Source: Bradyrhizobiaceae bacterium (GTDB lineage Bacteria > Pseudomonadota > Alphaproteobacteria > Rhizobiales > Xanthobacteraceae). From it: a stretch of DNA of 64,000 nucleotides. The notes under the pieces are model-generated. The model was not told where the DNA came from and searched no databases. It saw only the letters and a list, made by a program, of their open reading frames with translations. The position numbers and the translations under genes are program-made. Location: the NCBI GenBank assembly GCA_020544565.1, contig CP078014.1:3970016-4034015 (forward strand), in the 5' to 3' direction. The number at the start of each line of letters is the position of its first letter. Positions within the stretch are counted from its first letter, which is position 1. Positions 1 through 64,000 of this stretch are shown here, one piece after another.

Positions 1-75
1 GAGACGCAGGCCGCGATGGCCGCGGGACCGGAGCAACTCCCCCACGCGCCGCCGCTGGCGGCGACGGCGGACTAG
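1..75 (+). CDS. C-terminal end of an unidentified protein (5' cut by window edge)
   Basis: The first reading frame is open from the window edge to a TAG stop at 73-75, leaving a 24-residue, Ala/Pro-rich tail. It is followed after 77 bases by a TetR-type gene on the same strand, so it could be the last gene of an upstream unit. Nothing in the tail identifies a family, and an open frame this short can occur by chance at this G+C content. Confidence 0.3.
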   Translation, partial: ETQAAMAAGPEQLPHAPPLAATAD

Positions 76-152
76 GAGCCGCAGAATGGAGCCGGTGGAG
101 AGAGATGTCGCGCCATGCGACGACACAGATATGACACGGATGCCTGACGACC

Positions 153-755
153 ATGATGCTGTTGCACGATAACGCCGATCTGGAAATGCGGACGCGGATT
201 CTGGCCGCCGCGGAGCGCCTGTTTCGCGATATCGGTTATCTCAAGACCACGGTTGCGGATATCGCGCGCGCGCTCAAGATGTCGCCGGCGAATGTCTATC
301 GCTTCTTCGACTCCAAAAAGGCGATTTACGAAGGGGTGGCGCGCCGCCTGATGGGCGAGGTGGAGGTCGAGATTGCGGCCATCGCCGCCAAGTCCACGCC
401 GCCGGCTGCGCGTCTGCGCGAGCTGCTCGTCACCATCAGCCGCATGAACACCGAGCGCTTCGTCGGCGACGCCAAGATCCACGAGATGGTGTCCATCGCC
501 ATGGAGGAAAGCTGGGGCGTCTGCGATGTCTATAAAGAGCATATGGTCACGGCGGTGGCGAAGGTGATCGGCGACGGCGTCGCTGCGGGCGTCTTCAAGG
601 CGGACAATGTCGCGCTGACGGCAAAGGTCAGCTGCACGGCGATGATGCGGTTTTTCCATCCGCAATTGATCGAGCAGTGCGTCGATGACACGGAACCCAA
701 TCTCGACCAGATGATCGATTTCGTTCTGGCGTCATTGGGGACGCGGACGGATTAG
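153..755 (+). CDS. TetR/AcrR-family transcriptional regulator
   Basis: 200 aa, the usual TetR length. The N-terminus has the typical helix-turn-helix: an ILAAAERLF helix near residues 17-25, then TTVADIARALKMSPANVYRF near 31-50 followed by the FDSKKAIYEGV segment that starts the ligand-binding half. The remaining ~140 residues are the variable effector-binding and dimerisation domain, so the ligand cannot be read from sequence. ATG 153 is chosen; ATG 156 and a later Met at residue 12 are alternatives. The flavin reductase gene starts 21 bases after the stop, so the two are probably co-transcribed and the regulator may control that redox enzyme or the gene ending at base 75. Confidence 0.9.
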   Translation: MMLLHDNADLEMRTRILAAAERLFRDIGYLKTTVADIARALKMSPANVYRFFDSKKAIYEGVARRLMGEVEVEIAAIAAKSTPPAARLRELLVTISRMNTERFVGDAKIHEMVSIAMEESWGVCDVYKEHMVTAVAKVIGDGVAAGVFKADNVALTAKVSCTAMMRFFHPQLIEQCVDDTEPNLDQMIDFVLASLGTRTD

Positions 756-776
756 CGGGAAACGGCAGGCACGATC

Positions 777-1394
777 ATGAGCGACATGCATTATTACGAA
801 CCGTCGAAGGGCCACGGCCTGCGGCACGATCCGTTCAACGCCATCGTTGGCCCCCGGCCGATCGGTTGGATCGCGTCCCGCGATGCCAGGGGCAACGTCA
901 ATCTCGCGCCCTACAGCTTCTTCAACGCGTTCTGCTACGTGCCGCCCATCATCGGCTTCTCCTCGACCGGCTGGAAGGACACGGTCGCCAATATCAAAGA
1001 AACCGGAGAATTCACCTGGAATCTGGCGACGCGGGACATTGCTCAACAGATGAACATGACGTCGGCAAGCGTGCCGCACGAGACCGACGAATTCGTCCTC
1101 GCCGGATTGACTAAGGCGCCGTCGCGCCTGGTCGGTGTGCCGCGCGTCGGCGAAAGTCCGGTGTCTTTCGAGTGCAAGCGGACCCAGATGCTCCAGCTCG
1201 AGGGCGCCGATGGCCGCAAAGCGGACGCCTGGATGGTCTTCGGCGAAGTGGTCGCGGTGCATATCGACACGCGCCTGATCCGCGACGGCGTCTATCAAAC
1301 CGCGGAAGCTTATCCGATCCTGCGTGCCGGGCGTGGGGGCGACTATGTGCAGGTCCGTTCCGACATGATGTTCGAGATGCCGCGACCGAAGTGA
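777..1394 (+). CDS. Flavin reductase family protein (FMN-binding split barrel)
   Basis: 205 aa. The start DPFNAIVGPRPIGWIASRD and the NLAPYSFFNAF stretch (residues ~17-50) are hallmarks of the flavin-reductase-like/flavoredoxin split-barrel domain, which fills most of the protein. Members bind FMN and either reduce free flavin with NAD(P)H or act as flavin-dependent oxidoreductases; the substrate is not evident here. ATG 777 follows the TetR gene by 21 bases. No partner monooxygenase gene lies alongside. Confidence 0.88.
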   Translation: MSDMHYYEPSKGHGLRHDPFNAIVGPRPIGWIASRDARGNVNLAPYSFFNAFCYVPPIIGFSSTGWKDTVANIKETGEFTWNLATRDIAQQMNMTSASVPHETDEFVLAGLTKAPSRLVGVPRVGESPVSFECKRTQMLQLEGADGRKADAWMVFGEVVAVHIDTRLIRDGVYQTAEAYPILRAGRGGDYVQVRSDMMFEMPRPK

Positions 1395-1833
1395 ACGTCG
1401 CATCGTGACGCCGCGCGCGGCGTGCGCGTCCGCCACGTCTCGGACACCGCGTCTGTCACCGCGTGGGTGTTGCGCCGCTTTCCTATTTGAGAATGAATCC
1501 TGTCGCGTGCGGCCGCCGTGCACAATTTTCATGCTGCGGTGCAAGTAGCGTGCGCAGTGTTTCTTATTATTTGTCGAAAGACGACGCAGCCATCTCGCCG
1601 CTCCATGCCAAATCAGATAAGAGAGGAGTGGCGCGAAGCATCGGCAGGCTTCGCCGTTGGATATGTCGGCGCGACGATGATTGGCATGATCGTTGAATGG
1701 ATATCCGACGAAGGCGTTGCGTCGCGTGAAGCTCGCGGACGGATGCGTATTTGTCCGGCCTCTCTGCTCTGAAACTTTTTGCAGTGCTGCGAATTAATGC
1801 GGCACGAGAACGGGAATATCCGGGCGGAACATC
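1395..1833. other. 439-base stretch without a convincing gene
   Basis: The stretch is less G+C-rich than its surroundings. It contains one small possible frame on the plus strand, 1605-1772 (55 aa, with a hydrophobic segment around GFAVGYVGATMIGM), but no clear ribosome binding site and no family I recognise. I do not annotate it as a gene. No terminator or repeat was recognised. Confidence 0.4.
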
Positions 1834-2028
1834 ATGTCAGACACCTACATCATCGAAGTCAGGTCGGAAGCCGCGGGCATCGTCGTGCGCGAGAAGTCCG
1901 GGTTCCGTTTTTTCGCCGCGGTTCACAAGTTCAATCCGCTCGATGGCCGCATTTTCAAGAGCGCGCGGGATGCGGAGCGTGCCGTGGCGCGCTTCCTGGC
2001 CCGGCGGCGGGATCCGGTTCCGGCCTGA
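1834..2028 (+). CDS. Small conserved-looking hypothetical protein
   Basis: 64 aa beginning MSDTYIIEVRSEAAGIVVRE. It is preceded by a purine-rich GGGCGGAAC about 5 bases before ATG 1834. The composition (alternating charged and hydrophobic residues, a GFRFFAAVHKFNPLDG core, a basic C-terminus) resembles other small uncharacterised Rhizobiales proteins, including the DUF4170 protein at 7141. I assign no function. The gene stands alone and ends just before the terminator that serves the opposing reductase gene. Confidence 0.6.
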   Translation: MSDTYIIEVRSEAAGIVVREKSGFRFFAAVHKFNPLDGRIFKSARDAERAVARFLARRRDPVPA

Positions 2029-2058
2029 ACTCCTGAATCCTGGAACTCATGAGCAATG

Positions 2059-2086
2059 AAAAAAGGCCGGGAGCGGTCCCGGCCTT
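2059..2086 (-). terminator. Rho-independent terminator of the old-yellow-enzyme gene
   Basis: A 10-bp perfect stem (AAGGCCGGGA at 2063-2072 with TCCCGGCCTT at 2077-2086) encloses a GCGG loop. The A-run at 2059-2064 becomes a U-tract on the minus-strand transcript. It lies 36 bases past the stop of the reductase gene. The plus side has only TT after the stem, so it should work mainly on the minus strand. Confidence 0.85.
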
Positions 2087-2122
2087 GGTATCTTGTGGCG
2101 GAAAATCGCGCTGGCATGACGC

Positions 2123-3217
2123 TTAGTTGGCGGCGACTTGTTCCAGCGTCGGATAATCGGTGTAGCCCTTCGCGCCGCCGCCATAGAAGGTGGTCTTGTC
2201 GAAATCGTTCAGCGGCGCGCCGAGCTTCAACCGCTCGACCAGATCCGGGTTGGAGATGAACAGCTTGCCGAATGCGATCATGTCGGCTTTGTTCTGGCCC
2301 AGCGCCTCGTTGGCGAGCTTGAGATCGTAACCGTTGTTGGCGATGTAGGTGCCGCTGAAGCGCTTGCGCAAGCTGCCGTAGTCGAACGGCGCGTTGTCGC
2401 GCGGCCCGCCGGTCGCGCCTTCGATGACGTGGATGTAGACGAGCTTCAATGCATTGAGGCCGTCGACGATGTAATCGAACAGCGCTTGCGGATTGCTGTC
2501 GGAAGCGTCGTTGGCGGGCGTCACCGGCGAGATGCGGATGCCGGTGCGCGCGGCGCCGATTTCGTCGCTCACGGCTTTCGAGACGTCCAGCATCAGCCGG
2601 GCGCGGTTCTCGATCGCGCCGCCATAGGCGTCGGTGCGCTTGTTCGCTCCGTCCTTGGCGAACTGGTCGAGCAGATAGCCGTTGGCGCCGTGAATTTCGA
2701 CGCCGTCGAAGCCGGCCTCCACCGCATTGGCGGCGGCGCGCTTGTAGGTGTCGATGAGGCCGGGAATTTCGCCCAAGTCGAGGGCGCGCGGTTCGGACAC
2801 GTCGGTAAAGGCGCCGTTCACGAATGTCTTGGTGTTGGCGCGGATCGCAGAGGGCGCGACCGGAGCGCCGTTATTCGGCTGCAGCGAGGCGTGGGAAATG
2901 CGTCCGACATGCCAGAGCTGAATGTAGATGTGGCCGCCGCGGGCGTGGACGCGGTCGGTCACCTTGCGCCAGCCCGCGACCTGCTCCTTGGTGTAGATAC
3001 CGGGGGTATCCTGATAGCCTTGGCCCTGCTGCGAGATCTGGCTCGCTTCGGTGATGATCAGTCCGGCGGAGGCGCGCTGGCCGTAATAGTCCACGGCGAG
3101 CGGACTCGGCACGAAGCCGGCGGCTGCGCGGTTGCGCGTGAGCGGCGCCATCGCGATGCGGTTTTTCAGGGTGACGGCGCCGAGGGTGTAGGGCTCGAAC
3201 AGTTTGGAAGCGCTCAT
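2123..3217 (-). CDS. Old-yellow-enzyme family NADH:flavin oxidoreductase / alkene reductase (NemA-like)
   Basis: 364 codons from ATG 3217 (MSASKLFEPYTLGAVTLKNR). The TIM-barrel signature is complete: RIAMAPLTRNRA near the start, the LIITEASQIS strand, the QLWHVGRISH motif, the GFDGVEIHGANGYLLDQF segment containing the substrate-binding His-x-x-Asn pair, and a C-terminal ADMIAFGKLFISNPDLVERL phosphate-binding region. Such FMN enzymes reduce activated C=C bonds, nitrate esters or quinone-like electrophiles with NAD(P)H. The open frame extends 21 codons further upstream, but those codons are cysteine/arginine-rich noise and ATG 3217 matches the family start. A 10-bp palindrome lies 30 bases upstream. 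Confidence 0.93.
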   Translation of the reverse strand: MSASKLFEPYTLGAVTLKNRIAMAPLTRNRAAAGFVPSPLAVDYYGQRASAGLIITEASQISQQGQGYQDTPGIYTKEQVAGWRKVTDRVHARGGHIYIQLWHVGRISHASLQPNNGAPVAPSAIRANTKTFVNGAFTDVSEPRALDLGEIPGLIDTYKRAAANAVEAGFDGVEIHGANGYLLDQFAKDGANKRTDAYGGAIENRARLMLDVSKAVSDEIGAARTGIRISPVTPANDASDSNPQALFDYIVDGLNALKLVYIHVIEGATGGPRDNAPFDYGSLRKRFSGTYIANNGYDLKLANEALGQNKADMIAFGKLFISNPDLVERLKLGAPLNDFDKTTFYGGGAKGYTDYPTLEQVAAN

Positions 3218-3246
3218 GGCGTGTGATCCAGGAATGATTTCAATGC

Positions 3247-3256
3247 AGATGCATCT
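3247..3256 (-). promoter_or_regulatory. Possible operator: AGATGCATCT palindrome upstream of the reductase gene
   Basis: A perfect 10-bp palindrome sits 30 bases ahead of the reductase start, with a second partial half (ATGCAG) abutting it. Electrophile-responsive repressors often bind such sites near old-yellow-enzyme genes, but I cannot match this sequence to a named regulator, and a 10-bp palindrome can occur by chance. Confidence 0.3.
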
Positions 3257-3444
3257 AACCCCGGCGCGGCGGGAAAACAAGCGGCGCGGCAGGAAGCATG
3301 TCGCCTATGCGACGACGGCCATGGCGGCCGTGCGGGTGACAAGCGGACGATCATGCGATAACGCGCCGCGCGCCGCCGCCGGGATGCGCGGCAGAATCGT
3401 TCTCCGCCCGCAGGCGCGCAGAGAACAAACCGTCTGCGATGCAA

Positions 3445-4686
3445 CTATTGCGCCGCCGCGCGCGGGCCGCGCATTCGCGTCAGCAGTTCTGCCGTCGGCC
3501 ATGAATCGGCGGGCAGGCCGTATTTCATCTGCATGGTCTTCACCGCGATGCGGCTCTGCTGGCCGAGCACGCCGTCGATCTTGCCGACATCGAGACCCTG
3601 CCGCGCCAGCAATTGCTGCAGCTCCTTGAGTTCGTTGAACGGCAGTTGCGCCACCGGCGCGGACGGCTTGCGCATGGGGGCCGCGCCGGCGATGCGGGTG
3701 GCGAGATAGGCCGCCGTGGTGGCGTAGATCAGCGAGTTGTTCCATTCGGTGTAGGCGGCGAAATTCGGATAGGCGAGAAACGCCGGTCCCGTGCGTCCCA
3801 TCGGTAGCAGCACCGAGGCGGGCAGGTTGTCGTTCGGCAGCGGCCGGCCATCGGCAAGGGTGACGCCCCACGCCGCCCATTTCGCGCGCGGATGCTTGAT
3901 GGTGAGGTCGGCCTGGTCCCAGGGAAGATTTGCGGGCACGCGGATTTCCTGCAGCCACGGCTCGCCGCGCCGCCATTTCAATCCGGTGGCGATGTAGTGC
4001 GCGGTGGAGCCGATCACGTCTGGCGCGCTGCGCAGCAGGTTGCGATGGCCGTCGCCGTCGTAATCGACGGCATAGTCGTAATAGTGGCGCGGCAGGAACT
4101 GGGTCTGGCCGAGTTCGCCGGCCCACGAGCCGATCATCTCGGCCGGCGCGAGGTCGCCGCGGTCGATGATCTTCAGCGCGGCGATGGTCTCGTCATGAAA
4201 CATCTGCGCGCGGCGGCAGTCATAGGCGAGCGACACCAGCGAGCGCAGCGTCGGCAGCTTGCCCTGCACCGCGCCGAAGTCGCTTTCCAGCGCCCAGAAT
4301 GCGGCGATCACCGCCGGCGGCACGCCGTATTCCTTTTCGGCACGCGCGAATGCGTGCGCATGGGTCTGGATCAGTTGCTGCGCGCGCACCCGGCGCGACT
4401 CCGACGCCATGCGGCCGGCGAACTCGGTGAAGATCTGGCCGAACACGCGCTGGCCGCGGTCGCGGTTGACGATGCCTTGGTCGTAGACCAGGTAAGGCGC
4501 GGCGGCGGCGAGTGCGCGCTGCGACACGCCGGCCTTGGCGGCGTCCTGTTTCAATTGCGCAAGAAACTGATCGAAGCTTTGGCCGTTGTGGCAGCGCGCG
4601 CCGCTCTGGGCGCGGGCCGGGGCGGAGAGTGCGGCGAGCGCGACCGTCGCGGCGCAAGCGAGAAGACGAATCGGATAGCGTGCCAT
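3445..4686 (-). CDS. Secreted lytic murein transglycosylase with peptidoglycan-binding domain (MltB/SLT_2 type)
   Basis: 413 aa. A signal peptide with a hydrophobic core and an APARAQ cleavage region covers residues ~1-27. The MltB-like catalytic domain (SLT_2) follows, with the probable catalytic Glu134 in AFWALESDFG and the conserved GELGQTQFLPRHYYDYAVDYDGDG segment. Residues ~345-405 form a PG_binding_1 domain (ELQQLLARQGLDVGKIDGVLG). The enzyme cleaves glycan strands to 1,6-anhydro products in the periplasm during wall turnover. No lipobox Cys is present, so it should be soluble rather than a lipoprotein. It is transcribed alone; the reductase gene downstream has its own probable promoter. 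Confidence 0.92.
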   Translation of the reverse strand: MARYPIRLLACAATVALAALSAPARAQSGARCHNGQSFDQFLAQLKQDAAKAGVSQRALAAAAPYLVYDQGIVNRDRGQRVFGQIFTEFAGRMASESRRVRAQQLIQTHAHAFARAEKEYGVPPAVIAAFWALESDFGAVQGKLPTLRSLVSLAYDCRRAQMFHDETIAALKIIDRGDLAPAEMIGSWAGELGQTQFLPRHYYDYAVDYDGDGHRNLLRSAPDVIGSTAHYIATGLKWRRGEPWLQEIRVPANLPWDQADLTIKHPRAKWAAWGVTLADGRPLPNDNLPASVLLPMGRTGPAFLAYPNFAAYTEWNNSLIYATTAAYLATRIAGAAPMRKPSAPVAQLPFNELKELQQLLARQGLDVGKIDGVLGQQSRIAVKTMQMKYGLPADSWPTAELLTRMRGPRAAAQ

Positions 4687-4766
4687 GGCGTGTGTCCGTT
4701 ATCGTGTGTGTTCGTTATCGTGTCCTGAGCGGCATTGCGGCCGAGCTGATTCCCGTCAAGACTGGC

Positions 4767-5270
4767 ATGAAAAGCGGTAAAAATCTAAGAGCCGGCAGTG
4801 CGCGCGCGGTTGTCCTGCGCTTGCGCAACGCGATTGTGGCCGGCCTGTGCGGCATGGCGGCGCAAAGCGTCCTGATGGGCGGGCGGCATTGGCTCGGCAT
4901 CCTGCCGGCGTTCCAGCCTTATGACGATCTGCAGCGCCTGCTGGCGGAGGCGGTCGGCGCGGCATGGGCGCCGACGCTGTCATGGCTGTTGCCGATGGCG
5001 AGCGGTGCTGTGGTCTGGAGTTCGATTTTCGCCTGGGCCTATGACGTCATCCCGGCGCGCACCGCGACCGGCAAGGGCCTGTTGGTCACCATGCTGGCGT
5101 GGCTCACGACCGGGCTCGTCATTCTGCCGGCGCTCAGCCACGGCGTGTTCGCGGTCGGCGCCGGCGCGAGCGGCTGGCCCGCGCTGATGATGCTGGGGAT
5201 GCTCGCTGCCTATTGCCTGACGCTGAGCCTGGTCTATGGCCGGCTCAAGCGCGGCGAGGCTGGGCCATAA
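4767..5270 (+). CDS. Small integral membrane protein of unknown function
   Basis: 167 aa from ATG 4767 (MKSGKNLRAGSARAVVL). About four hydrophobic segments are visible: NAIVAGLCGMAAQSVLMGG, LLPMASGAVVWSSIFAWAY, LLVTMLAWLTTGLVILPAL and ALMMLGMLAAYCLTLSLVY, with a basic N-terminus and a basic C-terminal tail. The arrangement resembles small uncharacterised membrane proteins common in Proteobacteria; I cannot name the family with certainty. The frame is open upstream to 4512, but that part is antisense to the transglycosylase N-terminus and Arg-rich, so the internal ATG is preferred. The gene is divergent from the transglycosylase. Confidence 0.65.
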   Translation: MKSGKNLRAGSARAVVLRLRNAIVAGLCGMAAQSVLMGGRHWLGILPAFQPYDDLQRLLAEAVGAAWAPTLSWLLPMASGAVVWSSIFAWAYDVIPARTATGKGLLVTMLAWLTTGLVILPALSHGVFAVGAGASGWPALMMLGMLAAYCLTLSLVYGRLKRGEAGP

Positions 5271-5293
5271 CGGAGGGACCAGCAAGGCGCACG

Positions 5294-5430
5294 TGTCCCG
5301 GGCGCGATGCAGTGCATAAGCAGTGCATCGCAGAACCGGGGCCGTTACAAGCGGAGTGCCTGCGGTGTTCGCGCCTACGCGCCGTCGTATCCGTGACGGC
5401 CCCGGCTCAGCGGCGCATCGCTGCGCGCAG
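5294..5430 (+). repeat. Interspersed intergenic repeat, family D, copy 1
   Basis: It starts TGTCCCGGGCGCGATGCA and contains two hairpin modules separated by a GGGCCGTTACAAG...GTGACGGCCCCGG arch. A copy in inverted orientation lies at 32317-32443, with the same order of blocks (cccgggcgcgatgcag, gcatcgcagaaccgg, cgttacaag). Here it fills the gap between two convergent genes and may also terminate transcription. Confidence 0.7.
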
Positions 5431-5453
5431 CGCCGCGTTCGGGGCAACGGTTT

Positions 5454-6905
5454 TCATAGCTCGCGCGCATTGCTGAAGGTGAACGACGACACGCGGCGGG
5501 TGTATTCGTCGAGGATCAGCGTGCGCGTCAGCGGCGGCTCGGCGCGCTGGCTGCAATTCTCCCGCTCGCACAGGCGGCAGTTGACGCCGATCGGCGTGCC
5601 CTGAACCGTGTCGAGGTCGAGGCCGCCGGCATAGACCAGCTTGGCGGCGTGGCGGATCTCGCAGCCGAGCCCGATGGCGAAGCGCGGCTGCGGCTGGGGA
5701 TAGGGCGCGGCCGGGCGGCGGACCATCTGCGCGATGGAGAAATAACGGCTGCCGTCGGGCAGTTCGATCACCTGCTGCAGCATGCGGTCGGGCGTGTCGA
5801 AGGTCGAATGCACGTTCCACAACGGGCAGGTGCCGCCGAATTTCGAGAACGGGAAGGTGCCGGACGAGAACCGCTTGGAGACGTTGCCGGCATTGTCCAC
5901 CCGTAGCAGGAAGAACGGCACGCCGCGCGCGTTCGGCCGTTGCAGGGTGGTGAGGCGGTGGCAGATCTGCTCGAAGCCGGCGTTGAAGCGCTGACCCAGC
6001 ACCTGCAGATCGTAGCCGAGGGTTTCGGCGGCGCTCTGGAAGGCCGGGTAGGGCATCATCACCGCGGCGGCGTAATAGTTTGCCAGCGTGATGCGATAGA
6101 GCTTGCGCGTGGTGTCGTCGAGCGGGCCGGCGCGGTTGGCGATGGCGTCGATGGTCGGGCCGCATTCGGCCAGCGCCACCTGGATCGCGAGCTGGAACGC
6201 GCGCCCGGGCAGGTCGATCAGCTCGGAGATCAGGAGTTGACGGCGGTGGCGGTCCCAGCGCCGCAGGGTTTCGCGCATCACGTCCACCGGCATGACGCGC
6301 ACCGTCATGGCATGGCGCTCGCGCAGCCGCGCGGTGAGCGCCGCCAGCAGGTCCTGCGCGGCGACGTTGAGTTCGTCGCGCACGGCTTCCGCCGCGCTCT
6401 CCAGTTCCGGGAAATAGTTGCGATTGGCCTCGATCAGGTCGCGCACCCGCTCGATCGGGTTGGCCTCGAAGCGCGGGCCCGCGCCCTCATTGCGTTCGGC
6501 GACCTGCGCCGCCGCCATGGTCTCGCCGCGTCGGGCCTCGGTGTAGGCGGCATAGAGCCGTTGCAGGGAATGGGTCACGCCCGGGCAGAGTTCGGCGAGG
6601 TCGCGCAATTCCTGCTTGGGCAGGTCGATCTGCCGGAACAGCGGGTCGGAGAAAATCTCGTTCAGTTCGGCGAAGAAGCGGTCCTCGTCGGCGGTGGCGA
6701 GATCGCGCAGGTCGAGGTCGTAGGCTTCGGCGAGGCGCAGCAGGATCTGGGCCGTCACCGGGCGCTGGTTGCGCTCGATCAGGTTGACGTAGCTTGGCGA
6801 GATGCCCAGCCCCTCGGCGATCTGGGTCTGCGACAGGCCAAGCTGCTGGCGGATGCGCCGGAACCGCGGGCCGACGAACAGCTTCTTGCCCGGATCGGAG
6901 GCCAT
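5454..6905 (-). CDS. XRE-type regulator with ImmA/IrrE-like and DUF2083 domains (ScfR/RamB/PrpC-regulator family)
   Basis: 483 aa. Residues ~13-67 form an XRE helix-turn-helix (QLGLSQTQIAEGLGISPSYV, then NLIERNQRPV). The middle is the degenerate M78/IrrE-like domain; at the expected site the sequence reads AIQVALAECGPTIDAIAN, with no HEXXH, so no protease activity is expected. The C-terminal third is the DUF2083 region with GVNCRLCERENCSQRA, a cysteine cluster seen in this family. Relatives (RamB, ScfR, the propionate/methylcitrate regulators) sense short-chain acyl-CoA and control acetate, propionate and glyoxylate metabolism. No such pathway genes adjoin it, so the targets are presumably elsewhere. 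AT-rich repeats directly upstream may be an autoregulatory site. Confidence 0.88.
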   Translation of the reverse strand: MASDPGKKLFVGPRFRRIRQQLGLSQTQIAEGLGISPSYVNLIERNQRPVTAQILLRLAEAYDLDLRDLATADEDRFFAELNEIFSDPLFRQIDLPKQELRDLAELCPGVTHSLQRLYAAYTEARRGETMAAAQVAERNEGAGPRFEANPIERVRDLIEANRNYFPELESAAEAVRDELNVAAQDLLAALTARLRERHAMTVRVMPVDVMRETLRRWDRHRRQLLISELIDLPGRAFQLAIQVALAECGPTIDAIANRAGPLDDTTRKLYRITLANYYAAAVMMPYPAFQSAAETLGYDLQVLGQRFNAGFEQICHRLTTLQRPNARGVPFFLLRVDNAGNVSKRFSSGTFPFSKFGGTCPLWNVHSTFDTPDRMLQQVIELPDGSRYFSIAQMVRRPAAPYPQPQPRFAIGLGCEIRHAAKLVYAGGLDLDTVQGTPIGVNCRLCERENCSQRAEPPLTRTLILDEYTRRVSSFTFSNAREL

Positions 6906-6918
6906 GACATCCTCTTCT

Positions 6919-6942
6919 ATGACAAAATTTACAAAATGACAT
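6919..6942 (-). promoter_or_regulatory. Possible autoregulatory site: direct repeats upstream of the ScfR-type gene
   Basis: On the minus strand this reads as two direct copies of ATTTTGT (ATTTTGTAA then ATTTTGTCA) inside a markedly AT-rich patch 14-37 bases before the start codon. TTTGTAAA/TTTGCAAA-like words are known binding elements of RamB-type regulators. Binding is inferred only from that similarity and from position. Confidence 0.35.
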
Positions 6943-7140
6943 CTATTACAAGTATATATGTTACATCACATCACCATTCGACGACAAGCTGTCTGTACGA
7001 ACTCTCTCGCTTGGCGTTAAATCGCTGTCACGAATTTCGCGGCGCATTGTCACGAATGTGAAGCGGACAATTGCAGGGTCGAAGCAGCCCGGTCGCGGAC
7101 CGGTCGGCAAACGCCCGCAGCAGCGTAACAGGAGACTTTC

Positions 7141-7353
7141 ATGACGACCCACGGCAGCAATTTCTGGGTGATCGGCGGTGAGTTCGGCTCGATGAACTTC
7201 CACAAGCTCGTGGAGGGCTCGGCCCAGGTCAAGGGTCCGTTCAAGACCCGCAAGGAAGCCGAGGATGCCTGGCGTGAGGTCTCCGAGGAGAACCGCCATC
7301 GCGCCGGCGTGCGCTTCTCGATCGTGGAAGAACCGCACCGCGGGACGGCCTGA
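7141..7353 (+). CDS. DUF4170 domain-containing protein
   Basis: 70 aa, with AACAGGAGA as a good ribosome binding site ahead of ATG 7141. The whole protein is the DUF4170 family: FWVIGGEFGSMNFHKL, then a Gly-x-x-x-GPFKTRKEAEDAW repeat-like motif. It is widespread in Rhizobiales and small, soluble and uncharacterised; the layout recalls SPOR-like peptides, but no role is established. It is followed by its own terminator. Confidence 0.85.
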   Translation: MTTHGSNFWVIGGEFGSMNFHKLVEGSAQVKGPFKTRKEAEDAWREVSEENRHRAGVRFSIVEEPHRGTA

Positions 7354-7405
7354 CCCACTGGGCTGACCCATTTCCGGGCGAGGTTCGTCGCCCGCCCCAT
7401 TTCAG

Positions 7406-7440
7406 CGGCCCTGCTCCGGTTTCGGACGGGGCCGTTTTTT
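7406..7440 (+). terminator. Rho-independent terminator after the DUF4170 gene
   Basis: An imperfect G+C-rich stem (CGGCCCTGCTCC with GGACGGGGCCG) around a GTTTC loop is followed by six Ts at 7435-7440. It lies about 55 bases beyond the stop codon. Confidence 0.8.
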
Positions 7441-7553
7441 ATGCTGGATAGAGGACCGCCGCGCGCTCCGTGCGGGGAAACGTCCGGCCCGGCGCTTGCG
7501 GGGGAGAGGGTTACTGATAGATTAAGATAACCGAAACAAAGGTATCGATCTCC

Positions 7554-8111
7554 ATGGCGGAACAGGGTGCCCCGAACGACAAGGCCGGCACGACGGGCCC
7601 GGTCCGGCTGCGCGACGCCCTGCGCAAGGCCCGCATCGAGGCCGCCGACCGCACCGGCGTGGTGGTCGATCTGCGCGACGCCGAGGTGGCGCGACTGGAG
7701 ATTCTCCACGAGGCGCTCGATCCGCTGTTCGCCGAAATCCCGGCCGACGTCGATCTGTTCGACCGCGGCATCAGCCAGGGCGATACGCCACGGCTGTGGA
7801 TCGATGCGGTGGCCCATGTGTCGATGGGGCGCGACAAGCGCATCTATCGCTTCACCCAGGATACGCGGTTCGGCCGCATTCTGCTGGCCGAATCGCGCGA
7901 GGTGCCGGCGATGGTCGATGCCGTCACCGACTACATCGCCCGGCGCATGATCGAGCGCGAGCACGCGATGGTGGTGACGCCGGGCCCGGCTGTGACTGCG
8001 GCAGCCCCTGCCGGGCGCAACAGGACGGCGTGGACCTTCGCGGCCGGCTTCGTCGCCGGGCTCGCCGCGCTGTTCATCCTCGCGCTGGTGATGGCGCTGC
8101 GCGGCGGATAG
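7554..8111 (+). CDS. Hypothetical protein with a single C-terminal membrane anchor
   Basis: 185 aa. The N-terminal ~145 residues are soluble and mixed alpha/beta (RLRDALRKARIEAADRTG, EVARLEILHEALDPLFAEIP, DKRIYRFTQDTRFGRILLAE). After an Ala/Pro linker a single hydrophobic helix (TWTF region, AAGFVAGLAALFILALVMAL) ends the protein with a short basic tail, a tail-anchored layout. I recognise no enzymatic motif; similar proteins occur in Bradyrhizobium-type genomes. It faces the phosphoesterase gene with only 9 bases between the stops. Confidence 0.65.
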   Translation: MAEQGAPNDKAGTTGPVRLRDALRKARIEAADRTGVVVDLRDAEVARLEILHEALDPLFAEIPADVDLFDRGISQGDTPRLWIDAVAHVSMGRDKRIYRFTQDTRFGRILLAESREVPAMVDAVTDYIARRMIEREHAMVVTPGPAVTAAAPAGRNRTAWTFAAGFVAGLAALFILALVMALRGG

Positions 8112-8120
8112 CGCGGCGTT

Positions 8121-9047
8121 TCAGATCAATCGCACATTGCCGATCTCGCCGATGCTCTGAGCGCCGCTGCTTTGATCGTTGCTGTCGTGTCCGGCGAAAC
8201 CGCGGATACGATGGTCGCAGCGCCAGCTCTCCGCGCGGCCGCTCACCGTGAACAGGTTATACGCCGCCGGGTGGTTGTGACCCTGCGCCGCCGCCGAGGC
8301 CGACGGCACCCCGATGGCCGGGATGCGACCGCGCGGCCCGTCGAGCCACACCGTGGCGTGACGATGGTCGTGGCCGTGCAGCACCAGCTCGACGCCATGG
8401 CGCGCGATCACCTCCAGTAGCTCTCGCGAATCGCGCAGCCGCGCCGCCCAGCGCCCGGGCGAGGTCCGGGGCGGGTGGTGGATCAGCAGCACGCGAAACA
8501 GCTTCTCGTCCGCGAGTTGCGGCAGCAGCCGGGCGAGAGCATCGCGCTGGCCGTGTCCGAGCCGGCCGGTGGCCATGAACGGCGCGCTCGGCACGGCGGT
8601 GGAAACGCCGATCAGCGCCAGCGGCCCGCGCCGGCGCACATAGGGAAAGACCGGCTCGCTGTCCGGCGCGGCGTCGTCGGCGCGCAGATAATCCGCCCAC
8701 AGATGAGGAAAGTGATCGCGGGCGCCGGTGACATAGGCGTCGTGATTGCCCGGCACCAGCGACACGTCGTGCGGGGAGCCGACGCTGTCCAGCCACGCCC
8801 GCGCCGCGACGAATTCCGGCGGAAGCGCGATGTTGACGAGATCGCCAGTGACGGCGATGTGGTCCGGCCGCTGCGCCTGCATATCGGCGACAAGCTCGGC
8901 GAGGACGTCGCGACGGTGGACCATGTGCCGCTTGCGATGCCAGTTGAGATAGCCGATGGCGCGCTTGCCGGCGAGCTCGCGCAGCCGCGCCTGCGGCATC
9001 GGGCCGAGATGCGGATCGGACAGATGGGCAAGCACGAACGGCGTCAT
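8121..9047 (-). CDS. Calcineurin-like metallophosphoesterase
   Basis: 308 aa from ATG 9047 (MTPFVLAHLSDPHLG). The five metal-binding blocks are all present: SDPHL at the start, AVTGDLVN, VPGNHDAY, LLIHHPP and LHGHDHRH. This is a class-III phosphodiesterase/phosphatase fold (cpdA/icc-like architecture), but these motifs do not determine the substrate. The open frame reaches 9134, yet the extra 29 codons are unlike the family and would overlap the promoter of the divergent Nudix gene. Confidence 0.9.
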   Translation of the reverse strand: MTPFVLAHLSDPHLGPMPQARLRELAGKRAIGYLNWHRKRHMVHRRDVLAELVADMQAQRPDHIAVTGDLVNIALPPEFVAARAWLDSVGSPHDVSLVPGNHDAYVTGARDHFPHLWADYLRADDAAPDSEPVFPYVRRRGPLALIGVSTAVPSAPFMATGRLGHGQRDALARLLPQLADEKLFRVLLIHHPPRTSPGRWAARLRDSRELLEVIARHGVELVLHGHDHRHATVWLDGPRGRIPAIGVPSASAAAQGHNHPAAYNLFTVSGRAESWRCDHRIRGFAGHDSNDQSSGAQSIGEIGNVRLI

Positions 9048-9189
9048 CGCGGCGTGACCGTCAGGGGCTGAAATGCTATCACGCTCCACCTCGCCCTCGA
9101 ATTGCCGTGCGCTGCGTCTGGGGGCGATCTGCATAACACGGCCGCCGCACGGAATCTCGTGCCATGACTCTCACCATGACTCTCGCGCC

Positions 9190-9675
9190 ATGACTTTTCA
9201 GGACCTCCGTCTGCGCTTCGAGCCGGTGCTGCGCCGCATATTTCATTTCTATGCGCGCTTTGCCCGCGGCATGACGCTCGGCGTGCGCGCGGTGGTGCTC
9301 GACGGTGACAATCGCGTGTTTCTGGTCAGGCACAGCTATGTCGCCGGCTGGCATCTGCCCGGCGGCGGCGTCGAGACCGGCGAGACGTTTCTGGAATCGC
9401 TGAGGCGCGAGCTGATCGAGGAGGGGCGCATCGAGATGACCGGCGAGCCTCACCTGCACGGGCTGTTCTTCAACCGCCGTGTGTCGCGACGCGATCATGT
9501 CGCGGTCTATGTGGTGCGGGCGTTCCGGCAGGACCGGCTGCCGGAGCCCAACAGCGAGATCGTCGCCTGCGGCTTTTTCGATGTGTCGGCCCTGCCGGAG
9601 GGCACCACCCGCGGCACCCGGGCGCGGATCGCCGAGGTGCTGGACGGCGCGCCGCTGACCGAGGACTGGTATTAG
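9190..9675 (+). CDS. Nudix hydrolase
   Basis: 161 aa from ATG 9190 (MTFQDLRLRFEPVLRR). The Nudix box is complete: GGVETGE, seven residues, then RELIEEG, matching G-x5-E-x7-R-E-x2-E-E-x-G. It is preceded by VFLVRHSYVAGWHLPGGG. Such enzymes hydrolyse nucleoside diphosphates linked to another moiety; the substrate is unknown. ATG 9190 is preferred over an upstream in-frame ATG at 9073 because the intervening residues are low-quality and antisense to the phosphoesterase N-terminus. Confidence 0.88.
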   Translation: MTFQDLRLRFEPVLRRIFHFYARFARGMTLGVRAVVLDGDNRVFLVRHSYVAGWHLPGGGVETGETFLESLRRELIEEGRIEMTGEPHLHGLFFNRRVSRRDHVAVYVVRAFRQDRLPEPNSEIVACGFFDVSALPEGTTRGTRARIAEVLDGAPLTEDWY

Positions 9676-9830
9676 AGCATTTCATATTTTGGTGGAGACA
9701 GGCTGATCCGTCATGGCCGGGCTTGTCCCGGCCATCCACGTCTTATTTCGTGGAAACTTCCAAAGATATGGATGCCCGGCATAAAGCCGGGCATGACGAC
9801 GGAGGATTCCGTCTAAACTAAAATTGCTCC
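9673..9830 (+). repeat. Dispersed hairpin element, family A (GTCATGGCCGGGCTT...), copy 1
   Basis: The core at 9710-9797 consists of two hairpins: GGCCGGGCTTGTCCCGGCC and GCCCGGCATAAAGCCGGGC, separated by CCACGTCTTATTT...AAAGATATGGATG. AT-rich flanks with loosely inverted ends (TAGAGCATTT on the left, AAATTGCTCC on the right) suggest a unit of ~155 bases. Other copies are near 15530, 33232, 36891 and 51930. Confidence 0.75.
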
Positions 9831-9867
9831 AGGCGGCGCGCCCGTAGACCGCGCCCGCCCCAGATGC

Positions 9868-9972
9868 TAGAGCCATTTCCGTTCCGATCAAATCGGAACG
9901 GGGCTCTCAATTTTTGTTTTGACGCGTTTTCTTGACGCGAACCGGTCTCCACTTCGCTCGAAAACGCTCTAA
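9868..9972 (+). repeat. Intergenic repeat, family E, bounded by TAGAGC / GCTCTA
   Basis: The left half is a long hairpin (GAGCCATTTCCGTTCCGAT against ATCGGAACGGGGCTC). The right half runs TTTTGTTTTGACGCG... to CGAAAACGCTCTA. The outer hexamers TAGAGC and GCTCTA are inverted repeats. The gene after it starts 14 bases downstream, so the element forms its 5' region. Confidence 0.6.
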
Positions 9973-9985
9973 GGCGCGGCCCATC

Positions 9986-10504
9986 ATGTCCGATCTGTCC
10001 CTGACCATTCTGGCCGAGACCGCCAACGACGCCCAGGCCATCGAGCGCCTGACCGAGCGCACCTTCGGCCCCGGCCGTTACGCGCTCTCGGCCTATCGCC
10101 TGCGCGAGCATGTCGATCATCTGCTCGATCTGTCGTTCACCGCGCGGATCGGCACCTTGCTGGTCGGCTCGGTGCGGCAACTGCCGGTGTGCATCGGCGA
10201 TACGCCGGCGCTGCTGCTCGGGCCGCTGACGGTGGAGCCGCCGTTCCGCGACCGCGGTGTCGGGCGGGTGCTGCTGGAGCGCGCGCTCGCCGACGCCAAG
10301 GCGCACGGGCATCGCCTTGTGGTGCTGGTGGGGGACGAGGCCTATTACAGCCGGGCCGGCTTCAAGCGCATTGCCAAGGGAACGGTCACCATGCCGGGCC
10401 CGGTCGATCCGGCGCGGCTTCTGGTGCGCGAACTCGTGGAGGGCGCGGCCGAGGGCATCGCCGGCGCGATCCGGCCCGACTGGACGTTCGCGCGGGCGAT
10501 CTGA
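9986..10504 (+). CDS. GNAT-family N-acetyltransferase (YhbS-like)
   Basis: 172 aa from ATG 9986 (MSDLSLTILAETANDAQAIE). The acetyl-CoA-binding motif A is visible as LGPLTVEPPFRDRGVGRVLL (R-x-x-G-x-G/V), followed by the ALADAKAHGHRLVVLVGD strand and the YYSRAGFK motif typical of YhbS-type acetyltransferases. The substrate is not deducible. The start was placed at the ATG after the intergenic repeat. Confidence 0.85.
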   Translation: MSDLSLTILAETANDAQAIERLTERTFGPGRYALSAYRLREHVDHLLDLSFTARIGTLLVGSVRQLPVCIGDTPALLLGPLTVEPPFRDRGVGRVLLERALADAKAHGHRLVVLVGDEAYYSRAGFKRIAKGTVTMPGPVDPARLLVRELVEGAAEGIAGAIRPDWTFARAI

Positions 10505-10515
10505 CAGCGACATAG

Positions 10516-10546
10516 ACTGTGTCGTCCCCGCGCAGGCGGGGACGAC
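10516..10546 (+). repeat. Short hairpin of family B (GTCGTCCCCGC...GCGGGGACGAC)
   Basis: A near-perfect inverted repeat lies in the gap between the GNAT gene and the convergent TonB-dependent receptor. The same word forms the arms of the larger element at 38132-38256. It could serve as a bidirectional transcription stop, though no T-run follows. Confidence 0.5.
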
Positions 10547-10566
10547 CCGGCGATAGATCGCACAAT

Positions 10567-12873
10567 TCAATACTTCACGGTCGCGAACATGCGCACCCCG
10601 AGGCCGGGCTGCAGGACCTCGTCCTTGTTGTAGGCGACGGCATTGCGGATGTCGTCGTTGAGCAGGTTGTTGCCGACCAGACCGAAGGTGAACTCCCGCG
10701 GTCCGAGCCAGCGGTCCTTCGCCAGCTTCGTGGTATAGCTCACTTCCGCGCGCAGGTTGTTGTATCCCGCGGTCGGCGTTTCGACGCCGCTGACGTTGTT
10801 CTGCGCGAAGGCATGGAGCAGGTTGACGCGGGCGAGCCAGTGGGCGTCGCGGTAGTAGAGGCCGCCGCCCAGCCGCTGCGGCGGAATGCGCGGCACGTTG
10901 GTGCCGTCGTCGAAGGTGGCGCGGACAATATCATACTGTCCTTCGACGCCGATCACGCCTCCCCACAACGGCGCTGCGTCATACTGGAACTGGAATTCCG
11001 CACCCCGGAAATGGGCGTTGCGCTGCGAATAGATCGCCTGCTTGAGTTCGAGGCCGTCGTTCGCCACGCACGCCGTGCCGTCGCAGGTGTTGCCTGTCAG
11101 GTTGCGGTAGATGAAGCCGTCGAAGTGGGTGTCGTAGCCGGTCAGTTCGAAACGGAAAGGACCGGTGTTCCTGCGCAGGCCGATCTCGACCGATTTCGCG
11201 GTCTCGATCTTCAGGTTCGGATTGCCGATGTCGAAGGTCTCGGTGGCGTCGTGGCCGCCGCGCGAGAACAGTTCGGCGGGCTTCGGCGCGCGCTCGGTAT
11301 ACTGTCCGGTGATGCTGGCGACGAGGCCATAGGGCAGGTTGTGGATCAGGCCGACGCTGCCGCTCGCCGGCGTGAAGCTGGGGCGACGCGCGACCGCGGG
11401 ACCGATCTCCGACGGGTCGTCGAACAGATTCGGAATGAACGAGGGCGTCGAGCCGGACAGGTTGACATGTTCGATGCGGCCCGCGACCTGCGCCTTAGTG
11501 GTTTCGCTGAATTTGAATTCGTTGAAAACATATCCGGCGATCCGGGTGTTGTGGTTGGGGTCCCACAGGCCGTTGAGGGGACTGCCGGGATCGTCGGGGC
11601 TCGGGGCGGTCAGTTCCTGATGCGTGATCTGCGCCCCGAGCGCGGTCGTCAGCGTGGCGAAGCGCATGTTGACGGGCGCGAGCTGCACCTCGACGCGGCC
11701 TTCCTGCTCCCTGTTGGTGAAGGTCTGGCGCACGCCGTCGGTGGAGAAATCCGCCGCATCGGCGCGGCCGAGTTCATTGTGCCTGTAGTCGGTCGCGCCG
11801 GCCCAGAACCGGATCACGTCGATGGCGGCGGAATCCGGATGGTAGTCGCCCTTGAGCGTCACGCGGGTCTGTTTGGCGTCGATGCGGGTGCCGACCTCTT
11901 CGCCTTCCGTCCCGGGAATGCGGTAAAGGCTGTTGGTCTGCGTCACCGCCGCGCCGATGAAGCCGCCCGCGAAGAAATACGAGGCGCCGACCGAGGCGCC
12001 GTTCGATTGCGTCGCCGTGTTCTTCTGGACGCCGTGAGGCGTGGTGTAGTCTTCCGTCTTGCGGGCGTAGGCGTCGGCGTGAATCGCGACGTTGGAGCCT
12101 GCGACGTCGAGCAGCACCGCGCCTTCGCGGCCCTGATCGACACTGGAGAGCGACGAGCGCGTCTCGAAGCTCGCGCACGGATTGCCCGGCGACAGCTCCG
12201 GCGCTTTCACCGCATAACCGTAGGTCTGGATCGACGGCACCGCGCTGCACGGCAGCGATTCCGGAATGCGGTTGTTGGTGGCGCTGACCACGCCGCCGAT
12301 GGATTGCGAGCCGTAGCGCAGCGTCGCCGGGCCGCGGATGACCTCGACCTGGTTGGTCGCCAGCGGATCGATCGGGACGAAATGATCCTCGCCGAGATCG
12401 GACGCGCCGTTGCTGCCGATGCCGTTGTCGACGATGCCGACGCGATTGACATCGAGGCCGCGGATAATCGGGCGGCTCGACGCGCCGGGTGCGAACGACG
12501 AGCCGGTGATGCCGGGCTTGTTGTTGAGGAGATCGCCGAGAGTCGACGATGCGCTGCGGCGGATTTCCTCGTTCGGTACCACGGTGACGGTGGCGAACTG
12601 ATCGGTGACGATCGGCAGCGTGCCGGGGAACGCGGCCCAATCGGGCGCGGCCGGCGCGGGTTGTGTCGCGGTGGCGCGGCCGCCTTGCGCGGTGTGACGG
12701 TGCGCGCGCTGGATCGGGCTCGGTGAGCGGACGACAATTTCGGGCAGCGCCGTGCCCTCGTCCGCAGATGGGGTGTGATCGGCCTGTTGGGAACGGGCGG
12801 CGCCGCCGATGAGGAGTGCGATGGCGATAGCAGAGCCGCCGGCCAGTGCCGCGCGGGTGAAGCGAGATGACAT
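10567..12873 (-). CDS. TonB-dependent outer-membrane receptor, probable zinc receptor (ZnuD-like)
   Basis: 768 aa. A signal peptide (ALAGGSAIAIALLIGGAARS) is followed by a His-containing linker and a TonB-box-like LPEIVVRSPS near residues 48-57. The plug domain follows (GDLLNNKPGITGSSFAPGA, then RPIIRGLDVNRVGIVDNGIG), and then the beta-barrel, which ends with the C-terminal aromatic signature VRMFATVKY. It forms a probable operon with the DUF2946 gene upstream, behind a Zur-like palindrome, so zinc is the most likely substrate. That assignment rests on context; barrel sequence alone cannot separate metal, siderophore or cobalamin receptors. Confidence 0.88.
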   Translation of the reverse strand: MSSRFTRAALAGGSAIAIALLIGGAARSQQADHTPSADEGTALPEIVVRSPSPIQRAHRHTAQGGRATATQPAPAAPDWAAFPGTLPIVTDQFATVTVVPNEEIRRSASSTLGDLLNNKPGITGSSFAPGASSRPIIRGLDVNRVGIVDNGIGSNGASDLGEDHFVPIDPLATNQVEVIRGPATLRYGSQSIGGVVSATNNRIPESLPCSAVPSIQTYGYAVKAPELSPGNPCASFETRSSLSSVDQGREGAVLLDVAGSNVAIHADAYARKTEDYTTPHGVQKNTATQSNGASVGASYFFAGGFIGAAVTQTNSLYRIPGTEGEEVGTRIDAKQTRVTLKGDYHPDSAAIDVIRFWAGATDYRHNELGRADAADFSTDGVRQTFTNREQEGRVEVQLAPVNMRFATLTTALGAQITHQELTAPSPDDPGSPLNGLWDPNHNTRIAGYVFNEFKFSETTKAQVAGRIEHVNLSGSTPSFIPNLFDDPSEIGPAVARRPSFTPASGSVGLIHNLPYGLVASITGQYTERAPKPAELFSRGGHDATETFDIGNPNLKIETAKSVEIGLRRNTGPFRFELTGYDTHFDGFIYRNLTGNTCDGTACVANDGLELKQAIYSQRNAHFRGAEFQFQYDAAPLWGGVIGVEGQYDIVRATFDDGTNVPRIPPQRLGGGLYYRDAHWLARVNLLHAFAQNNVSGVETPTAGYNNLRAEVSYTTKLAKDRWLGPREFTFGLVGNNLLNDDIRNAVAYNKDEVLQPGLGVRMFATVKY

Positions 12874-12976
12874 AAGTTTTTAATCCTGATGCCCCCCGTC
12901 CGGGATGGCCGGACGGCTGGTCGTGAAGGCCGGAAGCGCCGCGCGGGGCAGCTTCCAGAGCGGACATGACGAGGGA

Positions 12977-13333
12977 TCAGGCGAGCGGAGGACCGCGCGG
13001 AGGGAAGGCGCGCAGGCGCGAGGAGGCAATCGTAACCTGCGGGTGAGCGACGAGGCGCACGGCGCGGAAGGCGTGAGGCAACGGCAGCGCCGGCGGCGCG
13101 GCGGCGACGCCGGTCCCGGCCATCGTCGTCACCGCGCAGATGGCGCAGGCGTCATGCCCGGGGGCGGAATCGGTGCCGTGATCGGACGACGCGGACGCGA
13201 TGGACGCCACGACACCCGGCGTGGCTGTGGCGAAGTCGGCGTGGACATGGCCGAAGGCGAGGGCCAACTGCACGGCGAGCGCGAACAGCGCCAGCAGCGA
13301 CAATCGTTTCGCCCGCGATCTCAGGAATTGCAT
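12977..13333 (-). CDS. DUF2946 small secreted protein
   Basis: 118 aa from ATG 13333 (a GTG lies one codon earlier). The N-terminal segment LSLLALFALAVQLALAFGHV is a signal peptide or membrane anchor. The GHDACAICAVTTMAG motif (H-x-x-C-x-x-C) and surrounding histidines are typical of DUF2946 proteins, which often accompany metal-related TonB receptors. A metal-handling role is inferred from that pattern and from the Zur-like box 45 bases upstream. The receptor gene starts 103 bases downstream. Confidence 0.75.
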   Translation of the reverse strand: MQFLRSRAKRLSLLALFALAVQLALAFGHVHADFATATPGVVASIASASSDHGTDSAPGHDACAICAVTTMAGTGVAAAPPALPLPHAFRAVRLVAHPQVTIASSRLRAFPPRGPPLA

Positions 13334-13377
13334 CACGCCGTGGCCCCAAACCGGGACCGGCCTTCCCCGCCGGCCTC

Positions 13378-13396
13378 GATGTTATAATATAACATC
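13378..13396 (-). promoter_or_regulatory. Zur-box-like palindrome
   Basis: GATGTTATAATATAACATC is a perfect inverted repeat with 9-bp arms around a single central base, in DNA that is otherwise very G+C-rich. It closely resembles the GTTATAATATAAC core of proteobacterial Zur operators. It lies 45 bases ahead of the DUF2946 start, where a repressor would block transcription of that gene and the TonB receptor behind it. Confidence 0.75.
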
Positions 13397-13442
13397 GCTG
13401 GTCGGCGGCGCGGTGTCAACAGGCGTCCGGCGCGGGGCGGCG

Positions 13443-15506
13443 TCAGCGTCCTTCGCGCAGCCAGGTGGTGGCGAGGGCGCCGAGCAGCAGCAGCAGCCCG
13501 ATCAGCCCGGCGAACACCGGCAGCACGCCGATGCCGCGCGCCACGCTGGCGTCGCGCATGCGCACGCCGAGCCAGCCCTCGCCGCGGAACACCGAGGAGG
13601 CGCGAATGGGGAGAACGCGCGGAAGGTCGACATGGCCGTTGTCGGCGATGCGCCGGGCGTCGCCGCCGGTGGCCTGCGCCAGCGGCCTTAGCGTCTCGGG
13701 GGTCGAGGTGACCTCGGCGAACTCCTTGGGATTGACGGGGCCGACATTGATCAGCGCCTTGAGCGTGCCGTCGCTGGCCTGCCACAGCCCGAGTTCGTCG
13801 GCATTGACGCTGGCGCGCCATTCGCCGGGCGCGCCGGCGGTGAGTGTGACCTGTTGGGTCGCGCCGGATGGCGAGGTGACGGTCACGGGCTGCACGCTGT
13901 CCGCCATGGTCTGGCGCACCACCACGAGGTCGTGGCCGTCGACCCTGAGCCGCAGCGCTTCCTCGTCGAGGTCCGGCTGTTTCATCAGCCAGTGCGACAG
14001 CCGCCGCAACAGGTCGAGATGCGGGCCGCCGCCCTCATAGCCGCGCGCCCACAGCCAGATGTGATCGGACAACAGCAGCGCGACGCGGCCTTCGCCCTGG
14101 CGCGACAGCAGCAGGAGCGGCTTGCCGTCGGGGCCGACCATCACCGGCGGCACGGTGGGATCGCGGGTGTCCACCAGCCGGAAGAAGCGGCTCCAGTGCG
14201 GCGGCTCGCTGTCGGCGCCTTCGAGCCCGCGCGTCACCGGGTGGCGCTTGCCGGTCTCGCTGAGGCGCGCGGTGAAGCCCTGTTCGCTGACCCCGGTGGG
14301 CTCCGCCGGCAGGATCGAATCCAGCGGCGTGCGCCACAGGCTGGTCGGGCCGGCATAGTCGGGCCCGGCCGCCACCAGCACCGCGCCGCCGTTGCGGACG
14401 AAGCGGGCGATGTTGTCGAAATAGGACAGCGGCAGCACGCCCTGCCGGGCGTAGCGGTCGAAGATGATCAACTGGAATTCGTTGATCTTCTGCTGGAATA
14501 GCTCGCGGGTGGGGAAGGCGATCAGCGACAGTTCGTTGATCGGCGTGCCGTCCTGCTTCTCCGGCGGCCGCAGGATGGTGAAGTGCACGAGATCGACGCT
14601 GGCGTCGGATTTCAGCAGGTTGCGCCAGGTGCGCTCGCCGGCATGCGGCTCGCCGGACACCAGCAGCACCCGCAGCTTGTCGCGCACGCCGTCGATGGAG
14701 ACCACGGCGCGGTTGTTGACCGGCGTCAGTTCGCCGTCGAGCTTCGAGGCTTCGATTTCGACGATGTTGGGACCGGCGTGGGGAATGTCCAGCGTGACGC
14801 TGACCTGCTCGCCGCTGCGCACCGTGCGCTCGCTCAGCGCTTCGCCGTCGCGGCGCACGGTGACGCGCGCGCTGTCGCCGGTGACGCCCTGGTCGTCGAG
14901 ACGGTAGGTGATGGTCTGCGGCTGGCCGACGATGCCGAAGCGCGGCGCGGCGACGATGGCGATGCGGCGGTCGCGCTCGTTGCTGCGGCCGGTGATCAGG
15001 GCATGGACCGGGGCGGTGAAGCCCAGCGCGGCGGCATTGGCGGGAATGTCGTGGACGCGGCCGTCGGTGATCAGGAACGCGCCGGCCACGCGGTCGGTCG
15101 GCACGTCCGACAGCGCCGAGGACAGCGCGCCGAACAGTTTGGTGCCGTCGGTCTCGCCATCGGCCTGTCCGGCTTCGACGACGCGAACGTCGAGGCCCTT
15201 GATCTCCTTGAGGCGGGCGACGAGCGCCTCGCGCGCCTCGTCGGTCTCGCGGGTGCGCTCGCCGAAATTCTGGCTCGGGCTTTTATCGACAACGACGGCC
15301 GCGACCGAGGACAGCGGTTCGCGCTCCTCGCGGGTGAAGGACGGATTGGCCAGCGCCAGTAGGATCAGCGCCAGCGCCGCGACGCGGATCGCCGCGCCGC
15401 GCGCGCGCGCGACCAGCAGCACGGCCGCGATCACCGCGACGGCGGCGAGGCCGATCCACAGCGCAAGCGTCGGCACGAGAGGGGCGAAGGCGATGCCGTA
15501 GGTCAT
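13443..15506 (-). CDS. Large membrane-anchored protein of the MoxR/DUF58/BatA module (glutamine-amidotransferase-like domain)
   Basis: 687 aa. Two N-terminal membrane helices (LALWIGLAAVAVIAAVLLVA and VAALALILLALANPSF) and one at the C-terminus (LPVFAGLIGLLLLLGALATT) bracket a large presumably periplasmic region. This has a vWA-like start (VAAVVVDKSPSQNFGER) and a class-I-amidotransferase-like segment (LIIFDRYARQGVLPLSYFDN, then GGAVLVAAGPDYAGP). It is the last gene of a four-gene minus-strand unit whose first three members overlap by 1-4 bases; a family-A repeat separates it from the third. I infer that it works with the MoxR ATPase, but no reaction is established. Confidence 0.75.
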   Translation of the reverse strand: MTYGIAFAPLVPTLALWIGLAAVAVIAAVLLVARARGAAIRVAALALILLALANPSFTREEREPLSSVAAVVVDKSPSQNFGERTRETDEAREALVARLKEIKGLDVRVVEAGQADGETDGTKLFGALSSALSDVPTDRVAGAFLITDGRVHDIPANAAALGFTAPVHALITGRSNERDRRIAIVAAPRFGIVGQPQTITYRLDDQGVTGDSARVTVRRDGEALSERTVRSGEQVSVTLDIPHAGPNIVEIEASKLDGELTPVNNRAVVSIDGVRDKLRVLLVSGEPHAGERTWRNLLKSDASVDLVHFTILRPPEKQDGTPINELSLIAFPTRELFQQKINEFQLIIFDRYARQGVLPLSYFDNIARFVRNGGAVLVAAGPDYAGPTSLWRTPLDSILPAEPTGVSEQGFTARLSETGKRHPVTRGLEGADSEPPHWSRFFRLVDTRDPTVPPVMVGPDGKPLLLLSRQGEGRVALLLSDHIWLWARGYEGGGPHLDLLRRLSHWLMKQPDLDEEALRLRVDGHDLVVVRQTMADSVQPVTVTSPSGATQQVTLTAGAPGEWRASVNADELGLWQASDGTLKALINVGPVNPKEFAEVTSTPETLRPLAQATGGDARRIADNGHVDLPRVLPIRASSVFRGEGWLGVRMRDASVARGIGVLPVFAGLIGLLLLLGALATTWLREGR

Positions 15507-15529
15507 GGTGCGAACGCCTTTGCTCTCTC

Positions 15530-15616
15530 GTCATGCCCGGGCTCGTCCCGGGCATCCACGTCTTTGAGAATCGCAAAAAAACAGACGTGGATGGCCGGGA
15601 TAAACCCGGCCATGAC
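15530..15616 (+). repeat. Dispersed hairpin element, family A, copy 2
   Basis: GTCATGCCCGGGCTCGTCCC opens a first hairpin, and CCGGGATAAACCCGG a second, with the shared CCACGTCTTT...GACGTGGATG linker that itself pairs. Compensatory differences keep both stems intact (CCCGGG against the GGCCGG of copy 1). It sits between two genes of one transcription unit. Confidence 0.75.
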
Positions 15617-15648
15617 GGCGGAGGGGTGTCTGCTCGACATGCGCATCC

Positions 15649-18498
15649 TCATTGCCCCAGCCGTTCGATCAGCGCCGGCGCATGGACCTGATCGGCCTTG
15701 TAGTTGCCGGTCAGCGTGTACATCACGATGTTGACGCCGGCGCGGAAGGCGTATTCGCGCTGGCGCGGCTCGCCTGGCGTGAGCGGCAGCATCGGCTGGC
15801 CGTCCGGGCTCATCGCCCAGGCGCCGGCGAGATCGTTCGAGGTGATGATGATCGGCGACACGCCGTCGCCGCCGCGCGCCGGCCGCTCCGCCGCGTCCTC
15901 GTCGTCGGTGCGCGGCAGCGTCTCCACCCAGGTCTGGCCCGAGGTGAAGCGGCCGGGGAAGTCGCGCAGCAGATAGAACGTCTTGGTCAGCACGTGCTCG
16001 CGCGGCACCGGCTCCAGTTCCGGAATGTCGAGCGACGACAGCAGCTCGCGCAGCGTCTGCATACCCGGCGTCTGCGACTCGCCGCCCGGCCCGGGCGGAG
16101 CCTCGATGGCATCGCGGGTGTCGAACAGCACCGTGCCGCCCTGCTTCATGTAGGCGTCGAGGCGGTTGATGGCGTCCTGCGACGGCTTCGGCGCGCCGGC
16201 TACCACCGGCCAGTAGATCAGCGGGAAGAACGACAGCTCGTCGCGCGCCGGATCGACGCCGACCGGATCGCCGGCCTCGAGCGCGGTGCGCTGGGCGAGG
16301 AACAGGGTCAGGCCGGACATGCCGGCCTTGACGATGGCGTCGACGTCGGCGTTGCCGGTGACGACATAGGCGAGGCGCGTCTGCGCCACCGCCTTGATGG
16401 CGAAATCGTCGCTGGCCGCCTTGTCGGCGGGAGTCGTGGCAGCGGCTTTCGGAGCCTGTGCGCGAGACGGCGTCGGCGTTCCCGTCACCGACGCCAGCGC
16501 GAACGCAACGGCCAGCGCCGCCGTTGCCGCGCGCCGCCGCAGCAGTCCTGCGAGACCGCCGCCGAGAACGGCGACGATCAGCGCGTCGATCAGGAACAGC
16601 GCCAGCGCGGTCGACAGCAGGAGGCCGCGCAGATCGCGCGGTTCGGTCGCGGTGTAGCTCGCCCGCCGCGCATTCAGCGCCGAGGTGTCGAGCGGGGCGA
16701 GACGGTCGGCGGCGGCGAGCGCATTGACCGCCAGCGGGCCGTCGGCGGGGCCGTAGAAACCGGGCGGATGCTCGGCGCTGGCACGGTCGCGGTAATCGGC
16801 GCGCAGCGGCTTGGCGGTGGCGGGCGGCGGCCCGAACGCGCCGAAGCCGTCGAGGATGCGCAGCGGCGCGACGGTTTCCGTCGTGGCTTCAGCCGCGACG
16901 CCCGCGCCGGTCTGCGCGGTATAGCCGGACATATCGACGATCCGCCGCAGCATTTCGACGAAGGTGCCGGACATCGGCAGGTCCGACCAGCGCATGTCGG
17001 CGCTGATATGGAACAGCACCACCATGCCCTTGTCGCGGCGCTCGCCGGTGACCAGCGGCGTGCCGTCGGCGAGCGACGCCCAACTGCGCGACGCCAGCGC
17101 CGGATCGGGCTCCGCCAGCACCTGGCGGGTGACGGTGATGTCCTTCGGCACGGCGAGGCCGGCGAACGGACCATCGGCGGCGAACGAGGCCAGCGGCTGC
17201 GGCTTCTCCCAGGTCAGGCTGCCGCCGAGGCTGCGGCCGCCGCGGCGCAGCCGCACCGGCACGAGGTCGTCGTCGCTGGCGGCGAGGCGCGGTCCGGCGA
17301 AGCGCACCAGCACGCCGCCCTGCGCGATCCAGGCGGTGAGGCGGTCGCGAATCTCCGGCGACAGGTTGCCGACGTCGGCGAGCACGATCATCGGCAGCTT
17401 CTGGTCGAGGAACTGGCCGATGGCCACCGCCGGCGCGCCGCGCTCGCCGAGCCGCACGTCGGCGAACGGCGACAGTGCGCGGGTGAGATAGAAGGTCGAG
17501 GCCAAAAGCGGCTGCGCGGTGTCGCTGGTCGCGCCGGAGACGATGCCGATGGCGCGCCGCCGCCAGCGCTTGTCGAGCAGTTGCACCGCGCCGGCCGAAC
17601 GCTCGCCGGCGACTTCGAGCCGGGCGATGTCGTTGCGCAGCTCCACCGGCAGGTCGAAGCTCGCCTCGGTCTCGTTGTCCCGCGCGCCGAAGGCGAAGCG
17701 GGTCTCGCCAATCGGTGCGCCCTTCTGGTCGAGCGCGCGCACCAGCCCGGCATCGCCGGCGCCGGTGCCGGCACGCAGCACCTTCACCGTCATTTTCGCG
17801 GCGGCGTTTTCCGCAGCCGCCAGCGCATGGGCGGGCGGGGTGCCGCCGTCGAAAATGGTCAGGGCGCGGCTCTGGATCGCCTTGCCGAGACCTTCGACGA
17901 ACTCCGTGCCGCGCCCGGTGTCGATGCCGTCGCTGAGCCAGACGATCTCGCTGTCGCCGGTCGCGGCGAGAAAGCGCGTCAGCGCCGGCAGCGTCTCGAC
18001 GCGTTCGACGGCATAGGGCTTCGGCGCGAGTTGCCGCAACGCCACCCGCGCGGTTCCGGCCGGCATCAGGGTGATGTCGCGATTGGTCTCCGACAGCGGC
18101 ACCAGCGCCACCGCGCGGCGGTCGGCCTCGGCGTTGGAAATCAGCTCGTCGGCGGCTTTGGTCCGCGCGTCCCAGCTCGCGGCGGCGCTCCAGCCGTCGT
18201 CGAGCAGCAGCACCAGCGGCGCGCCGGAGCGCGTGGTGCCTTCGCCCGGATTCCATACCGGTCCGGCGGCGGCGAGGATCACCAGCGCGGCGGCCAGCAG
18301 GCGCAGCAGCGTCAGCCACCACGGCGAGCGCGACGGCGTCTCCTCCTTGGGCGCGATCTCGAACAACAGCCGCGTTGGCGGGAAGTCGATGCGGCGTGGG
18401 CGCGGCGGCATCACCCGCAACAGCCACCACAGCGCCGGCAGGCTGAGCAGGCCAGCCAGCAGCCACGGCTCGATGAAGGAGAGCGGAAGCCCCATCAT
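15649..18498 (-). CDS. BatA-type N-terminal domain plus DUF4159 protein
   Basis: 949 aa from the first of two adjacent ATGs at 18498 (MMGLPLSFIEPWLLAG). Residues ~5-85 are the BatA region: two membrane helices around a basic PPRPRRIDFPPTRLLFEI stretch. The middle holds vWA-like LVLLLDDGWSAAASWDARTK and amidotransferase-like segments, and further helices follow (ALALFLIDALIVAVLGGGLA). The C-terminal ~220 residues are DUF4159 (LAYVVTGNADVDAIVKAGM, FFPLIYWPVVAGAP, GGTVLFDTRD). The start overlaps the DUF58 stop by 4 bases. Such proteins accompany MoxR ATPases and may form an envelope complex remodelled by ATP hydrolysis; the substrate is unknown. Confidence 0.85.
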   Translation of the reverse strand: MMGLPLSFIEPWLLAGLLSLPALWWLLRVMPPRPRRIDFPPTRLLFEIAPKEETPSRSPWWLTLLRLLAAALVILAAAGPVWNPGEGTTRSGAPLVLLLDDGWSAAASWDARTKAADELISNAEADRRAVALVPLSETNRDITLMPAGTARVALRQLAPKPYAVERVETLPALTRFLAATGDSEIVWLSDGIDTGRGTEFVEGLGKAIQSRALTIFDGGTPPAHALAAAENAAAKMTVKVLRAGTGAGDAGLVRALDQKGAPIGETRFAFGARDNETEASFDLPVELRNDIARLEVAGERSAGAVQLLDKRWRRRAIGIVSGATSDTAQPLLASTFYLTRALSPFADVRLGERGAPAVAIGQFLDQKLPMIVLADVGNLSPEIRDRLTAWIAQGGVLVRFAGPRLAASDDDLVPVRLRRGGRSLGGSLTWEKPQPLASFAADGPFAGLAVPKDITVTRQVLAEPDPALASRSWASLADGTPLVTGERRDKGMVVLFHISADMRWSDLPMSGTFVEMLRRIVDMSGYTAQTGAGVAAEATTETVAPLRILDGFGAFGPPPATAKPLRADYRDRASAEHPPGFYGPADGPLAVNALAAADRLAPLDTSALNARRASYTATEPRDLRGLLLSTALALFLIDALIVAVLGGGLAGLLRRRAATAALAVAFALASVTGTPTPSRAQAPKAAATTPADKAASDDFAIKAVAQTRLAYVVTGNADVDAIVKAGMSGLTLFLAQRTALEAGDPVGVDPARDELSFFPLIYWPVVAGAPKPSQDAINRLDAYMKQGGTVLFDTRDAIEAPPGPGGESQTPGMQTLRELLSSLDIPELEPVPREHVLTKTFYLLRDFPGRFTSGQTWVETLPRTDDEDAAERPARGGDGVSPIIITSNDLAGAWAMSPDGQPMLPLTPGEPRQREYAFRAGVNIVMYTLTGNYKADQVHAPALIERLGQ

Positions 18499-19427
18499 GC
18501 GCCGCGCCCCGCATGGACTGCCGCGCCGCCGCGCGCTGCCATCATGCCGCCGTGCAGGAACAGCAGCAGTTCGGCGGCGGAGCGGTCGGTGGTGTGGGTG
18601 GAGAACAGCCAGCCGCGCTTGCCGGCTTCCTCGCGCAGCATGGCGCGGTGGGCGGCGACGCGCGCGGTGTAATCCTTGGCCCAGGTTTCGGCGCGGCCCG
18701 CGGTGATGGCGCCGCCGCCTTCGGGTTCGATGAATTCGACGCGGCCGGAATAGGGGAAGGTTTCCTCGGCTGGATCGACGATCTGCAACAGCGTGCCGTG
18801 CGCGCCCGACGACGACAGCCCGCCGAGCATGGCGCGGATGTCGGCGGGCGGCGACCAGAAGTCCGACAGCACCACCACTTCCGCCCGCGCCGAAGGCACG
18901 AAAGCCGGCGGCAGGCTGGCGCGCGTCGCGGTGTCGTGCAGCACCGCCTGCGCCATTCTGTCGATGATGGCGCGGCTCGAACTCGGAGCCATCAGGCCGG
19001 GAATGCCGACGCGCTCGCCGCCGGCGACGAGCAGGTCGGCCAGCGCGAAGGTCACCACCAGCGCGCGTTCGAGCTTGCTGTCGCGCGCCGCCTTCGAGGC
19101 GAACGCCATCGACAGCGAACGGTCCGGCCACAGCCACACGGTGTGCGCGGCCTCCCATTCCTGCTCGCGCACATAGAGATGGTCGTCGCGCGCCGAGCGC
19201 CGCCAGTCGACGTTCTGCGAGGCTTCGCCGGAAACGAAACGGCGGTATTGCCAGAAGTTCTCGCCGGTGCCGGCGCGGCGGCGGCCGTGCAGGCCGTGGA
19301 TGACGTTGGCGGCGACGCGGCGCGCTTCCAGCACGAGACGCGGCAGCGAGGCCGCGAGCGTGCGGCTTTCGCCGTCGGCGCGCCGGACCGCCACCGTCTC
19401 CTGCAATGCGGGCTGCGGCCGCGCCAT
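18495..19427 (-). CDS. DUF58 domain-containing protein
   Basis: 310 aa from ATG 19427. The DUF58 signature is clear: GENFWQYRRFVSGEASQNVD followed by WRRSARDDHLYVREQEWE, then TVWLWPDRSLSMAF, a degenerate vWA metal-site start. ATG overlaps the MoxR stop by one base (TGATG), and the TGA overlaps the BatA start, indicating translational coupling. The family is invariably linked to MoxR AAA+ ATPases; its biochemical role is not known. Confidence 0.9.
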   Translation of the reverse strand: MARPQPALQETVAVRRADGESRTLAASLPRLVLEARRVAANVIHGLHGRRRAGTGENFWQYRRFVSGEASQNVDWRRSARDDHLYVREQEWEAAHTVWLWPDRSLSMAFASKAARDSKLERALVVTFALADLLVAGGERVGIPGLMAPSSSRAIIDRMAQAVLHDTATRASLPPAFVPSARAEVVVLSDFWSPPADIRAMLGGLSSSGAHGTLLQIVDPAEETFPYSGRVEFIEPEGGGAITAGRAETWAKDYTARVAAHRAMLREEAGKRGWLFSTHTTDRSAAELLLFLHGGMMAARGGAAVHAGRGA

Positions 19428-20431
19428 CAGCCGATCCGCGTCTTCAGTTGCGTGATGATCTCCGCCACCGTGCGGCCTTCGGCGCGCGCGGAGAAGGTCA
19501 GCGCCATGCGATGCTTCAGCACCGGCTCGGCGAGGTCGAGCACGTCGTCGATGGAGGGGGCGAGGCGGCCGTCGAGCAGGGCGCGCGCGCGCACCGCCAG
19601 CATCAGGGCCTGGCTGGCGCGCGGCCCCGGCCCCCATGCGATCGCCTTGGCGGTTTCGCCGCCGTCTTCGCCCGGGCGCGCCGAGCGGACCAGCGACAGG
19701 ATGGCCTCCACCACGGAATCGCCGACCGGCAACCGCCGCACCAGCCGCTGCGCGGTGAGCAGGCTGTCCGCGGTCATCGCCGCCCTGGGCGCGGTCTGCT
19801 CGGCGCCGGTGGTCTCGAACAGGATGCGGCGCTCGGCGTCGCGGTCGGGATAATCGACGTCGATCTCCATCAGGAAGCGGTCGAGCTGCGCTTCCGGCAG
19901 CGGATAGGTGCCTTCCTGCTCGAGCGGGTTCTGGGTGGCGAGGACGTGGAACGGCTTCGGCAGATCGTGACGTGCGCCGGCCACCGTGATGTGCTGCTCC
20001 TGCATCGCCTGCAGCAGCGCCGACTGGGTGCGCGGCGAGGCGCGGTTGATCTCGTCGGCCATCAGAAGCTGCGCGAACACCGGTCCCGCGATGAAGCGGA
20101 ACGAGCGCTTGCCGCTGACGCTCTCGTCCAGCACCTCCGCGCCGAGAATGTCGGACGGCATCAGGTCGGGAGTGAACTGCACGCGCTTGGCATCGAGGCC
20201 GAGCGTGACGCCGAGGGTGTCGACGAGCTTGGTCTTGGCGAGGCCCGGAACGCCAATCAAAAGCGCGTGGCCGCCGGCGAGGATGGTCACCAGCGCGTTG
20301 TCGACCACGCGCTCCTGACCGAAGATCACTGTGGCGATGGCCTCGCGCGCGGCGCGGATGTCGGCCGTGATCTGCTCGGCCGAGCGCACGATCACGTCTT
20401 CCAGTTTCTCGACTCCGTCGGCGCTCGCCAT
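19427..20431 (-). CDS. MoxR-family AAA+ ATPase
   Basis: 334 aa. Walker A is GVPGLAKTKL (near residue 60), the QFTPDLMPSDILGAEVLDES segment follows, then Walker B-like VFAQLLMADEINRASPRTQ and sensor 1 LATQNPLEQEGTYPLPEAQ, all diagnostic of MoxR/AAA_3. These ATPases act as chaperones that mature or remodel vWA-domain partners. It is the first gene of the module, probably transcribed from the 235-base gap shared with the divergent DUF1285 gene. Confidence 0.95.
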   Translation of the reverse strand: MASADGVEKLEDVIVRSAEQITADIRAAREAIATVIFGQERVVDNALVTILAGGHALLIGVPGLAKTKLVDTLGVTLGLDAKRVQFTPDLMPSDILGAEVLDESVSGKRSFRFIAGPVFAQLLMADEINRASPRTQSALLQAMQEQHITVAGARHDLPKPFHVLATQNPLEQEGTYPLPEAQLDRFLMEIDVDYPDRDAERRILFETTGAEQTAPRAAMTADSLLTAQRLVRRLPVGDSVVEAILSLVRSARPGEDGGETAKAIAWGPGPRASQALMLAVRARALLDGRLAPSIDDVLDLAEPVLKHRMALTFSARAEGRTVAEIITQLKTRIG

Positions 20432-20666
20432 CGCTTGTGCTCCTCAAACCTGTGACGGCCCATGCTAGACCGCCGCAAAGGTCATGTATTCCCTTATGTA
20501 TTCGCCGTCTCCCCCCTGTCCCCACATTACCGGGCGGGGGGCTTGAAACTGATCACGATGTGGCGACTAATCCGGCTTGTCGCGGCGACGATGCGATGAT
20601 CGGTTTCATCGTTCCCGGGCTTGGACCAAACGTGCCATATCTCTGCGTCAACGGTCGGGGCAAACA

Positions 20667-21275
20667 ATGGCGAACCAAGGGCAGACACAACAGCCGGATG
20701 TCGGCGGCCGCCTCGACGGCCTGACCGCGGCGGCACGCGGCGCTGCGACAAAAGGTCTGCCGCCGGTGCACCTGTGGAATCCGCCGTTCTGCGGCGATCT
20801 CGACATGCGGATCGCAGCCGACGGCACCTGGTACTATCTCGGCACGCCGATCGGCCGCCCGGCGCTGGTGAAGCTGTTTTCCACGGTGCTCAAGCGCGAG
20901 GACGGCAAGTATTTTCTGGTCACGCCGGTGGAAAAGGTCGGCATCCGCGTCGACGACGCGCCGTTTCTGGCGGTGGAGATGGCGCAGGAGAGCGAGGGCG
21001 CTGCGCGCCGCCTCTGCTTCCGCACCAATGTGGACGAATGGGTGCCATGCGACAGCGCCCATCCGCTGCGCTTCGATGTGGCGGCGGACGGCGGCCTGAT
21101 CCCCTATCTTCATGTGCGTGCCGACCTGTGGGCGAAAGTGACGCGCGCGCTCTATTATGACCTCGTTGCGATGGGCGAGGCGCGCATGGTGGACGGAGCC
21201 GAGATGTTCGGCGTCGCCTCCGACGGCGTCTTCTTCGCCATGGCCGATGCGGCGCAGGCGAAGGACGAGACGTGA
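20667..21275 (+). CDS. DUF1285 domain-containing protein
   Basis: 202 aa from ATG 20667 (MANQGQTQQPDVGGRL). The family core is visible: LPPVHLWNPPFCGDLDMRI, then ADGTWYYLGTPIGRPALVKL and FSTVLKREDGKYFLVTPVEK. The protein is soluble and uncharacterised, typically found in Rhizobiales ahead of a Nudix and a CCA-transferase gene, as here. The Nudix start lies 16 bases after its stop. The frame extends upstream to 20577, but those codons look non-coding. Confidence 0.88.
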   Translation: MANQGQTQQPDVGGRLDGLTAAARGAATKGLPPVHLWNPPFCGDLDMRIAADGTWYYLGTPIGRPALVKLFSTVLKREDGKYFLVTPVEKVGIRVDDAPFLAVEMAQESEGAARRLCFRTNVDEWVPCDSAHPLRFDVAADGGLIPYLHVRADLWAKVTRALYYDLVAMGEARMVDGAEMFGVASDGVFFAMADAAQAKDET

Positions 21276-21291
21276 CCAAAGAGGACCGGGT

Positions 21292-22002
21292 TTGACGAAA
21301 ACAGACTTGACGAAAACGGAGCTGACGAAAGCCGGCCTGATCGATCCGGCCTCCGTCGCGACCCATATCCCATCGGAGGAGTTTTTCCGCCGGGCGCGCG
21401 AACGGTTGAACTTCACGGTGCCGGCGGGACTGACCGACGCCGCAGTGCTGGCGCCGACCGGCGATTTCGGCACCGACGTCATGTTGCGGACCATCGCGCA
21501 GGAGCGCCCGGTGCGCCCGGCGGCGGTGCTGGTGCCGATCATTGCGCGCGACGAGCCGACGGTGCTGCTGACCAAGCGCGCCGAGCATCTCAACGAGCAT
21601 GCCGGGCAGATTTCGTTTCCGGGCGGCAAGATCGACGCCGCCGATCCCTCGCCGCTGGATGCGGCGCTGCGCGAGGCCGACGAGGAGATCGGTCTCAAGC
21701 GCGCCTTCATCGATCCGATCGGCTATCTCGACGTCTATGCCACCGGCTTCGGGTTCCGCATCCTGCCGACGCTGGCGCGCGTGCGTCCGGGCTTCGATCT
21801 CAAGGTCTGCGCCAACGAGGTGGACGACGTGTTCGAGGTGCCGCTGTCGTTCCTGATGGACCCGCTCAACCACAAGCGCGGCAGCAGGGAATTCCGCGGC
21901 CTGCAGCGCTCGTTCTACGAGATGCCGTTCGAGCAGCGCTACATCTGGGGCGCCACGGCCGGGATGCTGCGCGCGCTTTACGAGCGGATCTATCTGCCAT
22001 GA
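21292..22002 (+). CDS. Nudix hydrolase of the CoA pyrophosphatase type (NudL-like), TTG start
   Basis: 236 aa. The start is a TTG at 21292, six bases after a GAGGA ribosome binding site; no ATG fits, because the upstream frame is antisense-like and overlaps DUF1285. The first residues are an imperfect tandem repeat (LTKTD, LTKTE, LTKAG). The Nudix region reads QISFPGGKIDAADPSPLDAA then LREADEEIGL, the variant with UPF0035 character found in CoA/ADP-ribose pyrophosphatases. The stop overlaps the next ATG (ATGA). Confidence 0.85.
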   Translation: MTKTDLTKTELTKAGLIDPASVATHIPSEEFFRRARERLNFTVPAGLTDAAVLAPTGDFGTDVMLRTIAQERPVRPAAVLVPIIARDEPTVLLTKRAEHLNEHAGQISFPGGKIDAADPSPLDAALREADEEIGLKRAFIDPIGYLDVYATGFGFRILPTLARVRPGFDLKVCANEVDDVFEVPLSFLMDPLNHKRGSREFRGLQRSFYEMPFEQRYIWGATAGMLRALYERIYLP

Positions 22003-22262
22003 TCCGTCCGGTTCTCACCGAGATCGGAATCTTTCTCATTCCATTCGCGGCCTATGCGCTGTTTCTGGTGGCGAGCCGTTCCGGCGTGCTCGACACCGCG
22101 TCGTGGCCGGCGCGCACGGTGGTGAAACTCGCGATCGTGGCGCTGCTGCTGGTGATCGCGAGCCTCGTGCTGCTGGCGAATTTTTCCGGCGCGCCGCCGG
22201 AGTCGACCTATGTGCCCGCGCACATCGAGAACGGCAGGATCGTTCGCGGAGTCGAGAAATGA
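21999..22262 (+). CDS. DUF6111-type small membrane protein
   Basis: 87 aa with two hydrophobic helices (LTEIGIFLIPFAAYALFLVA and VVKLAIVALLLVIASLVLLA) and a short polar tail ending AHIENGRIVRGVEK. It overlaps the Nudix gene by 4 bases and the CCA-transferase start by 4 bases, so it is the coupled middle gene of this operon. The same position between these two enzymes is characteristic of the family; its function is unknown. Confidence 0.8.
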   Translation: MIRPVLTEIGIFLIPFAAYALFLVASRSGVLDTASWPARTVVKLAIVALLLVIASLVLLANFSGAPPESTYVPAHIENGRIVRGVEK

Positions 22263-23515
22263 GCGGCGCTCCCTCGTTGCGCGATGCGCCATGGCTCGCT
22301 TCCGGTCCGGCCGCGCGGGTGCTGGCGCTGCTCAATGCACAGGGCGAGGAGGCAAGGGTGGTCGGCGGCGCGGTGCGCAACGCGCTGCTCGGCCTGCCGG
22401 TCGATGAGATCGACATCGCCACCACGGCCTTGCCGGAGGAGGTGATCCGCCGCGCCCGGCTTGCCCATGTCAAGGCGGTGCCCACCGGCATCGACCACGG
22501 CACGGTGACGCTGGTGGTCGGCGGCGCGCCGTTCGAGGTCACCACCTTGCGCGAGGACGTGGAAACGTTCGGGCGCAAGGCCACGGTCGCCTTCGGCCGC
22601 GACTGGAGCCGCGACGCCCACCGCCGCGACTTCACCATCAACGGCCTGTCGGTGACGCCGGACGGCGTGGTTCACGACGAGGTCGGCGGCCTCGCCGACA
22701 TCGCCGCGCGCCGGGTGCGCTTCATCGGCGATCCGTCGCGGCGCATCGCTGAGGACTATCTGCGCATCCTGCGCTTCTTCCGCATCCACGCCGCCTATGG
22801 CGCGGGCGCGCCCGACCGCGCCGGTTATGAAGCCTGCATCGCGGGACGCGACGGTCTGGCTGGCCTGTCGGCCGAGCGCATCCGCATGGAGATGCTGAAA
22901 CTCATGGTGGCCGACGGCGCGGCTGAGGCGCTGGTGGCGATGGACGACGCCGGGCTGCTCGGGCGGCTGACGGCGGGGGTGGCGTATCACGGGCCGTTCG
23001 CCCGGATGATCGCCATCGAGCGGGTGCTGGGGCTCGCGGCCGATCCGGTGCGGCGGCTGGGCGCGCTGGCGGTAGCGGTGAGCGAGGATGCCAAGCGTCT
23101 GTCGCAGCGCTGGCGGCTGTCCAATGTCGAGGCCAAGCGGCTCGACGCCATGGGGCATCGCTGGTGGCGGCTTGGCGGCATGGACGAGCACGCGGCGCAG
23201 CGCCGGCTCTACCGGCTCGGCGCGGAGCGCTATCGCGATCGCATCCTGCTGGCCTGGGCGCGGTCGGGTGAGGGCGCCGCGTCGCCGGCCTGGCGCGCGC
23301 TGGCCACGCTGTCGGAACGCTGGACGCCGCCGGTGTTTCCGCTCAAGGCGGCCGACTTCATCGCCCGCGGCCTCGCTGAGGGTCCGGCGCTCGGCCATGT
23401 GCTGGCGCTGGCGGAAGACGCCTGGCTGGCGTTGCAGTTTCCCTCGGAAGCTGCGGCGCTCAACGCACTCGCCGATGATACGGTGGCGCGTTTCCGGCGC
23501 GACCACCGGCTGTGA
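22259..23515 (+). CDS. cca: CCA-adding enzyme / tRNA nucleotidyltransferase
   Basis: 418 aa from ATG 22259 (MSGAPSLRDAPWLASG). The class II nucleotidyltransferase motifs are present: VVGGAVRNALLGLPVDEIDI (GG then the D-x-D metal ligands), the RDAHRRDFTINGLSV motif, and ARRVRFIGDPSRRIAEDYLR followed by ILRFFRIHAAYG. It adds or repairs the 3'-terminal CCA of tRNA. The long C-terminal part is the alphaproteobacterial-type helical tRNA-binding region. It is the last gene of the DUF1285-Nudix-DUF6111-cca run, with a terminator 32 bases beyond. Confidence 0.93.
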   Translation: MSGAPSLRDAPWLASGPAARVLALLNAQGEEARVVGGAVRNALLGLPVDEIDIATTALPEEVIRRARLAHVKAVPTGIDHGTVTLVVGGAPFEVTTLREDVETFGRKATVAFGRDWSRDAHRRDFTINGLSVTPDGVVHDEVGGLADIAARRVRFIGDPSRRIAEDYLRILRFFRIHAAYGAGAPDRAGYEACIAGRDGLAGLSAERIRMEMLKLMVADGAAEALVAMDDAGLLGRLTAGVAYHGPFARMIAIERVLGLAADPVRRLGALAVAVSEDAKRLSQRWRLSNVEAKRLDAMGHRWWRLGGMDEHAAQRRLYRLGAERYRDRILLAWARSGEGAASPAWRALATLSERWTPPVFPLKAADFIARGLAEGPALGHVLALAEDAWLALQFPSEAAALNALADDTVARFRRDHRL

Positions 23516-23546
23516 TGCGATCCGGCGGCGGCGATCGGACATAAGC

Positions 23547-23575
23547 AAAAAGCCCCGGAGGCGATCCGGGGCTTT
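23547..23575. terminator. Bidirectional Rho-independent terminator
   Basis: A 10-bp perfect stem (AAGCCCCGGA / TCCGGGGCTT) with a 5-base GGCGA loop is flanked by AAAAA on the left and CTTTCT on the right. It separates convergent cca and the porin-like gene and has a stronger U-tract for the minus strand. Confidence 0.85.
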
Positions 23576-23601
23576 CTGGCGTTCGGAAGATTGCTGGAAG
23601 C

Positions 23602-24357
23602 TCAGCGGCCCCAGTTGAACTTGTAGACGAGCTGGGTGCTGATGGTCTGCACGTAGGGATTGAAGGAAATCGCGTACGGGATCGGATACCCGCTGACGTA
23701 GACGCCGACGTCCTTGCGGTCGTACTGGGCCAGCCGGTATTCGGTCTTGAGGAACCAGCCCGGCGCGTTGATGCCGAACATGTTGAGCGTGTTCTCGAAG
23801 CCGCCGCCGATGAACCAGCCATCCTGGCTCAACTTGCCCGTGGAGAACGGGGTCGGATAACCGTACGGATCCGACAGGCCGGTGCCCTTGAATTCGGCGT
23901 GGCTGTAGCCGCCGTTGACATAGGACAGCACGTTCGGAGCGATCAGGTAGCCGACGCGGACGCCCGCGGCATAGTTGAGGTCGTTCTTGGTTTTTCCGGA
24001 ATACGGGAAAAAGATGCCCCCGCTGATCGTGCCGCTGATGTCGCCGAACTGGGCGTCGCCGAACACGCCGACCACCCATGACTGGTTGAGCTGCCAGTCG
24101 TAGCCGCCGCTGACGGTGCCGAACCAGCCGCGGCCACCGAAACGCTGATCGAGGCCAGCGGGAATACCGGACTGCACAAGATGCTGGTCGGCATCCCACA
24201 TGCCGTAGCCGAAGCCGCCGCCGATATAGAAGCCGCTCCAGTTAAGCACCGGGGCCACCACCGGCGCCTTGGTATAAACGCGGGCCGGAAGGTCGGCCGC
24301 ATTGGCGGTCGCGCCCAGCGCAATCAGGGCCGCGGTTCCGAGCAGAAACTTTTTCAT
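23602..24357 (-). CDS. Outer-membrane beta-barrel protein (Omp25/RopB-like porin family)
   Basis: 251 aa from ATG 24357. A classical signal peptide (MKKFLLGTAALIALGATANA, cleaved before ADLPAR) is followed by NWSGFYIGGGFGYGMWDAD, the WSGFYVGxxxGY-type entry strand of this Rhizobiales family. Amphipathic strands then follow up to a terminal VYKFNWGR. It probably forms an 8-stranded barrel with a structural or small-porin role. There are glycines and aromatics but no cysteines in the mature part. Confidence 0.88.
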   Translation of the reverse strand: MKKFLLGTAALIALGATANAADLPARVYTKAPVVAPVLNWSGFYIGGGFGYGMWDADQHLVQSGIPAGLDQRFGGRGWFGTVSGGYDWQLNQSWVVGVFGDAQFGDISGTISGGIFFPYSGKTKNDLNYAAGVRVGYLIAPNVLSYVNGGYSHAEFKGTGLSDPYGYPTPFSTGKLSQDGWFIGGGFENTLNMFGINAPGWFLKTEYRLAQYDRKDVGVYVSGYPIPYAISFNPYVQTISTQLVYKFNWGR

Positions 24358-24550
24358 CGTCGCTCTCCGTGAAATTGAAAAAAGCAATTCATCCGGCACC
24401 GACCCTAACCAAAGCCGTGGCACAGCGATGTAGCCGGGAAAGCACAGCCGGCGACAAACCGCCGCGTTCGGGCGGCTTGACACGTCAGGTCTTGCACAAA
24501 TTTCAGGCGTTTGCGCCGATCTCCCTCCAGGGGCGGGCCGCGGGCGGTCG

Positions 24551-25444
24551 TTACGGCCACTTCACCTCGGGCGGCATCGACGACAGAATCGAATCGACAT
24601 TGCCGCCGGTCTTGAGGCCGAAAATCGTGCCGCGGTCGTAGAGCAGGTTGAACTCGACATAGCGGCCGCGCCGCACCAGTTGCTCCTCGCGGTCCTGCGC
24701 GGTCCAGGGCGTGGCCAGGTTCCGCCGCACCAGATCGGGATAGATGGCGGCGAAGGCCCGTCCCACGTCCTGGGTGAAGGCGAGGTCGGCATCCCAGTCG
24801 CCGGATTCGTGCCAGTCGTAGAAGATGCCGCCAATGCCGCGCGGCTCCTTGCGGTGGGGCAGGTAGAAATATTCGTCGCACCAATCCTTGTACTTGTCGT
24901 AGGGCGCGACCGCCGAGTGGGCGTCGCAGGCCGCCTTCATCGCGGCATGAAATGCCACGGTGTCGGGGTCGCTCTGGGTGCGCCGGCGGTCGAGCACGGG
25001 GGTGAGATCGGCGCCGCCGCCGAACCACGCCTTGGTCGTCACCACGAAGCGGGTGTTCATGTGGACCGCGGGGACATGCGGGTTGCGCGGGTGGATGATC
25101 AGGGAAATCCCCGATGCCCAGAACCGCGGGTCGTCGGCGGCTCCCGGGATCTGCGCCCGGAACTCGGGGGCGAATTCGCCGTGCACGGTGGAGCAGTGCA
25201 CGCCGGCCTTCTCGAACAGCCGCCCGCGCAGCACGGCCATCACCCCGCCGCCGCCGGGCTTGCCGGTGTGGTCGGTGCGTTGCCAGGGCGTGCGCACGAA
25301 ACGGGCGGCCTCGCCCGGGTAGAGCGCGTCCGGGGCCTCGTCCTCGAGCCGCTCCAGTGCCGCGCAAATGTCGTCGCGCAGCTGCTCGAACCAGGCGCGG
25401 GCGCGCTGCTTGCGCTGTTCGGTCGGGGTGGCGACGATGTCCAT
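24551..25444 (-). CDS. hemF: Oxygen-dependent coproporphyrinogen III oxidase
   Basis: 297 aa from ATG 25444 ([19 protein letters not shown]). Conserved blocks: [74 protein letters not shown], and [20 protein letters not shown]. The enzyme converts coproporphyrinogen III to protoporphyrinogen IX with O2 in haem synthesis. A site matching the FixK/FNR consensus lies ~53-66 bases upstream. The open frame extends 22 codons above ATG 25444 and through that site, which argues for the later start. Confidence 0.95.
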
Positions 25445-25496
25445 GGCGGTCTCCGTGGCGGATGGCGCGACCCTGGGTCGTCGCCGATATGGTGCA

Positions 25497-25510
25497 TTGC
25501 AATATATCAA
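25497..25510 (-). promoter_or_regulatory. FixK/FNR-type box upstream of hemF
   Basis: On the minus strand the site reads TTGATATATTGCAA, which fits the FixK2 consensus TTG(A/C)-N6-(T/G)CAA exactly. Its centre is ~59 bases above the hemF ATG, a distance compatible with a -40-type activator position. Only the consensus match and the location support it. Confidence 0.55.
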
Positions 25511-25552
25511 TTGGCCGGTCGGCGGTGGGCTGTCCGGTTGGAATCGATCAGT

Positions 25553-26041
25553 TCATGGCCCCTCTGCCGTCCTGTGGGCGGCCAGTGTGGTCAGGCCGCC
25601 GGTCTGCCGCAGCCCTTCGCCGAGCGCCATGGCCACGCTTACCGCGACGTTGAGCGAGCGCATGCCCGGCGCGACCGGAATCACCAGCCGGGCGTCGGCG
25701 GCCGCCGTGACCTCGTCGGGCACCCCGGCCGTTTCCCGGCCGAACAGCAGGATATCGTCGTCGCTGTAGGCGTGGTCGAGGTAGGGCCGCGCCGCCTTGG
25801 TGGAGAACAGCACCAGCCGCAGGCCGGATTCGGTGCGCCAGCGCGCGAAAGCCGCCCAGCAATCGTGCCGGACGATCCGGACCTGATCGAGATAGTCCAT
25901 CCCGGCGCGGCGGAAATGCCGGTCGGAAACGGGAAAGCCGGCCGGCTCGATGATATGGGCCTCGACCTTGAGGCAGGCGCACAGCCGCAGAATCGTTCCG
26001 GCGTTCTGGGGGATGTCCGGCTGGTAGAGGGCAATGCGCAT
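25553..26041 (-). CDS. trmL: tRNA (cytidine/uridine-2'-O-)-methyltransferase
   Basis: 162 aa, the standard single-domain SPOUT length. N-terminus MRIALYQPDIPQNAGTILRL; SPOUT knot motifs 2 and 3 are DDILLFGRETAGVPDEVTAA and LVIPVAPGMRSLNVAVSVAM. TrmL methylates the wobble nucleotide 34 of leucine tRNA isoacceptors. It is transcribed toward hemF, which starts 108 bases past its stop and has its own putative control site, and diverges from the cytochrome bc1 operon. Confidence 0.92.
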   Translation of the reverse strand: MRIALYQPDIPQNAGTILRLCACLKVEAHIIEPAGFPVSDRHFRRAGMDYLDQVRIVRHDCWAAFARWRTESGLRLVLFSTKAARPYLDHAYSDDDILLFGRETAGVPDEVTAAADARLVIPVAPGMRSLNVAVSVAMALGEGLRQTGGLTTLAAHRTAEGP

Positions 26042-26074
26042 GGAGAGCCGCTTTCGGGCCGCCGGAAGGCTTAC

Positions 26075-26108
26075 GGAAAATCCCCAGGAAAATCCCGGAG
26101 AAAATCCT
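26075..26108 (+). repeat. Three ~12-bp direct repeats (GGAAAATCCC type) in the divergent trmL/fbcF promoter region
   Basis: The copies read GGAAAATCCCC, AGGAAAATCCCG and GAGAAAATCCTT, spaced by one helical turn or slightly more, within the 298-base gap between trmL and the Rieske gene. The rest of the gap holds no gene. A role as binding sites for a regulator of either unit is possible but unproven. Confidence 0.4.
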
Positions 26109-26339
26109 TGTGGCGGCCGGTTTCAGTGCGTCGCACTAAATGTGCCGATAGCGGGCTTGCGCTCTCCCGGCAAGGGTGCCAATAGATCGATTCTAGATCG
26201 TATGTTCTGCCCGGTTGAGTAGGACAAGTGGTCATTCTGCCACCGCGGGGGCCGCGGGCACCGGCTTCCACTCCCGGGGCGCGCGTCGCGCCGGTCCGGG
26301 ACGGGTCCTCCGGTTGCAGTTCGGAAAGGGTTTGCAATC

Positions 26340-26867
26340 GTGACGTCTATTTCCTCGGCCGCTCCGACACGCCGTGATTTTCTCTATGTTGCGACAGGCG
26401 CCGTGGGCGCGGTGGGCACTGCCGCCGTCATATGGCCGATGATCGCCCAGATGAACCCGGACGCTTCGACCATCGCCGCCGGCGCGCCCATCGAGGTCGA
26501 CCTCTCGCCCATCGCCGAGGGGCAGGACATCAAGGTGTTCTGGCGCGGCAAGCCGATCTACGTCATGAACCGGACCAAGAAGCAGATCGAGGAAGCCCGC
26601 GCCGTGGCGGTGTCGAGCCTGCCCGATCCGCAGAGCGACCAGTCCCGCGTCAAGGAAGGCCATGACCAGTGGCTGGTGGTGATCGGCATCTGCACCCATC
26701 TCGGCTGCATTCCGATCGCCCATGAAGGCGCCTATGGCGGGTTCTTCTGCCCCTGCCACGGCTCGGTCTACGACACCTCCGGCCGCATCCGCCAGGGGCC
26801 GGCGCCGCTGAACCTGCCCATCCCGCCCTACGCCTTCATCACCGACACCAAAATCCGTATCGGCTAA
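26340..26867 (+). CDS. fbcF: Ubiquinol-cytochrome c reductase iron-sulfur (Rieske) subunit
   Basis: 175 aa with a GTG start at 26340. An uncleaved Tat-like anchor ([20 protein letters not shown]) precedes the Rieske fold. The cluster motifs are CTHLGC (C118, H120, C123) and CPCHGS (C137, C139, H140): Cys118, His120, Cys137 and His140 bind the [2Fe-2S] centre, and Cys123-Cys139 form the disulfide. It passes electrons from ubiquinol to cytochrome c1 in the bc1 complex and is followed after 48 bases by the cytochrome b/c1 gene. Confidence 0.97.
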
Positions 26868-26915
26868 GTTCCATCCGAGCCGATCGCGTCGCTTCTTCTA
26901 TTTCAGGATCGCATC

Positions 26916-29000
26916 ATGAGCGGACCATCCAGCTACCAGCCGCAAAATCCAGTCATGCAGTGGGTTGAACGGCGCCTTCCCATCGGAGGGCTGATCCACT
27001 CGTCCTTCATCGCCTACCCCACCCCCCGCAACCTGAACTACTGGTGGACGTTCGGCGCGATCCTGTCGATGATGCTGGCGGTGCAGATCGTCACCGGCGT
27101 CATCCTGGCGATGCACTACACGCCGCATGTCGATCTCGCCTTCCGCTCGGTCGAAGGCATCATGCGCGACGTGAACTTCGGCTGGCTGCTGCGCTACGCC
27201 CATGCCAACGGCGCCTCGATGTTCTTCATCGCGGTGTATATCCACATGTTCCGCGGCCTCTATTACGGGTCGTACAAGGAGCCGCGCGAGGTGCTGTGGA
27301 TCCTCGGCGTCATCATCTATCTCCTGATGATGGCCACGGGTTTCATGGGCTATGTGCTGCCGTGGGGCCAGATGAGCTTCTGGGGCGCCACCGTCATCAC
27401 CAACCTGTTCTCGGCCATTCCGTGGGTCGGCGACAGCATCGTGACGCTGCTGTGGGGCGGTTACTCGGTTGGCAACCCGACGCTGAACCGCTTCTTCTCG
27501 CTGCACTACCTGCTGCCGTTCGTGATCGCGGGTGTCGTCGTCCTGCACGTTTGGGCGTTGCATGTCGCGGGCCAGAACAACCCGGCCGGCGTCGAGCCGA
27601 AGACCGAGAAGGACACCGTGCCGTTCACGCCTTACGCGACGCTCAAGGATGCGTTCGGCATGGTCTGCTTCCTGCTGTTCTTCTCGTGGTTCATCTTCTA
27701 CATCCCGAACTACCTCGGCGATCCCGACAACTACATCCAGGCCAACCCGGCCGTGACGCCCGCGCACATCGTGCCGGAATGGTATTACCTGCCGTTCTAC
27801 GCGATCCTGCGCTCGATCCCGAACAAGCTCGCCGGTGTGGTGGCGATGTTCGGCGCGATCATCGTGCTGGCGTTCCTGCCCTGGCTCGACTCGGCCCGGA
27901 CCCGTTCGTCGAAGTACCGCCCGCTCGCCAAGCAGTTCTTCTGGATCTTCGTGGCGGTGTGCCTCGGCCTCGGCTATCTCGGCGCGCAGCCGCCGGAAGG
28001 CATCTACGTGATCGCCGGCCGCATCCTGACGGTGTGCTACTTCGCCTATTTCCTGATCGTGCTGCCGCTGCTCAGCCGCATCGAGCGGGCGCGTCCGCTG
28101 CCGAACTCGATCGCGGAAGACGTGCTCGCCAAGTCTGGTGGGGCCAGGTCCGGCGCGGCAAAGGCCGTTGCTTCGATCATGGTCGCGCTGGTCGCCGGCG
28201 GAGCGCTGCTGTTCGGCGGCGCTTCGAACGCCCGCGCCGAAGGCCATGGCTCCACGCCGCCGTCGCTGTCGTGGTCGTTCGCCGGTCCTTTCGGCACCTT
28301 CGATCGTGGACAGCTGCAGCGCGGCCTGAAGGTCTACAAGGAAGTCTGCTCGTCCTGCCACGCGTTGTCGCTGGTCGCGTTCCGCAACCTCGGTGATCCG
28401 GGCGGTCCCGGCTATTCGCCGGCGCAGGTCGCCGCCTTGGCCGCGGAATACAAGATCCAGGACGGCCCCAACGATTCGGGCGACATGTTCGAGCGTCCGG
28501 GCCGGGCGGCGGATCACTTCCCGTCGCCGTTCCCGAACGAGCAGGCCGCCCGTGCCGCCAACGGCGGAGCCTATCCGCCGGACCTGTCGCTGATGGCCAA
28601 GGCGCGCGGTTATGGTCGCGGCTTCCCGCAGTTCATTTTCGACGCCTTCATCCAGTTCCAGGAGAAGGGCCCGAACTACATCCATGCGCTGCTGGTTGGC
28701 TATGAGGAGAACCCGCCGGCCGACTTCGCGCTGCCGGAAGGCTCGTTCTTCAACCACTACTTCCCGGGCAATGCCATCAAGATGCCGAAGCCGCTCAGCG
28801 ACGGTCAGGTGACGTTCGACGACGGCGCCCCGGCCACGGTGGATCAGTACTCCAAGGACGTCGCCGCGTTCCTGATGTGGACTGCGGAGCCCAAGCTCGA
28901 AGAGCGCAAGCGCCTCGGTTTCCAGGTCATGATCTTCCTCGTGATCCTCTCGGGCCTGCTTTACTTCACCAAGAAGAAGGTGTGGGCCGACGCGCACTGA
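26916..29000 (+). CDS. fbcH: Fused cytochrome b / cytochrome c1 precursor of the bc1 complex
   Basis: 694 aa. Residues ~1-410 are cytochrome b: eight or more helices with two haem-ligand His pairs ([18 protein letters not shown] and [19 protein letters not shown]) and the [18 protein letters not shown] Qo motif. A hydrophobic segment then leads to SNARA|EGHG, a probable signal-peptidase site at 441/442. The rest is cytochrome c1, with haem motif CSSCH at 478-482 and a C-terminal anchor ([20 protein letters not shown]). This b-c1 fusion, cleaved after synthesis, is known from Bradyrhizobium and relatives. With fbcF it encodes the whole catalytic core. Confidence 0.97.
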
Positions 29001-29032
29001 CGCGCCGTTCCGCGATCACGCTATGATCGGCG

Positions 29033-29058
29033 AAAGGCCCCGGCTCCGGGGCCTTTTT
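29033..29058 (+). terminator. Rho-independent terminator of the bc1 operon
   Basis: An 11-bp perfect stem (AAAGGCCCCGG / CCGGGGCCTTT) with a 2-base loop is followed by further Ts. It lies 33 bases after the fbcH stop. Confidence 0.9.
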
Positions 29059-29176
29059 GCTGCCGGCCTGTTGCTGCCGGCTTGACGCGGAGCACGCGCT
29101 TTATTGCGGAGGCGGTCGCCGGTTTGAGCGTCGCGCCGTCCGCTGTATAAGAGGCGGAACCAATCGGGAGGATCTC

Positions 29177-29851
29177 ATGGGCACGACCATTTCTTTCAAG
29201 CGCCCCGACGGCAAGGACGCCACGGGCTATCTCGCCAATGCCGCGCGCGGCAATGCGCCGGGCGTCATCGTCATTCAGGAGTGGTGGGGCCTGTCGGAGA
29301 ACATCAAGGCGCTGACCGACCGTTTCGCGCTGGCCGGATTCGATGCGCTGGCGCCCGATCTCTACAAGGGCGTCGTCGTGCCCTATCACGACGCCGAGGA
29401 AGCCAATCGGCAGATGACCTCGCTCGATTTCATGGACGCCACCACCCAGACCGTGCGCGGCGCGGCCGCCTATCTGGCGCGCAACGGCGCCAAGGTCGGG
29501 CTGACCGGGTTCTGCATGGGCGGCGCGGTCACCATCATCGGCGCCGCGAAGATTCCGGAACTGACCGCGGGCGTGGCGTTCTACGGCATTCCGCCGGAGC
29601 AGGCGGCCAAGCCCGCCGACGTCAAGATTCCGCTGCAGGGCCATTTCGCCAACAAGGACGACTGGTGCACGCCGGCCGCCGTCGATGCCTTTGAGGCGGC
29701 GATGAAGGCCGCCGGCAAGGACTTCGAGGCGTTCCGCTATGACGCCGACCACGCCTTCGTCAACGAGCAGCGCGCCGCCGTGCACGACCGCGAAGCGGCC
29801 GAGCTTGCCTGGGGCCGCGCCATCGACTTCTTCAAGAAGCATCTGGGCTGA
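29177..29851 (+). CDS. Dienelactone hydrolase family protein
   Basis: 224 aa from ATG 29177, behind a strong GGGAGGAT site. An alpha/beta-hydrolase of the DLH type: VIVIQEWWGLSENIKALTDR near the start, nucleophile Cys in GLTGFCMGGAV, Asp in the HFANKDDWCTP strand, and His in YDADHAFVNEQ. The family hydrolyses dienelactones or related esters; the physiological substrate is unknown because no aromatic catabolic genes adjoin. It is a single gene between the bc1 terminator and the trp leader. Confidence 0.92.
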   Translation: MGTTISFKRPDGKDATGYLANAARGNAPGVIVIQEWWGLSENIKALTDRFALAGFDALAPDLYKGVVVPYHDAEEANRQMTSLDFMDATTQTVRGAAAYLARNGAKVGLTGFCMGGAVTIIGAAKIPELTAGVAFYGIPPEQAAKPADVKIPLQGHFANKDDWCTPAAVDAFEAAMKAAGKDFEAFRYDADHAFVNEQRAAVHDREAAELAWGRAIDFFKKHLG

Positions 29852-29950
29852 GGTGAATCTCTCCCGATGTCATCCCGGCGAACGCCGGGATGACCGGGGA
29901 AGCGAAGCCGCCCCTTGACACCGCCTCGCGCCGGTGATGTCTTGCCCGCC

Positions 29951-29998
29951 ATGAGCACCGTGATCAATCCGACCCGTCTGTGGTGGCGCACCTCCTAG
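29951..29998 (+). CDS. trpL: trp leader peptide
   Basis: A 15-residue frame, MSTVINPTRLWWRTS then TAG, with two adjacent Trp codons near its end, lies 128 bases ahead of trpE(G). It is followed by alternative pairing segments (CGCACC with GGTGCG around the stop codon) and a terminator hairpin. This is the classical layout of ribosome-mediated attenuation, known for rhizobial trpE(G): stalling at the Trp codons when tryptophan is scarce would prevent the terminator from forming. Confidence 0.85.
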   Translation: MSTVINPTRLWWRTS

Positions 29999-30051
29999 AG
30001 GTGGCCGGTGCGATTCATGTGATCAACAACCATCTGATCAACATTCGTCGG

Positions 30052-30078
30052 GGCCGCCATGCAGGGGCGGCCTTTTTC
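30052..30078 (+). terminator. trp attenuator hairpin
   Basis: GGCCGCC (30052-30058) pairs with GGCGGCC (30066-30072), followed by TTTTT at 30073-30077. It lies 54 bases past the leader stop codon and 48 before trpE(G), as expected for an attenuator rather than an ordinary terminator. Confidence 0.85.
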
Positions 30079-30125
30079 GTTTGTCCTGTGTGGCGTTCCT
30101 CGTGCAAGTTTCGTAAGAGGACCTG

Positions 30126-32288
30126 ATGAACAGGACAGTTTTCTCCCTTCCGGCGCAGAGCGACTACCGCACCGCCCGCGGCCTTGGCGTGGCGCGCACG
30201 GTGGAGCATTTCACCGGCGGCGCGGCGCTCGACCGGCTGATCGAGCGGCTCGACAGCCGCCGTGGCGTGGTGCTGTCGTCCGGCACCACGGTGCCCGGCC
30301 GCTACGAGAGCTTCGATCTCGGCTTCTCCGACCCGCCGCTGCGGCTGGAATCCGTCGGCACCGATTTCGCCATCGAGGCGCTGAACGAACGCGGCAAGGT
30401 GCTGGTGGCGTTTCTCGCCGCGACGCTCGCCGAGCCGTGCGCCGTCATCACCGAACAGAGCGCGACGCGCCTTGCCGGCCACATCGTGCGCGGCGACGCG
30501 CCGGTGGACGAAGACCAGCGCACGCGGCGCGCCTCGGTGGTGTCGCTGGTGCGCGACATCATCGCCGCCTTTGCCGCGCCCGACGATGCCCTGCTCGGGC
30601 TGTTCGGCGCGTTCGCCTATGATCTCGTGTTCCAGTTCGAGGATCTGGTGCAGAAGCGCGCGCGCGAGGACGACCAGCGCGATATCGTGCTCTACGTCCC
30701 CGACCGCATTCTCGCCTACGACCGCGCCACCGGGCGCGGCGTGATCCTGAGCTATGAGTTTGCGTTTGGCGGGCAGTCGACCGCGGGGCTCGATCGCGAC
30801 ACGCCGGACAGCATTTACGCCAAGACGCCGCGGCAGGGTTTCGCCGACCACGCGCCCGGCGTCTATCAGCAGACGGTCGAAGTGGCGCGGAAGGCGTTCG
30901 CCCGCGGCGACCTGTTCGAGGCGGTGCCGGGGCAACTGTTCGCCGAGCCGTGCGAGCGCACCCCGGCGGAAGTGTTCCAGCGGCTGTGCAAGATCAATCC
31001 GTCGCCTTACGGCGCGCTGATCAATCTCGGCGCCGGCGAATTTCTGGTGGCGGCGTCGCCGGAGATGTTCGTGCGCTCCGACGGCTGGCGCATCGAGACC
31101 TGCCCGATCTCCGGCACCATCGCCCGCGGCGCCGACGCCATCAGCGACGCGCGGCAGATTCAGGAGTTGCTGAATTCGCAGAAGGACGAATTCGAACTCA
31201 ACATGTGCACCGACGTGGACCGCAACGACAAGGCGCGCGTCTGCGTGCCGGGGTCGATCAAGGTTCTGGCGCGTCGGCAGATCGAGACTTATTCCAAGCT
31301 GTTCCACACCGTCGATCACGTCGAGGGCGTGCTGCGCCCCGGCTTCGACGCGCTCGACGGTTTTCTCACCCACGCCTGGGCCGTCACCGTCACCGGCGCG
31401 CCGAAACTGTGGGCGATGCAGTTCGTCGAGGATCACGAGCGCTCGCCGCGGCGCTGGTACGCCGGCGCGCTCGGCTTCCTCGGCTTCGACGGCAGCATCA
31501 ACACCGGCCTCACCATCCGCACCATCCGCATGAAGGACGGGCTCGCCGAGGTGCGCGTTGGCGCGACGCTGTTGTTCGACTCCGATCCGGTGGCGGAAGA
31601 GAAGGAGTGCCAGACCAAGGCGGCGGCGCTGTTCCAGGCGCTGCGCGGCGATCCGCCGAAGCCCTTGTCCACCTTCCAGCCCGACGCCAGCGGCTCGGGC
31701 AAGCGGGTGCTGCTGATCGACCACGAGGATTCGTTCGTGCACATGCTGGCGGATTATTTCCGTCAGGTCGGCGCCAGCGTCAGCGTCACCCGGCACAATC
31801 ACGCGCTCGATGTCCTGAAGGCCAACGACTACGATCTTCTGGTGCTGTCGCCGGGGCCCGGCCGGCCGGAGGATTTCGGCATAGCGAATTTCATTTCGGC
31901 GGCGCTGGAGAAGAAGCTGCCGGTGTTCGGCGTCTGCCTCGGGGTGCAGGCCATCGGCGAATATTTCGGCGGCACGCTCGGGCAATTGCCGCTACCGGCC
32001 CACGGTCGCCCGTCGCGGGTGCAGGTGCGCGGCGGCACGCTGATGGGCAACCTGCCGAACGAGGTCACCGTCGGCCGCTATCACTCGCTCTATGTCGCGC
32101 GCGACGGCATGCCGGACGTGCTGGAGGTCACCGCCAGCACCGAGGACGGCATCGCCATGGCGATCGAGCACCGGACGCTGCCGGTCGGCGGGGTGCAGTT
32201 TCATCCGGAGTCGCTGATGTCGCTGGAAGGTAATATCGGCCTGCGCATCGTGGAGAATGCGTTCCGGCTGGGACAGAAGGCAGGCTGA
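30126..32288 (+). CDS. trpE(G): Fused anthranilate synthase, component I and glutamine amidotransferase
   Basis: 720 aa. The TrpE part (~1-510) carries the chorismate-binding signatures CPISGTIARGADAISDARQI, DEFELNMCTDVDRNDKARVC and the FHTVDHVEGVLRPGFDALDG region. The TrpG part (~520-715) begins VLLIDHEDSFVHMLADYF, with nucleophile Cys in LPVFGVCLGVQAIGEYFGG and His in GGVQFHPESL. The enzyme makes anthranilate from chorismate and glutamine, the first step to tryptophan. The fusion is typical of Rhizobiales. Regulation by the leader and attenuator just upstream is supported by sequence. Confidence 0.96.
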   Translation: MNRTVFSLPAQSDYRTARGLGVARTVEHFTGGAALDRLIERLDSRRGVVLSSGTTVPGRYESFDLGFSDPPLRLESVGTDFAIEALNERGKVLVAFLAATLAEPCAVITEQSATRLAGHIVRGDAPVDEDQRTRRASVVSLVRDIIAAFAAPDDALLGLFGAFAYDLVFQFEDLVQKRAREDDQRDIVLYVPDRILAYDRATGRGVILSYEFAFGGQSTAGLDRDTPDSIYAKTPRQGFADHAPGVYQQTVEVARKAFARGDLFEAVPGQLFAEPCERTPAEVFQRLCKINPSPYGALINLGAGEFLVAASPEMFVRSDGWRIETCPISGTIARGADAISDARQIQELLNSQKDEFELNMCTDVDRNDKARVCVPGSIKVLARRQIETYSKLFHTVDHVEGVLRPGFDALDGFLTHAWAVTVTGAPKLWAMQFVEDHERSPRRWYAGALGFLGFDGSINTGLTIRTIRMKDGLAEVRVGATLLFDSDPVAEEKECQTKAAALFQALRGDPPKPLSTFQPDASGSGKRVLLIDHEDSFVHMLADYFRQVGASVSVTRHNHALDVLKANDYDLLVLSPGPGRPEDFGIANFISAALEKKLPVFGVCLGVQAIGEYFGGTLGQLPLPAHGRPSRVQVRGGTLMGNLPNEVTVGRYHSLYVARDGMPDVLEVTASTEDGIAMAIEHRTLPVGGVQFHPESLMSLEGNIGLRIVENAFRLGQKAG

Positions 32289-32316
32289 GCGTGCCTGTCG
32301 TCGCGAGGAGGGTCGT

Positions 32317-32443
32317 GCGTGCCCCGGATGCGACGCAGCACTCTTGTGGTGCGTCGCTGAGCCGGGGCCGTATCAAGCCCGCACTTGTAACGGTCCCGGT
32401 TCTGCGATGCACCGCTGTCGCGCTGCATCGCGCCCGGGACACC
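32317..32443 (-). repeat. Interspersed intergenic repeat, family D, copy 2 (inverted relative to copy 1)
   Basis: It ends GCTGCATCGCGCCCGGGACA, the reverse complement of the start of the copy at 5294, and contains the matching CTTGTAACGGTCCCGGTTCT block. It fills most of the 223-base gap between trpE(G) and apt. A fragment of family C (GCAATGACGCG) follows it. Confidence 0.7.
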
Positions 32444-32511
32444 GGAACCCGGATGATGTCGCCCGCGCCGCGCAATGACGCGTTCTTTGATTCAATTGGA
32501 TGAGACAGACG

Positions 32512-33051
32512 ATGAATCTCGAAACCGATTTGAAAGCCACCGTTCGCGCCATTCCGGACTATCCCAAGCCCGGGATCGTGTTCCGTGACATCACCACGCT
32601 GCTCGGCAACGCCTGGGCCTTCCGCCGCGCAGTGGATGAGCTGGTGCAGCCCTGGGCCGGCTCCAAGATCGACAAGGTCGCCGGCATGGAGGCGCGCGGT
32701 TTCATCCTCGGCGGCGCGGTGGCGCATCAGGTTTCCGCCGGATTCGTGCCGATCCGCAAGAAGGGCAAGCTGCCGCACGCCACCGTGCGCATCGCTTATT
32801 CTCTCGAGTATGGCCTCGACGAGATGGAGATGCATGTCGATGCCATCCAGCCCGGCGAGCGCGTCATCCTGATCGACGATCTGATCGCCACCGGCGGCAC
32901 GGCGGAAGGCGCGGTGAAGCTGCTGCGCCAGATCGGGGCCGACGTGATCGCCGCCTGCTTCATCATTGATCTGCCCGAGCTCGGCGGCGCGGCGAAGCTG
33001 CGCGCGCTGGACGTGCCGGTGCGCACGCTGATGAGCTTCGACGGCCACTGA
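32512..33051 (+). CDS. apt: Adenine phosphoribosyltransferase
   Basis: 179 aa from ATG 32512, preceded by GGATGAGA; an in-frame ATG four codons upstream (32500) is possible. Motifs: [48 protein letters not shown] flexible loop, and the PRPP loop [17 protein letters not shown]. It salvages adenine to AMP with PRPP. It is a stand-alone gene flanked by repeats on both sides. Confidence 0.94.
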
Positions 33052-33104
33052 GCAACAATCGCGGCGTCGTTCCCGCGAACGCAAGTGTTCTGCGAACATC
33101 CGAT

Positions 33105-33470
33105 GGATAACCCGCGTCATTGCGAGGGGCGTGAGCTATCGCTAACACGCGTGAGGCATTCCGGAGCGATGGGTAACCCGCGTCATTGCGAGGAGCGTGA
33201 GCTCCGAAGCAATCCAGCCCTTTGATTTGGCTAGAGCATTTCATGATGGAAACATACTCATCCGTCATGGCCGGGCTTGTCCCGGTCATCCACGTCTTAT
33301 TTTGCTGAAATGCCAAAGACGTGGATGCCCGGCATAAAGCCGGGCATGACGAGTTGATGATTCCATCTGAACCAAATCAGCTCTAAATCAGAGTGGATTG
33401 CTTCGTCGGCGGAGCCTGTGCCCGGACGGCGCGAAGCGCCGATCCGGGGGCCTCCTCGCAATGACGATTT
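33105..33470 (+). repeat. Nested repeat cluster: a family-A element inside a family-C element
   Basis: Two tandem left arms of family C (GCGTCATTGCGAGG, at ~33113 and ~33179, each followed by a GCGTGAGCT word and CCGAAGCAATCC in the second) face a right arm (GGATTGCTTCGTCGG ... CCTCGCAATGACG) at ~33393-33465. Between them lies a complete family-A element, ~33232-33386, with ends TAGAGCATTT and AAATCAGCTCTA. The 419 bases between apt and the next gene contain no coding sequence. Confidence 0.75.
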
Positions 33471-34139
33471 TTACAGCTTGTGCAGGATCAGATTGAGCTC
33501 TAGCTCGCGGAAGCGGGTGTAGTTGGCGCGCACCCAGTGATGCAGTTCGGAGGCCTCATTGCGGTCGGCGCGCAGGTAGCGCGTGAACGAGAAGTTGAGC
33601 CGGCCGATGATGGACTTGAGGAAGGCGGGCAGGGCCGCGACCCGGAACGGCCGCACCCCGCCGAAGGCGCGGGGCAATTCGCCCCACAGCACGTATTCGT
33701 TCTCCACCGGCACCAGCGCCGCATTCGGGAATGTCGCGCGCAGCATCGCCCACGCCACGGCGGCGGCGCGGTCGCGGTCGGGGATGAACAGCACGATGGG
33801 ATCGACGCCACGGCGATCGGCCTCCTTCATGAAGCCGATATCCGCGATGATGCGGAAGAAATCGTCGAAGGCGTGGAAGCCGAGATCGACCACCTTGGGC
33901 ACGCCGTCGTTGACGATCAGGCGGTCCATCAGCGCCATCTGCCCGAAGGTGTCGCCGATCTGCGCGGTCTCGGTGACGCCGGGCAGGTAGTCGAGCAGCG
34001 ACGGCTCGCGCAGGTTGATGTCGAACGCCGTCACCGCGCCGTGCTGCAGCAGCAGGAATTCCGTCAGCGCCCGCGCGATCAGCGTCTTGCCCACCGCCGG
34101 GCGGGGCGAGCAGACGATGTAGACGGGCGTGCGGCGCAT
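33471..34139 (-). CDS. ParA/MinD-like P-loop NTPase with altered Walker A (second of a pair)
   Basis: 222 aa. A P-loop occurs at the very N-terminus, CSPRPAVGKT (Lys18-Thr19), where the ParA signature lysine (KGGxGKT) is replaced by Arg13. Recognisable ParA-fold strands follow: AVTAFDINLREPSLLDYLPG and VPKVVDLGFHAFDDFFRIIA. The C-terminal 60 residues are basic and aromatic (FLKSIIGRLNFSFTRYLRAD). The start is 34 bases after the stop of the KGGVGKT ATPase gene, so they are co-transcribed. I know no named function; a heterodimeric or regulatory partner is an inference. Confidence 0.7.
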   Translation of the reverse strand: MRRTPVYIVCSPRPAVGKTLIARALTEFLLLQHGAVTAFDINLREPSLLDYLPGVTETAQIGDTFGQMALMDRLIVNDGVPKVVDLGFHAFDDFFRIIADIGFMKEADRRGVDPIVLFIPDRDRAAAVAWAMLRATFPNAALVPVENEYVLWGELPRAFGGVRPFRVAALPAFLKSIIGRLNFSFTRYLRADRNEASELHHWVRANYTRFRELELNLILHKL

Positions 34140-34173
34140 CGGCAGGAACCGACTGTCAGGACCGGGTATTCGC

Positions 34174-34941
34174 TCAGATCTCGCTGGTCGGCGCGCGGGC
34201 GGCGGCGGGCTTGTCCTTGGAGCCGACGATCTCGGTCAGCTTGATGCGATCGAACTCGCCCCACACATTGCCGAGCCAGTGGCGGACATAGCCGCGCAGC
34301 ACGAATGAATAGTTGGCCGGCTCGTCCTTCGGGCCCTTGTTGGCGACGAATTTCAGGAACGGCACCGACGCCACCTCGACCTGCTCGTAGGCCATCTCGT
34401 TGAGCTTGGGGATGGTGAGTTCGGTCGCGTTCTTGATGCGGTGGAAATAGGAATTGTAGGTCGCCTGGTCCCACTCGAAGAAGCTCGTATTGTTGATGAA
34501 GTTCTTCACCAGGAAATATTTCGCGCCGTCCATGAAGTTGGCGGTCTCGGCGATTTCATCGAGCGAGGCGATGGACGGGCCGAGGATGTGGAATACGGCG
34601 AAGGTGATCTGTCCCGAGCGCGCGGCGTCGAGGAAGCCGATGTCGCGCAGCGCGGCGAGCGTCGGCGACAACAGGCCCGCGCGCACGTCGATCACGGTGA
34701 CGCTGGTTCCCGCCGTGTTCAGCGTGTCGAAGATCTTCATCTGGTCGGCCGTGGAGGTCACGTCCACGATCTCGGTGATGTCGGGATGGAAGCGCTTCAG
34801 CGTGCCGCGCGGCGCTTCGGTGTCGAAGGCGCGGGTGGGCACGTTGTTGGCGCTGAAATAGTCGAGAACGGTGCGCGACACCGTGGTCTTGCCGACCCCG
34901 CCCTTGTCCGCGCCCACTACGATCACTGCCGGTTTCGCCAT
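34174..34941 (-). CDS. ParA/MinD-like ATPase with deviant Walker A (first of a pair)
   Basis: 255 aa from ATG 34941 (MAKPAVIVVGADKGGVGKTT). The deviant Walker A KGGVGKT occupies residues 13-19. Further ParA-type elements are TRAFDTEAPRGTLKRFHPD and SVTVIDVRAGLLSPTLAAL, but the switch Asp region reads VIDVRAG rather than the usual D-x-P/D-x-A. No parB, parS-like repeat or flagellar/chemotaxis gene adjoins. The family assignment is secure at the SIMIBI/ParA level only; cargo or polar-localisation roles are speculative. It is paired with the downstream altered-P-loop gene. Confidence 0.8.
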   Translation of the reverse strand: MAKPAVIVVGADKGGVGKTTVSRTVLDYFSANNVPTRAFDTEAPRGTLKRFHPDITEIVDVTSTADQMKIFDTLNTAGTSVTVIDVRAGLLSPTLAALRDIGFLDAARSGQITFAVFHILGPSIASLDEIAETANFMDGAKYFLVKNFINNTSFFEWDQATYNSYFHRIKNATELTIPKLNEMAYEQVEVASVPFLKFVANKGPKDEPANYSFVLRGYVRHWLGNVWGEFDRIKLTEIVGSKDKPAAARAPTSEI

Positions 34942-35097
34942 AAGACCTCTTTCACACAGGCATTCCCGCGCCGGCATCGTTGCCGCGCCATGCACGTCCG
35001 CCCGCTGGCGGCAGCCTGACCTGTTGTCTGCCGGACCATGGCAGAAACGCGGGAGAATTCAATTCTTGACGCTGCGGTTATGCTGAATAACCCGTTG

Positions 35098-36249
35098 CTA
35101 ATGCGGGCCCCAGGGGCCCGCCGGCGGCTCCGCGGGAGGGGACGGCGGCGCGGATGGCGACGGCGCGGTTCCCCACGGGCCGGCATGGGGCTCGGCCGGT
35201 TGTGCGGCCGGCGGGGGCGCGCCGTCGTCCGGCGGGGGCAGCACCGCGGAATCCGGCAGCGGGCCGGGGTCGCGGCCGCCGGCGTAGCGGACCAGCGCCT
35301 TGACGCGGGCCTCGATCGAGGGATGGGTCGCGAACAGGTCGGCGAAGCCCTCGCGCGGATTGTCGACGCACATCTCCATGACTGCGGAGGTCGCGCCGGG
35401 CAATTCGCCGCGGCCCTCGATCTTGCGCAGTGCCGAGATCATGGCGTCGGGGTCCTTAGTCAGCTCCACCGCACCGGCGTCGGCCAGGAATTCGCGCGAG
35501 CGCGACAGCGCGAAGCGCACCACCAGCGACAGCGTCCAGGCGATGGCGATCAGCGCCACCGCCAGCAGGATGGCCAGTCCCGCGCCGCCGCCCCGCCGCT
35601 CGCCGTCCGAGGACGACGATGAGCGGCCGCGGCCGAGCCGCCAGCTCGCATTGAAGAAAATGCGGAAGAACAGTTCGGCGAAGAAGCCGATCACGCCGGC
35701 GATGATCACCGCCACCACCAGAAGCTGCACGTCGCCGTTGCGGATGTGGGTCAGCTCGTGGCCGAGCACCGCTTCGATCTCGCGGTCGTCGAGGGCGTTC
35801 AACAGCCCCGTGGTCACGGTGACGGCGTATTGGCGGCGGTTGAGGCCGCTGGCGAAGGCATTGAGCGCGGGATCGTCCACGATCTTGAGTTTCGGCATCG
35901 GGATGCCGCGCGAGATGCAGAGATTTTCCAGAAGGTTGTAGAGCCGCGGCTGCTCCTTGCGGGTGACGTCGTGGCCGCCGGTGACGGCGTCGATGATCGA
36001 CTGGTGGAAGAAATAGGCGATCACGATCCACGCCGCGGCGCCGAGGGTGGCGTAGGGCAGCGCGCTGACGAGGTCACGCAGCGCCAGCGTCACATAGGCG
36101 TCGAACGGGCGGCCGCTGTCGCTCAGTACCTCGCCGAGCAGCGCGCCCGCGAACACCATGAGGTAGATCAGCAGGAACAGGCCGCCGAGCAGCAGTATCG
36201 AACGCAGCCGGTTCGAGGCGATGTGCGTATAGAGACCGTAGGCGGCCAT
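35098..36249 (-). CDS. M48-family zinc metallopeptidase (HtpX-like) with Pro-rich tail
   Basis: 383 aa. Two N-terminal membrane helices (SILLLGGLFLLIYLMVFAGA and YATLGAAAWIVIAYFFHQS) precede the catalytic domain with HELTHIRNGD (HExxH) and a downstream Glu in REFLADAGAVELTKDPDAM. Two more helices lie between them (LLVVAVIIAGVIGFFAELFF and ILLAVALIAIAWTLSLVVRF). The last ~55 residues are low-complexity Pro/Gly/Ala, unusual for HtpX. It degrades membrane proteins in the inner membrane. It lies 39 bases behind lemA, a conserved pairing. Confidence 0.9.
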   Translation of the reverse strand: MAAYGLYTHIASNRLRSILLLGGLFLLIYLMVFAGALLGEVLSDSGRPFDAYVTLALRDLVSALPYATLGAAAWIVIAYFFHQSIIDAVTGGHDVTRKEQPRLYNLLENLCISRGIPMPKLKIVDDPALNAFASGLNRRQYAVTVTTGLLNALDDREIEAVLGHELTHIRNGDVQLLVVAVIIAGVIGFFAELFFRIFFNASWRLGRGRSSSSSDGERRGGGAGLAILLAVALIAIAWTLSLVVRFALSRSREFLADAGAVELTKDPDAMISALRKIEGRGELPGATSAVMEMCVDNPREGFADLFATHPSIEARVKALVRYAGGRDPGPLPDSAVLPPPDDGAPPPAAQPAEPHAGPWGTAPSPSAPPSPPAEPPAGPWGPH

Positions 36250-36288
36250 GATGCGCTGCCCGTGCTGGCTCGGCGTGCGGCGCGCCGC

Positions 36289-36849
36289 CTAGAACTTCAC
36301 CGTCGGCGCCTGCTCGATCTGGCCGCGCTGCTCGCCGAGATCGAAGAAATCCTTCTTGGTGAAACCCAGCGCGCCGGCGAACAGCGCCGCGGGCAGTTGC
36401 TGGATGCCGGTGTTGTATTCCTGCACGGCGTTGTTGAAGAAGCGGCGGCTGGCGGCGATCTTGTTCTCGATGTCCGACAGCTCGGACTGCAACTGCTGGA
36501 AATTCGCATTGGCCTTGAGGTCGGGATAGGCCTCCGACAGCGCGATCAGGCGGCCGAGTGCGGCGGTGAGCTGGCCCTCGGTCGCCGACACCTGCGCCGG
36601 TCCCTGCGCTGACATCGCCGCGTTGCGGGCCTTCACCACGTCCTCCAGCGTGCCGCGCTCGTGGGTGGCGTAGCCCTTCACGGTCTCGACCAGGTTCGGG
36701 ATCAGGTCGTGGCGCTGCTTGAGTTGTACGTCGATATCGGCGAATGCCTGCGACACCCGTTGCGACAGGGCCACCAGCCGGTTGTAGGCGCCGAACACGA
36801 ACAGGGCGATGACGACGATGACACCGATTAAAATCAGGCCGGACGACAT
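36289..36849 (-). CDS. lemA: LemA family protein
   Basis: 186 aa from ATG 36849, with AAGGAG upstream; a TTG three codons earlier is less likely. A single N-terminal helix (LILIGVIVVIALFVFGAYNR) is followed by the LemA helical bundle: QRVSQAFADIDVQLKQRHDL, LIPNLVETVKGYATHERGTL and AAASRRFFNNAVQEYNT-like segment. LemA proteins are small envelope-anchored coiled-coil proteins of unknown mechanism, often upstream of an HtpX-like protease, as here. Confidence 0.92.
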   Translation of the reverse strand: MSSGLILIGVIVVIALFVFGAYNRLVALSQRVSQAFADIDVQLKQRHDLIPNLVETVKGYATHERGTLEDVVKARNAAMSAQGPAQVSATEGQLTAALGRLIALSEAYPDLKANANFQQLQSELSDIENKIAASRRFFNNAVQEYNTGIQQLPAALFAGALGFTKKDFFDLGEQRGQIEQAPTVKF

Positions 36850-36890
36850 GAGGAGCAACTCCTTGAGGCAATGAAAGGGCCTAGCCTAGT

Positions 36891-37035
36891 GTGTTTTATG
36901 TTCTGAAGAAAAGAGGTTGATCCGTCATGGCCGGGCTTGTCCCGGCCATCCACGTCTTGCTTCGATGAAATTCCCAAGACGTGGATGCCCGGCATAAAGC
37001 CGGGCATGACGAAGGTTGATTCCGCCTAATCAAAC
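36891..37035 (+). repeat. Dispersed hairpin element, family A, copy 4
   Basis: The core at 36924-37010 begins GTCATGGCCGGGCTTGTCCC and ends GCCCGGCATAAAGCCGGGCA, nearly identical to copies 1 and 3. AT-rich outer parts (TAGTGTGTTTTATG on the left, AAACTATTTTA on the right) are loosely inverted. It lies between lemA and the Rsm22-like gene. Confidence 0.75.
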
Positions 37036-37123
37036 TATTTTAAACGATATTTCCGTGTGGCGGCAGGGGCCGCGCTGTGTCAGTGGTCGCGCATGGGGCG
37101 AGCGGGTTCGACCGACGAGTCGG

Positions 37124-38116
37124 TCATTCCCCCGTTGGTGTTGTGGCGGGCAGGACCGCATCGCCCCAGGCCCACTTGCGGGCCTGGCGGTAGGCGTCCC
37201 TGTCGCGATGCGGCACGGTGGCGGTCTCGAGGCCGTGGCTGGTGCACAGTTTCGCCGTCACCGCGATCTTCGTCGTTTGGGGTTGGGCCAGCACGCGGGC
37301 CGGCCGCTGCACCACCGGTTTGCGCGACAGCGCCACATAGCTGAACTTCTCGTCCTCGTAGGGCAGCGCCGCGCCCTTGAGGTGCTTGTGCGCGCGCGAG
37401 CGTTGCAGCCGCTGGGTGAAATGGCACCAGTCGGGCGGCGCGAGCGGACAGGTCATGTCGTGCGGGCAGGGCGCGACGACATGCGCGCCTTGTGCGATCA
37501 GCCGTGCCCGCAGCGCGATGATGCGCGCATAGCCTGCCGGGGTGCCGGGTTCGACCACGAGCAGCAGGCCGCGCGTCTTCGCCCACAGCGCATCCGCCAG
37601 CGCCGCCTGCGCGGCCGCGTCGATCTCGTTGACGACGTAGCTCGCCACCACGAGGTCGGCTTCGGGCGCCTGCGCGAGCGCGGCGCGCGCGTCGCCGGCC
37701 TCAAAGCGCAGCGCGTTGAAGCGCGGACGTTCGCGCATCAGCTCGATGGCGAGAGCGCGCAGCGCCGCGTTGGCGTCGATGAGCGTGAACGACTCGAGCG
37801 TCGCGAAAGCTTCCGCCGCCGCCCATGTGGCTGTGCCCGGTCCGGCGCCGACATCGAGCAGGCTGTGCGGCGCGAAGTCCGGGTCGATCTCCGTCAGCGC
37901 GGTCAGGCTGGCGGCGACGGCGGCATAGGTTCCCGGCATCCGCGCCAGCGCATAGGCGAGGGCGTCCTGCTCGGTGCGGATGCGGCCTGATCCGCCGCCG
38001 CCGCGATAGGTCTGCGAGATCGCGCCGGCCCGCCGCGCGGCGTCGGCCCGTGACAGGCCTTCGGCCTTACGGGTCAGGGCTGCCTGTAGTTCTGCGAGAA
38101 GGTTGGGGGAGATCAT
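37124..38116 (-). CDS. Rsm22-like small-subunit rRNA methyltransferase family protein
   Basis: 330 aa from ATG 38116 ([20 protein letters not shown]). SAM-binding motif I is [20 protein letters not shown], followed by the acidic [16 protein letters not shown] strand and [10 protein letters not shown]. The Cys-rich [20 protein letters not shown] segment matches the iron-sulfur-binding region described for mitochondrial Rsm22/METTL17. The role is in ribosome small-subunit assembly; catalytic activity of this family is debated. A family-B repeat overlaps the region just upstream of the start, so an ATG four codons earlier (38128) would place the repeat edge in the leader. Confidence 0.85.
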
Positions 38117-38131
38117 CAATAACAACATACG

Positions 38132-38256
38132 ATGTCGTCCCCGCGAAGGCGGGGACCCATACTTCCTGAACCTTGCTTGTTGCAGGAAGTCTTCCGGCAA
38201 TCTTTTCAGATTGAGAGGCAGGTGGCTATGGGTCCCCGCCTTCGCGGGGACGACAT
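38132..38256 (+). repeat. Family-B inverted repeat element
   Basis: Two ~30-base arms, starting ATGTCGTCCCCGCGAAGG and ending in its reverse complement, face each other across ~65 bases. The inner part has its own short inverted segments (CTTCCTG / CAGGAAG). It lies between smc and the Rsm22-like gene, directly at the 5' end of the latter. A shortened relative is at 10516. Confidence 0.75.
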
Positions 38257-38314
38257 TTCGAAAGTTGCAGGTTTGGCTCGTTTAACCTCTCCCTCACGGG
38301 AAGGATGAAACGGA

Positions 38315-41300
38315 TCACGCCACGTTCTGGTCCAGCACCTTCATCGCGCCGTCGAGATCGACGGAGACGAGTTGCGACACGCCGCGCTCGGCCATGGTGA
38401 CGCCGAACAGCCTGTTCATGCGCGCCATGGTGATCGGGTTGTGGGTGATGATGATGAAGCGCGTCTCGGTGGAGGCCGTCATCTCGTGCAGCAGGTTGCA
38501 GAACCGCTCGACGTTGTGGTCGTCCAGCGGTGCGTCGACTTCGTCCAGCACGCAGATCGGCGACGGGTTGGTCAGGAACACCGCGAAGATCAGCGCCAGC
38601 GCCGTCAGCGCCTGCTCGCCGCCGGACAACAGCGATAGCGTCTGCGGCTTCTTGCCGGGCGGCTTGGCGATGATTTCGAGGCCGGCTTCCAGCGGATCGT
38701 CGCTCTCGATCAGGTGCAGTTCGGCCTGGCCGCCGCCGAACAGCTCGGTGAACAGCCGCTTGAAGTGGCCGTTGACGGTCTCGAACGAAGTCAGCAGGCG
38801 CTCGCGCGCTTCCTTGTTGAGGCTCTGGATGCCGGTGCGCAGCTTCTTGATGGCTTCGACCAGATCGTCGCGCTCGGTGGTGAGGCCGAGATGCTGGGCT
38901 TCGACCTCGCGTAGTTCCTCCTCGGCGCGGAGGTTGACAGCGCCGAGGCGCTCGCGGTCGCGGCGGAGTTTCTCGAGATCGGCTTCGACGTCCGCCACCG
39001 GCGGCAGCTCGGCGCCCGGCTCGATCTCGGCCAGCGCGGCGACGCCGTGGGGCTCGACTTCGAGCATGTCGCGGATTTCGTGCTCGATGTCGTCGAGGCG
39101 GCGCTTGGTGCCGTCCATGCGCTCCTCGGAGCGGGCGCAGGCTTCGCGCGACGCCGACAGGGCTTCGAGAGTGGCGCGGGCGACGCGGTCGGTCTCCGCC
39201 ATCGCGGTCTCGGCAGCGGCCAGCGCGTCGGCGGCGGCGCGTCGCTCGCTCTCGGCGATCTCGATTTCGGTGATCAGCGCGCTGCGCTTCTCGGCGAACA
39301 CCTCCGGCGCGTTTTCAAGCTCGGTGCGCTCGGTGGTGACCTCGACGATGCGGGCCTCGATGGTGCTGATTTGCGCGGCGGCGTTCTCCTGCCGGTTCTG
39401 CCATTCGGTACGCTCGGCGACGATGGCCTGCACCCGGCGGTCGGCGAGTTCGGCCTCGCGCGCAAGCGCCTGCGCCTCGGCGCGCACCTGGGCGGCGAGG
39501 CGGCGATGGCCCTCCATGTCGGCGCGGGCGGCGGCGAGCTTCTCCTCGTTGTCGGCGCTGGCCGGAAGTTCGTCCAGCAGGACGACGGCGCTGTCGTGGG
39601 CGCCGTCGGCTTCGGCACGGTCGATGGCGAGCCGGGCGCGGCGCTCCTCCAGCGCCGAGCGGCGCGCGGCATGGCGGTTGATCTCGCGCTCGGCCGCGGC
39701 GTGGCGCTCGCGCGCGGCGTTGGCTTCGCGCTGGGCGTTGCGCACGGCTTCGCGCGCGGCGCTCTCGGTGGCGGCTGCGGCCTTCACGGCAGCTTCAGCC
39801 GCTTCCAGCGCCTCGCGCTTGGCGAGGGCGTCGGTGCGTGCCTGTTCGAGTTCGGTCTCGATGTCGACGAGGCGGGCGCGTTCGGCGAGGCGGCGGGCCG
39901 CGCCGGTCGGCGCATGGGCGGCGGCCACGAAACCGTCCCAGCGCCAGACGTCGCCTTCCAGCGACACCAGCCGCTGACCGGTCCTGAGTTGCGCGACGAG
40001 CTGCGCGCCGCGTTCCCTGGCAACGACGCCGATCTGCGCCAGGCGCCGCGCCAGTTCCGGCGGGGCCTGCACATGCGCGGCCAGCGGCTCGACGCCATCC
40101 GGCAGCGCGGGATCGCCATCGACCGCGCCGAGATGCGACCAGTGCATCGGCGCGCTCGGATCGACCGGGGCGTCGAGATCGTCGCCGAGCACCGCGCCAA
40201 AGGCTTTCTCATAGCCCTTGGTCACGGTGATCCCGTCGATGATCGGCGGCCACAGGCTCTTGGTCTCGCCGTTGACCAGCTTGGCGATGGTTTTGGCTTC
40301 GGTTTCCAGCCGCTGCACCCGCTTGTCGGCTTCGGCGAGCGGCGCGCGGGAGGCTTCCAGCCGGGCACGGACCTCGGCATGGGCAGTTTCGCTGGCCTCG
40401 CCCTCGATCTCGGATTCCGCCAGCATCTGCTGCGCGGCTTCCATGGCGCCGGCAAGCGTCTCCAGGTCGCCGAGCCCGCCGGTGTCCTGCGCGAGCTGCG
40501 CCACTTCGGCCTCGACGCTGGCGATGTCCTGATCGAGCCGCGCGAGGCGGTCGCGATGGGTGCGGACATTGGCCTCGAACTGGTTGCGGCGTGCGGTGAG
40601 TTCGGCGAGCGCGGTGGTCAGTTCGGAGAAGGTGCGCTCGGCTTCCGCCAGCGTCGCCTCGGCCTCGGCGACACGCTCGTCGACGCCGCTGCGCTGCTCC
40701 ACCCGCGACTTGATCTCCTCCTTCAGCTCCGCGTCCTCGGACAACAGCCGCGACAGCGCCACGTCGGCGTCGGAGAGCTGGCGCTGCTCGCGCGCGATGT
40801 CGGCGGTGAACTGGGTCAGGCGGCGGTCGAGTTCGGTGACGCGCTCGCGGGCGCGGGCCTCCTCGCGATCGAGCATGTCGCGGGCGTTGGTGAGGCGCTG
40901 CAGGCCGGCGGCGGCGCGGGCTTCGTTCTCGCGCAGGCCCGGCAATTCCGCGGCGCGGATCGCCTGGATGCGGGCGGCCTCGGCCTGGTGCTGGGTGCGC
41001 TCGGCCTGTTCGCGGACGTTGCGGTCGTGGGTCTGGCCGGCTTCGGCGACGTCGGCATGGGCCTGCAGCCAGCGCAGGTGGAACAGCATGGCCTCGGCCT
41101 TGCGCACCTTGGCGGCGACCTCGCGGAAGCGGATCGCCTGCCGCGCCTGCTTCTTCAGGCCCTCGATCTGGCCGGCGAGCTGGCCGACCACGTCCTCGAC
41201 GCGGGTGAGGTTGGTTTCGGCGGCCTTGAGGCGCAGCTCGGCCTCGTGGCGGCGGGCGTGCAGGCCGGCGACGCCGGCGGCGTCCTCCAGCACCCGGCGG

Positions 41301-41779
41301 CGCTGGTCGGGCCGTGCCTGGATGATCTCGCCGATCTTGCCCTGGTGGACGAGGGCAGGCGAGCGCGCGCCGGTGGCGGCGTCGGCGAACATGATCTGCA
41401 CGTCGCGGGCGCGCACGTCCTTGCCGTTGATGCGGTAGACCGAGCCGGCCTCGCGCTCGATCCGGCGCGAGATGTCGAGCATGTCGTATTCGTTGAAGGC
41501 GGCGGGCGCGCCACGGTCGTTGTTGTCCACCGTCATGGTGACTTCGGCGTGGTTGCGCGCGGGACGGTTGCCGGAGCCGGCGAAGATCACCGCGTCCATG
41601 TCGGCGGCGCGCAACGACTTGTGCGAGGTCTCGCCCATCACCCAGCGCAGCGCCTCGACGAGGTTCGACTTGCCGCAGCCATTGGGGCCGACCACGCCGG
41701 TCAGGCCGGGCTCGATCATGAAATCGGTCGGCTCGACGAACGACTTGAATCCGTGAAGGCGCAGGCGGGTGAGTTTCAT
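38315..41779 (-). CDS. smc: Chromosome segregation protein SMC
   Basis: 1154 aa. Walker A is GVVGPNGCGKSNLVEALRWV (~28-47) at the N-terminal head; a long coiled coil follows, then a hinge region around SLWPPIIDGITVTKGYEKAF to ~residue 640. A second coiled coil leads to the C-terminal head, with signature LSLLSGGEQALTALALIFAV and Walker B ICVLDEVDAPLDDHNVERF. As a dimer with ScpA/ScpB it organises the chromosome. In this lineage smc follows mutY-DUF721-dsbA, as it does here. Confidence 0.97.
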   Translation of the reverse strand: MKLTRLRLHGFKSFVEPTDFMIEPGLTGVVGPNGCGKSNLVEALRWVMGETSHKSLRAADMDAVIFAGSGNRPARNHAEVTMTVDNNDRGAPAAFNEYDMLDISRRIEREAGSVYRINGKDVRARDVQIMFADAATGARSPALVHQGKIGEIIQARPDQRRRVLEDAAGVAGLHARRHEAELRLKAAETNLTRVEDVVGQLAGQIEGLKKQARQAIRFREVAAKVRKAEAMLFHLRWLQAHADVAEAGQTHDRNVREQAERTQHQAEAARIQAIRAAELPGLRENEARAAAGLQRLTNARDMLDREEARARERVTELDRRLTQFTADIAREQRQLSDADVALSRLLSEDAELKEEIKSRVEQRSGVDERVAEAEATLAEAERTFSELTTALAELTARRNQFEANVRTHRDRLARLDQDIASVEAEVAQLAQDTGGLGDLETLAGAMEAAQQMLAESEIEGEASETAHAEVRARLEASRAPLAEADKRVQRLETEAKTIAKLVNGETKSLWPPIIDGITVTKGYEKAFGAVLGDDLDAPVDPSAPMHWSHLGAVDGDPALPDGVEPLAAHVQAPPELARRLAQIGVVARERGAQLVAQLRTGQRLVSLEGDVWRWDGFVAAAHAPTGAARRLAERARLVDIETELEQARTDALAKREALEAAEAAVKAAAATESAAREAVRNAQREANAARERHAAAEREINRHAARRSALEERRARLAIDRAEADGAHDSAVVLLDELPASADNEEKLAAARADMEGHRRLAAQVRAEAQALAREAELADRRVQAIVAERTEWQNRQENAAAQISTIEARIVEVTTERTELENAPEVFAEKRSALITEIEIAESERRAAADALAAAETAMAETDRVARATLEALSASREACARSEERMDGTKRRLDDIEHEIRDMLEVEPHGVAALAEIEPGAELPPVADVEADLEKLRRDRERLGAVNLRAEEELREVEAQHLGLTTERDDLVEAIKKLRTGIQSLNKEARERLLTSFETVNGHFKRLFTELFGGGQAELHLIESDDPLEAGLEIIAKPPGKKPQTLSLLSGGEQALTALALIFAVFLTNPSPICVLDEVDAPLDDHNVERFCNLLHEMTASTETRFIIITHNPITMARMNRLFGVTMAERGVSQLVSVDLDGAMKVLDQNVA

Positions 41780-42126
41780 GCCATCATGCTCTGTTGGCCG
41801 GGGCGGAACGATCCAGCCGGGGCAAGGTCATCGCAGGCCCTTGCCAATATAACCGAGTCGCGGAATGCGCCTCGGACTGTCCGCACAATGGCGACGCCGG
41901 CCCGTCAGGGCAACAGCGCAAGGGGGCTTTTCCCAAGGGAATTCGGATGCCATTCCGGCGAAATTCCTGTGGAATTTCCGAGGGATTCGGCAAAATTTTT
42001 CAGGGGATTCCGGCGTTCGTCGGGCGACAATGCGGCGCGCCGGCGCAAGCCGCGCATCCCGGGAACCTGCATCGATATATCGCGTCCGGCGCAATCCGCG
42101 CGCCGGGGTCGACGCAAGTGGAACGG
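41780..42126. other. 347-base gap between smc and the DsbA-like gene
   Basis: No gene is supported. The stretch 41935-42015 is AT-richer than its surroundings and rich in GGAATT/ATTCC words, including a perfect hairpin GAAATTCC-TGT-GGAATTTC at 41960-41978. It probably holds the smc promoter; I cannot point to a -35/-10 pair. Confidence 0.4.
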
Positions 42127-42777
42127 TCAGCTCTTGAGCAGCGGCTTGATGATTTTCTCGAAGCCCTCAAACGAGGTCTCGCCGCGCACCAGCGTGCCGT
42201 TGATGAAGAAGCTCGGCGTCGAGTCGATCTTGAGCGTCTTGTAGGCGTGCTCGCGGACGTCGAGGATGCCCTTCTGCACCGTGGGGTCGTTCTGGACGCA
42301 GTCCTTGATCATCTGCTCGCTGAAGCCGGCCTGCTTGCCGACGCGGTTGATGGTGCCGAGCGCGTCCGTCACGAGGTCATTCTGCTGCCGGAACAGCATG
42401 TCGACCACCGCGAAATATTTCTGGGCATCGTCCTTGGCGACGCAGCGCGCCAGCGCGGAGGCGGCGAGCGCCACCTGATCCAGCGGGAATTCGCGGAAGA
42501 TGAAGCGCACCTTGCCGGTGTCGATGTATTCGGACTTGAGCTTGGGGAAGACGTCCTTGGTGAAGGTCGCGCAATGCGGGCAGGTCATCGAGGCGTATTC
42601 GATGATGGTGACGGGGGCATCCTTCGCGCCCAGCGCCATGTCGCCGAGCGGGCCGGCCTTGGCGAGGTCGGAGGCGGACTGGGCGCGGGCCTCGGCCACG
42701 AGGCGCAGCGGCGAGAGGCCGGCCGCGGCGGCAAGCCCGGCGAGGGTGAGGGCGGCGGTGAAGGCGCGGCGCGTCAT
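42127..42777 (-). CDS. Periplasmic DsbA-like thiol:disulfide oxidoreductase
   Basis: 216 aa from ATG 42777. A Tat-like or Sec signal (MTRRAFTAALTLAGLAAAAG) ends at AEARAQS. The thioredoxin fold follows, with active site TCPHC (Cys66 and Cys69) in EYASMTCPHCATF and the cis-Pro loop STPSFFINGTLVRG. Proteins of this type oxidise or isomerise disulfides of exported proteins, and members of the subfamily sit between DUF721 and smc in Rhizobiales. No lipobox is present. Confidence 0.92.
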   Translation of the reverse strand: MTRRAFTAALTLAGLAAAAGLSPLRLVAEARAQSASDLAKAGPLGDMALGAKDAPVTIIEYASMTCPHCATFTKDVFPKLKSEYIDTGKVRFIFREFPLDQVALAASALARCVAKDDAQKYFAVVDMLFRQQNDLVTDALGTINRVGKQAGFSEQMIKDCVQNDPTVQKGILDVREHAYKTLKIDSTPSFFINGTLVRGETSFEGFEKIIKPLLKS

Positions 42778-42903
42778 GTGCAACGGTCTGCTCCGGACAA
42801 AACATGCGGGCGGCGTGGGATCGCGCCCGGTTGATGGCTGTGGCTAGCTTGAAACCATAATTGTGGCAATGCCGCGCCGGTATCGCGTTGATGGGCGGCG
42901 GTG

Positions 42904-43383
42904 TCAACTTCGCTTGATCGCGGCCCCGAGCCGGGCCAGCGCGGCGCGCAGGCTCTCGTCCTCGACCCGGCCGAGGTTCGCGGCCTCCTGCGCCACCGCA
43001 GCGGGGGTGGGGCCTTTGGCCTTGCGGCGGGCCGGCCTGCGGCTGAGGGGGGCCTGCCGCAACGCGATCCGCCCCACCGCGCTCCAGCCGAAGAAGCGGT
43101 TGACCCGCTCCAGGATCACGTCCGAGGTGTGCTGGATCTCCAGCGCCATCGGCCCCTCCACCCGCAGCACCAGCGTGGCCGGCTCGGGCGGCTGGTCCTC
43201 CACCGGCCGCTGCCACTGGATTTTCAGCGGCTCTGAATGGGCCGCGACCTGCGGCCCGACGATCTCCGCCCATCGTGTCACCAGTTCGCGCGAGGCGAAG
43301 CCCTGCCGGGCGAAGGCCTGGTTGATGGCGCCGTCGAGCAGCGCGGCGAGCGGTTTGGCGTGGATGCGTCCGGGCTTGTTCAT
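42904..43383 (-). CDS. DUF721 (DciA-like) protein
   Basis: 159 aa. The conserved DUF721 core is visible: AFARQGFASRELVTRWAEIV, then GPQVAAHSEPLKIQW, and the LVLRVEGPMALEIQHTSDVI stretch, followed by a basic Ala/Pro tail. The family includes DciA, the DnaB helicase loader, and alphaproteobacterial homologues are thought to act in replication initiation; this is not shown for this protein. It normally follows mutY, but here the higBA module intervenes. Confidence 0.85.
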   Translation of the reverse strand: MNKPGRIHAKPLAALLDGAINQAFARQGFASRELVTRWAEIVGPQVAAHSEPLKIQWQRPVEDQPPEPATLVLRVEGPMALEIQHTSDVILERVNRFFGWSAVGRIALRQAPLSRRPARRKAKGPTPAAVAQEAANLGRVEDESLRAALARLGAAIKRS

Positions 43384-43391
43384 CGATGACC

Positions 43392-43706
43392 CTACGCGGC
43401 ACGCGGCCGGATCGATTTGAGATCGTGTTCGATTTCCCGCCGCCGCTGCATCAGGTCGTAATCAAGTTGCAGACCCAGGAAGAATCCTTCGGACAGGCCA
43501 AAATAACGTGCGAGCCTGAGATCGGTATCGGCCGTGATGTCCCGCTTGCCCAGCACGATCTCGTTGATGCGCCGCGGCGGCACATGCACCGCCCGCGCAA
43601 GGGCATTCTGGCTCAAATCCATGGGCCGCAGAAACTCCTCGAGCAGGATTTCTCCCGGATGCGGATTGGGCAGCAATCCCCTAATGGTAGTCGGCGATTT
43701 CGACAT
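43392..43706 (-). CDS. higA: HigA-type antitoxin (XRE/VapI family)
   Basis: 104 aa from ATG 43706, 8 bases behind GGGAGGA; an in-frame ATG at 43724 lies even deeper in higB. PHPGEILLEEFLRPMDLSQN then ALARAVHVPPRRINEIVLGK is the HigA helix-turn-helix pattern. It overlaps the 3' end of the toxin gene by 26 bases. It should bind and neutralise HigB and repress the operon through the palindrome upstream of higB. Confidence 0.93.
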   Translation of the reverse strand: MSKSPTTIRGLLPNPHPGEILLEEFLRPMDLSQNALARAVHVPPRRINEIVLGKRDITADTDLRLARYFGLSEGFFLGLQLDYDLMQRRREIEHDLKSIRPRAA

Positions 43707-43962
43707 CTTTCGGTCCTCCCTCATCCCATCGGAAGCAAATGCGCCATTGATCGTTGATCCTGATCGAATGCTGGCCGAGACGGTTCGCCTTGAGGGCTTC
43801 CAGGCGATTTCCCGGCGGCACGCGCAGGTCGTTCAGAACACGCGCTTGATTCAGAAGGCGGAGTTTCCGCAGCGCCACCGATTGGATATCCGGCGGCAGT
43901 TTGCGGCTCCGGCGCCCGGTCCAGATCGATTCGGTTTCCGGGTCGGCGAAGTTCTGAATCAT
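43681..43962 (-). CDS. higB: HigB-type toxin (RelE superfamily mRNA interferase)
   Basis: 93 aa from ATG 43962 (MIQNFADPETESIWTGRRSR), the standard HigB length and start. The core LPPDIQSVALRKLRLLNQAR, the LRVPPGNRLEALKANRLGQH region and the C-terminal SIRINDQWRICFRW strand are all present, so the toxin appears intact. It cleaves mRNA on the ribosome when free of HigA. The toxin precedes the antitoxin, the usual higBA order. Confidence 0.93.
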   Translation of the reverse strand: MIQNFADPETESIWTGRRSRKLPPDIQSVALRKLRLLNQARVLNDLRVPPGNRLEALKANRLGQHSIRINDQWRICFRWDEGGPKDVEIADYH

Positions 43963-43969
43963 TTGGTAG

Positions 43970-43990
43970 CTATAACGTGGCGCGTTATAG
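43970..43990 (-). promoter_or_regulatory. higBA operator palindrome
   Basis: CTATAACG, five bases, CGTTATAG: perfect 8-bp arms, ending 8 bases above the higB start codon. The TATAAC words could also form the -10 element. Position and symmetry suggest autoregulation by HigA or HigBA. Confidence 0.7.
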
Positions 43991-44072
43991 AAGGCAAGGC
44001 TTGGTCGCCAGACCCGGAGAGTTGCGATCAGGAACTTGCGATATGTCGAGCCGCGTCTGCTAGGATATCCGA

Positions 44073-45182
44073 ATGCCGCCATACGCTTCCGCCCGTCAAC
44101 GAGACCCCTGTCCGCCGGAGGCGAAAGCCGATCGTCCGGCCCTGCTGCTCGCCTGGTACGACCGCCACCGCCGCCATCTGCCGTGGCGCGCGCCGCCCGG
44201 CTGCCGCAGCGACCCCTACCGGGTGTGGCTGTCGGAAATCATGCTGCAGCAGACCACGGTGAAGGCGGTCGGCCCCTATTTCGAGAAGTTCACCGCGCGC
44301 TGGCCGAGCGTGGCGGCGCTCGGCGCATCGGCGCAGGACGACGTGCTGCGGATGTGGGCCGGGCTCGGCTATTATTCGCGCGCGCGCAATCTTCACGCCT
44401 GCGCCGTGGCCGTGTTGCGCGATCATGGCGGCGTCTTTCCCGATACCGAGGAGGGCCTGCGCGCGTTGCCGGGCATCGGGCCCTATACCGCCGCTGCGAT
44501 CGCCGCCATCGCCTTCGACCGGCGCACCATGCCGGTGGACGGCAATATCGAGCGCGTGGTGTCGCGGCTGTTCGCGGTCGAGGAGGCGCTGCCGAAGGCG
44601 AAGCCGCTTATCCAGCAACGGGCGGCGACGCTGCTCGGCCCGTCGCGCGCCGGCGACAGCGCGCAGGCGCTGATGGATCTGGGCGCCACCATCTGCACGC
44701 CGAAAAAGCCGGCCTGCGCGCTGTGTCCGCTCAATGATGGCTGCGCGGCGCGCGGGCGCGGCGATCAGGAGACGTTTCCGCGCAAGGCGGCGAAGAAAAC
44801 CGGCGCGCTGCGGCGCGGGGCGGCGTTCGTCGTCACATGCGGCGATGCATTGCTGGTGCGGACGCGGCCGGAAAAAGGATTGCTCGGCGGCATGCTTGAG
44901 GTGCCGACCTCCGAATGGCTGGCCGGACATGACGACAAGGCCGCGCGCGCGCAGGCACCCGCGGTGAAAGCCGCGCGCTGGCATCGCAAGGCGGGCGTGG
45001 TGACGCATGTGTTCACGCATTTCCCGCTGGAGCTTGTCGTCTATGTTGCGTCCGTTCCGGCGCGGACGCGCGCGCCGGACGGCATGCGCTGGGTGCCGCT
45101 TGCGACCCTGCACGACGAGGCGTTGCCCAATGTCATGCGCAAGGTTATCGACCATGCCATCGCCAGGAAAGGATCACCATGA
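44073..45182 (+). CDS. mutY: A/G-specific adenine glycosylase
   Basis: 369 aa. Helix-hairpin-helix LRALPGIGPYTAAAIAAIAF, catalytic Asp in MPVDGNIERVVSRLF, MLQQTTVKAVGPYFEKF at the start, and the [4Fe-4S] loop C208-x6-C215-x2-C218-x5-C224. The C-terminal Nudix-like domain (PRKAAKKTGALRRGAAFVVT onward) recognises 8-oxoG. It removes A mispaired with 8-oxoG. The start is 110 bases from divergent higB, and its stop overlaps the GST start by 4 bases. Confidence 0.95.
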   Translation: MPPYASARQRDPCPPEAKADRPALLLAWYDRHRRHLPWRAPPGCRSDPYRVWLSEIMLQQTTVKAVGPYFEKFTARWPSVAALGASAQDDVLRMWAGLGYYSRARNLHACAVAVLRDHGGVFPDTEEGLRALPGIGPYTAAAIAAIAFDRRTMPVDGNIERVVSRLFAVEEALPKAKPLIQQRAATLLGPSRAGDSAQALMDLGATICTPKKPACALCPLNDGCAARGRGDQETFPRKAAKKTGALRRGAAFVVTCGDALLVRTRPEKGLLGGMLEVPTSEWLAGHDDKAARAQAPAVKAARWHRKAGVVTHVFTHFPLELVVYVASVPARTRAPDGMRWVPLATLHDEALPNVMRKVIDHAIARKGSP

Positions 45183-45796
45183 AGCTCTATTATGCGCCGG
45201 GAAGCTGCGCGCTGGCCGCGCATATCGCCCTCGAAGAGGCGGCTGCCGACTACACCGCCGAGCGAATCGACCTGAAGGCCGGTCAGCAGACCAGCGCGGA
45301 TTATCTCGCGGTCAATCCCAAGGGGCGGGTGCCGGCGCTGGTGACAGAGCGGGGCATCCTTACCGAGACGCCCGCGATCCTCGCCTTCATCGCGCAGAAC
45401 TATCCCTCGGCAAGGCTCGCGCCGCTCGACGATCCGTTCGCTTTCGCGCAGGCTCAGTCCGTCAACAGCTATATCTGTTCGACGCTGCATGTGGCCCACG
45501 CGCATCGCCATCGCGGCGCGCGCTGGGCCAGCGATGAAGCGTCGTTCGCGGACATGCGCCGCAAGGTGCCGGAGAACATGGCGGCGTGTTTCGGCATGAT
45601 CGAGCGCACCATGTTGCGCGGCCCGTGGGTGATGGGCGACGACTACACGATCTGCGATCCGTATCTGTTCACGGTGGCGCGCTGGATGGAGAGCGACGGC
45701 GTGCGGCCGTCGGATTTTCCGGCGATCGAGGCGCATATGAAGCGGATGTCGGAGCGTCCCGCGGTGCGCAAGGTGCTGGCCTTCTATCCGGCGTGA
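45179..45796 (+). CDS. Glutathione S-transferase family protein
   Basis: 205 aa. The thioredoxin-like N-terminal domain starts MKLYYAPGSCALAAHIALEE with the Ser/Cys glutathione-activating position, ADYLAVNPKGRVPALVTERG carries the cis-Pro, and TETPAILAFIAQNYP completes the G-site. The C-terminal helical domain ends SERPAVRKVLAFYPA. It closely resembles the beta-class/YfcG-like bacterial GSTs; the substrate is unknown. It is coupled to mutY (ATGA) and converges on the monooxygenase gene, whose stop lies inside its last codons. Confidence 0.9.
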   Translation: MKLYYAPGSCALAAHIALEEAAADYTAERIDLKAGQQTSADYLAVNPKGRVPALVTERGILTETPAILAFIAQNYPSARLAPLDDPFAFAQAQSVNSYICSTLHVAHAHRHRGARWASDEASFADMRRKVPENMAACFGMIERTMLRGPWVMGDDYTICDPYLFTVARWMESDGVRPSDFPAIEAHMKRMSERPAVRKVLAFYPA

Positions 45797-47055
45797 TGCG
45801 GCACGCGAACGATTGACGGCTTGGCGTTGAGGATCTCGACCTGGAAGCCCGCCACGCGCTTGTAGGCGTTGGCGATGTCTTCCAGTTCCTGCTGTGACAG
45901 CACGTCGGTGACGACATTGAAGCCGTCGGGCGCGCGTTCCTCCACGATCTGCATCACCTGCTCGGGGCCGTTGCGGCGGTTGAGCTTGACGAGTTCGGTG
46001 GTGGCCGGCCGCCGCTCGGCCTCGTAAGCTTCGAGGGCGGCCGGCGTCTCGCCATGGGCGAGCAGTTCGCGGGTCAGCACCCGGGCGTCGAGAATGCCTT
46101 GCGATGCGCCGTTGGAGCCGATCGGATACATCGGATGGGCGGCGTCGCCGAGCAGCGTCACCCGACCGAAGGTCCAGCGCGGCAGCGGGTCGCGGTCCAC
46201 CAGCGGATATTCGTAGGCGTGGATGTTGTCGGTGATCAGCGCCGGGATATCGAGCCAGTCGAAGCGCCAGTCCTTAAACCATGGCAGGAAGTCGTCGAGC
46301 GCGGCCGCGCGATTATAGTCCTCGCGCCGCCACGCATAGGTCGGCGGCATGTAGCGCTCGGCGATCCAGTTGATGCGCTGCCTGCCGTCCGGCTGCGGAT
46401 TCGAGATCGGATAGCAGACGAATTTCAGCACCTCGTGCCCGGCCATGATCATGGTGCGGCCGGACAGGAAGGGGGCGGCTTCGGTGATGCCGCGCCACAG
46501 GATACGGCCGTTCCAGATCGGCGCGCCCTCGTCGGGATAGAGCCGGGCGCGCGCCGCGGAATGAATGCCGTCGGCGGCGATCAGCACGGCGCCCTCATGA
46601 CTGCCGGCGCTCTGGCCGGTGGTCCGGTCGATGAAGCTCGCGCGCACGCCGTTGGCGGTTTCGGTGAAATCGGCGAGGTGATGGGCGGTGGCGACGGCGT
46701 CGCGGCCGAGCCGTTCGATCACCGCATCGAGCAGGAGGTGATGCAGCACGCCGCGATGGATCGAGATCTGCGGCCATTTGTAGCCGGCCTCGAGGCCGCG
46801 CGGCTCGCTCCAGATCGGCTGGCCGCGCTTGGAGAAATAGGCCAGTTCCTTGGTGCGCACGCCGACGGCGTCGAGCCGGTCGAGCAGGCCGAGTTCGGTC
46901 AGTTCGCGCACCGCGTGTGGCAGCAGGTTGATGCCGACGCCGAGCGGCTTCAGTTCCGCCGCGCTTTCGAACACGCGGCAGGCGATGCCGGCCTGGTGAA
47001 GGCTGAGCGCCAGTGTCAGCCCGGCGATGCCGCCGCCCGCGATGAGAACCGTCAT
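45784..47055 (-). CDS. FAD-dependent monooxygenase / oxidoreductase (PhzS/salicylate-hydroxylase type)
   Basis: 423 aa from ATG 47055. The Rossmann motif is TVLIAGGGIAGLTLALSLHQ with the ADP-binding FESAAELKPLGVGINLLPH; the second FAD motif is VTLLGDAAHPMYPIGSNGA (GD motif). These features place it in the group A flavoprotein monooxygenases, which use NAD(P)H and O2 to hydroxylate aromatic substrates. The target is unknown. It converges on the GST gene with a 13-base overlap of coding ends, and no obvious terminator lies between them. Confidence 0.9.
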   Translation of the reverse strand: MTVLIAGGGIAGLTLALSLHQAGIACRVFESAAELKPLGVGINLLPHAVRELTELGLLDRLDAVGVRTKELAYFSKRGQPIWSEPRGLEAGYKWPQISIHRGVLHHLLLDAVIERLGRDAVATAHHLADFTETANGVRASFIDRTTGQSAGSHEGAVLIAADGIHSAARARLYPDEGAPIWNGRILWRGITEAAPFLSGRTMIMAGHEVLKFVCYPISNPQPDGRQRINWIAERYMPPTYAWRREDYNRAAALDDFLPWFKDWRFDWLDIPALITDNIHAYEYPLVDRDPLPRWTFGRVTLLGDAAHPMYPIGSNGASQGILDARVLTRELLAHGETPAALEAYEAERRPATTELVKLNRRNGPEQVMQIVEERAPDGFNVVTDVLSQQELEDIANAYKRVAGFQVEILNAKPSIVRVPHHAG

Positions 47056-47255
47056 GACTACCCCTTCATTTTGCAGAAGCTCATGGCACGGGAGCGCGGT
47101 CATGGGCAACCGGGAAGGCGGCCATGACACCTTAGGTCATGGCCGGCAGGGGAGGTTCCTTCGCGCCGCCGCTGGGGCGCGATGCAACCTTATTCACTGC
47201 CGAAGCGTTATCCCAATTCAGGCGGGGGCCGTGCCGGATTACGAAGGAGAACGCC

Positions 47256-47438
47256 ATGCTGCATGTGCAGATTCACGACTACGCGCGCAAGCTGCTGGAG
47301 GCGCGCGGCACCGAGGCCATCGCCGAGGCGGCGCAGAAGGCGATCGGTCTGGAGAAGGAGGGCCTTACCGAGGAGGCCCGCAACTGGCGACAGATCGCGG
47401 AAGCCATGAAGCAGATGCGCGGGCCGCATCAAAGCTGA
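47256..47438 (+). CDS. Small alpha-helical hypothetical protein
   Basis: 60 aa from ATG 47256, preceded by AAGGAGA, a strong ribosome binding site that decides the start (the frame is open 39 codons further up). MLHVQIHDYARKLLEARGTE then AIAEAAQKAIGLEKEGLTEE is almost entirely helical and acidic/basic. I recognise no family. It is separated from ccrM by 26 bases, stop to stop. Confidence 0.65.
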   Translation: MLHVQIHDYARKLLEARGTEAIAEAAQKAIGLEKEGLTEEARNWRQIAEAMKQMRGPHQS

Positions 47439-47464
47439 GCGGGAGCACGTATCCGGAGGCGGAA

Positions 47465-48615
<1,151 letters not shown>

Positions 48616-48678
48616 AGGCGACGCAGTCGGCGACGCGGGACCAACAAATCCGACTGTCGTCACCATGACGGTCCAAGG

Positions 48679-48693
48679 TAAAAATCGGCTTAA
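48679..48693 (-). promoter_or_regulatory. CtrA-like site upstream of ccrM
   Basis: The minus strand reads TTAA, seven bases, TTTA, one mismatch from the CtrA consensus TTAA-N7-TTAA, 81-95 bases above the ccrM start. CtrA activates ccrM in Caulobacter. The match is imperfect, so this is a suggestion. Confidence 0.4.
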
Positions 48694-48974
48694 TCGAAAT
48701 CGCGTTTGTCGTTTTTCGAAACCGATTTCGCGTCGCGCGTCATGCGCGGCGAACGGGTGCGATCGAGCGATGCGGAAAAACCGATCGTTGCGCGGTTTCC
48801 ACGTTGTGAATTGGGTGCGAATTCAGCGCCTGTTCATCGGGCGGCGGCGAAACATCGCCGACACCGCACTCGTGACTAGGCAATTTTTGCCCGGCGCGGT
48901 AAGAACCGTTAACGGGATGTTTGCGGCCTCGTGGCGCTGTCGTGGCAGCGGGCGGGCCGGTTAGGAGATTTCCG

Positions 48975-49919
48975 ATGCGTTACGATGATTTTCGCCGCAG
49001 CGACAACATCGACGATCGCCGCGACGACAGCGGCGGCGGGCTCGGCGGCGGAGGCGGCGGTTTCAGATTTCCGATGGGCGGCGGCGGTCGTCTCGGCATC
49101 GGCACCGTTCTCGTGCTCGGCCTGATCGGCTGGGCCGTCGGCATCGACCCGCGCATCCTGATCGGCGGCGCGGAAGTGCTGACCGGCGGCGGCCAGGCGC
49201 CGACCTACCAGACCGACCGGCCGTCGTCGCAGGCCAAGAAGGGCGCGCCTACCGACGAGATGGGCAGCATGATCGCCGGCATTCTCGGCGAGATCGACGA
49301 CCGCTGGGACGAGATATTCAAGGCCGCCGGGCAGACCTATCAGGGGCCGCGCATCGTGCTGTTCCGCAACGCCACCAATGGCGGCCGCTGCGGCATGGCG
49401 CAGTCGGCGATGGGCCCGTTCTATTGTCCGCCGGACAAGCAGATCTACCTCGATACCGGCTTCTTCCGTGAGGTGGAGACGCGCTTCCACGGCTGCAAGG
49501 GCAACGCCTGCAAGTTCACCGCGGCCTATATCATCGCCCATGAGGCCGGCCATCACATCCAGAACGTGCTCGGCATCCTGTCGAAGGCGCAGCAGATGCA
49601 GCAACAGGCCGGCAGCAAGGCCGAGGCCAACGCCATCCAGGTGCGGGTGGAGTTGCAGGCCGATTGCCTGTCCGGCGTGTGGGTCAATCGGGAGCAGCGC
49701 AAGCGGCCGGGCTTCCTCGAGGAAGGCGACATCGACGCGGCGCTGACCACCGCCTCCGCCATCGGTGACGACACCCTGCAGCGGCAGGCCACGGGCCGCG
49801 TGGTGCCGGACTCGTTCACCCACGGCTCGGCAGCGCAGCGCAAGCGCTGGTTCATGATCGGCTATCAGCAGGGCTCGGTGCAGGCGTGCAACACCTTCGC
49901 ACCGGGCGTGCAACTCTGA
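48975..49919 (+). CDS. Neutral zinc metallopeptidase (YpfJ family)
   Basis: 314 aa from ATG 48975, with TAGGAGA ahead of it. The N-terminus is Arg/Asp/Gly-rich (GGGLGGGGGGFRFPMGGGGR), followed by one membrane helix (IGTVLVLGLIGWAVGID). The periplasmic or surface domain carries HEAGHHIQN near residue 189, a probable HExxH zinc site, and conserved cysteines (GGRCGMAQ, FYCPP, CKGNACKF). Family function is unknown; relatives are called YpfJ or putative neutral zinc metallopeptidases. Confidence 0.9.
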   Translation: MRYDDFRRSDNIDDRRDDSGGGLGGGGGGFRFPMGGGGRLGIGTVLVLGLIGWAVGIDPRILIGGAEVLTGGGQAPTYQTDRPSSQAKKGAPTDEMGSMIAGILGEIDDRWDEIFKAAGQTYQGPRIVLFRNATNGGRCGMAQSAMGPFYCPPDKQIYLDTGFFREVETRFHGCKGNACKFTAAYIIAHEAGHHIQNVLGILSKAQQMQQQAGSKAEANAIQVRVELQADCLSGVWVNREQRKRPGFLEEGDIDAALTTASAIGDDTLQRQATGRVVPDSFTHGSAAQRKRWFMIGYQQGSVQACNTFAPGVQL

Positions 49920-49937
49920 ACGCGATGGTTTGATCTT

Positions 49938-50022
49938 CGTCATTGCGAGCGAGGCGAAGCAATCTACCTTCGTCAAAATGAACGGCGGATTGTTTAGCCG
50001 CCGACGCTCCTCGCAATGACGA
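49938..50022 (+). repeat. Family-C inverted repeat (CGTCATTGCGAG...CTCGCAATGACG)
   Basis: The outer arms CGTCATTGCGAGCG and CGCTCCTCGCAATGACG pair, with an inner CGGCGGATTGTTTAGCCGCCG hairpin remnant and a GAAGCAATC word. It fills the gap upstream of moaB. The same arms flank the nested cluster at 33105-33470. Confidence 0.7.
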
Positions 50023-50041
50023 CAGAGAGGGATTGCATTCC

Positions 50042-50596
50042 ATGTCTTCGACCGGCGAGACCCGTGCTTTCATCCCGCTCAACATCGCGGTGCTGACGAT
50101 CTCCGACAGCCGCTCGCTGGCCGACGACAAGTCCGGCGCGACGCTGGCGGAGCGGCTCGCGGCGGCGGGGCACAAGCTGGCGGCGCGCGAGATCGTCACC
50201 GACGACGTCGAAAAAATTCAGGCGCAGTTGAAACGCTGGATCGCCGATCCGGGCGTCGATGTCATCATCACCACCGGCGGCACCGGCTTCACGGGCCGCG
50301 ACGTCACCCCGGAGGCGGTGGAGCCGTTGTTCGAGAAGCGTATGGAGGGGTTCTCGATCGCGTTCCACATGCTGAGCCACGCCAAGATTGGCATGTCCAC
50401 CATCCAGAGCCGCGCCACCGCCGGCGTTGCGGGGGCGACCTACATCTTCTGCCTGCCAGGCTCGCCTGGTGCCTGCCGCGACGGCTGGGACGGCATCCTT
50501 GCCCATCAGCTCGACTACCGGAGCAAGCCCTGCAACTTCGTCGAGATCATGCCCCGCCTCGACGAGCATCTGAAGCGCGACAAGGCCAAGGCGTAA
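50042..50596 (+). CDS. moaB: Molybdenum cofactor biosynthesis protein B
   Basis: 184 aa from ATG 50042 (a TTG three codons earlier is the alternative). MoCF-binding fold: FIPLNIAVLTISDSRSLADD at the start, VIITTGGTGFTGRDVTPEAV with the substrate-binding GGTG loop, and the conserved YIFCLPGSPGACRDGWDGIL stretch. MoaB-type proteins adenylylate molybdopterin. Other moa genes are not in the window. Confidence 0.93.
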   Translation: MSSTGETRAFIPLNIAVLTISDSRSLADDKSGATLAERLAAAGHKLAAREIVTDDVEKIQAQLKRWIADPGVDVIITTGGTGFTGRDVTPEAVEPLFEKRMEGFSIAFHMLSHAKIGMSTIQSRATAGVAGATYIFCLPGSPGACRDGWDGILAHQLDYRSKPCNFVEIMPRLDEHLKRDKAKA

Positions 50597-50678
50597 CCCG
50601 CCCCTCTCCTGTGCGCCGCCCGCAGGGCAGTCCTTAGAGGACAGGTCCAGCGACTAGGTCAGGGGATAGATCACCAAA

Positions 50679-50693
50679 GTTCTTGTTTTGTTC
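50679..50693 (+). promoter_or_regulatory. SOS (LexA) box
   Basis: GTTCTTGTTTTGTTC fits the alphaproteobacterial LexA operator GTTC-N7-GTTC exactly and lies 24 bases before the start of the radical SAM gene. A direct repeat of this form is specific to alphaproteobacterial LexA. The gene behind it belongs to a family related to DNA photoproduct repair, which strengthens the assignment. Confidence 0.8.
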
Positions 50694-50717
50694 TCTTTGC
50701 GTGGTAAGGTTCAGTCC

Positions 50718-51905
50718 ATGAGCCGAGCCTCCCATGTCTCCCTTGCATCCCATGCCCTCAGGCCGCCGCCGGTTGCCCCGCACCCGGAGACAGCCAGTGA
50801 CTCCGCCGGCGAGGCGGTCGGTTCCGGTTCTGAGGTCGCCGTCGACCGTGCCCGCCGCCGCGGCCGGGGTGCGGAATCCAACGCCAGCGGCCGCTATGAG
50901 GCCGAGGCGCGGGTCGCCTTCGACGACGGCTGGCACAGCCTCGAGGACCTGCCGCCGTTCAAGACCACGGTGGCGGTCGATACCGCGCGCAAGGTCATCA
51001 CCCGCAACGACTCGCCGGACATCGGCTTCGACCGCTCGATCAATCCCTATCGCGGCTGCGAGCACGGCTGCATCTACTGCTTTGCGCGGCCGACCCACGC
51101 TTTTCTCGGCCTGTCGCCGGGGCTCGATTTCGAAAGCCGGCTGTTCGCCAAGCCCGATGCGCCGGAGCTGCTGGAGAAGGAGCTGGCGGCGCCCGGCTAC
51201 GAGCCGCGCATGATCGCCATCGGCACCAACACCGATCCCTACCAGCCGATCGAGCGCGAGCACAAAATCATGCGCGGGATTCTCGAGGTGCTGGAGCGCG
51301 TCGGCCATCCGGTCGGCATCGTCACCAAATCGGCGCTGGTGGTGCGCGACATCGACATTCTGGCGCGGATGGCGAAGCGCCAGCTCGTCAAGGTCGCGCT
51401 CTCCGTCACCACTCTCGATCCGAAGCTGGCGCGGACCATGGAGCCGCGCGCCGCGACGCCGCCGAAGCGGCTGGAGGCGCTGCGCCTGCTGGCGGAGGCG
51501 GGAATCCCGACCACGGTGATGGTCGCGCCGGTGATCCCGGCGCTGAACGATTCCGAGATCGAGCGCATTCTCGACGCCGCCGCCCATGCCGGCGTCAAGG
51601 AAGCGAGCTATGTGCTGCTGCGGCTGCCGCTGGAGGTGCGCGACCTATTCCGCGAATGGCTGATGGCCAATTACCCGGACCGCTACCGCCATGTCTTCAC
51701 CCTGATCCGCGACATGCGTGGCGGTCGCGACTACGATTCGCAGTGGGGCACGCGGATGAAGGGCACCGGCCCGATGGCGTGGATGATCGGCCGCCGCTTC
51801 GAGATCGCCTGCGATAGGCTCGGCCTCAACAAGCGCCGCACCAAACTCACAACCAGCCATTTCGTCCGGCCCCGGCGCGTCAACGAGCAGCTGGATTTGT
51901 TTTAA
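50718..51905 (+). CDS. PA0069-family radical SAM protein (SplB-like)
   Basis: 395 aa from ATG 50718. After a ~60-residue Arg/Ala/Pro-rich N-terminus, the core has NPYRGCEHGCIYCFARPTHA with the cluster ligands C114-x3-C118-x2-C121, then IGTNTDPYQPIEREH and the VMVAPVIPALNDSEIERIL barrel strand; it ends VNEQLDLF. The family resembles spore photoproduct lyase, but its substrate is unproven. The SOS box immediately upstream indicates DNA-damage induction. The unit appears to be a single gene. Confidence 0.9.
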   Translation: MSRASHVSLASHALRPPPVAPHPETASDSAGEAVGSGSEVAVDRARRRGRGAESNASGRYEAEARVAFDDGWHSLEDLPPFKTTVAVDTARKVITRNDSPDIGFDRSINPYRGCEHGCIYCFARPTHAFLGLSPGLDFESRLFAKPDAPELLEKELAAPGYEPRMIAIGTNTDPYQPIEREHKIMRGILEVLERVGHPVGIVTKSALVVRDIDILARMAKRQLVKVALSVTTLDPKLARTMEPRAATPPKRLEALRLLAEAGIPTTVMVAPVIPALNDSEIERILDAAAHAGVKEASYVLLRLPLEVRDLFREWLMANYPDRYRHVFTLIRDMRGGRDYDSQWGTRMKGTGPMAWMIGRRFEIACDRLGLNKRRTKLTTSHFVRPRRVNEQLDLF

Positions 51906-51929
51906 GCGATCACTTGGAATTCAATTTCG

Positions 51930-52048
51930 CCGTGCCCGGGCTTGTCCCGGGCATCCACGCCTTCCTCGCGTGCGCCTACCAAGACGTGGAGGACCGGAAC
52001 AAAAGGGCGTTCACGCCCGTCTTCGACGGGCCATGCCCGGCCATGACG
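51930..52048 (+). repeat. Diverged family-A hairpin element, copy 5
   Basis: It starts CGTGCCCGGGCTTGTCCCGG with the same CATCCACG linker and contains AAGACGTGGA and CCATGCCCGGCCATGACGG. An extra hairpin (GGGCGTTCACGCCC) is inserted in the right half, and the pairing is less complete than in the other copies. It lies between the radical SAM gene and rnhB. Confidence 0.6.
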
Positions 52049-52129
52049 GAATTTTGTCGCCCCCTGAATAGCGGGCACGGCTGAAAATTACGACTTGCGA
52101 CGCCGTGGCTATGCCCACAGCATCGCGCC

Positions 52130-52858
52130 ATGATTCGAAAGCCCTCTCCAGTTCCATCTGTTGCCATGAAGGCTGCGCGCTCCGTCGCTGCGCCGAGCTT
52201 CCGCCGTGAGCGGGCGCTGCTGAAGCAGGGCGTGTGGCCGGTGGCGGGCTGCGACGAGGCCGGGCGCGGTCCGGTAGCGGGGCCGGTGGTGGCCGCCGCC
52301 GTCATCCTCGATCCGAAGCGGATCCCCAAGGGCATCGACGATTCCAAACGAATGACCCGGGACCGGCGCGAGGAGCTGTTCGAGGAAATCTGCGCCACCG
52401 CGCTGGTGGCAGTGGCGGCGGCGCCGCCGTCGCGAATCGAGCGCGACAACATCCTGCGCGCCTCGCTGTGGGCGCTGGCGCGCGCCGTCCGGGCGCTGCC
52501 GGAAGCGCCCCGGCATGTGTTCGTCGATGGCCGCGATCCCATCGACGCCGCCTGCGCCTGCGAGGCGGTGATCGGCGGCGATGGCGCGATCCTGTCGGTC
52601 GCCGCCGCCTCCATCGTCGCCAAGGTCGCGCGCGACCGGTTGATGTGCGCGCTCGCCCGCGAGCATCCTGGCTACGGCTTCGATACGCATATGGGTTACG
52701 GCGTGCCGGCTCATCTCGATGCGCTCGACCGGCTGGGGCCGACGGTCCATCACCGCCGTCTGTTCGCGCCGGTCGCGGCCGCCTGGCGCAAGCACGGCAG
52801 GGCGGAGGACGAAGACCGCGCCGATGTGACGCCGCAGCCCGTCGCCGCGCTGGCGTAA
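52130..52858 (+). CDS. rnhB: Ribonuclease HII
   Basis: 242 aa from ATG 52130; an ATG at 52166 is a reasonable alternative. The catalytic residues are in [20 protein letters not shown] (Asp-Glu) and [19 protein letters not shown], with a second Asp in [16 protein letters not shown] and the family motif [19 protein letters not shown]. It removes ribonucleotides from DNA:RNA hybrids. In many Rhizobiales rnhB directly neighbours ccrM; here three genes lie between them. Confidence 0.94.
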
Positions 52859-52930
52859 GCGCCTTGGTTGCCTGATCGCGCCCCGCGCTTTATCACTGAC
52901 CATCCCTCGCGCGGCCGGTTCAGGCGTTCC

Positions 52931-54436
52931 ATGCGTTTCACATCCCTGATCGTCGAACTGATCCGCGCCCGTCCCCGGCTGATCTTCCGGCTGGCAGTGC
53001 TGGGGCAGGCGGTGCTGTGGCTGCTGCTGCCGGTCCTGCTCTACAGCAGCCCGCCCGGCGACGTGGCGATGGTGCTCGCCGTCGGCCGCGAATATCAGGT
53101 CGGCACCCATCTCGGCCCGCCGCTGGCGTTCTGGCTCGCCGATGTCGCCTTCCGTCTCGCCGGCCATCACATCGTCGGCGTCTATCTGCTGGCGCAGGTC
53201 TGCTTCGTGGTCACGTTCTGGGCGCTGTTCCGGCTTGGCCGCGCCATCGTCGGCGGGCCGCAGGCAGTGCTCGCGGTGCTGCTCACCGCCACCATCACCG
53301 CGTTCTCGTTCCCGGGCGTGGCGTTCGGACCGTCGGTGCTGGCCCGGCCGCTGTGGGCGCTGGTGCTGCTGCATGCCTGGCGGATCGTCGGGCAGGGGCG
53401 GCGTCAGGCCTGGTTTGCGCTGCCGGTGGCGGCCGGGCTGCTGCTGCTCACCACCCCGGCGGCGATCCCGCTGCTGGCGCTGCTCGTGGTGTTCATGGCG
53501 GCCACCGCCAAGGGCCGCCGCGCGCTGGCGTCGAGCGATCCGCTCTATGCGCTGGTGGTGGTCGCGGTGGTGGTATTGCCCTATGCCGTCTGGTGGCTGC
53601 GCGCCGATGCGGCGGCGCTGCCCGCGCTCCCGGCGCTGGCCGATGCCACGGGCTGGCTGCTGCGCTGGGGCTGGCTTCTCGCCGGACTGGCGTTCGCGCT
53701 GACGGGCATGGCCCTGCTCGCGATCGTCAATGCCCGCGCGCTTGACCGCAACGCCGATGAGGCGCCGCTGATCCTGCGCCCGCCGCTCGATCCGTTCGCG
53801 CGCGCTTTTGTCTTTGTCTTCGCGCTGGCGCCGCCGCTCCTGCTCGGCCTGATCGCGGCGCTGCTCGACCGCGACGAGGTGATCGGCGGCGACGGTGTCG
53901 CGCTGCTGCTGGTGGGGCTCGCGGTGGTGGTCGCCGCCGGCGATGTCATCGCGCTGCGCCGGCAGCAGGTGCTGCGCTCGGCGTGGCTGCTGATCATGGC
54001 CGCGCCCGCGGCGGTGGTGCTCGGTCTCGCCTTGATCCAGCCATGGACCGGCCGCGCCGAGGTGCCGACCGCGCTGCCCGCGCGCGAGATCGGGTCGTTT
54101 TTCGGTGAGAGTTTCCAGCGGCGCACCGGCCAGCCGCTGCAGGCGGTGGCGGGTGATCCGCAGATCGCGCTGCTGATCGGCTATGCCGCGCCGTCGCGGC
54201 CCCATGTCCTGCTGGACGCGACGCCGCAACTGACGCCATGGCTTTCTTTTGCGCGCTTCAATCAGACCGGCGGCGTGGTGGTGTGGCGCGCCGCCGACAC
54301 CGCGGGCACGCCGCCCGACGCTATCGCGAAACGGTTTCCCGGCCTCGTGCCGGAAGTGCCGCGGGTGTTCGAGCGCATGATCCGCGGCCAGCAGCCGCCG
54401 TTGCGGATCGGCTGGGCCATCGTGCGGCCGCAGTGA
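52931..54436 (+). CDS. Membrane glycosyltransferase-like protein (ArnT/PMT type)
   Basis: 501 aa from ATG 52931 (MRFTSLIVELIRARPRLIFR). About ten hydrophobic segments are visible, with a periplasmic loop after the first helix (SSPPGDVAMVLAVGREYQVG) in the position of the DxE-type catalytic loop of GT-C enzymes, though the usual acidic pair is reduced to a single Asp. The C-terminal soluble part is short. It probably transfers a polyprenyl-linked sugar in the envelope. It abuts the convergent MFS gene with no spacer. Confidence 0.75.
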   Translation: MRFTSLIVELIRARPRLIFRLAVLGQAVLWLLLPVLLYSSPPGDVAMVLAVGREYQVGTHLGPPLAFWLADVAFRLAGHHIVGVYLLAQVCFVVTFWALFRLGRAIVGGPQAVLAVLLTATITAFSFPGVAFGPSVLARPLWALVLLHAWRIVGQGRRQAWFALPVAAGLLLLTTPAAIPLLALLVVFMAATAKGRRALASSDPLYALVVVAVVVLPYAVWWLRADAAALPALPALADATGWLLRWGWLLAGLAFALTGMALLAIVNARALDRNADEAPLILRPPLDPFARAFVFVFALAPPLLLGLIAALLDRDEVIGGDGVALLLVGLAVVVAAGDVIALRRQQVLRSAWLLIMAAPAAVVLGLALIQPWTGRAEVPTALPAREIGSFFGESFQRRTGQPLQAVAGDPQIALLIGYAAPSRPHVLLDATPQLTPWLSFARFNQTGGVVVWRAADTAGTPPDAIAKRFPGLVPEVPRVFERMIRGQQPPLRIGWAIVRPQ

Positions 54437-55645
54437 TTACGCCTGCGCCCGCCGCTGTGTGAACGCGGCGGCGGCTAGCCCCGCCAGCGCGAGAGCGACC
54501 GCAGGGAACACCACGGCGTTGACGGTCCCCCAGCCGTAATGCGCCAGCAACTGGCCTGACGAGAACGAGCCGATCGCGACCAGGCCGAACACGATGAAAT
54601 CGTTGAAAGCCTGCACCTTCTTGCCTTCCTGCGGGCGATGGGTTTCCACGATCAGGGCGGAGGCGCCGACGAACGCGAAATTCCAGCCGACGCCGACGAT
54701 GATCAGGACGGCCCAGAAATGCCCCGCGCTGATGCCCGACAGGCCGATCACCGCCGCGGCCGCTTCGAGCACGAGCCCGACGGCGGCGATCCGCATCGCG
54801 CCGAAGCGCGCCATCAGCGAGCCGGTGAAAAAACTCGGTCCGTACATGCCCACGATGTGCCACTGAATGCCGAAATTGGAATCGGTCAGCGACAGGCCGC
54901 AGAATTTCATCGCCAGCGGCGCCGAGGTCATCAGCAGGTTCATCATGGTGTAGCCCACCGCGCCGCACAGCGCGGCGGCGATGAAACGCGGCTGTCGGAT
55001 GATCTCCGTCAGCTTGCGGCCGCCGCCGAGATTGGCGGGCGGCGGCTTCGGCGCGTGGATGCCGGCCAGCACCGCCATCGCCACCAGCGCTACCACCGCC
55101 TGCACCAGGAAGCTCGCCGCGAACAGATAGGGCGGCCAGATGTCCATGGTCCATTCCACGAGCTGCGGCCCGAGCAGACCCGCAAACACGCCGCCGGCCA
55201 TCACCCATGAGATCGCCTTCGGCCGGTAGGCGGCGCTCGCGCCGTCGGTCGCGGCGAAGCGATACGACTGCGCCACCGCGCCGTAGAGCCCGCCGAGAAA
55301 CGTCGCGACGCAGAACAGGGTGAACGAGCCGATGAGGATGGCATAGGCCGCGACCACGCCGCACACCGCGCCGCAGCCGGTGCCGGCGATGAAGGCCACG
55401 CGGCGGCCGAAAGCCTGGGCGAGCAGGCCCGTCGGCAGCGTGCCGGCGGCGAGGCCGAGCACGTAGACCGAGAGTGGCAGGGTGGCGAGCGAGATATCGG
55501 GCGCGAGCTGCGCGCCGACGATCGAGCCGGTGGCGAAAATCACCGCAGCGTTGGCGCCGGTCAGCGCCTGCGCGGCGGCCAGCCGGCGCACGTTCGCCCG
55601 CGCCAGGGTATCGTCGATGATCAGATCCGGAATATGCATGTTCAT
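54437..55645 (-). CDS. MFS transporter
   Basis: 402 aa from ATG 55645 (MNMHIPDLIIDDTLARANVR); ATG 55639 is an alternative. Twelve hydrophobic segments are visible, with MFS-type loops (GLAAGTLPTGLLAQAFGRRV in the 2-3 loop) and a Trp/Phe-rich second half (GVGWNFAFVGASALIVETHR). The substrate cannot be deduced. Its stop codon abuts that of the glycosyltransferase gene, with no room for a terminator. Confidence 0.88.
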   Translation of the reverse strand: MNMHIPDLIIDDTLARANVRRLAAAQALTGANAAVIFATGSIVGAQLAPDISLATLPLSVYVLGLAAGTLPTGLLAQAFGRRVAFIAGTGCGAVCGVVAAYAILIGSFTLFCVATFLGGLYGAVAQSYRFAATDGASAAYRPKAISWVMAGGVFAGLLGPQLVEWTMDIWPPYLFAASFLVQAVVALVAMAVLAGIHAPKPPPANLGGGRKLTEIIRQPRFIAAALCGAVGYTMMNLLMTSAPLAMKFCGLSLTDSNFGIQWHIVGMYGPSFFTGSLMARFGAMRIAAVGLVLEAAAAVIGLSGISAGHFWAVLIIVGVGWNFAFVGASALIVETHRPQEGKKVQAFNDFIVFGLVAIGSFSSGQLLAHYGWGTVNAVVFPAVALALAGLAAAAFTQRRAQA

Positions 55646-55771
55646 GAGCGACGCCCTGCATGGCTGCAGGGGGCGCAACCGCGCTGCTTATGGCCCGATC
55701 CGTGCGCGGGCGCTACATGGACCGGCGCATGGGGGCTTGCCGTTCTGCGAATGGCGCGCGGCTTGCGGTCG

Positions 55772-56572
55772 TCAGCCCTGAAGCGCCTTGCGCACCGCGC
55801 GCAGGTCCTGCCAGACGAGGCGCTTGTAGATCGGCTGGCGCAGCAGATAGGCCGGATGGAACGTGGCCATGGCTTTGATCCTGCGCGTGCCGGTGTCGTA
55901 GTCGAACCAGCGTCCGCGCGTTTTCATGATGCCGTCCTTGAGGTCGAGGATCGCCTGCGACGACGGCTTGCCGAGACAGACGATGACATCGGGATCGACC
56001 AGTTGAATCTGCCGGCGGATGAACGGCAGGCAGATCTGGGTTTCATGCGGCGAGGGGTCGCGATTGCCCGGCGGTCGCCATGGAATGATGTTGGCGATAT
56101 AGGCGCTGGTGCGGTCGAGGCCGATCGCCGCCATCATCAGGTCGAGCAGCTTGCCGGAGCGGCCGACGAAGGGCAGCCCGGCAAGGTCCTCGTCGCGCCC
56201 CGGAGCCTCGCCGATGAACATGATGTTCGCCTGCGGATTGCCGTCGGCGAACACCAGCCGCGTCGCGGTCGATTTCAGTGCGCAGCCGTCGAAGCGGTCC
56301 AGCAGGCCGCGCAACTCCTCCAGCGTCGCCGCCTGCGGCGCGAGATCGCGGGCCGACTGGATCGCGGCGTCGGGGACCGGGGCGGGATCGACGGGCGGAG
56401 GCGGCGGGGCAAGGTTCGCAGTGCGGAACAGTGTCGGCCGCGCGGTCGGCTGTATCTCGGCTGCCGGCTCCTCCGACAGGCGATCGACGGGGGTGTCCGA
56501 CAAGGCGCAATCCACCCCCGCTTCCAGATAGAAGGCGAGAAGGTCGCGCGCGGTGGGCATCGGCTCGGGCAT
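55772..56572 (-). CDS. Uracil-DNA glycosylase, family 4-like
   Basis: 266 aa from ATG 56572 ([19 protein letters not shown]). Motif [21 protein letters not shown], the [18 protein letters not shown] loop, and motif [21 protein letters not shown] are those of the UDG superfamily. The CxxC usually found ahead of motif A is only [10 protein letters not shown] here, so the [4Fe-4S] cluster of classic family 4 may be absent; three other Cys remain. It excises uracil from DNA. The N-terminal ~90 residues are Pro-rich and poorly conserved. Confidence 0.88.
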
Positions 56573-56690
56573 GATCACGGCCGACACTCTAGGCCGGATC
56601 GCGTGGCAACGAAACGGGGTTGTTCTTGCGCCAAAAATCGGGAACAACCATGCTTAGAAGTATTCTGAAAACCCATGTCGAGAACGCATC

Positions 56691-58352
56691 ATGAGCACCG
56701 ACGAACTGCCGCCGCGCGATTCCATGGAATTCGATGTCGTGATCGTCGGCGCCGGGCCATCGGGCCTCAGCGCGGCGATCCGGCTGAAGCAGATCAACCC
56801 CGACCTGTCCGTGGTCGTGGTCGAGAAGGGCTCGGAGGTCGGTGCGCACATCCTGTCCGGCGCGGTGGTCGATCCGGTGTCGCTCGACAAGCTTATTCCT
56901 GACTGGCGCGACGACGCCGACTGTCCGCTGACGACGCAGGTGAAGGACGACCAGTTCTTCTGGATGACGTCGAGCGCCGCGATCCGTCTGCCGAACATCC
57001 TGATGCCGCCGCTGATGAACAATCATCACTGCTACGTCGGCTCGCTCGGCGATGTGTGCCGCTGGCTCGCGCCGCGCGCCGAGGCTCTCGGCGTTGAAAT
57101 CTACCCGGGCTTCGCGGCGGTGGAGATGCTGTACGGCGAGGACGGCGAGGTGCGCGGTGTCGCCACCGGCGACATGGGCGTGGCGCGCGACGGCTCGCAC
57201 AAGCCGTCCTACACCCGCGGCATGGAACTGCTCGGCAAGTACACGCTATTGGCCGAGGGCGCGCGCGGCTCGCTCGCCAAGCAGGTGATCGCCAGATTCG
57301 GCCTCGACAAGAACAGCGACGTGCCGAAGTTCGGCATCGGCCTCAAGGAAGTGTGGCAGATCGATCCGGCCAAGCACAAAAAAGGCCTGATCCAGCATTC
57401 GTTCGGCTGGCCGCTCGGCAATTCCGTCGGCGGCGGTTCGTTCCTGTATCACTACGGCGAGAATCTCGTGGCGGTCGGTTTCGTGGTGCATCTGAATTAC
57501 GCCGATCCGTATCTGTCGCCGTTCGAAGAATTCCAGCGCTTCAAGACCCATCCCAAGGTGCGCGACCTGTTCGAGGGCGCCAAGCGCATCGGCTATGGCG
57601 CGCGCGCGATTACCGAGGGCGGCTACCAGTCGGTGCCGCGCCTGTCGTTCAAGGGCGGGGCGCTGATCGGCTGCGCCGCAGGCTTCGTCAACGTGCCGCG
57701 CATCAAGGGCGTGCACAACGCCATGGGCAGCGGCATGCTGGCGGCCGAGCACGTCGCCGCCGCGCTCTGCGCCGGCCGCGGCAACGATGAACTCGTCAGC
57801 TACGAGACCGCCTGGCGCGGCTCGGCGGTGGGCAAGGACCTGTTCCGGGTACGCAACGTCAAGCCGTTGTGGTCGAAATTCGGCACCGTGATCGGCGTCG
57901 GCCTCGGCGGCCTCGACATGTGGACCAACACGCTGTTCGGCTTCTCGCTGTTCGGCACGCTGTCCCACGGCAAGACCGACGCCAAGGCGCTCGATCCGGC
58001 CCGCAATCATGCGCCGCGCCCGGCGCCGAAGGCGGACGGCAAGCTGACCTTCGACCGGCTGTCGTCGGTGTTCCTGTCCAACACCAACCACGAGGAGGAT
58101 CAGCCGATCCATCTCAAGGTGGCGGACATGAACCTGCAGAAGACCTCCGAGCACGATGTGTTCGCGGGCCCGTCGAACCGCTATTGCCCGGCGGGGGTCT
58201 ACGAGTGGGTGGAGGACAGCTCCGGCCCGCGCTACCAGATCAACGCGCAGAACTGCGTCCACTGCAAGACCTGCGACGCCAAGGATCCCAACGGCAACAT
58301 CACCTGGGTTCCGCCGGAAGGGGGCGGCGGCCCGAACTATCAGTCGATGTAA
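56691..58352 (+). CDS. Electron transfer flavoprotein-ubiquinone oxidoreductase
   Basis: 553 aa. FAD motif VVIVGAGPSGLSAAIRLKQI (GAGPSG ends at residue 25), the quinone-binding helical segment around FAEEF-like FEEFQRFKTHPKVRDLFEGA, and C-terminal [4Fe-4S] ligands C499, C522, C525, C528 (QNCVHCKTCDAKDPNGNITW). It passes electrons from reduced ETF (from fatty acid and amino acid dehydrogenation) to ubiquinone at the inner membrane. No etfAB genes are in the window. Confidence 0.96.
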   Translation: MSTDELPPRDSMEFDVVIVGAGPSGLSAAIRLKQINPDLSVVVVEKGSEVGAHILSGAVVDPVSLDKLIPDWRDDADCPLTTQVKDDQFFWMTSSAAIRLPNILMPPLMNNHHCYVGSLGDVCRWLAPRAEALGVEIYPGFAAVEMLYGEDGEVRGVATGDMGVARDGSHKPSYTRGMELLGKYTLLAEGARGSLAKQVIARFGLDKNSDVPKFGIGLKEVWQIDPAKHKKGLIQHSFGWPLGNSVGGGSFLYHYGENLVAVGFVVHLNYADPYLSPFEEFQRFKTHPKVRDLFEGAKRIGYGARAITEGGYQSVPRLSFKGGALIGCAAGFVNVPRIKGVHNAMGSGMLAAEHVAAALCAGRGNDELVSYETAWRGSAVGKDLFRVRNVKPLWSKFGTVIGVGLGGLDMWTNTLFGFSLFGTLSHGKTDAKALDPARNHAPRPAPKADGKLTFDRLSSVFLSNTNHEEDQPIHLKVADMNLQKTSEHDVFAGPSNRYCPAGVYEWVEDSSGPRYQINAQNCVHCKTCDAKDPNGNITWVPPEGGGGPNYQSM

Positions 58353-58510
58353 GCACGATTGCGCGAGTATGGCGCGCCGCCACGATTGCGCCATACTGGT
58401 GATCCGATCTCGCGCGTATAGATCCGAGCCGGCTCTCCTTGCGGATGGCGGTCAAAAGAGCCATTGTCCCGTGCCGCCGCCCTGACCGGGCCGCGCACCT
58501 GACCCTTCAT

Positions 58511-60325
58511 ATGGAGCCGGCGAGCGTGCTGCTTTCACTTCGCGTCAATCGCGCACTTTTCCGCAACCGCATGATCGTGGCTGCGCTCGCCGCCGCATCG
58601 GTGCTCGCCGCCGCTGGTCCGCTTCAGGCGCAGACCCGCACCGATCCCGGCGAGGAGGCGCGTCAGGCGGCGGCCTATCCCACCAGCCGCGATCTGCTCG
58701 GTCTCACCGGCGCGGGCAGCTATCTCGCGGCGCGCCACGCCAGCGTCGAGCGCGACGCGGCGGCGGCCTCGGCCTTCTACCGTGCCGCGCTGCGCGCCGA
58801 TCCGAAAAACGGCGAACTGCTCGATCGCGCCTTCATCGCCTCGGTGGCCGATGGCGACATGGACGAGGCGGTGAAACTGGCCGAGCGCATCCTCGCCGTC
58901 GACAAGAACAACCGCGTGGCGCGGCTCGTGGTCGGTGTCCGCGCGCTGCGGCAGAAGCAGTATACGTCCGCCCAGCAGCACATCGCCCAGTCGGTGCGCG
59001 GGCCGATCACCGATCTCGTCGCCACGCTGCTGTCGGCGTGGGCGGCCTATGGCGCGGGTCATCCCCAGCAGGCCGTGGCCACCATCGACAAGCTCGCCGG
59101 GCCGGAGTGGTATCCGATCTTCAAGGACCTGCACGCCGGCCTGATCCTCGAACTCGCCAACCGGCAGAAGGACGCGGGTGTTCGTTTCGAGCGTGCCTAC
59201 AAGCTCGACGATTCGGCGCTGCGCGTGAGCGACGCCTATGCCCGCTGGCTGTCGCGCAACAAGGGCGGCGCCGAGGCGGCCGCGATCTACGAGGCGTTCG
59301 ACAAGAAGCTCGCCCGCCATCCGCTGGTAGTGGAGGGCATTCGCGAGACCAAGGCCGGCCGAAAGCTCGCGCCGCTGGTGGAGACGCCGCAGCAGGGCGC
59401 GGCCGAAGCGCTCTACGGCATCGGCGCATCGCTGACGCGGCGCGGCGGCGAGGATCTCGCGCTGGTCTATCTCCAGCTCGCGCTCTATCTCAATCCGCAT
59501 CATTCGCTGGCGCTGCTCTCGCTCGCCGATCTCTACGAGACGCTGAAGAAGCCGGCGATGGCGATCAAGGTCTATGAGCGCGTGCCGCAGGCGTCGCCGC
59601 TGAAGCGCAACGCGCAGATCCAGCTCGCCACCGATCTCGACGCGGTGGACCGCACCGACGAGGCGATCAAGATCCTCAAGGGCGTGGTCACGGAGGACCC
59701 GAAGGACCTCGAAGCGATCATGGCGCTCGGCAATATCGAGCGCGCCCGCAAGAAATTCGCCGATTGCGGCGACACCTACAGCCGCGGCATCGACGTCGCC
59801 GACAAGCCGAACTGGGTGTTCCATTATTTCCGCGGCATCTGCTACGAGCGCTCCAAGCAGTGGGCCAAGGCCGAGGCCGATCTGAAGAAGGCGCTCGAGC
59901 TGCAGCCCGAGCAGCCGCATGTGCTCAACTATCTCGGCTATTCGTGGGTCGATCAGGGCATCAACCTCGACGAAGGCATGAAGATGATCCGCCGCGCCGT
60001 GGAGCAGCGGCCGGACGACGGCTACATCGTCGACTCGCTCGGCTGGGCCTATTACCGCATCGGGGACTATGAGAACGCGGTGAAGACGCTGGAGCGCGCC
60101 ATCGATCTCAAGCCGGAAGACCCGACCATCAACGACCATCTCGGCGATGCCTACTGGCGCGTCGGGCGCCTGCAGGAAGCCAGGTTCCAGTGGCAGCACG
60201 CGCGCGACCTCAAGCCCGAGGCCGAAGAGCTTCCGAAGATCGAGGCCAAGATTCGCGACGGTCTCCCGGACGATACGTCCAATGCTGCGGCCGCTGACAA
60301 GAAGAAGGACGACAAGGGCGGCTAG
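58511..60325 (+). CDS. Exported tetratricopeptide-repeat protein
   Basis: 604 aa from ATG 58511; an ATG at 58571 just before the signal helix is an alternative. The signal peptide MIVAALAAASVLAAAGPLQA is followed by an Ala-rich mature part with a dozen TPR-like helix pairs, clearest in the second half (AEADLKKALELQPEQPHVLN, YENAVKTLERAIDLKPEDPT, INDHLGDAYWRVGRLQEARF). It ends in a Lys/Asp-rich tail. It is probably a periplasmic scaffold. It is the last chromosomal-type gene before the element remnant. Confidence 0.9.
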   Translation: MEPASVLLSLRVNRALFRNRMIVAALAAASVLAAAGPLQAQTRTDPGEEARQAAAYPTSRDLLGLTGAGSYLAARHASVERDAAAASAFYRAALRADPKNGELLDRAFIASVADGDMDEAVKLAERILAVDKNNRVARLVVGVRALRQKQYTSAQQHIAQSVRGPITDLVATLLSAWAAYGAGHPQQAVATIDKLAGPEWYPIFKDLHAGLILELANRQKDAGVRFERAYKLDDSALRVSDAYARWLSRNKGGAEAAAIYEAFDKKLARHPLVVEGIRETKAGRKLAPLVETPQQGAAEALYGIGASLTRRGGEDLALVYLQLALYLNPHHSLALLSLADLYETLKKPAMAIKVYERVPQASPLKRNAQIQLATDLDAVDRTDEAIKILKGVVTEDPKDLEAIMALGNIERARKKFADCGDTYSRGIDVADKPNWVFHYFRGICYERSKQWAKAEADLKKALELQPEQPHVLNYLGYSWVDQGINLDEGMKMIRRAVEQRPDDGYIVDSLGWAYYRIGDYENAVKTLERAIDLKPEDPTINDHLGDAYWRVGRLQEARFQWQHARDLKPEAEELPKIEAKIRDGLPDDTSNAAAADKKKDDKGG

Positions 60326-61151
60326 GTGTCCGGTCTTGCAGTGTGGGGCAGGCAGTGACGCTGATCCCACATTTCGGGATTGAGCAAGTCGAGCACGATC
60401 TCGAAAGATGGAGCGGTTTGCGCTTCGCGATCGGTCCGGAATGATCCCGCGCAAACAAAAGGACAAACAGCGGGGTCTGATTCAGCGCAGTTGAATCAGG
60501 AAAAAGCTTGGTGCCCCTGGCCGGCAGTCACCTATTTCCTTAACTATCCGAATTTATGGCGATTTTAGTCACGGATTGCTGCCGATACCAGCAGAAATAC
60601 CAGCAAGCTGAGACGCGCGGTACTCGCTGGCAAAAAATAAGCCAGCAGGCTCCCCGGCAGCAGGCGCGCCCCATGCCGTTCTGGTCTCCACAAGCGCCAC
60701 GACCGGAATCGAACCCGGCTCCGACTCGAATCCCGATAGGATCGCCCAAACTTGATATCGCGAGGTCAAGGGAGCGCCTTGTCATGCGTAGTCTTTACAC
60801 TTTGCCCCACGATGCCGAGCGAGATACGTACCTCGTGTTGAACGACTTCGGGGCGAGTCGGTTGCGCCTGGCCAGACCAACACTGAAAGCGCCGGCAGCG
60901 ACCACTAACCCAATTGCCATGCATCGATCTAAATTGTCTACGATGCCAAACAAAGGGTCCCCTGATGCCGCCCCCAAGTCCAGAGTGCTGTAGCGTGCAA
61001 ATCGGATGGACGAGGAAGCGCGGCTCGCGGACGCTTGTATTGTCACCTAGTGCTTTTGACGTGAGAGGTTGCGCTGCATGCTGTGGAACAGGCCTGTGCT
61101 GCCAACTGCTCGAAGTTTGATATCGGGGACCTGCTCGCCGGAAATGGAAGG
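60326..61151. other. Left boundary of a degenerate mobile element: no intact gene
   Basis: The 826 bases following the TPR gene have lower G+C content and no complete gene. Direct repeats of ATACCAGCA (~60585-60607) and related CAGCAG words occur near 60590-60665. At ~60698-60723 the minus strand contains GCCGGGTTCGATTCCGGT, which can fold as a tRNA T-arm, but the flanking bases do not form a tRNA. The small element-gene fragment at 60784 lies inside this stretch. The region may include an attachment site or the outer end of the element. Confidence 0.45.
60784..60890 (+). pseudogene. Fragment of a small conjugative-element gene (YLVLNDFG type)
   Basis: From ATG 60784 the frame reads MRSLYTLPHDAERDTYLVLN-DFG and then degenerates. 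Two other frames continue the expected GRxGxAW (RVGCAW) and acidic sequence for a few residues, so at least one frameshift lies near 60850. The start resembles short hypothetical proteins recurrent in rhizobial integrative elements (YLVLDDFGRLGRAW). This is recognition from memory of that family; the function is unknown. Confidence 0.45.
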
Positions 61152-62321
61152 CTACAAGCGGTTGCGATCGAGACGCTTGCCTAACTCTCTCAAACTGGCA
61201 TCGCGGTGAACTACGCGGAACCAGCCATCGGCTGTGTTTCCAAGAGGCTCCACCATGGCAGCGCCCAAGGTGCGCATGGGGCGTCCATCGACGTAGAGTT
61301 CGACACGGAGCATGCCCTGATCCGATGCCATTTGGGCTAACAATGTGATCTGGCCGGTCCGAGCGGTGATCCCTTCTCCGGAAGGATCGATTTCCTCGAT
61401 TGTGAGGATCCCGTGATCGGCAGGACCGCGTACTACGAGGTGTATTCCCGATTGCATCTCTGAATGTCGTTTAGACGGCCGTCCCATTTCGCCGAACGTA
61501 AGGTGTGTCGTGACGGACCGAAGGTGAGGTTGCTGTTCCAACGCTTCACGCGCGCGATCGAATGTGTCGGTGGCCGCGTAGAGGTACCGCGCACTATGAA
61601 CCGTTTGCTGATGATTGAGGAACAGGACCGCATCTTCATCAATATCGATCGGATTGCCGGACCTGAGGCCGTCTCTGTATCGGAACACTCGCTCCTTTTG
61701 ATCTGCCTCGAGACTCGCTTGTTCAGCGAACTCATAGCGCTTCACAATTGTCGGGCAGTGCAAGGCAATCATAATCTCTGGTGAGATCGGCAGGACGACT
61801 AGTATGCCGTGCGAAGTAAGTCCGAGTTCCCCATAGGGAAAAGCATTCATCACTGCGGTGGGATGATCAGAGATTATGAACCGATGGTCCCCGTTTGCTC
61901 GGTATAAGGCGGGATACAGGCGCAGAAGCGCGACGACCTGCTCGCTGCGATCAAGGAATGTCCGTACTGCGCCGAGGCGCAGTGCTGCATCGGGGGGCGT
62001 CGCCATGGTCGGATTCTGATCCGGATCGTAGCCGAGCTGCCGTGTGATCTCCCGAAGACGATCAGCGAGGTGCGCCCGCGTGGTTCGACTGAAATGCGTG
62101 CGAAGCATCTGGGTGGCGAACAAGTCGGCCAAAGCAAGCCGATCATCCTCGGATACCGGCGTGAGTACGAGGTGATGATTGCCAACAGCCCGAACGGCGA
62201 AGTGACTGACGAATTCAGGAGGAGGTGGGGCCTCTGCTTTCGCCCATGACCCGCGGCGGTCGTTCGATGAGCAGACGATCTTTTGGGCGCCTGAGGTTCT
62301 AGCGGCGGTCGTTCCGGTCAA
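61152..62321 (-). CDS. DUF4238-like protein, apparently truncated at its N-terminus
   Basis: The frame is 389 codons. Its middle matches the DUF4238 pattern: HRFIISDHPTAVMN (the 'SDnPv' box), followed by ILVVLPISPEIMIALHCPTI and FLNHQQTVHSARYLYAATD. The N-terminal H-x-P-x-x-L-x-x-F motif normally starting such proteins is missing, and the first ~55 codons lie antisense to a recognisable DUF2285 gene, so the true upstream part has probably been lost near 62110-62160. DUF4238 proteins are accessory genes of unknown function, some near defence islands. It may be a pseudogene or a new-start variant. Confidence 0.55.
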   Translation of the reverse strand: MTGTTAARTSGAQKIVCSSNDRRGSWAKAEAPPPPEFVSHFAVRAVGNHHLVLTPVSEDDRLALADLFATQMLRTHFSRTTRAHLADRLREITRQLGYDPDQNPTMATPPDAALRLGAVRTFLDRSEQVVALLRLYPALYRANGDHRFIISDHPTAVMNAFPYGELGLTSHGILVVLPISPEIMIALHCPTIVKRYEFAEQASLEADQKERVFRYRDGLRSGNPIDIDEDAVLFLNHQQTVHSARYLYAATDTFDRAREALEQQPHLRSVTTHLTFGEMGRPSKRHSEMQSGIHLVVRGPADHGILTIEEIDPSGEGITARTGQITLLAQMASDQGMLRVELYVDGRPMRTLGAAMVEPLGNTADGWFRVVHRDASLRELGKRLDRNRL

Positions 62322-62781
62322 GGTTGCCTCGGCCGCCGATCGCAGTTCAGCGCCTCAACCGCTGCTTGACCTTGCAGCAGGCCAGATGCGCCGCGCCGCC
62401 GACGGCTGGCACGCCGTGCTGCGCATCGGTGCAGTGGATCACCGTGTCTGGTCCAAGGATCCACCGGTGCTTGGCGCGTCATATGCAGCCGAACTGCCAT
62501 TTGACGGCGATTTCGGCGCGCGTGCGTATGCAGCCCGCCGGCTGTGGCGCGCGATGAATGGACGCGCACCAGGTCCTGCCTTTCACCAACTATCTAAACA
62601 GCGGCGCGAACGCTTGAGCGCCGCGATCCGTGCGCTTGATGCTCGCAGCGCCGGCGGAAGCTATCGCGTTATCGCCGAAGCGCTCTTCGGCAAAAAGCGA
62701 ATCCCCGACCGTGCCTGGAAGACCCATGATCTGCGCAATCGAACAATCCGCTTGGCGTCATCGATGACGCGCTCGTGCTGA
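62142..62781 (+). pseudogene. DUF2285 gene of a conjugative element, frameshifted and truncated at both ends
   Basis: The first part is readable in one frame from ~62142 (YRREYEVMIANSPNGEVTDE, FRRRWGLCF). It continues in another frame as AHDPRRSFDEQTIFWAPEVL. One extra T in the TTT run at 62238-62240 explains the shift. The second part contains RRAADGWHAVLRIGAVDHRV and SYRVIAEALFGKKRIPDRAW, then KTHDLRNRTIRL, the DUF2285 core, and breaks off into unrelated residues (ASSMTRSC). DUF2285 proteins lie upstream of repA in trb-type elements of Alphaproteobacteria. No functional product is expected. Confidence 0.75.
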
Positions 62782-63110
62782 CGATTGATCGCGCCTATTT
62801 CGAGCTGACGGGCGGACTTGAGAGGTGGCTTTATCGTCTTGTGCGCAAGCACGGCGGACGCCAGGACGGCGGCTGGAGTTTTGATCTGGTGCACCTCCAT
62901 GCCAAGTCCGGCATCCTCTCGCCCCTCAAGCACTTTGCTTACGACGTGCGCCAGATCGTCCAGCGCCAGACATTGCCCGGTTATCAGCTCGTGCTCACGC
63001 GCGACCCTGATGGCACCGAGCGACTGAACTTTGCACCCACGCCTGTTGATCCCTTAACGGCCCGCTTGCGCCGGCGCGGTCTCATTCCAAATTCGGAGGA
63101 CAACCTGTGA
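62754..63110 (+). pseudogene. C-terminal fragment of replication initiator protein RepA
   Basis: In the frame containing ATG 62775, GVIDDALVLTIDRAYFELTG followed by GLERWLYRLVRKHGGRQDGG, then HLHAKSGILSPLKHFAYDVR, matches the C-terminal half of the RepA-type replication initiators of Alphaproteobacteria plasmids and integrative elements. The N-terminal half is absent: the sequence joins directly to the DUF2285 fragment near 62754. Stop TGA at 63108. It is a deletion product; the frame still starts with an ATG, but no ribosome binding site is visible. Confidence 0.75.
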
Positions 63111-63455
63111 ATCACCGAGCGGGTTCTGCCGCCGCCAAATCCGGCGAGCGCCGGCCGATCATCGAGAACGGACGGTTGGTCAGCGCTAGGACCATTGAAG
63201 CCGACGGCGGGTCCAACTGACAAAGCCGCGGAGGTCGAGGAAGACACGGCGAACAGCGGACTCCGTCGCGAGCCCGAACTCCCCGATCACGTCGCGATCG
63301 CCAAGGAGACGACCGAACCGACGCCGGCAGAAGAATTTGCCGCCGTTCTTGACGATGACGAGGATGGGGTCCGCCAGTCCCGGCTCATACGCCAGCAGAT
63401 GCGCGGCGTTGCGCGTCAGGTCGCCATGGACCCGAATGACGGTATGGAGCTCTGA
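63111..63455 (+). pseudogene. traG: C-terminal fragment of conjugal coupling protein TraG (VirD4)
   Basis: It is continuous in frame with, but directly after, the RepA stop codon: ITERVLPPPNPASAGRSSRT, DGWSALGPL and, near the end, REPELPDHVAIAKETTEPTP then RLIRQQMRGVARQVAMDPND with GMEL. This is the low-complexity tail that ends TraG in trb-type conjugation clusters. The Walker and membrane parts are missing, so ~2 kb of traG plus the genes normally between repA and traG have been deleted. The CopG-type gene follows after 6 bases, as it does in intact elements. Confidence 0.7.
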
Positions 63456-63461
63456 GGCATT

Positions 63462-63887
63462 ATGCGCGACCGGATGAACGTCTACTTCCCGCCAGAACTG
63501 CTGAAACAGATCTCAGAGCTCGCCGATCGCAAAAGACTTTCTCGGTCGGCGATCGTGGAAGCGGCAGTTGTTTCGTTTCTGTCCCCGGATGGAGCGGACA
63601 GGCGAGAAGCGGCGTTTACCCGGCGCCTCGATCGGCTGTCGCGCCAGATGCAGCGGCTGGAACGCGACGTGGGCTTGACGGCCGAAAGCTTGGCGCTCTT
63701 CATCCGCTTTTGGCTGACGATCACGCCGCCGCTACCCAACGACGCACAGGCTGCCGCGCAGGCAAAGGGCAGGGATCGTTTTGAAGGATTTGTCGAAGCA
63801 CTCGGGCGCCGTTTGCAAAAGGGGCAAAGCTTTCTCCGGGAGATTCCAGAAGACATCGGTCGTCAGGAACCGGCCGAAGAAACTTGA
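63462..63887 (+). CDS. CopG/ribbon-helix-helix-type protein of a conjugative element
   Basis: 141 aa, apparently complete. MNVYFPPELLKQISELADRK with RLSRSAIVEAAVVSF is the ribbon-helix-helix N-terminus, followed by a helical ESLALFIRFWLTITPPLPND segment and an acidic/basic tail. In intact elements this gene lies between traG and trbB; here only 113 bases remain to the window edge and I do not see the start of trbB. The CDS could start at ATG 63462 or 63474. It is the only undamaged gene of the remnant. Confidence 0.85.
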   Translation: MRDRMNVYFPPELLKQISELADRKRLSRSAIVEAAVVSFLSPDGADRREAAFTRRLDRLSRQMQRLERDVGLTAESLALFIRFWLTITPPLPNDAQAAAQAKGRDRFEGFVEALGRRLQKGQSFLREIPEDIGRQEPAEET

Positions 63888-64000
63888 GAGAGCCACGTAG
63901 ACAGACCATTTCGCGGATCCTTCTTATTCTACGCCACCCTACGACCGCAGGGATTTACCCGAACTGACGAAAAGCTGGTCGCGCTATCGGCTCGCACGAG

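Follow-up and report, generated by a model that had tools for sequence, protein, structure and literature searches.

A conserved LexA-type box ahead of a PA0069-family radical SAM gene in a Bradyrhizobiaceae bacterium

The locus and its gene

The DNA considered here (the window) is a stretch of 64,000 nucleotides from the genome of a Bradyrhizobiaceae bacterium (contig CP078014.1). It contains a gene for a radical SAM protein of the PA0069 family, and a LexA (SOS) box lies directly ahead of this gene, with moaB and rnhB as the neighbouring genes (Table 1).

Table 1. Features at the locus (window positions) and genes next to other GTTC-N7-GTTC sites of the same genome (genome positions)
Feature	Position	Strand	Basis
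moaB, upstream neighbour, not part of the SOS unit	50033..50596	+	TIGR02667, ORF; ends 82 bases before the box
LexA (SOS) box, GTTCTTGTTTTGTTC	50679..50693	+	sequence; 107 of 110 orthologues preceded by an exact box; conservation profile
Possible -35 element TTGTTT inside the box	50683..50688	+	inferred; TTG at box positions 5-7 kept in most orthologues
Possible -10 element TAAGGT	50705..50710	+	inferred; 16 bases after TTGTTT; T/A preference +27 to +29 from box start
PA0069-family radical SAM protein, 395 aa	50718..51905	+	NF033668, PF04055; motif C114-x3-C118-x2-C121
rnhB (RNase HII), downstream neighbour	52130..52858	+	PF01351, NF000595; 224 bases after the stop
uvrA	1258137		site just upstream
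radA	862544	opposite	site just upstream
YifB-type gene	3332144-3332158		site just upstream
UdgX-type uracil-DNA binding protein gene (L041)	G000:C1:1920376		TIGR03914, 311.1 bits; site ~140 bases upstream
Gene weakly like rmuC	2812163-2812177		44.3 bits against a cut-off of 810; site just upstream

The assignment of the protein to its family is clear. It scores 579.3 bits with NF033668 against a cut-off of 360, covers positions 1-348 of the 348 of that model, and contains the PF04055 domain. The next-nearest NCBIfam model is NF038135, the Rv2578c family of radical SAM proteins, yet here the score of 229.5 bits falls below the cut-off of 430, and the protein is therefore not a member of that family. 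Among the named relatives (the best 80 of 591 found in the genome collection) the nearest is that of Afipia clevelandensis, which is 87% identical. An alignment of 186 rows was made from the window and the other loci, with the window's protein counted twice (as window and as L051). The CxxxCxxC motif formed by C114, C118 and C121 is present in all 186 rows, and the other invariant residues are Y120, H127, D137-F138-E139, T172-D173, Q176-P177, E242 and R244.

The order moaB, PA0069-family gene, rnhB (window 50033-52858) recurs in Alphaproteobacteria (L081-L160), and within the flanks examined a match to moaB is found in 36 of the named loci (best 80 of 591 relatives). As moaB lies upstream on the same strand, no divergent gene is seen that would compete for the box. 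A further gene at 47465-48598 on the minus strand, whose product looks by eye like a CcrM-type DNA methylase, has a match in 15 of the 80 named loci, mostly downstream of rnhB.

Conservation of the box and its motif in other classes

The first-pass annotation had described an exact alphaproteobacterial LexA pattern 24 bases ahead of the gene, and both statements hold: GTTCTTGTTTTGTTC at 50679-50693 is an exact match to the direct repeat GTTC-N7-GTTC, and the ATG at 50718 stands 24 bases past the end of the box. In the parts of the articles available to us, this pattern is tabulated for the LexA of Caulobacter (PMC9578287) and given as the LexA pattern for Alphaproteobacteria (PMC8565304). A match of this kind, taken by itself and without conservation, is at chance level and is no evidence. 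The window has two matches where 1.45 are expected, and two or more matches occur in 48 of 100 shuffles of the window. In the whole genome there are 106 matches, compared with 63 for a control pattern that is the same repeat read backwards. The sole other exact match in the window, GTTCCCGCCGTGTTC at 34706-34720, is without a T-rich core and is probably a chance occurrence. These numbers, with one or two matches expected per 64 kb and 63 backwards-pattern sites in the genome, are what would speak for a reading in which the box is a chance match, or the site of another regulator, and the gene is constitutive. It is the position of the box, together with its conservation ahead of orthologues, that lifts it above chance.

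A check of this conservation had been proposed along with the annotation, and it was run on several samples, whose members are partly related and perhaps partly of the same species, so that the counts are not to be read as independent events. Of 100 family genomes sampled, 96 have the gene. For 95 of these the DNA ahead of it was examined, and the exact box precedes the orthologue in 94; in G035 it has one mismatch. The remaining genome, G015, was left out: its matches are three and all partial, and two of them are cut at contig ends. The box is thus kept in close relatives, and the three other genomes of the same genus in the sample (L052, L053 and L054) have 15-mers identical to that of the window. 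The box is exact in 77 of the named alphaproteobacterial loci (best 80 of 591 relatives): it lies within 350 bases in 76 of them and at -358 in L103; the remaining three (L135, L138 and L146) have a box with one mismatch. When 30 family genomes, including that of the window, are taken together with the 80 named records, 107 of the 110 loci have the exact box upstream (106 within 350 bases, and L103 at -358). In other families of the same order 27 genomes have the gene, and of the 21 examined for the box 19 have it exactly and two (L189 and L190) with one mismatch. For other orders of the class the exact box is found in 34 of 36 genomes, again with one mismatch in the other two (L230 and L231). 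A second PA0069-family copy in G027 (G027:C1:1314128-1315213, 53% identical to the window's protein) has an exact box of its own in its upstream stretch (L368).

Outside the upstream stretch, the pattern was found seven times in 622,346 bases of the 110 loci; this count covers only the strand read, with 11 of the 110 loci then in the wrong orientation; the figure of 13 for the other strand includes true boxes and was therefore set aside. Over 139 distinct upstream stretches the consensus is GTTCTTGNWWTGTTC. The information is concentrated in the box and four or five T-rich bases on each side of it, and conservation drops within about five bases of the box ends; beyond that, a weaker preference for T/A is seen some 27-29 bases from where the box starts. 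One of the named records deserves a comment: L144 is titled Mycobacterium sp. KBS0706, and its gene is 60% identical, with an alphaproteobacterial box and with rnhB and the methylase as neighbours. The title is probably wrong.

A different picture emerges in 39 genomes from other classes of the phylum, all with a gene above the NF033668 cut-off. Here the palindrome CTGT-N8-ACAG, the box type of Gammaproteobacteria and Betaproteobacteria, occurs within 250 bases upstream in 28 of the 39 orthologues, and the reversed control TGTC-N8-GACA in none of them. The shorter pattern CTG-N10-CAG is found in 30 of the 39 loci, as against 7 for CTG-N9-CAG, 3 for CTG-N11-CAG, 2 for GTC-N10-GAC and 0 for GAC-N10-GTC. 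In the 11 orthologues without CTGT-N8-ACAG in these 250 bases, one (L195) bears TTAGTAATAATACTAA, which we take to fit the Xanthomonas-type LexA motif. The other ten have at least two mismatches to each of the three patterns tried, save for a one-mismatch GTTC-N7-GTTC in L220 that is taken as chance. With CTGT-N8-ACAG replacing GTTC-N7-GTTC in other classes, the regulation follows the gene while the LexA site itself changes. This motif switch between classes is the strongest argument for LexA control, which for the window's gene is very likely on this comparative evidence. The idea that the box is a chance match or another regulator's site becomes very improbable in its light: the box is kept across the class ahead of the orthologue and the farther flanks are not, and in other classes a different LexA-type palindrome takes its place. 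The chance match was accordingly rejected on conservation; the window count alone would not exclude it.

The neighbourhood can be read in another manner. If the partnership with rnhB were meaningful, the gene might encode an SOS-controlled enzyme that works together with RNase HII, its substrate being DNA that contains ribonucleotides or else something made by error-prone polymerases. It would fit that 54 of the 80 named loci (best 80 of 591 relatives, within the flanks examined) have rnhB downstream in the same orientation, and that its match starts within 150 bases of the stop in 12 of those 54. Against this, rnhB follows only after a 224-base gap in the window, where it is not clearly co-transcribed with the PA0069-family gene, and the gene order may simply be inherited. 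Moreover, a tblastn search with the window's proteins (E 1e-4) in 20 of the 39 other-class loci found rnhB in none of them within about 3 kb on each side, and the same is true of moaB and of the putative DNA methylase. We consider a joint role with RNase HII improbable. Neighbourhoods differ in the other classes; the damage box goes with the gene and not with its neighbourhood.

Promoter layout and the SOS set of the genome

LexA control of the gene would work in the usual manner. In an undamaged cell a LexA dimer would sit on the two GTTC half-sites and cover the promoter, probably including its -35 region. On DNA damage, RecA filaments would bring about the self-cleavage of LexA, and the gene would be turned on. 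Two features of the alignment bear on the promoter: the TTG kept at box positions 5-7, and the preference for T/A around +27 to +29. Together they suggest that a -35 element lies within the operator, with a T/A-rich -10 element near 50705-50710. A simple scan of 50560-50800 for the sigma-70 consensus gave no promoter-like site.

The distance from the box to the start of the gene is also informative. Of 141 loci, 84 have an in-frame ATG or GTG at a distance of 22-27 bases past the box, the commonest distances being 24 bases (44 loci) and 23 bases (30 loci). In 78 of these 84 loci no Shine-Dalgarno-like word stands in the expected place. From this spacing, and from the usual lack of such a word, we infer a leaderless or nearly leaderless message; in the window the mRNA is probably nearly leaderless, with the transcript starting at the ATG or a few bases before it. 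This layout is not general, because the start lies elsewhere in the remaining 57 of the 141 loci. Many rhizobial loci have it some 57-72 bases away from the box, and one set of loci belonging to other orders has it at a distance of only 11-16 bases.

Other genes of the genome are preceded by the same pattern. The profile match of lexA begins at 1328754 and has an exact site upstream at 1328590-1328604; that of recA begins at 464347, with a site upstream at 464168-464182. Each site lies on the opposite strand from the gene in question, and the recA site is also spanned by a long open frame of that strand, so that the two are assigned to lexA and recA by position only. Further examples are given in Table 1. 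They come from 20 genome regions with sites that were chosen mostly by their T-rich cores, which is not a census. Ten frames adjoining other sites were scanned, of which four had no NCBIfam match and one had a weak match to a hypothetical protein. At G000:C1:1356367-1356399 (L034) two exact copies of the pattern occur in opposite orientation and three bases apart, GTTCTTATTACGTTC on the minus strand and GTTCCTTTTTTGTTC on the plus strand.

Likeness to spore photoproduct lyase and links to known systems

The three cysteines C114, C118 and C121 would, as in radical SAM enzymes generally, bind a 4Fe-4S cluster, by which S-adenosylmethionine is cleaved to give a 5'-deoxyadenosyl radical. For what this radical may act on, the predicted structure gives a lead. 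An AlphaFold2 model built from 50 sequences has a mean pLDDT of 83.3, and the best solved folds for it are entries of spore photoproduct lyase (SPL; PDB 4fhc and 4fhf), with Z 18.9-19.6 over 266-274 residues (top match: Z 19.6, rmsd 3.4 over 266 residues). The next family by fold is NifB with Z 15.0, and in Foldseek the SPL entries take ranks 1 to 6. The residue before C121 is a conserved tyrosine, Y120, and the cluster motif with this tyrosine matches SPL-like proteins. In sequence the two are distant. With phmmer, the protein by itself found only two fibronectin sequences in the PDB (E 0.16 and 0.24), and a profile of 50 members found weak matches to SkfB, NifB and unrelated proteins and no SPL.

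Could the protein be a true SPL, made on demand after UV and reversing 5-thyminyl-5,6-dihydrothymine by the SPL mechanism? The lead of the SPL entries among structural matches and the shared cluster motif with Y120 would fit, as would weak matches to TIGR04070, the SPL model, at some genes of the family (at most 24.9 bits in stretches overlapping other PA0069-family genes, the best in G188). In the accessible text of the literature, splB is called a predicted photolyase (PMC3323433), and the wording 'SplB-like DNA repair photolyase' is found (PMC3925955). The residues and scores of the protein point the other way. The window's protein scores 13.5 bits with TIGR04070, where the cut-off is 400. 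The hydrogen-donor cysteine of SPL is C140. Its number is taken from the PDB titles (4fhc), and its counterpart in the window's protein would be T170, to judge by the strand and the T-D motif, or L142, which is the position chosen by three MAFFT modes. A cysteine is present at neither position in any of the 186 rows, and the commonest cysteine column outside the cluster has Cys in 82 of the 186. T170 is preferred over L142 as it agrees with the order of strand, helix and strand and with the T-D motif, the placement being by sequence. When three SPL-like proteins were brought in by profile comparison, the alignment was confined to residues 193-314 and so gives no placement for C140. SPL has Y98 just after its last cluster cysteine; among the 186 rows this position is taken by F in 139 and by Y in 47.

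The same order also has full-length relatives of SPL, encoded by genes of their own. Three of them in one genus (L269, L270 and L271) score 254-282 bits with TIGR04070, which is below its cut-off, and carry the C140-type cysteine. L269 matches 4fhc with E 2.6e-60 and shares with it the FEA-[AS]-C strand that holds C140. None of the three has GTTC-N7-GTTC within 400 bases, which is a further point against a true SPL at the window's locus. With a score this far below the cut-off and no cysteine to match C140, membership of the SPL family was rejected, and a true SPL at this locus is improbable. The first-pass annotation had pointed to relatives that repair spore photoproducts; SPL is the closest fold, but the protein falls far short of the SPL model and the C140 counterpart is absent. 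For the PA0069 family, the spore-photoproduct reading is an analogy, and a weak one.

The explanation that we prefer, with a probability of roughly 85%, is a working LexA operator that drives an SOS-induced radical SAM enzyme of the SPL-like fold, probably acting on a lesion in nucleic acid. The gene is probably an ordinary member of the SOS set, and its enzyme would act on some damaged nucleic acid by a route other than the known one of SPL; the lesion is probably not the spore photoproduct handled in the manner of SPL. Because of the fold and the regulation, radical action on damaged nucleic acid is the best guess, most likely as the reversal or editing of a lesion in DNA or linked to DNA. 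That the substrate is DNA is a guess from the regulation and the predicted fold, and likeness of fold is no proof of function. A wider claim stands nearer to an even bet, namely that the PA0069 family is a standing SOS member across Pseudomonadota, that its LexA motif has changed at least once (perhaps twice, if TTAGTAATAATACTAA of L195 is a LexA site), and that it does radical repair or editing of a damage-linked nucleotide. The mechanism would here be unlike that of SPL because the hydrogen-donor cysteine is missing.

Links between LexA and genes of this kind are known from several systems. Rv2578c, the namesake of the neighbouring family, is regulated by LexA, and it is reportedly included in a list of LexA targets of M. 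tuberculosis from 2002; a list for P. aeruginosa from 2006 is said to include PA0069. A limited literature search found nothing that links PA0069 to radical SAM or LexA, or Rv2578c to LexA or DNA damage. In a Pseudomonas aeruginosa study, as far as its text was checked, PA0069 figures only as a chromosomal tag site, and the Caulobacter text that was checked has no mention of splB or photolyase.

The closest precedent is from 2012, when predicted LexA sites were described ahead of 'splB' in alpha- and beta-Proteobacteria (PMC3323433, available in part). It presents the SOS regulation of splB in the two classes as a result. It concerns the same phylum, the same kind of gene and two classes with different LexA motifs, and the argument is the same. 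The available text gives neither locus tags nor sequences, so that to equate this splB with the PA0069 family is a step of ours. That work was based on fewer genomes; here the counts are larger and further families of the class are covered. In Streptomyces venezuelae, the radical SAM gene vnz_31145 has a LexA site by ChIP-seq and 19.97-fold induction by mitomycin C, and its product is said to resemble enzymes that repair thymine cross-links caused by UV (PMC9380542, in excerpt). Like the window's gene it combines radical SAM with a LexA link, but it is actinobacterial and has another LexA motif, and it is likened here by description. In the parts of the text at hand, a radical SAM protein is also listed in the core SOS set of Gram-positive bacteria and in Balneolaeota (PMC7739468), and a COG1533 SplB or radical SAM gene has LexA-motif sites in the regulons of Bacteroidetes, Balneolaeota and Gram-positive bacteria (PMC8565304, PMC7739468). 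These are other phyla with other motifs, again compared by description. The idea that LexA regulates radical SAM or splB genes is thus already known, and the site in the window is one more instance with stronger comparative support. Of the clue in the first-pass annotation, that the gene would be induced by DNA damage, the substance is strongly supported by conservation and the motif switch; its novelty is not, given the earlier reports (PMC3323433 and PMC9380542, as far as their available text goes).

For the PA0069 family, these comparisons point to a firm place in the DNA-damage response of a whole bacterial class, and its function becomes testable. A mutant would be expected to show a phenotype after some damaging agent, and the identity of that agent would be a pointer to the lesion. 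Calling such genes 'SplB' or 'photolyase' finds no support in the residues of the PA0069 family. It can be added that in one genome the full copy of the gene has a partial extra match to the PA0069 model on each side (G188:C1:77869-97961), as if from duplication.
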